Shown: positions 1 through 32,284 of the stretch, in pieces
How positions within the stretch are numbered: the stretch's first letter is position 1
Layout of the letters: each line of letters opens with the position of its first letter
Made by a program: the position numbers and the translations under genes
NCBI GenBank assembly: GCA_022842625.1
Contig: JALHPG010000028.1
Location: 1 to 32,284, forward strand
From: Bacteroidia bacterium
GTDB lineage: Bacteria > Bacteroidota > Bacteroidia > B-17B0 > Aurantibacillaceae
DNA: 32,284 nucleotides
Direction: 5' to 3'
Notes under the pieces: model-generated
What the model was told of the DNA's origin: nothing
Databases searched by the model: none
What the model saw: only the letters and a program-made list of their open reading frames with translations

Positions 1-2
1 AA

Positions 3-161
3 AAAGGATATGGTTTTATTCGCGATGAAAAATCACAAGAAAGTATATTCTTCCACGTTAACGGATTACTTGGTCCGGTTAAAGAAAAAGATAAAGTTAG
101 CTTTGAAGTAGAAATGGGCCAAAAAGGCTTAAATGCCATTAGAGTTAGCCCTTTGGCATAA
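3..161 (+). CDS. Cold-shock-domain protein, C-terminal part (5' end outside window)
   Basis: The frame is open from the window edge and ends at TAA 159-161, leaving about 52 residues. The visible part begins in the RNP1 motif (KGYGFIRD), continues through RNP2 (SIFFHVN) and ends KVSFEVEMGQKGLNAIRVSPLA-like, which is the second half of a cold-shock (OB-fold) domain. Such domains bind single-stranded RNA or DNA and act as RNA chaperones in the cytoplasm. The GFIRD/QESIFFH wording is, from memory of the family, typical of the roughly 150-residue Bacteroidota form that has a charged lysine-rich N-terminal half before the domain; that half would lie outside the window, so this is inference. A terminator follows 33 bases later. 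Confidence 0.85.
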   Translation, partial: KGYGFIRDEKSQESIFFHVNGLLGPVKEKDKVSFEVEMGQKGLNAIRVSPLA

Positions 162-194
162 TAAATACAATTTCATTTAATAGAATTTAATCAA

Positions 195-224
195 AACGCT
201 AACCCAAAAAGTTGGCGTTTTTTT
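195..224 (+). terminator. Rho-independent terminator after the cold-shock gene
   Basis: Nine-base stem AACGCTAAC (195-203) pairs with GTTGGCGTT (211-219), including one G-U pair, around a 7-base loop, and runs straight into T residues (to 224). Confidence 0.8.
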
Positions 225-361
225 ATTTATACTTTCAAAGCACCAATAATTATATTCTTAAAAAATTACCTCCTAATATTGAACTGTATTTATTATTAAA
301 ACAAATTAATAAGAAGTAGACTGTCACTTCCTTTAAAACAAAAAAAATTAAATTCTTTATG

Positions 362-369
362 TATTTTTG
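362..369 (+). promoter_or_regulatory. Bacteroidota -7 element upstream of the DUF6134-like gene
   Basis: TATTTTTG matches TAnnTTTG exactly and lies 24 bases before the ATG at 394. I see no clear TTTG -33 partner at the usual spacing, so this is a candidate only. Confidence 0.4.
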
Positions 370-393
370 TTCATCTCAAAAAAAAATTAATGA

Positions 394-990
394 ATGAAGA
401 TCAAACTTTTTGTAATATTCATTTTTGGGCTTTTTAATTCGCTTTGGTCACAAAAAACCGAAATTATTTTTGATGTTCATTATAAATCTCGTAAGATTGG
501 AACTATTCATGCCGTTGAACACAGATCGGAAAATCAAACGGTCAAAGGAATAAAAACTATTACAAATACGGAAATTTTAAGAGTTACGATTCATGTTGAA
601 TCGGAGATCAGTGTCATTTATAAAGATAGTGCATTAATTAAAGGCGTAGCCTACCGCCACTCAAATAAAGGGAATGAAAATGTACATTCAACCGTTATTA
701 AAACAAATAATAACACTTACCATATAGAGAGAAACGGAAAAAAAGAAAAATTAGAAGATATAAAAATTAATTTCTGTGATGTTGACCTTTATTTTATCGA
801 ACCCAAAGGAATTGAAAATATCTTTTCCACGATGTACGCAAAAATGTTACCATTAAAATTAGTGAGCCCAGGAAAATATAGGCTGGTAACCCCGGATAAT
901 AAAGACTCTTACTATACCTACACTAACGGAAAACTTATTTTGGTAGAGGCAAATACTGCTTTAGGTAAAGTTCTTTCAAAGCGATTATAA
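394..990 (+). CDS. Exported DUF6134-like protein
   Basis: 198 residues. The N-terminus (MKIKLFVIFIFGLFNSLWSQ) is a Sec signal peptide with predicted cleavage near SQ-KT, so the product is probably periplasmic or outer-membrane associated. The mature part is beta-rich: an opening FDVHYKSRKIGTIHA strand pair, a central Y-x-H segment, then LYFIEPKG, and a closing Y-x-YTNGKLILVE strand. This order matches my recollection of DUF6134, a Bacteroidota family with no established function. It stands alone between a terminator and the promoter of the next gene, so it looks monocistronic. Family assignment is from motif memory, not a search; no catalytic residues are evident. Confidence 0.7.
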   Translation: MKIKLFVIFIFGLFNSLWSQKTEIIFDVHYKSRKIGTIHAVEHRSENQTVKGIKTITNTEILRVTIHVESEISVIYKDSALIKGVAYRHSNKGNENVHSTVIKTNNNTYHIERNGKKEKLEDIKINFCDVDLYFIEPKGIENIFSTMYAKMLPLKLVSPGKYRLVTPDNKDSYYTYTNGKLILVEANTALGKVLSKRL

Positions 991-1035
991 TTCTGTATAT
1001 AATAAGAGGTACTCCTATTTTTACGCTTAATTAAT

Positions 1036-1043
1036 TACCTTTG
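1036..1043 (+). promoter_or_regulatory. Bacteroidota -7 element for the CDF transporter gene
   Basis: TACCTTTG is an exact TAnnTTTG match ending 16 bases before the ATG at 1060. No convincing -33 TTG is visible. Confidence 0.45.
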
Positions 1044-1059
1044 ATTTCATAGATCCAAA

Positions 1060-1929
1060 ATGACAAAAGAACAAACTGCCATAAAAACTACTTATTTCAG
1101 TATTATAGGAAATACAAGTTTAGCTCTGATAAAGGGCGTGGCAGGCTATTTTGGAAATTCTTATGCCTTAATTGCCGATGCTATAGAATCTACCACTGAT
1201 ATTTTCGCATCGTTTTTAGTCTTATTTGGAATTAAATATTCAAACAAACCGGCAGATAAAAACCATCCTTATGGGCATGGACGTGCAGAACCATTGATCA
1301 CATTTTTAGTTGTTGGTTTTTTAATAGCTTCTGCATCGTTTATTGCGCATGAAAGTATTATCAATATACAAACGCCGCACGACCTGCCAAAAACATGGAC
1401 ATTGTTTGTTCTTGGTGCAATAATTATTTGGAAAGAAATTTCGTTTCGTTTGGTATTAAAAAAAAGTAAAGAAACCAACAGCTCGTCTTTAAAAGCAGAT
1501 GCATGGCACCATAGAAGTGATGCGATAACTTCTGTAGCAGCATTTATAGGAATTTCGACCGCATTAATTTTAGGAAAGGGCTATGAATCTGCCGATGATT
1601 GGGCTGCACTTTTCGCATCGGGTTTTATACTTTACAATTGCTATTTAATTTTTAGACCGGCCTTAGGTGAAATAATGGACGAACATTTGTACGACGACCT
1701 GGTTGTTGAAATAAGAAAAGTAGCGCTAACCGTGAACGGGATAAAAGGAACCGAAAAATGTTTTATTCGCAAAGCCGGAATGAAATATCATGTAGATCTG
1801 CATGCAATTGTTGATGCGAACATCACTGTTAAAGAAGGTCATGAAATTGCCCACGACCTAAAAGATACCTTACGAAAAGAAATACTTGAACTAGGGCATG
1901 TTTTAATTCACATTGAACCTAACGAATAA
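1060..1929 (+). CDS. Cation diffusion facilitator (CDF) family divalent-metal/proton antiporter
   Basis: 289 residues, the usual length for a FieF-type CDF protein of the inner membrane, which exports Zn, Fe or similar divalent cations against protons. Hydrophobic segments near residues 12-30, 48-58, 80-97, 115-127, 156-171 and 185-200 fit six helices. The helix-2 metal site reads ADAIESTTD (E43 and D47) and the helix-5 site AWHHRSD (H150 and D154); the conserved loop HPYGHGRAE lies at 69-77. The C-terminal 90 residues form the cytoplasmic dimerisation domain, with histidines at 244, 248, 261, 265, 280 and 284. E43 replaces the His/Asp of well-studied members, so the metal cannot be predicted. 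A 60-bp palindromic repeat follows 21 bases after the stop. Confidence 0.93.
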   Translation: MTKEQTAIKTTYFSIIGNTSLALIKGVAGYFGNSYALIADAIESTTDIFASFLVLFGIKYSNKPADKNHPYGHGRAEPLITFLVVGFLIASASFIAHESIINIQTPHDLPKTWTLFVLGAIIIWKEISFRLVLKKSKETNSSSLKADAWHHRSDAITSVAAFIGISTALILGKGYESADDWAALFASGFILYNCYLIFRPALGEIMDEHLYDDLVVEIRKVALTVNGIKGTEKCFIRKAGMKYHVDLHAIVDANITVKEGHEIAHDLKDTLRKEILELGHVLIHIEPNE

Positions 1930-1950
1930 TATAAATAACCTTTGATACAA

Positions 1951-2010
1951 TGTCATTTCGACGAAAGGAGAAATCTCTTTAATAAGATCCTTCACTTCGG
2001 TAGGATGACA
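1951..2010. repeat. 60-bp imperfect palindrome, dispersed intergenic repeat (copy 1)
   Basis: The left arm starts TGTCATTTCGACGAAAGGAG and the right arm ends TAGGATGACA, so the ends pair (TGTCAT/ATGACA) and the interior pairs imperfectly. The 13012-13069 copy shares the TGTCAT ends and the GATCCTTC core. It lies just 3' of the CDF gene. Such elements are common between genes in Bacteroidota and can fold in the 3' untranslated RNA. Confidence 0.75.
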
Positions 2011-2055
2011 TTCGAAAAAGAGGCACAACATTTGTAAGTAAAAACTAAAAAACAA

Positions 2056-2520
2056 ATGAGAACATACTTTGTAGTAATTTTATTTACACTTTTTAACATC
2101 AAAAATTTTGCTCAGTTAGCCAATGTTGATGCAAATATTAAAAAATTAAACAACAGTCAATTTATTATCATCCACGGCGACAGGCCAATGTTTGAAATGA
2201 AAAGTAGCGCTGCTTTAAAATTAAAAAAAGCAGGAAAGCGTGCTACTCCAAAACTAATATTAGCATTGGAAGATTCTACAAAAGTAATTATGGCACATTT
2301 AACCTTATGTCATATTTATTTTAATGTTGCAACCTTTGCGGGTCCAAAAGAAAAAACTATTAACGATAATACCATTTATTATTATTTCTTAGGCCAGCAA
2401 AACGGAGAAGGCTTAATAATTAGCGAAACGAAAAAAAATGGTAGTTATAAAATGTACATTGAACCTGAAAATTTAAAAACAATTATTAGTTTTTGGAAAA
2501 AATATACTTCAAAAAAATAA
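2056..2520 (+). CDS. Exported protein of unknown function
   Basis: 154 residues. I do not recognise the family. Residues 1-20 (MRTYFVVILFTLFNIKNFAQ) are a clear signal peptide. The mature protein is basic and begins with a predicted helix (LANVDANIKKLNNSQF), then a short strand (FIIIHGD), a lysine-rich stretch (KLKKAGKRATPKLILALEDS) that could form a HEAT-like helical hairpin, and a final segment with YYYFLGQQNGEG and a helix near KTIISFWKKY. No cysteines suitable for a cofactor site and no enzyme motif are visible. It follows the palindromic repeat and precedes the AHSA1 gene by 63 bases with a possible promoter between (TATTTTTA, 2550-2557), so it is probably its own unit. Confidence 0.65.
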   Translation: MRTYFVVILFTLFNIKNFAQLANVDANIKKLNNSQFIIIHGDRPMFEMKSSAALKLKKAGKRATPKLILALEDSTKVIMAHLTLCHIYFNVATFAGPKEKTINDNTIYYYFLGQQNGEGLIISETKKNGSYKMYIEPENLKTIISFWKKYTSKK

Positions 2521-2583
2521 ATGTAAAATTCTCAAAAAAATAAAATCCGTATTTTTACTTTAACCAAAAAATGTTTAGATAAA

Positions 2584-3030
2584 ATGACACCATTACTCAT
2601 TAAAAACACAATTACCATTAACGCTCCGGTTTCAAAAGTTTGGAATGCGTTGATCGATCCTGAGCAAACAAAAAAATACATGTTTGGCTGCGAAACAGTA
2701 TCAGAATGGAAAGTAGGAAGTTCTTTATTATGGAAAGGAAGCTATGACGGTAAAGAAATGGTGTTTGTAAAAGGATCTATTTTGGAATTAATACCTGAAA
2801 AACTTTTAAAATACACTACCTTCGATCCTAACTCAACAATTGCAGATGTTCCTGAGAATTACCTGACCGTAACTTATGAATTAGAAACCCTAAACGGACA
2901 AACTGTTTTTACTGTTACGCAAGGCGATTACAATAAAGTTGCAGAAGGAGAAAAAAGATATAAAGAATCTTACAATAACGGCCAAGGCTGGGATCCAATT
3001 TTAGTTGAGATAAAAAAACTTGTAGAATAA
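2584..3030 (+). CDS. SRPBCC (START-like/AHSA1) domain protein
   Basis: 148 residues forming a single helix-grip fold. The N-terminal strand and first helix read ITINAPVSKVWNALIDPEQTKKYM, the standard AHSA1 opening; a W-x-VGSSLLWKG hairpin follows near residues 42-51, then LELIPEKLLKYTTFDP, and the C-terminal helix contains NNGQGWDPILVEIKKLV. These cytoplasmic proteins enclose a hydrophobic cavity; characterised relatives bind lipids or act as Hsp90 co-chaperones in eukaryotes, but bacterial members mostly have unknown ligands. Sixteen bases separate it from the acidic protein gene at 3047, so the two are probably cotranscribed. The near-consensus -7 element TATTTTTA at 2550-2557 may drive both. 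Confidence 0.85.
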   Translation: MTPLLIKNTITINAPVSKVWNALIDPEQTKKYMFGCETVSEWKVGSSLLWKGSYDGKEMVFVKGSILELIPEKLLKYTTFDPNSTIADVPENYLTVTYELETLNGQTVFTVTQGDYNKVAEGEKRYKESYNNGQGWDPILVEIKKLVE

Positions 3031-3046
3031 TTTAAAAAATAAGAAC

Positions 3047-3514
3047 ATGGAGTCATTAAAAGAATTAGAGTTTATAGATAAAATTGAAGATAATTTTCCG
3101 TTTGAAAATTATGTTGAAAGCGTAAAATTAATTGATGAAGCTATCAAGATCTCGCCAAACTCGGTATTTGCAGTAATTGAAGAAATTTGCAAAGCGGCCG
3201 ATGAAGAAGGATTGCCGGAAGAAGCGCTAATAAATTTATTAAAGAATATCGATAAAAAATTTGATCATCCTTTAAGAAAACTTATTCTTGAAACTGCTCA
3301 AAATATTATTTTGGAAGAAGAGCTAACGTTGGATGAAACCATTGCTAATATGGAATTAGTAAGAGAGCATCCGCAACAATACGCTGCATTAAGTATTATT
3401 TATTTTTCGATCGATGACGAAGACGGAAAATTAGAAAGCGTTTGGAATAGCATTACTACCGAATGGAATGGTGGTGATTCTTTGTTTGAAGAAGATGAAG
3501 AGGAAAATGATTAA
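3047..3514 (+). CDS. Acidic helical protein of unknown function
   Basis: 155 residues with no signal peptide or membrane segment, hence probably cytoplasmic. It is strongly acidic: many paired Asp/Glu residues throughout and an all-acidic tail (FEEDEEEND). The predicted structure is mostly helices, with segments such as SVFAVIEEICKAADEEGLPEEALINLL and HPLRKLILETAQNII resembling a helical-repeat bundle. I do not recognise the family. It is placed 16 bases after the AHSA1 gene and ends 15 bases before a strong hairpin terminator, so it is the last gene of a likely two-gene operon; a role as partner of the AHSA1 protein is possible but only inferred from position. Confidence 0.7.
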   Translation: MESLKELEFIDKIEDNFPFENYVESVKLIDEAIKISPNSVFAVIEEICKAADEEGLPEEALINLLKNIDKKFDHPLRKLILETAQNIILEEELTLDETIANMELVREHPQQYAALSIIYFSIDDEDGKLESVWNSITTEWNGGDSLFEEDEEEND

Positions 3515-3529
3515 CTGATCTATAATTTT

Positions 3530-3581
3530 AACTCTAGTAATATTTTTCTATGGTCAAGTATTGCTAGAGTTGTTGTTTTTT
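3530..3581 (+). terminator. Terminator after the AHSA1/acidic-protein operon
   Basis: A 13-base stem, AACTCTAGTAATA (3530-3542) with TATTGCTAGAGTT (3559-3571), has a single G-U pair, a 16-base loop and a GTTGTTTTTT tail. The opposite-strand TPM gene ends at 3590, so it may also separate the convergent units. Confidence 0.75.
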
Positions 3582-3589
3582 GAAATAAA

Positions 3590-4363
3590 TTACCAACTTC
3601 CACCAGAGCCGCCGCCGCCGGAACTGCCGCCACCAAAGCCGCCAAAACCTCCACCGCCGCCAGATCTTCCTCCACCGAATCCGCCTCCGCCAAAACCTCC
3701 ACCCCAAAAAATAGTACTTCCGCCTCTAGAAAAAGTTCTTCCGCCACCGCCACCAAAAAATCCTTTTATAATAAAAATTATTATAATGATTATTATAATG
3801 ATGATCGTACCCGGTTTAATTTGTTTCCCATTTGAATTACGGCGCGAATAATCTTCTTTATTGATCTCACCTTTAGCCAATTTCATTAAAACATCCGTTG
3901 CCTTATCAAGAGCGGTAAAATTATCGCCACTCTTTAAATAGGGATACATTTCGTTCTCACGAATACGTTTGGTCGTTAAGTCAGGAATGGCACCCTCTAA
4001 TCCATATCCAATAGCTATAAAGAGGTCTCTTCCTCCTGCCCCACCGGTTGGTTTTACTAAAATAACAATGCCATTATTAGATTCTTTTTTACCAACACCC
4101 CATTCGTTAATTATTTTTGTAGCGTAATCTGCCGCATCTGTACCATTAAGATCATCAACAATAACAACACAAATTTGATTAGAGGTTTGATTACTGAACT
4201 GCTCCAACTTTTCCTCTAAAATTTGTGCTTGATCTGAACTTAAAAAATCAGGAAACTCTTTTGAAAGATTATTGTAAAGTTTTTGAGGACTTGGTCGTTG
4301 TGCTATCTGAGCTGAAACAAAAACAGCTAAAAATAAAAATATGGCACTTAAAATTTTGCGCAT
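3590..4363 (-). CDS. TPM-domain (YgcG-like) membrane protein with glycine-rich tail
   Basis: 257 residues. A signal peptide (cleaved near VSAQ) is followed by a TPM/repair-of-photosystem domain at about 35-165, recognisable from the helix LSSDQAQILEEKLEQF, the strand ICVVIVDDLNG and the NGIVILVKP and AIGYGLEGAIPD segments. A membrane segment at about 187-200 is unusual: ten consecutive isoleucines, then Phe and two more. The last 55 residues are almost all Gly, Phe and Ser and end in Trp, as is common in this family. The predicted topology is domain outside the membrane and tail in the cytoplasm. It begins 1 base after the stop of the second TPM gene and completes a lemA-TPM-TPM cluster, a conserved Bacteroidota arrangement of uncertain envelope-related function. 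Confidence 0.88.
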   Translation of the reverse strand: MRKILSAIFLFLAVFVSAQIAQRPSPQKLYNNLSKEFPDFLSSDQAQILEEKLEQFSNQTSNQICVVIVDDLNGTDAADYATKIINEWGVGKKESNNGIVILVKPTGGAGGRDLFIAIGYGLEGAIPDLTTKRIRENEMYPYLKSGDNFTALDKATDVLMKLAKGEINKEDYSRRNSNGKQIKPGTIIIIIIIIIIFIIKGFFGGGGGRTFSRGGSTIFWGGGFGGGGFGGGRSGGGGGFGGFGGGSSGGGGSGGSW

Positions 4364-4364
4364 G

Positions 4365-4799
4365 CTAATAAGAAATAGTATTGGTTAATTCATTCTTATC
4401 ATCGCTCTGTCTTGGAAAAAATTTCCCTAATTGCTCACCGCACTCTATGATACATTCAGACAATGCTTCGGCTTTTTTATTTTCTTTAAATTTTTGGATC
4501 AGTTGACTAACAACTTTTTGCCAGAATTCATTGCCCAGCTTTTGATGAATACCTTCATCGCCAACAACAGCAACCTTTCGGCTAAACGTTGCGATATAAA
4601 TTAAAACGCCATTCCGTTCGTTTGTTTGGTGCATTTTTAATTTAGTAAATACTTTTTCGGCAGCTTTTATTTCGTTTCCAAAACAAAAATTAGAAATATG
4701 CAAACGTATTTCGCCCGATGTTTTTAACTCAGCAGTGGCGATCGCATCTACTAATAGCTGCTGTTCTTGCTTATCGAAAAAATTACGGGCTGTTACCAT
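4365..4799 (-). CDS. TPM-domain protein, short soluble form
   Basis: 144 residues without a signal peptide. The whole protein is one TPM domain: the first helix FDKQEQQLLVDAIATAELKT, strand GEIRLHI, helix AAEKVFTKLKMHQTNERNG, strand VLIYIATFSRKVAVVGD, then GIHQKLGNEFWQKVVSQLI and a final helix ending CGEQLGKFFP. The lack of a signal contrasts with the exported TPM protein encoded next to it, so if the assignment is right this copy stays in the cytoplasm or enters by another route. Its start follows lemA by 60 bases containing a 9-bp hairpin, and its stop is 1 base from the next start, which suggests translational coupling. Function in this family is not settled. Confidence 0.87.
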   Translation of the reverse strand: MVTARNFFDKQEQQLLVDAIATAELKTSGEIRLHISNFCFGNEIKAAEKVFTKLKMHQTNERNGVLIYIATFSRKVAVVGDEGIHQKLGNEFWQKVVSQLIQKFKENKKAEALSECIIECGEQLGKFFPRQSDDKNELTNTISY

Positions 4800-4820
4800 T
4801 TACGATTTGGAAATTATTAA

Positions 4821-4848
4821 TAACCCCGACAACTAATTATCGGGGTTA
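4821..4848 (-). other. Hairpin between lemA and the TPM genes
   Basis: A perfect 9-bp stem (TAACCCCGA 4821-4829 with TCGGGGTTA 4840-4848) and 10-base loop. On the transcribed strand no U-run follows directly, so it may be an mRNA stabiliser or processing site that changes the lemA:TPM ratio rather than a full terminator. Confidence 0.55.
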
Positions 4849-4859
4849 AAATTTACTTA

Positions 4860-5414
4860 TTAGAATTCTACTTTAGGTGCATTCTCTGAACCTGCAGATT
4901 CTTTAAATCCGGTTTTCTTAGCAAACGTTTCTTTATTTAAGAACATGCTATTAAAAAATCCACGAATGTGGGAGTTAAATTCTTTTACTGATTGGTTATA
5001 ATTTTGACGTGCCACAGCAATTCTATTCTCTGTGCCTTCTAGTTGCGTTTGAAGGTCGCTGAAATTTTGAGTTGAACGAATTTGAGGATATGCCTCAAAT
5101 GCTAAATTTATAGCTGCATTTATCTGCTTACCGGCAATATCCATATCTTCAGGAGTTTTTGCCTTAACAATACCCGCACGAGCTTCGGTAACTTGAGTTA
5201 AAATACCTTTTTCGTTTGCTGCAGCACCCTTAACAGTGGCCACTAATTGCGGAATAAGATCTGCTCTTCTTTGATAAGTTGCGCCAACATCACTCCATTT
5301 TTCGTCTACATTTTCTTGTAAAGAAACAGCGGTGTTATAAGAACCTCTATACATCATAAAAATAATAAGTGCCAAAAGCACTAAAACTCCTCCGATTACT
5401 AAACCTTTTTTCAT
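4860..5414 (-). CDS. lemA: LemA family protein
   Basis: 184 residues, standard LemA length. A single membrane helix at about 4-22 (GLVIGGVLVLLALIIFMMY) anchors the protein with a short N-terminus, and the rest is the LemA helical domain: NTAVSLQENVDEKWSDVGATYQRRADLIPQLV-type opening, EKGILTQVTEARAG, and the conserved closing NxSVKEFNSHIRGFF followed by a lysine/phenylalanine-rich turn. It is the first gene of the lemA-TPM-TPM set. A near-consensus -7 element, TATCTTTA on the minus strand at 5438-5445, lies 23 bases upstream. LemA proteins are widespread envelope proteins of uncertain biochemical function; pairing with TPM proteins is an established genomic association. Confidence 0.95.
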   Translation of the reverse strand: MKKGLVIGGVLVLLALIIFMMYRGSYNTAVSLQENVDEKWSDVGATYQRRADLIPQLVATVKGAAANEKGILTQVTEARAGIVKAKTPEDMDIAGKQINAAINLAFEAYPQIRSTQNFSDLQTQLEGTENRIAVARQNYNQSVKEFNSHIRGFFNSMFLNKETFAKKTGFKESAGSENAPKVEF

Positions 5415-5590
5415 TTTTTATCTTTTAAATTTTAACGTAAAGATACTAGTAAAAGCATTCCTTAACAGGGTATTAACAAAATTTCTCTAAGTTCACAATT
5501 TTACAATGTCAAATTTTCACTTAACACTCAGATTACTTATATTTATTTAACGAAAATGCCGGCATTATAACCTAATTTAAAATTGACCAA

Positions 5591-6850
5591 ATGAACAGCA
5601 AACGTAATTTTTTAAAATCATTACTTCTAACAGCAACACTACCTTTAACTGTAAAAGCAAAAAATATTATGGAAGAATTACCCGTTGGATGGACCAAAGA
5701 GGAAACTGATGATTATTGGCAAACCATTCGCAATGATTATAAATTAAAACCAGATTACATTAACCTTGAGAATGGCTATTACAGTATTATGTCTCAACCG
5801 GTGTTAAACGGTTATTTAAAAGACCTGCAAACAATAAACATGGAAGGCTCTTATTACATGAGAACCGTGCAGTATGAAAACAAACATAGATCTAAGGAAC
5901 GGCTGGCAACATTGCTGGGATGTTCTGGTGAGGAACTTATAATTACGCGCAACACAACAGAATCGTTAGATACCATCATTTCAGGAATTGACTGGAAAGC
6001 AGGCGATGAAGCAATAATGGCTGAACAGGATTACGGCAGCATGTTAGACATGTTCAAACAACAAGCCAACCGATATGGAATGGTAAACAAATTAATTTCA
6101 TTACCGCTAAATCCTCAAAACGATGATGAAATTATTAAACTATATGAAAACGCAATCACCTCAAAAACAAAATTGATCATGATCTGCCATATGATAAATA
6201 TTACCGGTCAAATATTACCTGTAAAAAAGATCTGCGACATGGCTCATAGCAAAGGGGTTGAAGTGATGGTAGACGGCGCTCATGCCGTTTCGCATATTGA
6301 TTTTAAAATTAGCGAACTGAATTGTGACTATTACGGTAGCAGTTTACACAAATGGCTAGGGGTGCCGCTTGGTGTTGGAATTTTATATGTAAAAAAAGAA
6401 AAGATAAAACAGATCTGGCCTTTATTTGGAGAGTATGGTTTTAAAGAAGATGAGATCCGAAAACTTAATCACACCGGAACTATTTCTGTTGCTTCAGACA
6501 TTGCCATCAACCATGCAATAGATTATAATAATGCAATGGGAATAAAACGAAAAGAAGACCGTCTGCGTTTTTTACAAAATTATTGGACCAGCAAGATCAA
6601 AGACGTAAAAAACATTCAATTAAATACACCAACTGATCCTCAAAGAAGTTGCGCCATTGCCAATGTTGGCATTGAAGATCTTAAACCTTCAGAATTAGCT
6701 AAGATCCTTTTACATAAATATAAGATCTGGACCGTTGCTATTGATACATCCAATGTACACGGGGTGCGCATAACGCCGCATGTTTACACTACCACCAATG
6801 ATTTGGATAAATTTGTAAAGGCGTTAAAAGAGATCGCAAAACTTTATTAA
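5591..6850 (+). CDS. Class V aminotransferase-fold PLP enzyme, isopenicillin-N-epimerase-like
   Basis: 419 residues. The fold-type I PLP pattern is complete: ITRNTTESLDTI near 118-130 binds the phosphate, D228 in MVDGAHAVSHIDF contacts the pyridine nitrogen, and K254 in GSSLHKWLGVPLGVG is the Schiff-base lysine. This order and the His before the Lys are typical of the isopenicillin-N epimerase/cysteine-desulfurase-like group; the actual substrate cannot be told. The N-terminus (NSKRNFLKSLLLTATLPLTV) looks like a Tat-type signal with a Lys-Arg pair in place of Arg-Arg, so the enzyme may be exported to the periplasm already folded. It is transcribed away from lemA and no operon partner is evident. 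Confidence 0.88.
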   Translation: MNSKRNFLKSLLLTATLPLTVKAKNIMEELPVGWTKEETDDYWQTIRNDYKLKPDYINLENGYYSIMSQPVLNGYLKDLQTINMEGSYYMRTVQYENKHRSKERLATLLGCSGEELIITRNTTESLDTIISGIDWKAGDEAIMAEQDYGSMLDMFKQQANRYGMVNKLISLPLNPQNDDEIIKLYENAITSKTKLIMICHMINITGQILPVKKICDMAHSKGVEVMVDGAHAVSHIDFKISELNCDYYGSSLHKWLGVPLGVGILYVKKEKIKQIWPLFGEYGFKEDEIRKLNHTGTISVASDIAINHAIDYNNAMGIKRKEDRLRFLQNYWTSKIKDVKNIQLNTPTDPQRSCAIANVGIEDLKPSELAKILLHKYKIWTVAIDTSNVHGVRITPHVYTTTNDLDKFVKALKEIAKLY

Positions 6851-7172
6851 TTATTTTTTCAAATAATTAATAAAAAAATAATTCAAATTCTATTACTTAA
6901 GGCTTGATATTTCCTGGAAATTCAATGGTGACTCGCGCATTTTTGGTTATTAACTTTTTTAAAGTTTAAAACTTTGTGCAATAAAAACCGAACCTTTTAA
7001 AATTACCACCGTACAAGAAGGTAACTCTAAACCCAAACATACCCAATACCCTCGTCTATCCAAATAATAGTAGGGGCTGGTAAAAAAAAAGCACTAAATC
7101 TCTAACAGTAATTATTAAAAATTTAAAACTTAATTAAAATGAAAAATTTCAACTACTTAAACCCTATGTGTT
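6851..7172 (+). other. 322-base intergenic region: weak terminator and long leader
   Basis: No gene is supported here. At 6851-6881 an all-AT stem (TTATTTTTT with AAAAAATAA) is a weak candidate terminator for the aminotransferase gene. TTTG at 6942-6945 and AAACTTTG at 6969-6976 are 23 bases apart and could be a poor promoter. A stem of CCCT/AGGG and CTAT/ATAG lies near 7051-7076. If the promoter is right, the next gene has a leader of roughly 190 bases. Confidence 0.4.
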
Positions 7173-7796
7173 ATGAAAACAAATTTTTACCTACCAACAT
7201 TGTTGGCAGTTATCATTCAGGTAATGGTAAGCGGCCAAACACAAGACAACCAAATTACACAGATCAGAAAAACATTGATCAGTAATGAAAGTGCTGTTGT
7301 TAATGTAACCTATAGCATAAAATCAAACTCAATAAATCTTTTAGACTTGGTAAAAGAAGCCAAGGAACTAAACAATACCTCGCAGACATTTAAAGACGCT
7401 GCAAAAACAAAAAAAGGTGACGAAAAAAAAGAGTTACTTAACGAAGCGCTATTCTTCGAAAAACAATTTGTGATCAAACAAATTGAGATATCAGAAATAT
7501 TAGCAAAACAAACCTACCAAAAACTGTATCAAAACAGAAACTACATTGGCCTTTTAATGAAAACCATTAAAAACGATGAGTACACCACCAATTTAGCAAA
7601 TAACCTAAATTCTGAAGCTGAAAAATTTATCAGAATGGCAAAAGAAATGCGTGAAGAAGCAAATGCACAGCCTAATAACGTATCTAAATTAGGTAACCTG
7701 ACAAATGCAGAAGACGAAGAAGTGGTAGCCTTAAATAAACAACAACAGGTTTTTGATATTATAGAACGGGTTAATCCAAAAGTTACTATTCGTTAA
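7173..7796 (+). CDS. Exported helical protein of unknown function
   Basis: 207 residues. I do not recognise it. Residues 1-22 (ending VMVSGQ) are a signal peptide. The mature protein is almost wholly helical and rich in Lys, Asn and Glu, with coiled-coil-like stretches such as DLVKEAKELNNTSQTF, KKGDEKKELLNEALFFEKQ and EAEKFIRMAKEMREEAN; there are no cysteines or obvious catalytic residues. It could be a periplasmic scaffold or helical-bundle protein, but that is inference. A strong terminator follows, so it is monocistronic. An out-of-frame ATG at 7139 opens a 48-codon frame that overlaps the start; the signal peptide supports the 7173 start. Confidence 0.7.
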   Translation: MKTNFYLPTLLAVIIQVMVSGQTQDNQITQIRKTLISNESAVVNVTYSIKSNSINLLDLVKEAKELNNTSQTFKDAAKTKKGDEKKELLNEALFFEKQFVIKQIEISEILAKQTYQKLYQNRNYIGLLMKTIKNDEYTTNLANNLNSEAEKFIRMAKEMREEANAQPNNVSKLGNLTNAEDEEVVALNKQQQVFDIIERVNPKVTIR

Positions 7797-7874
7797 TTAA
7801 ATATATTTAAACAGTTAGTTAATCGTTAAGCTTGTTTTCTTTAATAATTCAAGTCATAAGGTCAAACTGTTTAG

Positions 7875-7915
7875 CAAAACCTATTTACTTAAAAGTAAAT
7901 AGGTTTTGTTTTTTT
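7875..7915 (+). terminator. Strong rho-independent terminator
   Basis: A perfect 16-bp stem (7875-7890 with 7893-7908) has an effectively four-base loop and is followed by seven T residues. Confidence 0.9.
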
Positions 7916-7959
7916 AATTTCATAGTTTTATATATACAAAAAACTAAAACTTAAACACT

Positions 7960-8337
7960 ATGAAAAGCACAATGAAAACATTTTTTGCCGCAGTAGCATT
8001 TATGCTTATTTCTTCGGCTGCAACAGCGCAATACAAAATGGATAGCGACGGAAAAACACTTCGCAATTCAAGCAACTCATCTGTAGGAAAAATAGATAGT
8101 GATGGAAAAACTATCCGTAACTCAAGCAATAGTTCTGTTGGACACGTTGACAGCGATGGCAAAACCATTCGCAACTCCAGTAATTCATCGGTTTTAAAAG
8201 TTGACGGTAATGATATTCGCAACTCTAGCAATAGCACAATTGCAAAAATGAGTGATGTTACTAATGACATTAAAGGCGCAAAACCTGAAGCTGTCTATGT
8301 AGCCCTTTGGTGGTTCATAGTAAAAGGAAATAAATAA
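7960..8337 (+). CDS. Exported tandem-repeat protein, probable five-bladed beta-flower
   Basis: 125 residues. A signal peptide ends near ATAQ (24). Residues 25-94 hold four tandem 16-18-residue units of the form [YGL]-x-[IMV]-D-S-D-G-K-T-[IL]-R-N-S-S-N-S-[ST]-[VI]; a degenerate fifth follows at about 95-107 (AKMSDVTNDIKGA). Five such short beta hairpins match the architecture named five-fold beta-flower, in Bacteroidota secreted proteins of unknown role; I make this match from memory. The C-terminus is a hydrophobic strand (VYVALWWFIVKGNK). Met5 is an alternative start. It lies between two strong terminators, so it is its own transcription unit. Confidence 0.75.
   Translation: MKSTMKTFFAAVAFMLISSAATAQYKMDSDGKTLRNSSNSSVGKIDSDGKTIRNSSNSSVGHVDSDGKTIRNSSNSSVLKVDGNDIRNSSNSTIAKMSDVTNDIKGAKPEAVYVALWWFIVKGNK
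8032..8241 (+). repeat. Tandem 54-base coding repeat, four units
   Basis: Codons 25-94 of the beta-flower gene: three 54-base units (8032-8085, 8086-8139, 8140-8193) and a 48-base fourth. Units two and three are the most alike in protein; the DNA differs at many third positions, so the duplication is old and held by protein-level selection. Confidence 0.85.
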
Positions 8338-8355
8338 AGTAATTGAAAATAAGCT

Positions 8356-8397
8356 AAAACAAAGAAGGCCTTGAGAAATCAAGGCCTTCTTTGTTTT
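8356..8397. terminator. Bidirectional terminator, 19-bp stem with GAAA tetraloop
   Basis: Perfect 19-bp stem (8356-8374 with 8379-8397) closed by GAAA, with A-runs and T-runs at its outer ends so that both strands look like terminators. It serves the convergent beta-flower and helicase genes; its right base touches the helicase stop codon (8397-8399). Confidence 0.9.
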
Positions 8398-9725
8398 TAA
8401 AATTTACGTTTGCTAATATATTTAACTTTTAAACGTCGTAATTTTTCCTGACTTCTTTTTCCACCTAATTGTTCTTTTTTATTTTTATCCTTCTTTTCGT
8501 GAAAGGCACCGGTTGGAATTACTAATTTTTTTGCTTTTCCTAAATTTTTATCGCGTGTAACCGGAATTTCATCCTTAGTTAACTCATCACTAATTTCAAG
8601 TCCTTTTGGTAATTTAAGAATTGGGATCTTTTTATTCATTAAAGTTTCAATAGCAACTTGTAATGGCTTTTCAAGATCGGTAATAAAACTAATGGAGTTA
8701 CCGGCTTTATCCGCTCTACCGGTTCTTCCAATTCTATGAATGTATGCACTTGCCTCTTTTGGAATATCAAAATTAACAACATGTGTAACGTTTGGAATGT
8801 CTAATCCGCGCGCGATTACATCGGTTGCTATTAATAAACGATGCACGCCTTCATCAAAATATTTTACTGCAGAAAAACGTTGTGGCTGAGATTTATTTGA
8901 GTGAATAACGCCGATCTCGGTTGGAAAATCCTCTTCAAGGGCAAGGCTAATATCATCCGCTATTTTTTTGCTTTTCACAAACAATAAAACCTTACTAAAA
9001 CCTTTTTCTTTATGAAGAAGCCATTTCAATAAATTAATTTTAGTATTAAAATTTGGAACAAAATAGGCATGTTGAATTATTTTTTCTAAAGGTGTACCTC
9101 GCGAAATAAGCTCGATATATTCTGGCTTATTAAAATATTTCGAGATCATTAATTCAACATCTTCATTTAATGTAGCCGAAAACAAAAGGGTTTGACGTTT
9201 GGGTGGCAAAATATCCAAGATCTGAGTTAATTGCGCTCTAAATCCTAAATTCAGCATTTCATCCACCTCATCGATTACTAACTTTTTTACGGAACCTAAC
9301 TGAAGGGTTCTGCTTAAAGTAAGATCTATTAATCGACCCGGAGTGGCCACTAAGATATCTAAACCATCATATACCTTTTGCTTTTGTGTATTTATGTTAG
9401 ATGCGCCGTAAACGCCATAACATCTAACATTCATGTATTTAGTAAGTTTCTCGATCTCACCAACCACCTGAGCCACAAGTTCACGAGTAGGAACCACTAT
9501 CAAAACACGTGGTTGACGCTGTTCTGAATAGGTTAATTGTCTTAATATCGGTAATAAGTAAGCAAACGTTTTTCCGGTACCGGTTTGAGCTATACCCACG
9601 GCATCAGTACCTGATGAGATAATAGGGAATGCTTTTTCCTGAATTGGTGTTGGATTTTCAAATCCTATATCATCAAGAGCGCGTAAGAGTTGTTTAGAAA
9701 GATTTAGATCTTTAAAAGTAATCAT
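8397..9725 (-). CDS. DEAD-box RNA helicase (RhlE-like)
   Basis: 442 residues. All helicase motifs are in order: Q motif GFENPTPIQ (21-29), motif I AQTGTGKT (46-53), Ib TPGR (128-131), motif II DEVD (152-155, Val in place of Ala), motif III SAT (183-185), and motif VI HRIGRTGRA in the second RecA domain. The last 60 residues are lysine/arginine-rich with repeated KK pairs, an RNA-binding tail of the kind seen in RhlE-type enzymes. These proteins unwind short RNA duplexes in ribosome assembly or RNA decay, often at low temperature. A consensus -7 element at 9746-9753 lies 20 bases before the ATG. The stop overlaps a bidirectional terminator. Confidence 0.95.
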   Translation of the reverse strand: MITFKDLNLSKQLLRALDDIGFENPTPIQEKAFPIISSGTDAVGIAQTGTGKTFAYLLPILRQLTYSEQRQPRVLIVVPTRELVAQVVGEIEKLTKYMNVRCYGVYGASNINTQKQKVYDGLDILVATPGRLIDLTLSRTLQLGSVKKLVIDEVDEMLNLGFRAQLTQILDILPPKRQTLLFSATLNEDVELMISKYFNKPEYIELISRGTPLEKIIQHAYFVPNFNTKINLLKWLLHKEKGFSKVLLFVKSKKIADDISLALEEDFPTEIGVIHSNKSQPQRFSAVKYFDEGVHRLLIATDVIARGLDIPNVTHVVNFDIPKEASAYIHRIGRTGRADKAGNSISFITDLEKPLQVAIETLMNKKIPILKLPKGLEISDELTKDEIPVTRDKNLGKAKKLVIPTGAFHEKKDKNKKEQLGGKRSQEKLRRLKVKYISKRKF

Positions 9726-9745
9726 TGGTATTATTTAAATTTATC

Positions 9746-9753
9746 CAAAGATA
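9746..9753 (-). promoter_or_regulatory. Bacteroidota -7 element for the helicase gene
   Basis: TATCTTTG on the minus strand is an exact TAnnTTTG match, 20 bases before the ATG at 9725. No -33 element is clear. Confidence 0.45.
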
Positions 9754-9814
9754 CTTTAATTATACTTAGGAGCATAGGCTTTCAACCTTCAAATAATAGA
9801 ACCTGTAAAAACTC

Positions 9815-10180
9815 CTATTTTTCGAGCATTCCGCCCTCTATCCAGCAACGAAATTGTCTTAATTCCTCACCGCTAAGCTTTTGTTGCGGAGGCATGTTTT
9901 TCATTTCTAAAACATGTTCTTTAATTTCTCCTCGCTCGCCAAAACTCTTCAATTGTGCGTAAACTTTAAAATTCATGCGTTTTTTTCCCTCATCATGACA
10001 TCCACCGGTTGTGCAACTTTTAGCCAACAATGGTTGTAATGTTTCAAAGGTTACTTTTTCGCTGCAGGCTTTTGTTTCTGCATTTTCAACAGTAGCAGCT
10101 GCCACTTTTTTAGTTTTACAAGCAACAATACTTGTTAACGCTAAACAAGAAAATAAAATTATCGATTTTGAATAGTTCAT
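9815..10180 (-). CDS. Cytochrome c-like lipoprotein
   Basis: 121 residues. The signal peptide ends in a lipobox (IVAC, Cys21), so the protein is probably lipid-anchored outside the inner membrane. The mature part is one cytochrome c-like domain: FETLQPLLAKSC-TTGG-CHDEG carries Cys56, Cys61 and His62, a CX4CH spacing rather than the normal CXXCH, and KNMPPQQKLSGEELRQFRCWIEGG resembles the distal Met/Pro-rich segment with Met96 as possible axial ligand. Cys39 and Cys112 could instead form a disulfide. The protein may be a monohaem electron carrier or a haem-less relative; the wide spacing leaves this open. A TATATTTG promoter element precedes it at 10207-10214. Confidence 0.78.
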   Translation of the reverse strand: MNYSKSIILFSCLALTSIVACKTKKVAAATVENAETKACSEKVTFETLQPLLAKSCTTGGCHDEGKKRMNFKVYAQLKSFGERGEIKEHVLEMKNMPPQQKLSGEELRQFRCWIEGGMLEK

Positions 10181-10206
10181 ACAATTGGTTTTGTGATACT
10201 AAGTAA

Positions 10207-10214
10207 CAAATATA
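10207..10214 (-). promoter_or_regulatory. Bacteroidota -7 element for the cytochrome c-like gene
   Basis: TATATTTG on the minus strand matches TAnnTTTG exactly and lies 26 bases before the ATG at 10180. Confidence 0.45.
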
Positions 10215-10306
10215 TCTCGAAAAAAAATAATCAGATTTATTAACATCATTCCGGATACGAAAATGATATAATTATTTAATTTTACTATTCCGCTATTAAA
10301 AACCAA

Positions 10307-11197
10307 ATGGACAGAAAAGATTTTTTAAAATTACTTGCATTAGGTCCTTTGTCAGGCGCAGCTATGAAACTAAATGAATTAAATAAGTTAACCGAAACAT
10401 TTGCAGCCAGCGAGCAAATGCCAATACTATTTATTGGACATGGTAGTCCCATGAACGCTATTAACGACAATGAATTTGTTGCAGGTTGGAAAACAATGGC
10501 GGGAAAATTACCCAAGCCAAAAGCAATATTATGTATTTCTGCACATTGGGAAACAAGTGGAACTTTTGTAACGGCCATGAAAACGCCCGAAACCATTCAC
10601 GACTTTGGGGGATTTCCTAAAGAATTATTTGAAACAAAATATCCTGCACCCGGTAGTCCGGAGTTTGCTTTAGAAACAAAAAACACCATTAAAAAAACAA
10701 CGGTTGGTTTAGATGAAAAGTGGGGCTTAGACCATGGCACATGGAGTATTTTAAAACCTATGTACCCAAAAGCAGATATTCCTGTTTTTCAATTAAGTTT
10801 AGATTACAATCAACCGCCACGTTACCATTACGAGCTTGCAAAAGAATTAGCCTCGCTGCGTAAAAAAGGAGTTTTAATAATTGGAAGCGGAAACATGGTT
10901 CATAATTTGGGCATGATGAAAATTTCTTCTATGGCCGATATCGATAAAGAATATGGATTTGATTGGGCTTTAGAAATGAATACCATTTTTAAAACTAAAA
11001 TTAAAGAACACGACCACACCGCTTTGATCAACTATGAATCGTTAAGTAGATCTTCAAAACTAGCCATTCCAACACGAGAACATTATTTGCCCTTATTATA
11101 CATTTTAGCTTTACAAGAAAAAGATGAGCAAGCTACTTTCTTTAATGATAAAGCAATTGCAGGGTCGTTAACAATGACATCGGTTTTAATAAATTAA
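10307..11197 (+). CDS. ygiD: Extradiol ring-cleavage dioxygenase, 4,5-DOPA dioxygenase (LigB/YgiD) family
   Basis: 296 residues; the domain starts near residue 38 after an N-terminal segment (DRKDFLKLLALGPLSGAAM) that resembles a degenerate Tat-like signal with Arg-Lys. The catalytic layout is that of the DODA branch: FIGHGSPMNAI with H45, ISAHWET with H80, TIHDFGGFPKELF with H98, DHGTW with H143 and GSGNMVHN with H199, which supply the metal and acid/base histidines. Family members open catechol rings such as DOPA with a non-haem metal, often Zn-containing in the E. coli YgiD structure; the physiological substrate here is unknown. It is 20 bases upstream of a small NADP oxidoreductase gene, so the two are probably cotranscribed from TAATTTTA at 10277-10284. 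Confidence 0.9.
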   Translation: MDRKDFLKLLALGPLSGAAMKLNELNKLTETFAASEQMPILFIGHGSPMNAINDNEFVAGWKTMAGKLPKPKAILCISAHWETSGTFVTAMKTPETIHDFGGFPKELFETKYPAPGSPEFALETKNTIKKTTVGLDEKWGLDHGTWSILKPMYPKADIPVFQLSLDYNQPPRYHYELAKELASLRKKGVLIIGSGNMVHNLGMMKISSMADIDKEYGFDWALEMNTIFKTKIKEHDHTALINYESLSRSSKLAIPTREHYLPLLYILALQEKDEQATFFNDKAIAGSLTMTSVLIN

Positions 11198-11217
11198 TTT
11201 TAAAAACAGAATAAACT

Positions 11218-11907
11218 ATGAAAAAAATAGCAGTATTAGGAACAGGTTCAGTGGGTCAAACTTTTGCAACTAGATTAGCCGGATTAGGTTATGAGGTGAT
11301 GGTTGGAACACGAAATGTATCAGAAAAATTATCGACACCAGGTAAAGATGGAGCAAAAAATGCATTTGCAACATGGCATGAGTCTAACCTAAATATTAAA
11401 CTTGGCACCTTTGCCGAAACCGCAGCATTTGCAGACATTGTTTTAAATACAACAAAAGGATTGAACTCTTTGGACGCATTAAAATTAGCAACGGAGAAAA
11501 ATTTAGAGAACAAACTATTAGTTGACATTGCAAATCCTTTAGACTTTAGTAAAGGTATGCCACCATGTTTAGTTCCTGAATTAAGCAATACAAATTCGTT
11601 AGCAGAAGAAATTCAAAAAACATTTCCAAAAACTAAAGTTGTAAAAACATTAAACACTATGTGGTGCGGTCTTATGGTTGATCCATCATTAATAAAAGGC
11701 GATCATGTAAATTACATTTGTGGAAATGATGAAACTGCAAAATCAACAGTAAAACTATTACTAAATGAATTTGGCTGGAAGAACGATAATTTAATTGACC
11801 TTGGCGACCTAAGTGCTGCAAGAGGAACAGAAGCAGTGTTACCGGTTTGGTTAAGAATTTATGGCGCTAAAAAAAGCGCTGCCTTTAACTTTAACATAGT
11901 GAGTTAA
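11218..11907 (+). CDS. NADP-binding oxidoreductase, F420-dependent NADP reductase-like
   Basis: 229 residues. A Rossmann fold opens at the N-terminus (IAVLGTGSVGQTFATRLAGLG) and is followed by VMVGTRN, where the Arg after strand 2 suits the 2'-phosphate of NADP. Later elements include ADIVLNTTKG, LVDIANPLDFS and KVVKTLNTMWCGLMVDP, the pattern of the COG2085 group to which archaeal F420:NADP reductases belong. Bacteroidota generally lack F420, so this member probably uses another partner; that is inference. It is the second gene after the dioxygenase and may act on a product of it. A 78-bp palindromic repeat starts 7 bases after the stop. Confidence 0.85.
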   Translation: MKKIAVLGTGSVGQTFATRLAGLGYEVMVGTRNVSEKLSTPGKDGAKNAFATWHESNLNIKLGTFAETAAFADIVLNTTKGLNSLDALKLATEKNLENKLLVDIANPLDFSKGMPPCLVPELSNTNSLAEEIQKTFPKTKVVKTLNTMWCGLMVDPSLIKGDHVNYICGNDETAKSTVKLLLNEFGWKNDNLIDLGDLSAARGTEAVLPVWLRIYGAKKSAAFNFNIVS

Positions 11908-11914
11908 TTTCTTA

Positions 11915-11992
11915 CGTCATTACGAGGAGGTAACGACGAATCAATCTCAGACCACTGTGTGTTAGATTGCTTCGCTATCGCTCGCAATGACG
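11915..11992. repeat. 78-bp palindromic intergenic repeat (different family from copy 1)
   Basis: The left end CGTCATTACGAGGAGGTAAC and the right end GCTATCGCTCGCAATGACG fold back on each other (CGTCATTnCGAG pairs with CTCGnAATGACG), with a second pairing CAATCT/AGATTG inside. The motif CGTCATTGCGAGCGATAGCG is a well-known dispersed intergenic sequence in many bacteria. Confidence 0.75.
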
Positions 11993-12026
11993 AAAACTCA
12001 AACATTAAATTCTTAATATAAAACAA

Positions 12027-12055
12027 AAAAAGTCCCGGCACCTCAGGGACTTTTT
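12027..12055 (+). terminator. Terminator with GTCCC/GGGAC stem (left)
   Basis: Stem AAAAAGTCCC (12027-12036) with GGGACTTTTT (12046-12055) and a 9-base loop. The A/T-run symmetry makes it bidirectional. It probably ends the dioxygenase/oxidoreductase transcript. Confidence 0.75.
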
Positions 12056-12083
12056 ATTTCATCAAAAATGAAAATAATGAAAT

Positions 12084-12278
12084 TATTTCGTCCCTACAGG
12101 ACTTTAATATTTCTTCAATATTTTTCTAAAACATTTGACTCCTACGGAGTCTCTTTAAAATAAATCATTCAAGAAATTAAAATTTCTTATATTAAACTAT
12201 TTTGTAGTCCCGCTAGGGACTTAATATTATAGAAACATTTTCTTCCAAAAAAAACATTAGTCCCATAGGGACGAAATA
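12084..12278. repeat. 195-bp cluster of four short palindromes bounded by an 11-bp inverted repeat
   Basis: Four hairpins: GTCCCTACAGGAC (12090-12102), GACTCCTACGGAGTC (12137-12151), GTCCCGCTAGGGAC (12207-12220) and GTCCCATAGGGAC (12260-12272), with AT-rich spacers. The outer ends, TATTTCGTCCC (12084-12094) and GGGACGAAATA (12268-12278), are perfect inverted repeats. This looks like a REP/BIME-type or non-autonomous mobile unit; no transposase is present in the window. Confidence 0.65.
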
Positions 12279-12503
12279 TCAACTAATGATTACTAAGTTC
12301 GATAAACCGCGGTTTGGCATCCAGAAAAAGCGAAAAAAGTGTATATTTATATATGGAATCAATAAATTTAAATAGTTTAAAGCCAATAGAAGACAAAGGA
12401 TTTGAACTAATAATTGATTTTCAGTTAATCTTATCTATTGTCTCGTGATTTACTTTGATACTAGATTTCCAATTTGTGTTTATTAGTATAAAATAATTAA
12501 TAA
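12279..12503. other. Intergenic sequence between the palindrome cluster and the right terminator
   Basis: No supported gene. A 31-codon frame opens at ATG 12353 but has no family match, neighbour or terminator of its own, so I do not call it. Confidence 0.4.
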
Positions 12504-12535
12504 AAAAAGTCCCAGTTAAAATACCGGGACTTTTT
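12504..12535 (-). terminator. Terminator with GTCCC/GGGAC stem (right)
   Basis: Stem AAAAAGTCCC (12504-12513) with GGGACTTTTT (12526-12535) around a 12-base loop. It sits 2 bases after the stop of the 12538-12984 gene and is bidirectional. The ten stem bases are identical to those of the terminator at 12027-12055. Confidence 0.8.
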
Positions 12536-12537
12536 AT

Positions 12538-12984
12538 TTAAAAGTGATAGCAAGCTGTGTTATCTCTCCTTAACCTTCTTATTTTCGTTCGTTTAGTTCT
12601 CTTTTTCTTTTTGAGATCAAAAATTTTTAAAAAATTATTTCTTATTCTAATTTTTTTTGAAGTATGGGTCGTCTTTGTAATACCGTCACTATTTCCTGCA
12701 AATGAATTCGTATAATTAGATCTATTTTTATCCGAATTAACTGCAATTCCTTTTCCAAATAATTTATTAAACTCGTCATCTGCTAGTTTTTGATACTTAT
12801 GACAAGGGCAATTTGGGTTACGCGGATCGTTGATCGGATATTTTGCAGATAAAGAATCTTCCTTTAAACTTAAAGCATTTGCAAAACCAAGTTGAAAAAC
12901 AAATAAAATAAAGAACAACGCTTTTTTGTTTTGAAACTGAATGATGTTTTTTAAAGTGATCATGATTTCTAATTTTTTAAACAT
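12538..12984 (-). CDS. Small exported protein with Cys-Pro-Cys motif, unknown function
   Basis: 148 residues from the first ATG; Met8 (12963) is an equally likely start, giving 141. A hydrophobic segment (ALFFILFVFQLGFANA) with a long basic N-region acts as signal peptide. The mature part opens with DPRNPNCPCHKYQKLADDEFNKLFG: the Cys-Pro-Cys-His cluster is the only notable motif and could bind metal or haem-like cofactors, but no family is recognised. The C-terminus is very basic (long Lys/Arg runs near 124-140) and ends CYHF. It lies downstream of the alpha-2-macroglobulin gene on the same strand, but a 58-bp palindrome separates them, so an operon is uncertain. Confidence 0.6.
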   Translation of the reverse strand: MFKKLEIMITLKNIIQFQNKKALFFILFVFQLGFANALSLKEDSLSAKYPINDPRNPNCPCHKYQKLADDEFNKLFGKGIAVNSDKNRSNYTNSFAGNSDGITKTTHTSKKIRIRNNFLKIFDLKKKKRTKRTKIRRLRRDNTACYHF

Positions 12985-13011
12985 ACTAAATCTTGAATTT
13001 TAATTTTGATC

Positions 13012-13069
13012 TGTCATTCCGAAGCATGAGGAATCTTTTAAAAAAGATCCTTCGTGCCTCAGGATGACA
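13012..13069. repeat. 58-bp palindromic intergenic repeat (copy 2 of the TGTCAT family)
   Basis: TGTCATTCCGAAGCATGAGG on the left and TGCCTCAGGATGACA on the right pair over most of their length, with a central AT-rich loop. It starts 5 bases after the macroglobulin stop on the minus strand and shares the TGTCAT ends and GATCCTTC core with 1951-2010. Confidence 0.8.
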
Positions 13070-13074
13070 ATTAT

Positions 13075-16000
13075 CTAAATTCTAGATGCTTGTTTTTTAA
13101 TGGTAATTTTTTCTGTAGAACTCCATGTTTTATATTCATTCGTATAATACAAGTAGGCTGAAGATGCAGGCGCATCGTATTCTCCGGGCATTTCTGCTTT
13201 AAGATCTAAGTTTATTTCTTTTACAGAAGATGGTGCCATACCTCTGTAATAAATTGCGATCGTATTACCCGAGATCTCATAATAATCAAACACCTTTTTC
13301 TCTTGCATTTCTTTTAATTGCCAAGGCTGAACACTAAAACCTGCAGGAATTCCGATCAATACCATAGTACTTGGAATACCTTCTTTCTTTTTATTTGTAA
13401 CGGTTGCTGTTAAACGAACAGTTTCGCCAACATTAGCAGATCTTTCAGCTAACTTAGTTTTAAGATCCACAGCACATTCTTTATTACTATTTGGTAAAGC
13501 AGTATTCCAACTAACTGCAACCGAATAAGGTAAAGGCGTTTTAACACCAATGTATTTTACCTTCATGGTATGTTTACCATCACCAACCACAAACTTTTCT
13601 AAACTATCCAAAACAATTGCACCCTTATCTCCGGCTTTATAAGAACGAGTTCTTACTTTTTTGCCATCAACAAATAATTCAATGGTTCCATCTTCGGTAG
13701 TTTTTTTGCTTGCTTTAGCAAACTCTGTTAATGCTTTTAAAGCTAATACTGTGCCTTGTGTGGTGCTAAAAACACCATAACCACTGCGTGCGCCAACTAA
13801 AAACTGAATAGCATTATTTAACTCTAAGGTATTTTTACCTGATTTAAGAATTGCCATAATAGTGATGGCTGTTGTTTCAACTGTTAACGATTGACCTTGT
13901 GAGTAGGTAATAGAATGCGTTGAGCCTGTCCAGCTGCCATCTTTAGCTTGTAAGCTAATAAGTGTGTTTAATAAATCATCACCTTTTTTAGTATCCTTAA
14001 ACGAATAAGCTGCATTAGCCATCATTGCTAATAAATAAGCATCTTTTGTTTCTAACGCTTTTTTGCATGACGCATTAAACTCACTTTTAACGTCAGTATA
14101 TCCCGCTTCAGCAACAGCATACACAATATAAGCGTTCATTACATCTTCACTAATTCTTCCAAAATCATGATAAGCATTGGTGTTTCTAGAAAAACCGCCC
14201 TTACCATCTTTATGTTTCATGATCCACTCAGCAGTGCGATCGATCATTTTCTGATCCACATCTCCACCTGCTTTTTTCATATCAACGAATTCCATTAAAC
14301 CAAAAGCAGTAAGTCCCTCGTGACCCGGAGATGCCCCAAACCATTCGTATCCTTTTTCTTTTGTTTCGAAAGTAACAAGGCGTTTGTAACCTCTATCTAA
14401 AAGTGTTCCGGCGTAAGCCAATGTTTTATCATCTTTACTTTCGGTTGCTTTTAAATAATCTAACACCATTGCATTAGGATATGCGCTCATTGACGTTTGT
14501 TCAAAACATCCACCCGGTTCACGAAGAATACCTTCAACACCTTTCATAAGATCGTTAACTACACTTGGGTAAGCAGTAAATATGGCCTTTGCAGACCCAT
14601 TCACTACTTTATTCATTGTAAAGGAAAATTCTTTTTCTACATCTTGTCCCGAAAAAGAAGTGCTCACAGGAAAACCTTTTGAAGCGATCTTTATTTTTTG
14701 CGTGAATGCATCACCTAAACCACAAGCTTTAAAGCCAATAGTAAATTCGCCATAACCAATTTTATCTAACACTTTATAATCTAAATAAATTGTTTTGGCC
14801 TGTCCCGGCATAATTGTTTGAATAGAAGGAGTTGACACAACAGCTTGCAAAGCAGCAGGAGCGCTAATTGCTAATAAGCCGCCAAGAGGTTTGTTGGTGT
14901 TATTTTTTAAAGTAAGCGGGATAGAAACGATATCTTCCGTTGCAACCTCAACAGGTATTTTAGTTGTCATAGCAAATGGTAATTGCGAGAAAAAGTTTTT
15001 TTCGGCTCTGCCAATTGTTCCGTCAGTTCCAACACCTTCAACAGTTGTACGGAAAGAAGTAATATCGTCTGAAGTAAAGAATTCGATCGTTTTCTTTCCC
15101 GAATAACCAACTTCAATATTCGGATTCCAGTAAATGGTATTTCTAAAATCGGTGCGAGATTCAACATTCTCATCTGCTTTATAAACAGGAGCTGCAAACT
15201 GACGGGCACGGTGATACTGAACTAAATTTGCATTATTTGCCATTTGTTGATTGACACGAGAACGACGAGCAAATTTTTCTTCACGCATATCTTCAACTTC
15301 AGAAGCGATCATCTTTTCTCCTTCCATATCCAGGCTCTTCATTACAACCTCATCTTTCATAACTTTGGCATCATCATCACGTTTTTGCTCTGCATTTTTA
15401 TTAAGAGCTTTTGCTTTTGGAGCGGCATCTTTTTTCAAATTTTTGAAATCAACAGGTCCGGCGAAATTATTTTCAGCTCTAACCATATCAACCGCACCAC
15501 CCATAGGAGCCATTTCTTCCATTGGTGCCATTTGAGGAACGTTGTTTAAACCCATTCCGCTTTTTGAACGAGATGATTTTGAAGACGGGTGTCTTTTATT
15601 GTTATAATTGTTGTTATAATTTTGGTAAGGGTATAAATAAACAACCATATCCTGATTATAAGTTTGAATATATTGTGCCTGATCAGAATAGCCAGGGGCT
15701 TTAAAAGTAAGTGTTTGCGTTGATGAAAGATCGATATTCTTTACAAAGAATTTTCCTTCCCAATCACCGGCATATTCTAAACCGTTATTGATCTTAACTA
15801 CTGAATTAGCAATAACTTTTCCGGTGTAGGCATCTAATACTTTCCCGGCAATGATTGCTCTTTCTTCTTTGTAATTTGCTACCGGTAATTCATTTTCAAT
15901 TAATTTCTCCCAGGTAAAACGTCTCCAACCTGAAGTCATTAATAAATAATCTAAAGCTTGGTCTGATTTTTTCTCTTTCTCATCAAAATAAAATGCGGGC

Positions 16001-17553
16001 TCTTCCACTTTATCTTTAATATCTCGTTGCAATAAAAATTGCGAAAGCATATTTCCCGATTTATCATCTGCAAAAGAAAGTAACTGATCGTTTACCACTG
16101 CCATTGAAAGGTTTGCAGGCATTGGTAAACCACGCTCATCTTTCACGAACAAAGTCATTTTTACTTTTTCTCTTGGTAAGTATTTGTCCTTATCCGTTTC
16201 AACAGAAATACTTAATTGTTTGTCTTTATTTACAAAAACTAATCTTTCTGCGCGTGGAATAGAATGCGAATCGAATAACGTGATCTGTGAAACACCGATA
16301 GGAAAATTACTAGTAGGAAAAGTAATTTTATTACTTCCCTTTTTAGCATTTATAACAGTTGAATAAAACGATTTACCTCTTACCTGAGCTATTAAAGACA
16401 ACTCCTCATTTTCGGTTGAATTAATATTAACGGTTACCTCTTCTTCTTTAGAATTATCAATGCTAAAAGCATATCCACGCTTTAAAGCTTCAGGCAACTT
16501 AAATGTTTCGGTAATACCTTCTGGCTTTGTGATCTTTACTGTATATTTTTCCTTAAGAAGGGGATTAAATTTAAATGCACCCATTCCCTGGTGAAAGCTG
16601 CTGAATGTTGTTACTGCAACGCCCTTTTCATCCAACACTACCCCTTCAATATCGGCAGGTTTACCAAATTCGTTTAGAGCGCGAAAAGCAACTGTGTTAT
16701 CAAAACCTGAAAGCAGATCGCCTCCTTCAGGAAAAGCAGTAAAATCAATATGATTCAAAATAATTGGAATAGAACGAGAAACACTTTCTGTACTTCCATT
16801 ATAATCAATTAACACATTTAATAATCCATCGCTGCTTTCTAATTTAGAGGGCAAATTAAATTTAATATACTTTACACCTTCTTCATCGGTAACTTCGGCT
16901 TTTTCAAGTAATTTTTTGCCGTCTAAATTTGCAACAAATTTTATTTTATAATCAGATAATGGTTTGTTTTCATTTGTATTTAATTCAAGTTTTGCAATCA
17001 CTTGGTCTCCGGCACCAAAGGCTTTTTTCTCAAAATTTAATTTCATTTTTAAATTAGGAAGGATAACGTCTTGCACCTGAAGATCTCTTTCGAATGAATT
17101 TTCTTCACCTTCATTTTTCATCCAATTGGTATAGGCACGAATTTTATACATTCCACCTAGCGCTTCATTATCTAAAGAGAAATCCCCTGCGGCTTTTCCA
17201 TTCTTTGAAATGATGGTCAATTTTTTTTCAACGCCACCTTTTGGATTTAATAATTCAACATAAACGATATCGCTTTTATGTGAGGGTTTTAAAGTTTGTC
17301 CGTCACGAACATAAGCGCTAAACCAAATACTTTCGCCCGGTTCGTAAAAAGGCTTATCAAAATGTAAATACACCCTATCTTCAGGCAATGCATCGTTATA
17401 CTTAGTTAATTTCTTTTTTATCATGGTAATAATTTCATTATCCATGGCTAGTTTATACACGCTTGTTGGCGTCATCCAAGCAGCAAGCGACAAGGTTACT
17501 AAGCCTATGGCCGCAATGCGAGTTGTTTTTGAGGTGATCGATCTGATATTCAT
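13075..17553 (-). CDS. Alpha-2-macroglobulin family protein with thioester motif
   Basis: 1492 residues with a signal-like N-terminus (hydrophobic 12-27). Macroglobulin domains follow: DRVYLHFDKPFYEPGESIWFSAYV is the classic opening of MG2. A carboxypeptidase-regulatory-like beta sandwich lies at about 560-635. A low-complexity, charged stretch fills about 635-795 where eukaryotic members have the bait region. The A2M domain (RTDFRNTIYWNPNIEVGY, from about 796) is followed by the thioester domain with GGCFEQTS: Cys1016 and Gln1019 form the reactive bond. A receptor-binding-like beta sandwich ends the protein. Known relatives trap proteases by covalent capture after bait cleavage. No pbpC-like partner, often found beside the enterobacterial form, is in the window. 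Lacks a lipobox, so it is probably periplasmic or released. Confidence 0.93.
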   Translation of the reverse strand: MNIRSITSKTTRIAAIGLVTLSLAAWMTPTSVYKLAMDNEIITMIKKKLTKYNDALPEDRVYLHFDKPFYEPGESIWFSAYVRDGQTLKPSHKSDIVYVELLNPKGGVEKKLTIISKNGKAAGDFSLDNEALGGMYKIRAYTNWMKNEGEENSFERDLQVQDVILPNLKMKLNFEKKAFGAGDQVIAKLELNTNENKPLSDYKIKFVANLDGKKLLEKAEVTDEEGVKYIKFNLPSKLESSDGLLNVLIDYNGSTESVSRSIPIILNHIDFTAFPEGGDLLSGFDNTVAFRALNEFGKPADIEGVVLDEKGVAVTTFSSFHQGMGAFKFNPLLKEKYTVKITKPEGITETFKLPEALKRGYAFSIDNSKEEEVTVNINSTENEELSLIAQVRGKSFYSTVINAKKGSNKITFPTSNFPIGVSQITLFDSHSIPRAERLVFVNKDKQLSISVETDKDKYLPREKVKMTLFVKDERGLPMPANLSMAVVNDQLLSFADDKSGNMLSQFLLQRDIKDKVEEPAFYFDEKEKKSDQALDYLLMTSGWRRFTWEKLIENELPVANYKEERAIIAGKVLDAYTGKVIANSVVKINNGLEYAGDWEGKFFVKNIDLSSTQTLTFKAPGYSDQAQYIQTYNQDMVVYLYPYQNYNNNYNNKRHPSSKSSRSKSGMGLNNVPQMAPMEEMAPMGGAVDMVRAENNFAGPVDFKNLKKDAAPKAKALNKNAEQKRDDDAKVMKDEVVMKSLDMEGEKMIASEVEDMREEKFARRSRVNQQMANNANLVQYHRARQFAAPVYKADENVESRTDFRNTIYWNPNIEVGYSGKKTIEFFTSDDITSFRTTVEGVGTDGTIGRAEKNFFSQLPFAMTTKIPVEVATEDIVSIPLTLKNNTNKPLGGLLAISAPAALQAVVSTPSIQTIMPGQAKTIYLDYKVLDKIGYGEFTIGFKACGLGDAFTQKIKIASKGFPVSTSFSGQDVEKEFSFTMNKVVNGSAKAIFTAYPSVVNDLMKGVEGILREPGGCFEQTSMSAYPNAMVLDYLKATESKDDKTLAYAGTLLDRGYKRLVTFETKEKGYEWFGASPGHEGLTAFGLMEFVDMKKAGGDVDQKMIDRTAEWIMKHKDGKGGFSRNTNAYHDFGRISEDVMNAYIVYAVAEAGYTDVKSEFNASCKKALETKDAYLLAMMANAAYSFKDTKKGDDLLNTLISLQAKDGSWTGSTHSITYSQGQSLTVETTAITIMAILKSGKNTLELNNAIQFLVGARSGYGVFSTTQGTVLALKALTEFAKASKKTTEDGTIELFVDGKKVRTRSYKAGDKGAIVLDSLEKFVVGDGKHTMKVKYIGVKTPLPYSVAVSWNTALPNSNKECAVDLKTKLAERSANVGETVRLTATVTNKKKEGIPSTMVLIGIPAGFSVQPWQLKEMQEKKVFDYYEISGNTIAIYYRGMAPSSVKEINLDLKAEMPGEYDAPASSAYLYYTNEYKTWSSTEKITIKKQASRI

Positions 17554-17766
17554 GGCAAATATGTTTTAGTTATTAAGTTTTATATTTAGATGAAGGACTT
17601 TTAAAAATTCCATAAATAATTATAAAAAAAACCGGAAACCCCGTTATTATTGACTTTAAGGCCTATTAAAACGACACTAGCGAACAATAAACTTGTTAAA
17701 ATTGAATTTCTAAAGAATATTATTAAATTCGAACCGGAATAATAACCTAATGCTTAATTAAAGGTC

Positions 17767-18156
17767 GTGAACCCTCCAAAAAAAATAACTACCAACAAGT
17801 ATGAAATTACCTTAATAGAAAAAGGTATTGTAGAAACTTATATGCTTCCTAATAGTATAATTGATGCGGCAGACATTCATGAAATGAAAAATTACAATCT
17901 TCAGTTATGCGAGAATACGCCATATGTCATGTTATTAACCTCAGGACATTTATCAGACACCACAAAAGAAGCAAGAGAATTAAGTGCGCGTAAAGATTTT
18001 AGCCAGCTAACTTTGGCAAGAGCGCTTTTAACCAATTCAATAGGACATAAAATTGTGGCCAACTTTTATTTAAGAGTAAATGTACCTCACGTTAAAACAA
18101 AACTATTCTCAGATAGGGAAAAGGCGCTAACATGGTTACGCACCTTTTTAAAATAA
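17767..18156 (+). CDS. DUF7793-like (STAS/SpoIIAA-like) protein
   Basis: 129 residues from a GTG start; the nearest upstream in-frame stop (TAA, 17755-17757) leaves no ATG, so GTG is forced. The protein has the alternating helix-strand pattern of small STAS-like proteins: EITLIEKGIVETYML, IDAADIHEMKNYNLQL, PYVMLLTSG, then LARALLTNSIGHKIVANFYLRV and a closing LFSDREKALTWLRTFL. That closing pattern (FYL...N-P, K-LFSDREKALxWL) matches Bacteroidota DUF7793 from memory. The fold often binds regulatory partners or lipids, but no ligand is known here. It is cytoplasmic (no signal) and stands alone, divergent from the macroglobulin gene with 213 bases between them. Confidence 0.75.
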   Translation: MNPPKKITTNKYEITLIEKGIVETYMLPNSIIDAADIHEMKNYNLQLCENTPYVMLLTSGHLSDTTKEARELSARKDFSQLTLARALLTNSIGHKIVANFYLRVNVPHVKTKLFSDREKALTWLRTFLK

Positions 18157-18167
18157 ATTTTTAAGAT

Positions 18168-18208
18168 CTTTACCTGTTTGTTTTTATTAGCTAAACAAAC
18201 AGGTAAAG
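18168..18208. terminator. Bidirectional hairpin between convergent genes
   Basis: Perfect 16-bp stem (18168-18183 with 18193-18208) and 9-base loop, placed between the stops at 18156 and 18234. It lacks a U-run directly after the stem on either strand, so it may act as an RNA end-protecting hairpin or terminate inefficiently. Confidence 0.55.
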
Positions 18209-18233
18209 CAATTCAATTTGTAAAAATAAAACG

Positions 18234-21200
18234 CTACTTAATGTTTTTAGGGTTTTTTATCTCAGGGTTCTTAGGCAAATGCTTTACTTCAGCTTTTTTA
18301 AACTCTGCTTTTTGTTTAGCAAAGTCTGCAACCAGATCATCAATTGCCCCTAATTGCATATCATTTGGTTTTGTTTCCATTCCGCAAAATGAACCATATA
18401 ATTTTGATACTTTTTCACGCAGGCGTTCTTCATCTGCAAAAATGGAAGTTTTGGTTGTCGCCATTAATTCCGCTTTTACTTTTTGCAGATCGTTATAAAA
18501 TGCTTGAGCATTTTTATTTTTCTTATAAGCAACGGTATCTTTTTTTAATTGAGTTTGATACAGATTGATAGTATCAATTACATTATTCAAATTAACATAT
18601 ATGTTTTTTAATTCAGTTGCTTTATCATATACTAATTTTCTATCGCTTTCATTCATGTCTTTATTCTCCGAATCATGAATACAGTTAATCACTCCCTCGT
18701 AATCTTTATCCTTAACCTTTATTTTAATCTTGTATTTACCGGGTAATACCATTGGTGCGGTAAATCCGGCTCCATCCATTTTAGTGCTTCCGGCAGCAAC
18801 TTTGGGTGGTGTTTCGCGTAAATTCCAACTAATTTGATTTAAACCTTTTCTAATGGTTCCCGGTAAAGTTTGAATCAGTTTATTATTAACATCATAAATT
18901 TCAATTTCAATTTTACCGGAATTAAGACGTTGTTTTAAATAATAACTTATTGAAGGATGATCGGATGGATTTCCGGTTGCCCAGCCACCTGAGGTTTCAG
19001 GTCCGCCCCAACCAAATTTTCCATTATTTAAAACCATGTCTTCAATTGGGAATAAATAAAAATCCTGGTCCAAAATTTCTTTGGTTAAATTGCGCATTGC
19101 TCTAATATCATCAACAATAAAAATTCCTCTTCCATGAGTTCCAACTATCAGATCATGTGTTTTAGGGTGAATTTGAAGATCACGCACTAAGGCATATTCG
19201 GGAATATTATTTTTCATTCGAAACCAATTTTCTCCGCCATCAAGAGATGCAAATAATCCCATTTCTGTTCCTAAAAACAATAAGTTTTTATTAATTGGAT
19301 CTTCTTTTATTTTATGAGCAAAGCCGGTAAAGTCTGCGCTATTTAAACGCTTCCATGTTTTTCCCATGTCTTCACTTTTTGCAAGGTATGTGTTAAAATC
19401 GCCGTACATATGATTTTCGAAAGTTGCGTACACTTTGTTCTTATCAAATTGTGAAGGTTGAATGCTACTAACCCATGCTTGCGATGCAATACCACATTTT
19501 GCAACATTAGCAGAAACATTTGTCCATGTTGTTCCACCATCCGTTGTGTATTGAATATTACCATCATCCGTACCGATCCAAATAATATTTTCGTCTAATG
19601 GTGATTCTGAAATTGTAAAGATCGTACAATGATTTTCTGCCGAGGTATTATCTGCGCTTAAACCGCCACTTTCTTCTTGTTGTTGTTTCTTTTTATCATT
19701 GGTGGTTAGATCATTTGAGATACGTTTCCAGTTCCTGCCTTGGTCGGTTGATTTATATAAATATTGGGCTCCAACATATAAATTTTTAGGGTTTTTATTC
19801 CCTATCGTTAATGGTGTATTCCAATTCCATCTTAATTTTTCTTCTTTAGCTGTTTTTTGAGGTTGAATAAATTCAGATTTCATTGTATTTAAATCAGCTC
19901 TAAACATATTACCACCTTGATATTCTGAATAAACAGTTTTTCCATCTACATCTGCAATGGTCCAAAAACCATCACCACCACCTACTCTATCCCAATTACT
20001 ATTACCAATACCACCGGGCGCTGCACTTGGAGCCATCCAACTACCGTTGTCTTGTAAACCACCATAGATATTATATGGCTCTCTTAGATCATAAGCAACG
20101 TGGTAAAATTGACCAACCGGCAAGCCGTGATTAAATTGCCAAGTAACCCCCTTATCAACACTCATATAAACACCACCATCTGTTCCCAGATACATTATGT
20201 TTGTATTAGAAGGATTGATCCATAAGGCATGCATATCACTATGCACCCAACCACCATCGCCACTTGCTTCGCTAAAAGAATAACCTCCATCGCTACTGTA
20301 TGCAAATGAAAAAGCAGGACGATAAACGCGTTTAGGATCTTTTGGATCAAAAACAATGGTGCTAAAATAAAAAGGACGAGCTGTAACATTTAAAGTTGCG
20401 CTTTGACTCTTCCAGGTTTCGCCGCCATCAGAAGAAATGTATAAACCGGTTTTATTACTTTCTACAATTGCCAACATTTGTTTTGGATCACTTGGCGATA
20501 GAGTCATTGCTATTCTACCAAATGGCTTAGGAGGCAAACCGTTTTTTATTTCTTTAAAGGTTTTTCCGCCATCAGTACTTTTATATAATCCACTTGAATT
20601 ACCTCCGGAATTAAAACTATACGGCTGTCTTCTGAATTGCCACATTGAAATAAACATGATGTTTGGATTTGAAGGATCAATTAAAAGATCGGCACATCCA
20701 GTATTCTCATCCAAATAAAATATTTTTTCCCAAGTTTCGCCACCATTAATAGATTTATATAAACCTCTGTGTTTACTCTTACTCCATAACGCGCCGGGTA
20801 CTGCCGCAAAAACGACTTCAGGATTTTGAGGATGAATAACAATTTTAGAAATATGTTCGGTACTATCTAACCCAATTTTTTTCCAGTTGCTTCCGGCATC
20901 GGTAGATTTATACATTCCGTTACCATATGAAACAGAATTACGCATGTTACTTTCTCCCGTTCCAACATAAATAATGGCAGGATCTTTTTGATTAATGGCT
21001 ATTGCACCAATAGATTGACAATATTTATCAAAAATAGATTTGTAGGAAGCGCCTGCATTGGTTGATTTCCAAATACCACCACCTGCGGTACCAACATAAA
21101 TGGTTTTTCCATCGTCCTTATTAACCCCTTCAATGGCAGAAATACGTCCGCTCATTGTCCCGGGTCCAAATTGTCGTGCTTCGAGAACACCAATCATACC

Positions 21201-21272
21201 GGAATTAATTGTGTTTTGTGAAACAGACAATAAACTACTGCTAAGTATCGCTACTACAAAAAATCTTTTCAT
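18234..21272 (-). CDS. Exported Asp-box (BNR/VPS10-like) repeat protein
   Basis: 1012 residues with a signal peptide (cleaved near SVSQ). At least eleven Asp-box motifs S-x-[DN]-x-G-x-x-[WFY] run from about 70 to 680, for example KSTDAGSNW, KSTDGGKTF, SSDGGETW, SVDKGVTW, TTDGGTTW and SLDGGENW; these mark a beta-propeller like those of sortilin/VPS10 and sialidase-like proteins. After GTHGRGIFIVDD (about 715) comes an FlgD-like beta-sandwich (IEIEIYDVNNKLIQTL) and a helical C-terminal part near 880-1012. No T9SS sorting tail is visible. The gene lies 29 bases after the LolA-like gene and is likely cotranscribed. NCBI often labels such proteins glycosyl hydrolases, but I see no catalytic residues, so binding or scaffolding is as likely. 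Confidence 0.9.
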   Translation of the reverse strand: MKRFFVVAILSSSLLSVSQNTINSGMIGVLEARQFGPGTMSGRISAIEGVNKDDGKTIYVGTAGGGIWKSTNAGASYKSIFDKYCQSIGAIAINQKDPAIIYVGTGESNMRNSVSYGNGMYKSTDAGSNWKKIGLDSTEHISKIVIHPQNPEVVFAAVPGALWSKSKHRGLYKSINGGETWEKIFYLDENTGCADLLIDPSNPNIMFISMWQFRRQPYSFNSGGNSSGLYKSTDGGKTFKEIKNGLPPKPFGRIAMTLSPSDPKQMLAIVESNKTGLYISSDGGETWKSQSATLNVTARPFYFSTIVFDPKDPKRVYRPAFSFAYSSDGGYSFSEASGDGGWVHSDMHALWINPSNTNIMYLGTDGGVYMSVDKGVTWQFNHGLPVGQFYHVAYDLREPYNIYGGLQDNGSWMAPSAAPGGIGNSNWDRVGGGDGFWTIADVDGKTVYSEYQGGNMFRADLNTMKSEFIQPQKTAKEEKLRWNWNTPLTIGNKNPKNLYVGAQYLYKSTDQGRNWKRISNDLTTNDKKKQQQEESGGLSADNTSAENHCTIFTISESPLDENIIWIGTDDGNIQYTTDGGTTWTNVSANVAKCGIASQAWVSSIQPSQFDKNKVYATFENHMYGDFNTYLAKSEDMGKTWKRLNSADFTGFAHKIKEDPINKNLLFLGTEMGLFASLDGGENWFRMKNNIPEYALVRDLQIHPKTHDLIVGTHGRGIFIVDDIRAMRNLTKEILDQDFYLFPIEDMVLNNGKFGWGGPETSGGWATGNPSDHPSISYYLKQRLNSGKIEIEIYDVNNKLIQTLPGTIRKGLNQISWNLRETPPKVAAGSTKMDGAGFTAPMVLPGKYKIKIKVKDKDYEGVINCIHDSENKDMNESDRKLVYDKATELKNIYVNLNNVIDTINLYQTQLKKDTVAYKKNKNAQAFYNDLQKVKAELMATTKTSIFADEERLREKVSKLYGSFCGMETKPNDMQLGAIDDLVADFAKQKAEFKKAEVKHLPKNPEIKNPKNIK

Positions 21273-21301
21273 AAAATGATTAATTAAAAATTGTAAAAAA
21301 A

Positions 21302-22012
21302 TTATTGAGGTAATTTAAACTCTTTTTCGTCGATTACAGGGTTTATTTCAACTTTAGAATATTCTGCATCTCCCCAACCACCGCCAATAGTCATTGGATA
21401 AAGAATACCCTCAGGTAATTTTTTATAATTACTAAATAGAGTTGAATTTTCCATTTCTTTACCGTCTGCTTTTATTTTGTTGGTTTGTTTGATTGTTAAA
21501 TATGATGAGGCATCTAAAAAATACGTTGTTTCTTCTCCGTTCTTATCGGTCATTTTAAATTTAAAACATTCTGTCCCATCCATATCATCCTTACCTAAAT
21601 ATTCTAACTTAGCGCCAAGTTCTTTATAGGTTAAAAATTTATCTTGAAGATAAAGATCATCCTGAGAATTTTTTACATCATCTGCGGTCATTGGCTCGGG
21701 TTTTGTTTGCCCCTGAAAAGGCATGAACGACCAACCTTCTTTTTCTGTAATAATAGAATAACCCTCCATTCCCATAAGCGAAATATTTTGTCTCATGGCT
21801 TTTTTATCCACTTGAATAAATGTCATTTTTATTTCTGCTCCTTGTGCTTTCATGGTAGCTTCAGATCGGATAGATTTTACTTTACTCCAATTATCTTTTC
21901 CTCCAATAGCCTCAATGTGCTTTGAAATGATCTCTTCTTGTTTTTGAGCAAAAGAGCTAGCACTTGTTACAACAAATGCAACTACCGAAAGAACCTTAAA
22001 AATATTTTTCAT
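21302..22012 (-). CDS. LolA-like outer-membrane lipoprotein-sorting protein fold
   Basis: 236 residues with a signal peptide ending SSFAQ. The opening helix and motif (IISKHIEAIGGKDNWSKVKSIRSEATM) and the chain of antiparallel strands (IKMTFIQVDKKAMRQNISLMG, GWSFMPFQG, CFKFKMTDKNGEETTYFLD) are those of the LolA/LolB-like superfamily in Bacteroidota. These are periplasmic half-barrel folds that bind acyl chains; members outside true LolA have no confirmed cargo. This protein lacks a lipobox. It heads a two-gene unit with the Asp-box protein, separated by 29 bases, which suggests a joint role at the envelope. A TTTG-N18-TAATTTTA promoter precedes it. Confidence 0.82.
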   Translation of the reverse strand: MKNIFKVLSVVAFVVTSASSFAQKQEEIISKHIEAIGGKDNWSKVKSIRSEATMKAQGAEIKMTFIQVDKKAMRQNISLMGMEGYSIITEKEGWSFMPFQGQTKPEPMTADDVKNSQDDLYLQDKFLTYKELGAKLEYLGKDDMDGTECFKFKMTDKNGEETTYFLDASSYLTIKQTNKIKADGKEMENSTLFSNYKKLPEGILYPMTIGGGWGDAEYSKVEINPVIDEKEFKLPQ

Positions 22013-22034
22013 TTTATATAGTTTTTAATTTTTA

Positions 22035-22064
22035 TAAAATTAATACAATTATTAAATATTCAAA
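22035..22064 (-). promoter_or_regulatory. Promoter for the LolA-like/Asp-box operon
   Basis: On the minus strand TTTG (22061-22064) and TAATTTTA (22035-22042) are 18 bases apart, a near-consensus Bacteroidota -33/-7 pair (last base A instead of G), 22 bases before the ATG at 22012. Confidence 0.5.
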
Positions 22065-22186
22065 TAACGCCAAAAGGGGGATTTATGATATTTTGTATTT
22101 AAAAACGGGCACAAAATGTTGTAAGGCTGCCAAACATTATGAATGGCTAAATTAGAACTACAGAACCATTAGATATTTATCTAAAC

Positions 22187-22220
22187 AAAAAAAAGCACAA
22201 ATAAATTTGTGCTTTTTTTT
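22187..22220 (-). terminator. Terminator of obg
   Basis: Perfect 16-bp palindrome with a two-base spacer (22187-22202 and 22205-22220); eight A and eight T residues flank the GCACAAAT/ATTTGTGC core. It is 14 bases past the obg stop. Confidence 0.9.
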
Positions 22221-22234
22221 AATCGAAACTTATA

Positions 22235-23242
22235 TTAAGAATTTAATTGCTCCCAAAGCATATCTTTTAATTGCATTAGATTTTTTTGACTTGCAGATGA
22301 AAAGAAAATAAACGGAACTTTATTTTTTCCGGTTAAGCGTTTTTTCAGATCGGCAGTCATTTCCTTTTCTAATTCTTCATCTAACATATCTGCCTTACTA
22401 ATAGCCAAAATTCTTTTTTTAGTAAGGAGTTCGGGATTATATTTTTTTAATTCGTTCAATAAAATTTTATACTCCTTTACTATATCACTGCTATCGCAGC
22501 TTACTAAAAACAGCAGAGAGGAGTTTCGTTCAATATGTCTTAAAAAGCGTAATCCAAGTCCTTTACCTTCATGTGCTCCTTCAATAATTCCCGGAATATC
22601 GGCCATTACAAAGCTTTTATAATCGCGATAATTCACAATTCCTAAATTAGGAACAAGTGTAGTAAAAGGATAATTGGCTATTTCGGGTTTTGCGGCACTC
22701 ACAACTGAAAGCAGGGTAGATTTACCTGCATTTGGAAATCCAACCAAACCAACATCCGCCAAAACTTTTAATTCTAATATTTTCCACTCAGATTTTCCGT
22801 TTTCGCCGGGCTGGGCATATTGCGGATTTTGCTGAACACTGTTTTTAAAGTTGGCGTTACCCATACCTCCTCGCCCACCGTGCACCAAAATTATTTCCTG
22901 TCCGTCTTCTGTAATTTCGCATTCTATCTCTCCGGTTTCTTCGTCACGAGCAATGGTACCAAGAGGAACATCTAAGTATTCATCTTCTCCTTCTTTACCC
23001 GACTTGTTTCCGCTCGATCCGTTAATACCGCCTTCGGCAATAATGTGTTTTCTGTATTTTAGGTGAATTAATGTCCACAATTGTTTATTGCCACGTAATA
23101 TTATGTGTCCTCCTCGGCCACCATTACCGCCATCGGGGCCCCCGAAGGCAGTTAATTTATCGCGGTGAAAATGCACAGAACCTGCGCCGCCTTTACCGCT
23201 GCGGCAACAAACTTTTACGAAATCAACAAAATTAGTATCCAT
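22235..23242 (-). CDS. obg: GTPase Obg (CgtA)
   Basis: 335 residues, normal for the short Obg form without a C-terminal extension. The glycine-rich Obg fold (about 1-158) has the repeated [12 protein letters not shown] and [11 protein letters not shown] patterns; the G domain has G1 GFPNAGKS (168-175), G3 [16 protein letters not shown] and G4 ISKAD (Ser where Asn is usual). Obg binds the large ribosomal subunit, couples GTP state to ribosome maturation and stress signalling, and is normally essential. It follows adk after a 64-base gap containing a terminator, so it is the next unit of the hpt-adk-obg cluster, with possible read-through. Confidence 0.97.
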
Positions 23243-23260
23243 CTTCTCTTTCTACAAATA

Positions 23261-23290
23261 AAAAAGCCTAACGCAAAACACATTAGGCCT
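23261..23290 (-). terminator. Terminator between adk and obg
   Basis: On the minus strand GCCTAA (complement of 23283-23288) pairs with TTAGGC (complement of 23266-23271) and is followed by a T-run. It separates adk from obg on the transcribed strand. Confidence 0.7.
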
Positions 23291-23306
23291 TAATACGCTT
23301 TTATTT

Positions 23307-24488
23307 TTATTTTCTTTTATTAGTCTTTTTTACTTTTGACTTAGCAATAACTTTTTTTACTGCTTTTTTAGCAACTTTTTTTATAGTTTTTTTAATCGGC
23401 TTTTTTGCAACTACTTTTTTAGCAGTTACTTTTTTTACCGCCTTTTTTGCTTTAACCACAATTTTTTTCTTTGCAACTTTTTTAACTAACTTCTTAGCTT
23501 TTACAGGAGCTTTTTTTATGGTTTTTTTTACGGCCTTTTTAACCGGCTTTTTCGCAACTGGTTTCTTTGCAGCAGGTTTCTTCGCAACAGCTTTTTTAAC
23601 AGGCTTTGCTTTTTTAACCACTTTTTTCTTTGCAGCCACCGGCGCTTTTTTAACCACCTTTTTAGCAACAGGTTTTACTACTGCTTTTTTTGCAGCTACA
23701 GCTTTAACCGGAACACTTTGTTTTTTAGCCTTTGCAATTTGTTTTAAATTTTCTTTTTCCTCTTCCGCTTCTTCTGCTTCTATTCTTTTTATCGCATCAA
23801 TTTCTAATAATAATTCCGGAGCTATTTCATTAGCTACTTCAAAATCTTGAATGGTTAGATCTAAATGCTCAAGATCGCTTTCTAATGCAGTTAGGTCCAT
23901 TTCTGCATTTAAAAATGTTATGCGGTCAACTAATGATTTAAAGATCTCATCAATTGTACCTACTCCTTTTATTGAATGAAATTTACCTTGCTCACTATAA
24001 TACGTTTTTAGCGGTAAAGTTTTTGTATTGTATTCTAAAATACGGCGACGAATAATATCTTCGTTTCTATCATCAGCGCGACCGCTTAATTGTCCGCGAT
24101 TTAATAAGCGTTTTAGTAATTCGTCATCTTCAACCTCTAAAGCTAACATACCACTAATACCTGTGCCTTTTTTTTGTAAAAGGTCGTCTAATGCAATGGC
24201 TTGAGCTGTAGTTCTTGGAAAACCATCAAAAATAAAACCTTTTGCGTTTACGTTATCGTCAAGTTTAGCTTCGATCATACCAATAACGATATCATCACTT
24301 ACTAACTCACCTTTATCCATTATTTCTTTAGCTTTTTTTCCTAAAGAAGTTCCTCTTTCGATTTCGCTGCGCAAAATATCGCCCGTGCTTAAATGTACTA
24401 ATCCGTACTTACTAATTAAGTTTTCTGATTGCGTACCTTTTCCTGCTCCGGGAGGTCCAAATAATACAAGGTTTAACATTTTTTTCAT
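23307..24488 (-). CDS. adk: Adenylate kinase with lysine-rich histone H1-like C-terminal extension
   Basis: 393 residues, about twice the family length. Residues 1-192 are a complete short-lid adenylate kinase: P-loop GPPGAGKGT (11-19), HLSTGD (32-37), GFIFDGFPRT (84-93) and lid RGQLSGRADDRNEDIIRRR (131-149) without zinc cysteines. It interconverts ATP, AMP and ADP in the cytoplasm. Residues 193-250 are an acidic helical linker (EAEEAEEEKEN). Residues 251-393 hold 62 lysines in 143 positions, mostly KK or AKK/VKK/KKP units with Ala, Val and Pro, like histone H1-type or AlgP tails. No stop separates the parts, so it is one frame. The tail may bind nucleic acid or polyphosphate; this is inference. 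Met4 is an alternative start. It lies 34 bases after hpt. Confidence 0.95.
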   Translation of the reverse strand: MKKMLNLVLFGPPGAGKGTQSENLISKYGLVHLSTGDILRSEIERGTSLGKKAKEIMDKGELVSDDIVIGMIEAKLDDNVNAKGFIFDGFPRTTAQAIALDDLLQKKGTGISGMLALEVEDDELLKRLLNRGQLSGRADDRNEDIIRRRILEYNTKTLPLKTYYSEQGKFHSIKGVGTIDEIFKSLVDRITFLNAEMDLTALESDLEHLDLTIQDFEVANEIAPELLLEIDAIKRIEAEEAEEEKENLKQIAKAKKQSVPVKAVAAKKAVVKPVAKKVVKKAPVAAKKKVVKKAKPVKKAVAKKPAAKKPVAKKPVKKAVKKTIKKAPVKAKKLVKKVAKKKIVVKAKKAVKKVTAKKVVAKKPIKKTIKKVAKKAVKKVIAKSKVKKTNKRK

Positions 24489-24522
24489 GGTTATTTATTT
24501 TAAAAAATTAATGCTTTTTATT

Positions 24523-25059
24523 TTATGCCAGAACGTAAATTTCTTTTAAATTCCTTCCTTGCCCATCATAATCTAATCCATATCCTACAACAAAATCATT
24601 TGGGATCTTCATTCCAAAATAATCAATTGTAAATTCTTTGTTATACGATTCAGGTTTTAACAAGACAGTAGCAACTTTTATTTGTTTAACATTTTTACGA
24701 TTCAATACAGTAATTAATTTCTCTAATGTAATTCCTGTGTCAACAATATCTTCAACTATTACAACTGTTCTTCCGGTAATATCTTCTGTTAAACCAATTA
24801 ATTCAGTAACAGTTCCACTACTTGTTGTGCCATGATAACTCGCCACTTTAATAAAAGATATTTCGCAAGGAATTGAAACTTCTTTTAAAAGATCTGCTGC
24901 AAACATAAAAGACCCGTTTAACACAACTAAAAAAAGTGGTAAATCTTTTTCAAGTTCAACGTTAATTGTGTTGGCAATATTTTTTACAGCATCAGAAATT
25001 TGTTGTTGCGAAATATATGGCTTAAATTGCTTATCTTTTATTGTAACGATTTTACTCAT
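24523..25059 (-). CDS. hpt: Hypoxanthine phosphoribosyltransferase
   Basis: 178 residues from the ATG at 25059 (MSKIVTIKDKQFKPY). The longer open frame to 25248 would add 63 residues unlike the family and overlap tsaC on the other strand, so it is rejected. The PRPP-binding signature VVIVEDIVDTGITL is present, with the upstream LFLVVLNGSFMFAADL strand-loop and the C-terminal VGYGLDYDGQGRNL purine-binding segment typical of HPRT. The enzyme salvages hypoxanthine or guanine to IMP or GMP in the cytoplasm. A TATATTTG promoter element lies only 8 bases before the ATG, so the transcript would be nearly leaderless. It heads hpt-adk, both in purine metabolism, with tsaC divergent 46 bases away. Confidence 0.95.
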   Translation of the reverse strand: MSKIVTIKDKQFKPYISQQQISDAVKNIANTINVELEKDLPLFLVVLNGSFMFAADLLKEVSIPCEISFIKVASYHGTTSSGTVTELIGLTEDITGRTVVIVEDIVDTGITLEKLITVLNRKNVKQIKVATVLLKPESYNKEFTIDYFGMKIPNDFVVGYGLDYDGQGRNLKEIYVLA

Positions 25060-25067
25060 AACGTAAA

Positions 25068-25075
25068 CAAATATA
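25068..25075 (-). promoter_or_regulatory. Bacteroidota -7 element for hpt, near-leaderless
   Basis: TATATTTG on the minus strand is an exact TAnnTTTG match ending 8 bases before the hpt ATG (25059). If transcription starts at the usual distance of a few bases, the leader is only about 3-6 nucleotides. Confidence 0.45.
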
Positions 25076-25105
25076 AGGTTTTTTGATATTTGAATATTTG
25101 CAATT

Positions 25106-26062
25106 GTGGCAGAAATAGGAAAAAATATTGATTTTGCGGCTGATTTACTTCTAAAAGGTAAATTGGTTGCTATCCCAACCGAAACGGTATATGGCCTTGC
25201 TGCTAACGCACTAAACGAAAAAGCCGTACTTTCCATTTTTGAAGCCAAACAACGACCTTTCTTTGACCCTCTGATAATTCACCTTGCGGATATAGACAGT
25301 GTTTGTGAATATGCCGAACTGAAGGATGAGCGCTTGAAAAAATTGGCGAAAACATTTTGGCCCGGACCATTAACCTTGTTATTGCCAAAAAAAGACATTA
25401 TTCCAAATATTGTTACTTCAGGCTTGGAAAGGGTTGCAGTGAGAATACCTAACCATCCTCTTACACTTGAATTGCTAAAAAAAATAAATATTCCATTAGC
25501 GGCACCCAGCGCAAACCCTTTTGGCTATGTGAGCCCTACAAAACCAGCACACGTTGAGGATCAGCTTGGAAACAAAATAGATTACATTATAGATGGCGGT
25601 TCATGCAATATTGGCTTAGAATCAACCATTATAGGAATTGAAGGAGATGCCGTGTGTGTGTATCGATTAGGCGGCCTGGCCATTGAGGATATAGAATCAA
25701 TAATAGGAAAGGTTGAATTGCGCATTAACAGTTCAAGCGACCCAAAAGCTCCCGGACAGTTAAAAAGCCATTATGCGCCTAGTAAACCATTATTTATTGG
25801 AGATATTAATGATTTGATACTTCGACATTCGACAAAAAAAATTGCAGTTATTTGTTTTGGTGAAGAAAATTTTTCAAACGAAGGTTTAATTGTTTTTAAC
25901 CTTTCAAGAAAAAAAAATTTGGCCGAAGCTGCAATAAATCTATTTAAATTTTTGCGAGAAGCTGATGAATGTTTGGCAGAGGTTGTACTTTGTCATCAAC
26001 TCCCTGATATTGGGTTAGGACGTGCTATTAATGACCGATTAAAAAGGGCTGCAGCCAGATAA
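25106..26062 (+). CDS. L-threonylcarbamoyladenylate synthase, Sua5 type
   Basis: 318 residues from a GTG start. The YrdC domain carries PTETVYGLAANALN (24-37) and EAKQRPFFDPLIIHL (46-60) with the lysine/arginine signature, plus ERVAVRIPNHPLT and LAAPSANPFGYVSPT in the ATP/threonine pocket. A C-terminal Sua5 domain begins near PGQLKSHYAPSKPLFI (about 212), which separates it from the short TsaC form. It makes threonylcarbamoyl-AMP from threonine, bicarbonate and ATP, the first step of t6A37 tRNA modification, in the cytoplasm. It is divergent from hpt and convergent with the PHP gene: only 8 bases separate the stops at 26062 and 26071. Confidence 0.95.
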   Translation: MAEIGKNIDFAADLLLKGKLVAIPTETVYGLAANALNEKAVLSIFEAKQRPFFDPLIIHLADIDSVCEYAELKDERLKKLAKTFWPGPLTLLLPKKDIIPNIVTSGLERVAVRIPNHPLTLELLKKINIPLAAPSANPFGYVSPTKPAHVEDQLGNKIDYIIDGGSCNIGLESTIIGIEGDAVCVYRLGGLAIEDIESIIGKVELRINSSSDPKAPGQLKSHYAPSKPLFIGDINDLILRHSTKKIAVICFGEENFSNEGLIVFNLSRKKNLAEAAINLFKFLREADECLAEVVLCHQLPDIGLGRAINDRLKRAAAR

Positions 26063-26070
26063 ATAATAAT

Positions 26071-27501
26071 TTATTCTACAACCAGTTTCTTGTATTTTGA
26101 TATTGTTTTAGTTTTTATTTCTAAAGTATACACTCCCGGTGAAATTTTTGATAGATCTAAATTAACATCTTTGTCGTAAAAAGAACTTTCTAAAACAATT
26201 CTTCCCGAAATATCCATTAGACTGATTTTATAATCATCACAATCAGTCATGCTAATATTTAATTTTTGATTAACAGGGTTCGGAAAAAAATTGAACTCAA
26301 AATCTTTTGAATATTCTTCAAAACCAATATCTATTGGGGTTGGCGAAGTGTTTCTATACCAAATTGGAGATGTTACGATCCAATCACCATCAGCTTGCAA
26401 TATTTCAACAAAATAATAATATTCCATGTTTTGTATCATGGGTGTTTGATCACTAAATGTTGTAGTATTATTATTTGATGAAGTGTAAACAACTTGAGGC
26501 AAAGTACCTGTTTGATTATTTATTCCTTTCCAAACCCTTATTGTTTGCGCCTGTTCCCCATCCATATCATTATGAACAATATTAAATACCGGGTTTGCTG
26601 TACCCGATAAAATAGAGCCCATTATATTTCCGTTGGTATTAAAATCGATCTTTGCATTCCAGTCATCACTTCCATAAAAATGCATTTGTTGCATGGCCGT
26701 GGTTAAATTAGGTCGTGTTAAAGAAGGCATAAGAACTACAAGGCGGCCACCGTTGCTTCTTCCAAAATTTGTATAATGATTATCATGATCATAACCAATA
26801 CCCAAGTGATAACCAACAGATAATAGTTTTGTATAATAGGCAAAATAATCTCCAACCGGATAATCATCATAATTTGTAAACGTACTAAATGCTAATCCAC
26901 TTCTTAGTGGTGTGCCAACAATTGCGCTGTCGTATGTAGCATTGTAGGGCGCGTTGGCTAGGGCGGTTGCAGAAGTTCCGTTGGTAGTAAAATCTGTAAA
27001 GCCCGGATGCGCTAAATAACAAAAGGCATTTGGATTATTTTTTACTTTTTTAAAGATGCCGTCATAATCATTTTTAGCATTATAAACATCATAATTATTA
27101 GCTTCCCAACCAATTAATTGATTAAAGCCATAAATAATTAAATGTCCGTTATAGGTAGAAGAAACGCCATATTCAATTCCAAACAAACTTAAAAATATTC
27201 CATCTTGATTAGCGTTATCAGCCATGGTTAAGCCCGGTTGAAAACTTTGAATTTGAAAACCAGGATTGTTATTATTAGAATAATGATTATGTTCGGAGAT
27301 CCCTAAAAAATTAAAATTCTGACTTAATTTTGCGTAAGCATAGGCACCAACCGGATTATTAACTCCACTCGTTAAAGAATCTTTACTTCCATCGCTAAAC
27401 CCTGTGTGCGAATGTAAATTACCAAAATAGTAATTATACGTTTGAGAAGAAATATGATTTGTAAGGAATAAAAATATTGAAAATAAAATTGATAATCTCA
27501 T
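26071..27501 (-). CDS. Secreted PHP-domain metallohydrolase with T9SS sorting tail
   Basis: 476 residues. After a signal peptide (cleaved near ISSQ) the PHP metal motif appears at once, GNLHSHTGFSDGS (H30, H32), then GISEHNHYS (E70, H71, H73), CYLAHPGFTDF and GIGYDHDNHY, all typical of CehA/McbA-type phosphoesterases. Residues 300-390 form a beta-rich module. The last 76 residues (FEFNFFPNPVNQKLNIS to KYKKLVVE, with LMDISGRIV and KISPGVYTLEI) are a type A T9SS C-terminal sorting domain, so the protein should cross the outer membrane by T9SS and be surface-attached or released. The substrate is unknown; phosphate or organophosphate scavenging is plausible. No other T9SS gene is in the window. 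Confidence 0.9.
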   Translation of the reverse strand: MRLSILFSIFLFLTNHISSQTYNYYFGNLHSHTGFSDGSKDSLTSGVNNPVGAYAYAKLSQNFNFLGISEHNHYSNNNNPGFQIQSFQPGLTMADNANQDGIFLSLFGIEYGVSSTYNGHLIIYGFNQLIGWEANNYDVYNAKNDYDGIFKKVKNNPNAFCYLAHPGFTDFTTNGTSATALANAPYNATYDSAIVGTPLRSGLAFSTFTNYDDYPVGDYFAYYTKLLSVGYHLGIGYDHDNHYTNFGRSNGGRLVVLMPSLTRPNLTTAMQQMHFYGSDDWNAKIDFNTNGNIMGSILSGTANPVFNIVHNDMDGEQAQTIRVWKGINNQTGTLPQVVYTSSNNNTTTFSDQTPMIQNMEYYYFVEILQADGDWIVTSPIWYRNTSPTPIDIGFEEYSKDFEFNFFPNPVNQKLNISMTDCDDYKISLMDISGRIVLESSFYDKDVNLDLSKISPGVYTLEIKTKTISKYKKLVVE

Positions 27502-27650
27502 ATACGAAAGGTAAGAAATAATAAGTTTAGTTATATATCCGGAATGTTATTTAACAATTTAATTACAAATGCCAAAAGAGAAAATTACTTATTGGTAATT
27601 CTTTACTTAAATGTTGTTTAATAAATGAAATTCTGATGAAAAAAGTGAGT

Positions 27651-27684
27651 TAATTAAAATAATAAATGAGTAGCCTTTTAATTA
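27651..27684. other. AT-only inverted repeat downstream of ispF
   Basis: TAATTAAAA (27651-27659) and TTTTAATTA (27676-27684) pair perfectly around 16 bases. It lies within the 245-base intergenic stretch 27502-27746, past the ispF stop, and could be a weak terminator for the ispF operon. Nothing else is recognised in that stretch. Confidence 0.35.
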
Positions 27685-27746
27685 TTCCTCTATTTAAGCA
27701 TTTTATAATCTAAATAGTTTACCTAAGCCTATACCAAGAAGGCCTA

Positions 27747-28226
27747 TTACTTCTTATAAATAAGCGCAACTGCGTAAGCATTTACGCCTTCTCCTTTACC
27801 AACATAACCTAACTTTTCGTTGGTAGTTGCTTTTATAGAAATTTCGTTTGGAGTAACCTCGCAAATTGGGGCTAAAATTTCTTGCATTTTTTTTATGTGC
27901 GGATTTATTTTTGGATCTTCTAAACTTAAAGTAGCATCAATATTACCAACGTAGTAATTATTTTCTTTTAATAGTTTTATAACTTCAGCTAATAACAATT
28001 TGCTATCTGCGCCTCTGTATTTTGGATCTGTGTTTGGGAAATGAAAACCAATGTCGCGTAAATTTGCTGCACCTAATAAAGCATCGCAAATGGCGTGTAA
28101 TAATACATCAGCGTCGCTGTGACCAACACAACCTTTATCAAATTCTAGTTTAATACCGCCTAACCAAAGCTCTCTTCCCTCTCCCAAAGGATGCACATCG
28201 TACCCAAATCCTACACGTATATTCAT
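27747..28226 (-). CDS. ispF: 2-C-methyl-D-erythritol 2,4-cyclodiphosphate synthase
   Basis: 159 residues, family length. The zinc site is DVH in GYDVHPLGEG (residues 9-11) with the second histidine in VGHSDADVLLHAICDALLGA; FHFPNTDPKYRGADS binds the diphosphate and ATTNEKLGYVGKGEGV is the C-terminal signature. It converts CDP-methylerythritol phosphate to the cyclodiphosphate in the MEP pathway of isoprenoid precursors. It is the last gene of hemL-pgk-lipoprotein-ispF; its start is 1 base after the lipoprotein stop, so translation is probably coupled. Confidence 0.97.
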   Translation of the reverse strand: MNIRVGFGYDVHPLGEGRELWLGGIKLEFDKGCVGHSDADVLLHAICDALLGAANLRDIGFHFPNTDPKYRGADSKLLLAEVIKLLKENNYYVGNIDATLSLEDPKINPHIKKMQEILAPICEVTPNEISIKATTNEKLGYVGKGEGVNAYAVALIYKK

Positions 28227-28227
28227 T

Positions 28228-28419
28228 TTATTGCTGTATGTTACATTTAGTATCGCCGGAAGAAAGATCCTGACAATATTTTTTTGCTTTATTTCGTGTT
28301 CCTTCTGTTTCGCCTGCTACGTAGGTTGTATTTGAATTTTTACATTCACAAACATAATTTTTCTTACAAGAAGTAAAGCCAATTGCAGAAAAAATCGATA
28401 TATAAATTAATGTTTTCAT
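28228..28419 (-). CDS. Small cysteine-rich lipoprotein, unknown function
   Basis: 63 residues. The signal peptide ends in a lipobox GFTSC with Cys18 the likely lipid site. The mature part of about 45 residues has four further cysteines: Cys24 and Cys26 in VCECKNS, Cys49 and Cys59, which suit two disulfides. No family is certain, though short lipoproteins with this CxC-then-two-Cys spacing are common in Bacteroidota. Its ATG overlaps the last base of the pgk stop (TAATG) and its stop is 1 base from the ispF start. This strict packing shows that it is a real gene expressed with them, although its role has no obvious link to glycolysis or isoprenoids. Confidence 0.75.
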   Translation of the reverse strand: MKTLIYISIFSAIGFTSCKKNYVCECKNSNTTYVAGETEGTRNKAKKYCQDLSSGDTKCNIQQ

Positions 28420-29612
28420 TATTCTTTTATAGCATCTACGCCCGGTAAAGTTCCTTGTTCAATATACTCTAATAATGCGCCACCGCCGGTACTCACATAA
28501 CTTACCTTTTCTGCTAAATTATATTTATTTATAGCAGCAACACTGTCGCCACCGCCAATTAAAGTGTAGGCGCCATTTTTTGTAGCCTCAACAATATCAA
28601 AAGCAGCTTGCTTGGTTCCGTTCTCAAAACTACTCATTTCAAAAACGCCCATTGGGCCGTTCCATAAAATAGTTTTAGAGTTTTTAATAATTTCGCCAAA
28701 GGTTTTAATTGTTTTTGGTCCAATATCTAAACCCATCCAACCATCAGGTATTTTATCAATATCCACCTCTTGTTTATTAGCATCGTTCGCAAAATTATCG
28801 GCAATAATTGCATCAACCGGTATACATAAATTTACACCTTTTGATTTTGCTTTAGTTATTAAATCTTTAGCAATTTCTAATCTATCATCTTCGCAAAGTG
28901 ATTTACCGATTTTACCACCCATAGCTTTTACAAAGGTAAAAGCCATACCGCCGCCAATTAAAATGTTATTTGCCTTACCCATTAATTGCTCGATAATTAA
29001 AATTTTATCGCTCACTTTGGCACCACCAACAATTGCTGTAAATGGTTTTTGAGTTTGATTTAAAACCTTATCAATACTCGCCACTTCGTTCGCCATCACA
29101 TAACCAAAACATTTTGCATCTGCTTTAAAATATTTTGCAATTACGGCAGTTGAAGCGTGCGCACGATGAGCGGTTCCAAAAGCATCGTTCACATAAATAT
29201 CTCCGTGTTTACTTAATTTTTCAGCAAAGGCTTCGTTACCTTTTTCTTCCTCTTTATAAAAACGTAAATTTTCCAATAACAAAACTTCACCAGACTTTAA
29301 TGCGGCAGATTGAGCAAATGCTTTTTCACTGATACAATCATCTGCAAATAAAACAGGCACTCCTAATTGTTTACTTAATTCTGAAATGATATGTTTTAAT
29401 GAATATTTATCGGTTGGTCCTTCTTTTGGTCGACCCAAATGACTCATTAATACAAGGCTTCCACCATCTTTTAAGATCTTCTTTAAGGTTGGAATGGCAG
29501 CTTTGATACGAGTTGAATCAGTAACTTCAAATTTATCATTTAAGGGCACATTAAAATCAACACGAACTACAGCGCGTTTGTTTGAAAAATTTATTGAGTC
29601 TACGGTTTTCAT
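28419..29612 (-). CDS. pgk: Phosphoglycerate kinase
   Basis: 397 residues, normal length. The N-domain opens [13 protein letters not shown], with [19 protein letters not shown] and [13 protein letters not shown] for 3-phosphoglycerate; the C-domain has [28 protein letters not shown] and [12 protein letters not shown] for ATP. It transfers phosphate between 1,3-bisphosphoglycerate and ADP in cytoplasmic glycolysis and gluconeogenesis. It starts 10 bases after hemL and its stop codon shares a base with the lipoprotein start, placing it in the middle of a four-gene unit. Confidence 0.98.
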
Positions 29613-29622
29613 TTTTATAAAA

Positions 29623-30906
29623 TTAAACTAATTTTTTTAAACTTTTTTCGAATGCATTAATTGTTTTGTCAAGATCTTCATAAGAGTGTGCTTGGCTAAC
29701 AAAACCAACTTCGTAACCACTTGGGCCAAGATAAACACCATTTTCTAATAAGGCATGATATAATGTTTTAAAATAACTCATGCTATTTGCATCAATATCA
29801 TCGGCACTATCAATGGTTTCTTTTTCTGTAAATGCGATCCAGAAAATAGAACCCAAGCTAAATAACTTAAATAATTTAAACGGATTAATTTTATTAATAC
29901 CATTAACTAAATATTTTGTTTTTGTTTCAAGATCTTGATAAAAATTTGGCGCTAAACATTCGGTTAATTGCGCAATACCCGCGCTCATAGCAACAGGATT
30001 GCCGCTTAAAGTACCTGCTTGATAAACCGGACCATCGGGTGAAATGTGATTCATGATCTCTTTACTGGCACCATAAGCACCTACAGGAAATCCGCCACCA
30101 ATTATTTTTCCGTAAGTAATTATATCCGGTTGAATATTGTATAAACCTGCAACGCCACAAAAACCCATTCTGAAGCCACTTATTACTTCATCAAAAATTA
30201 ATAAGGTATTATTAGCCGAACATATTTCGCGTAAAAATTCTAAAAATTCTTTTCCTTGTAAAAGCAAGCCGTTGTTGGCTGGCACAGGTTCAATAATAAT
30301 ACAGGCAATTTGGTTCTTAAATTTTTCAAAGGCTTCTTTTACGGCATCTTTATTATGCAAAGGCACTACAATTGTTTCGTTCACAAAACTTTCGGGCACG
30401 CCTGCACTGCTAGAATTACCAAAGGTTACCAAACCACTTCCTGCCTTCACTAAAAGCGAATCAACGTGTCCGTGATAACAACCTTCGAACTTTAAAATTT
30501 TATTGCGTTTTGTATAACCACGTGCCAAGCGAATGGCACTCATTACAGCTTCGGTTCCACTGCTTACAAAACGTATCTTTTGAATAAATTTATTGTTTGA
30601 TAAAATTAGATCTGCCAATTGATTTTCTAATTTAGTTGGTGCACCAAACGACGTTCCATTGCGCATAGTTTTATCAACTGCATTTAAAACATTATCATTT
30701 GCATGACCTAAGATCAATGGCCCCCAGCTGCAGCAATAATCGGTATACTGATTTCCATCAGCATCCCAAATTTGAGAGCCTTTTCCTTTTTCAATAAAAA
30801 GAGGGTTTCCGCCAACACTTCTAAATGCACGAACCGGAGAATTTACACCTCCAGGAAAATATGTTTTTGCCTTTTCAAAAAGCTCGGCCGATTTATTTGT
30901 ATTCAT
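29623..30906 (-). CDS. hemL: Glutamate-1-semialdehyde 2,1-aminomutase
   Basis: 427 residues from the ATG at 30906. A longer frame reaches a TTG at 30933, but that codon lies upstream of a consensus -7 element (30921-30928), and 427 is the usual family length. Motifs: [17 protein letters not shown] near the start, [18 protein letters not shown] for PLP phosphate, [30 protein letters not shown] and the Schiff-base lysine in [14 protein letters not shown] (K267). The enzyme makes 5-aminolevulinate, the haem precursor, by the C5 route. It is the first gene of hemL-pgk-lipoprotein-ispF. Confidence 0.96.
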
Positions 30907-30920
30907 AGAAAAAATTTTGT

Positions 30921-30928
30921 CAAAATTA
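30921..30928 (-). promoter_or_regulatory. Bacteroidota -7 element for hemL, decides its start
   Basis: TAATTTTG on the minus strand is an exact TAnnTTTG match 14 bases before the ATG at 30906. A TTG start at 30933 would lie upstream of it, so the ATG is favoured. Confidence 0.5.
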
Positions 30929-31093
30929 GACAAATAAATTAAAGTAATTGGCCACAGATCGCATAGATTAATACAAAATAATGGCTACTTTCTAAAATCT
31001 AAATTTTATTAAAAAGTGTTAAACAAACTATTTAAAATATTTTTCTATTATTGTGGCGCAATTATTGGTATTTTTAACCTAAACAAATTAATC

Positions 31094-31609
31094 ATGAAAA
31101 AAATAATTATAGCCCTTTTATTAGTAAGTTCATTTGCGTTTACATCTTCACGTGGAGACGGTGATAAGATCCCTTCGGTTACGGTTAAAAAGTTAGACGG
31201 AACTAAAATAAATACCAACACTTTTTCAAACGGTGGAAAACCAATTATTATAAGCTTTTGGGCAACATGGTGTAAGCCTTGCAAAAAAGAATTAGACGCT
31301 ATTCATGAAAATTATTCGGAGTGGCAAAAAGAAACCGGCGTAAAATTAATTGCCATGAGTATTGATGATGCGCGTAGCGCAGGAAAAGTGGTGACAGATG
31401 TTAAATCTAAAGGATGGGAATTTGAAGTTTATATTGACGAAAATTCTGATTTTAAACGTGCTATGAACGTTAACAATGTACCTCACACCTTTTTGGTAGA
31501 CGGTGCGGGTAAAATCGTTTGGAGCCACAATTCGTATACTGAAGGTGATGAAGAAACGCTTTATGAAAATGTGAAAAAATTAGCAAAAGGTGAGCCTTTA
31601 AAGCACTAA
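31094..31609 (+). CDS. TlpA-like thioredoxin-fold protein, exported
   Basis: 171 residues from the ATG at 31094 (MKKIIIALLLVSSFAFTSS), chosen because it gives a proper signal peptide; the longer frame from 31016 adds an unrelated hydrophobic leader. The redox site is WCKPC in ISFWATWCKPCKKELDAI, with the cis-proline loop NNVPHTFLVD and the strand LIAMSIDDARS, all thioredoxin/TlpA features. Such proteins reduce or exchange disulfides in the periplasm, e.g. for cytochrome c maturation. A -7-like TATTTTTA is upstream. It is 55 bases before the DUF6029-like gene on the same strand. Confidence 0.93.
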   Translation: MKKIIIALLLVSSFAFTSSRGDGDKIPSVTVKKLDGTKINTNTFSNGGKPIIISFWATWCKPCKKELDAIHENYSEWQKETGVKLIAMSIDDARSAGKVVTDVKSKGWEFEVYIDENSDFKRAMNVNNVPHTFLVDGAGKIVWSHNSYTEGDEETLYENVKKLAKGEPLKH

Positions 31610-31624
31610 TAAAATAGCGATATA

Positions 31625-31649
31625 AATTTTTGTTTTTAACACAAAAATT
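31625..31649 (+). other. AT-rich hairpin between the TlpA-like and DUF6029-like genes
   Basis: AATTTTTGT (31625-31633) pairs with ACAAAAATT (31641-31649) around a 7-base loop. It has no clear T-run after it and is too AT-rich to be sure; a weak terminator or processing site. Confidence 0.35.
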
Positions 31650-31664
31650 AGCTTATTTTACCAC

Positions 31665-32270
31665 ATGTTAAATAAAAATTTCAAAAGTAGCTTTATAGCT
31701 ACTTTTTTATTGATTACGATTCTAAATGGTTTTAACGCAAGCGCACAATCTATTCCAGATGATGCAGGTTCTGTTCATGGTTATTTTCAGATAGACGCTC
31801 AGTATTACAAACCCGATAGTTTGATCGGAGCTCCTGTAGTTCCTGAAAAAATGCTGTCGAATGCTTTTGGTAACATCAACTATACAAAAGGGAAATTCTC
31901 TGCCGGTATAAGGTATGAGGCCTACAACAATGTAATGCAAGGTTTTGATACGCGTTACAAAGGACAAGGAATCACAAATCGTTTTGCGCGATATAGCGAT
32001 AAGCTTTTAGACATAACAATTGGTAACGTTTACGAGCAGTTTGGAAGTGGATTAATATTTAGAACCTATTACGAACCCGGTTTGTTGTTCGATAATTCGC
32101 TAGATGGAATAAGCGTAGTATCTAACCCTGTTAAAGGCTTAACTTTAAAAGGATTGGTTGGCAAGCAAAGATCCTTTTTTACCACCGGACCGGGAATTGT
32201 ACGCGGTTTTGACGGGGAATTTAATATTAACGAAGCGCTAGATTCTCTTACTAAAAACATTAAAACGAAG
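31665..32270 (+). CDS. DUF6029-like probable outer-membrane protein, 5' part (truncated by assembly end)
   Basis: 202 codons from ATG 31665 to the window's last genomic base. A signal peptide is seen in residues 1-28 (FIATFLLITILNGFNASAQ). The mature part matches my memory of DUF6029: GSVHGYFQIDAQYYKPDSLIGAPVV, NYTKGKFSAGIRYEAYNN, NRFARYSD, NVYEQFGSGLIFRTY, LKGLVGKQRSFFTTGPGIVRGFDGE. The strand pattern and aromatic girdle suit an outer-membrane beta-barrel. The true C-terminus is outside the window; the last 14 bases are adapter, not coding. Its position next to a TlpA-like gene recurs in Bacteroidota, again from memory. Confidence 0.8.
31683..31708 (+). terminator. Terminator-like hairpin inside the signal-peptide codons
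   Basis: AAAAGTAGCT (31683-31692) pairs perfectly with AGCTACTTTT (31697-31706) around TTAT, and six T residues run across its 3' base (31703-31708). It lies at codons 7-15 of the DUF6029-like gene, so it is either a coincidence of the codons or an attenuator. Confidence 0.45.
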
Positions 32271-32284
32271 AGATCGGAAGAGCA
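32271..32284 (+). other. Illumina TruSeq adapter remnant (not genomic)
   Basis: AGATCGGAAGAGCA equals the first 14 bases of the TruSeq read-1 adapter (AGATCGGAAGAGCACACG and on). It sits at the very end of the window. Confidence 0.93.

Follow-up and report, generated by a model that had tools for sequence, protein, structure and literature searches.

A dispersed four-hairpin repeat in a Bacteroidia genome, a candidate REP-like mobile unit putatively served by a subclass 1.2 Y1 transposase

Between a gene resembling NADP/F420-dependent oxidoreductases (11218-11907, plus strand) and a convergent ORF (12538-12984, minus strand) without a match to Pfam or NCBIfam, the 32,284-nucleotide stretch of Bacteroidia DNA analysed here (the window, contig C28 of draft genome G000) carries a block of 195 bases containing four small hairpins in mirror order (12084-12278), set between two terminators. 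The left gene marks the orthologous site in other genomes, and the right ORF is kept there in relatives. The question that this locus raises is what the block is, how it came to lie between these genes and which enzyme, if any, could have put it there. An initial annotation had suggested that the repeats originated as terminator-like elements or multiplied in that form, and that they might be a REP/BIME-like non-autonomous mobile unit; these two proposals have fared very differently.

The block is a composite of the form A B B' A'. Its first outer hairpin, A (GTCCCTACAGGAC, 12090-12102, 5' foot TATTTC), is imperfect, with a perfect stem of 4 bp and a mismatch above it; the inner hairpins are B (GACTCCTACGGAGTC, 12137-12151, stem GACTCC/GGAGTC) and C (GTCCCGCTAGGGAC, 12207-12220, tail TTAATATTATAGAAA), and the last, D (GTCCCATAGGGAC, 12260-12272, tail GAAATAT), is an inverted copy of A. 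The initial annotation counted the palindromes correctly and read B correctly, but gave the remaining three a GTCCC/GGGAC core, which only C and D possess as a perfect stem. The inverted repeat TATTTCGTCCCTA/TAGGGACGAAATA bounds the block; the arms TATTTCGTCCC/GGGACGAAATA are perfect, as had been claimed for 11 bp, and in fact reach 13 bp (12084-12096 with 12266-12278). Folded as DNA, the unit has a z-score of -5.7, with A pairing to D, and positions 12056-12503 hold two strict GC hairpins (stem of at least 5, loop of 3-4, at least 4 GC within the inner 5) against none in 300 dinucleotide shuffles. At a permissive threshold Rfam returned 15 matches, all below their gathering scores; the best of them (E 0.0024), to a Brucella sRNA, overlaps the second terminator, and a reading as a known RNA was rejected.

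The surrounding sequence holds other types of repeat. One, at 11912-11995, is an interspersed inverted repeat distinct from the block (TTACGTCATTACGAGG...CTCGCAATGACG); numerous matches to 11915-11992 occur in G000, G018, G020, G027, G038 and G039. Another, GCATTCAGAAAAAGCGGAAAAAA.GTATATTTATATATG... (12298-12375), directly follows the cluster in G000, occurs twice in G020 and stands alone at several G018 sites (L167, L168, L175-L177); several copies end in GGTTCGAATCC, which resembles a tRNA T-arm, and ARAGORN found no tRNA in this repeat at six loci. A third type, inverted, lies at 13013-13068 (CTGTCATTCCGAAGCATGAGGAATC...GGATGACA). Elsewhere in the window, an ORF at 23307-24488 (minus strand) begins, as read from its sequence, like an adenylate kinase and continues into a long Lys/Ala/Val-rich tail resembling histone H1, and a small ORF at 7960-8337 (plus strand) contains tandemly repeated (V/I)DSDGKTIRNSSNSSVG-type motifs.

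Copies of the block are dispersed through the genome. The pattern GTCCCN{2,6}GGGAC occurs 21 times in the whole 4.09-Mb draft, against three occurrences of the reversed control pattern, and the palindromes cluster on eight contigs (C1, C15, C20, C28, C43, C52, C63 and C69), all of which except C15 gave strong matches in a DNA search using the cluster. Complete four-hairpin units number eight on six contigs, one each on C1, C20, C28, C43 and C69 and three in tandem on C63; the C52 set is rearranged or decayed and the C15 set divergent. They lie between genes, although one mechanically called ORF of 86 aa overlaps the C1 unit. The common layout is an outer A with ATTTC at its 5' foot, TTTCTAnnATATT preceding the inner B, and C and D as mirror images. 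Nineteen units with this layout were aligned (eight from G000, two from G018, eight from G020 and one from G006), leaving aside rows that were incomplete or differently laid out, namely C52, C15, L241 (tandem-amplified, G018), L174 (degraded, G006 C10), L249, L252, the G007 copies (L244-L246) and the G008 copies. Of these, L241:244-690 (G018 C8), at a sucD/VanZ-like site, contains an internally amplified unit with 3.9 copies of a 114-bp repeat at 91% matches.

Conservation at the 36 outer hairpins runs through GAAATA and then ceases, which marks the ends of the unit. The tail of the inner hairpins is AATATnnTAGAAA; its consensus is partly circular, since sites were oriented using that motif, but expectation maximisation on 343 sites from 80 named transposase loci, in which the motif was not used, recovered the same tail. 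The flank profiles thus contain GAAATA or AATATnnTAGAAA tails, and GT[AG]G is absent from the hairpin foot. At the first position of the xTCCC..GGGAx stems the pair is G-C in 68 cases, A-T in 17 and unpaired in three; the stems vary by compensation, and by this signature their structure appears to be under constraint.

Comparison with same-genus relatives was informative at four sites (C28, C20, C63 and C69). At the window site, both flanking genes are present in G007 and G018, with one terminator and no cluster between them; G006 has additional genes and no cluster, and G020 has a cluster, with a second one after the F420-like gene. The C20 unit is present in G000, G020 and G018, while the site is empty in G006 (a 15-bp gap between matches) and G007 (28 bp); the C69 unit is present in G000 and absent from G020 and G007. 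On C63, the transposase gene described below and its adjoining units are present in G000 and G018 and absent from G006, G007 and G020; in G007 and G020 the place is occupied by an intact, different inverted repeat, which the insertion interrupts. That repeat, of the GGAACACAGATGACGCGGAT...ATCCGTGTTCTATCAC type, represents another MITE-like family (L271, G007 C26; L273, G020 C74). For the C1 and C43 units the flanking genes were found in relatives, yet were not adjacent. Since relatives of the same genus that lack the unit keep its flanking genes at the four informative sites, the unit is an insertion. The block is neither unique in the genome nor conserved with its flanks in all relatives, and these eight units and empty sites support the mobile-unit proposal of the initial annotation.

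The proposal of a terminator origin has to be set against the history of the two flanking terminators (12027-12055 and 12504-12535; folds of -13.3 and -14.6 kcal/mol), whose 10-base stems, AAAAAGTCCC/GGGACTTTTT, are identical, as originally described. What favours such an origin is that both carry the same GTCCC/GGGAC core as the unit. However, G007 and G018 possess a single terminator with this core at the window site and no cluster, and elsewhere in the genome the unit hairpins adjoin terminators with other cores, as on C20 and C43. Alignment of both G000, both G020 and the single G007, G018 and G006 terminators (the last being the one on the ORF side) reveals one homologous block, AAAAAAAGTCCC..GGGACTTTTTATTTGATCAAAAATG. 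Terminator 1, an intrinsic terminator followed by ATTTCATCAAAAATG, is homologous to the relatives' single terminator; terminator 2, next to the convergent ORF, is a second copy of the ancestral one; and the two account for two of only three AAAGTCCC..GGGACTTT stems genome-wide. In both G000 and G020 (window; L167), the ancestral bidirectional terminator and ATTTGATCAAAAATG are duplicated on either side of the insertion, a duplication of 45-55 bp around the window unit; none of this type was seen at the C20 or C63 sites. By this alignment the ancestral terminator possessed the core beforehand, and the lineage of G000 and G020 came to carry a copy of it on each side of the insertion. The shared core therefore provides no evidence that the repeats derive from terminators; it looks coincidental, because both flanking terminators are copies of one that existed already, and we consider a terminator-like origin or mode of spread highly improbable for the repeats.

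The genome contains exactly one gene of the Y1_Tnp family (PF01797, E 2.2e-29), tnpA on C63 (16668-17126, minus strand), encoding a Y1 (HUH) transposase of 153 aa. Some 12 bp separate its start codon from the first of the hairpins in the three tandem units; a linked Y1 transposase, which the initial annotation had advised looking for, is thus found directly beside the repeats. The protein matches solved transposases, with a phmmer E-value of 2.7e-8 to chain 2xm3_A, which we take to be the ISDra2 enzyme. It passes the NCBIfam IS200 model (NF033573, 77.6 bits, cut-off 55) and falls below the RAYT model (NF047646, 30.8 bits, cut-off 80), and its tyrosine motif is YIENQ, not the Y..NP of RAYT-class proteins. 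With DHIH, WQ (as FEWQ) and YIENQEEHH in 153 aa, it matches the signature motifs and length of TnpA_Y1 subclass 1.2 (DH[IV]H, WQ, Y---Q--HH, about 148 aa), of which it is a predicted member. In Quentin et al. 2018 (PMC6006769), this subclass is a group of Bacteroidetes and Cyanobacteria, tabulated without associated structures and said not to share the properties of insertion sequences. The closest tnpA, L243 (G018 C1, 76% identity), occupies the orthologous site and is probably dead, because it has an in-frame stop just past the region of the catalytic tyrosine.

The association of hairpins with this transposase extends beyond one genome. We assembled 109 tnpA relatives (80 named, mostly from Bacteroidota, and 29 loci from relatives), of which 99 have Y...Q..HH and 105 have 120 bp of sequence on both sides. 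A GC hairpin lies within 120 bp at 72 of those 105 loci, compared with 21 of 396 control ORFs, drawn from the same loci and 100 aa or longer (Fisher 7e-42); the remaining 33 loci lack a hairpin under the definition used. Maxima in hairpin position fall at -19 to -37 before the ATG and at +1 to +28 after the stop. Around the 80 named loci the density of GC hairpins is 1.67 per kb over the first kilobase upstream, 1.33 over the first kilobase downstream and 0.25 at distances greater than 2 kb. Loci with hairpins on both sides show the order C D - tnpA - A B. Core types at these loci include GTCCC, GCTCC, ACCCC, GCCCC and others, and they follow the tnpA tree, requiring 16 changes, whereas shuffled labels needed 23.6 on average and never fewer than 21 (0 of 500 shuffles; 76 of 109 rows labelled), on a quick tree, poorly supported in places, of the G000 protein and 108 of the 109 relatives (L204 omitted). 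Among the 80 named loci by themselves, 53 of them labelled and nearly all GTCCC, there is no tree signal (four changes, shuffled mean 4.0). Co-occurrence of tnpA with the palindromes across the genus is suggestive only, with a raw p of 0.001, a control-subtracted p of 0.07 and a p of 0.05 for the control pattern alone. G020 has 22 GTCCC palindromes but lacks a close tnpA, the identities being only 54% and 46%; units can therefore persist without it, or another enzyme moves them.

Two other accounts would leave the unit without a resident transposase of this kind. If the hairpins were bidirectional terminators, or stabilisers of mRNA 3' ends, selected at convergent gene ends, their link to tnpA would be incidental; five of the six sites away from tnpA do lie between convergent ORFs (C15, with one neighbour only, is uncounted), and on the minus strand hairpins B and D were scored as weakly terminator-like. 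Yet several units adjoin terminators that the genes already possess, close relatives with the same genes have empty sites, and selection for termination or stability leaves the mirror symmetry of A and D, the outer boundary and the linkage to tnpA unexplained, so that we regard this account as improbable. A more serious competitor, although we still think it unlikely, sees in the units the decayed ends, of MITE type, of an ordinary IS200-like insertion sequence and not a REP-type population with a resident transposase. The scores of TnpA against the IS200 and RAYT models lean that way, as does the observation that tnpA and its unit or units form a single insert in G018 and G000, where G006, G007 and G020 have an empty site. 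Against it, there is one tnpA for eight units, the same four-hairpin layout recurs at many sites without tnpA, and the order C D - tnpA - A B places the gene between units and not inside one.

We consider it likely, instead, that the cluster is a non-autonomous REPIN/BIME-like mobile unit served by the subclass 1.2 TnpA_Y1 (HUH/tyrosine) transposase. The connection between unit and enzyme rests on position, cognate core and presence or absence. Under the model that we propose, a unit comprises two hairpins and their mirror copies, and its DNA, when single-stranded, would form recognition hairpins bound by TnpA, which would excise or copy the unit and insert it between genes. By analogy with IS608 and TnpA_REP, for which PMC6006769 gives general background, the cut would fall near the tail on single-stranded DNA, and the mirror symmetry would mean that either strand could serve. 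The GAAATA and AATATnnTAGAAA tails may be guide or cleavage signals of TnpA. The source would be the sole Y1 transposase gene, the one whose 5' end adjoins three tandem units; this TnpA would perform the cutting and joining, the single gene presumably acting in trans, and the unit may still be mobile.

The resemblance to REPINs and BIMEs mobilised by RAYT (TnpA_REP) in Pseudomonas fluorescens and E. coli lies in short GC palindromes in inverted pairs, dispersed between genes, and in tandem units beside a single-copy Y1 transposase gene. Those systems, however, have a GT[AG]G foot where the G000 units have their own tails, and two hairpins per unit where G000 has four; the G000 transposase is class 1-like (YxxxQ) and below the RAYT cut-off, and the copy number, about eight units, is low by the standards of REP families. 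By analogy, the G000 unit would work like a REPIN or BIME, but it departs from RAYT-REP systems in two respects, the foot tetranucleotide and the transposase class. The IS200/IS605 elements of subclass 1.1 (IS608, ISDra2) have a homologous HUH/Y transposase and hairpins near the gene ends, but G000 has no multi-copy whole element, and its repeats are mirror-symmetric and mostly without tnpA. Subclass 1.2 itself, as described in PMC6006769, agrees in motifs (DH[IV]H, WQ, Y---Q--HH), length (about 150 aa), occurrence in Bacteroidota and low copy number, and differs in being listed without secondary structures, whereas here hairpins flank most sampled members and the repeats of one member are dispersed. 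The automatic repeat search described there required GT[AG]G at the foot, which the G000 repeats lack. Our own literature search, over titles and the beginnings of abstracts and with few subscription papers covered, found no description of such repeats with subclass 1.2, and within similarly limited coverage of subscription papers the string GTCCCTACGGGAC had no match.

We incline, with rather more belief than doubt, to the broader proposition that subclass 1.2 Y1 transposases drive their own REP-like family in Bacteroidota, with a four-hairpin A B B' A' unit, a non-GTAG tail and clade-specific stem cores, and that this constitutes a third REP-type lineage beside GTAG-REP/RAYT and IS200. Such repeats would escape automatic REP searches in which GT[AG]G is demanded at the hairpin foot. 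The unit is a candidate substrate for the subclass 1.2 transposases, which have been described as having none, and their function therefore becomes testable; it also suggests that IS200-like enzymes gave rise to REP-type repeats on more than one occasion, with recognition tails that differ.
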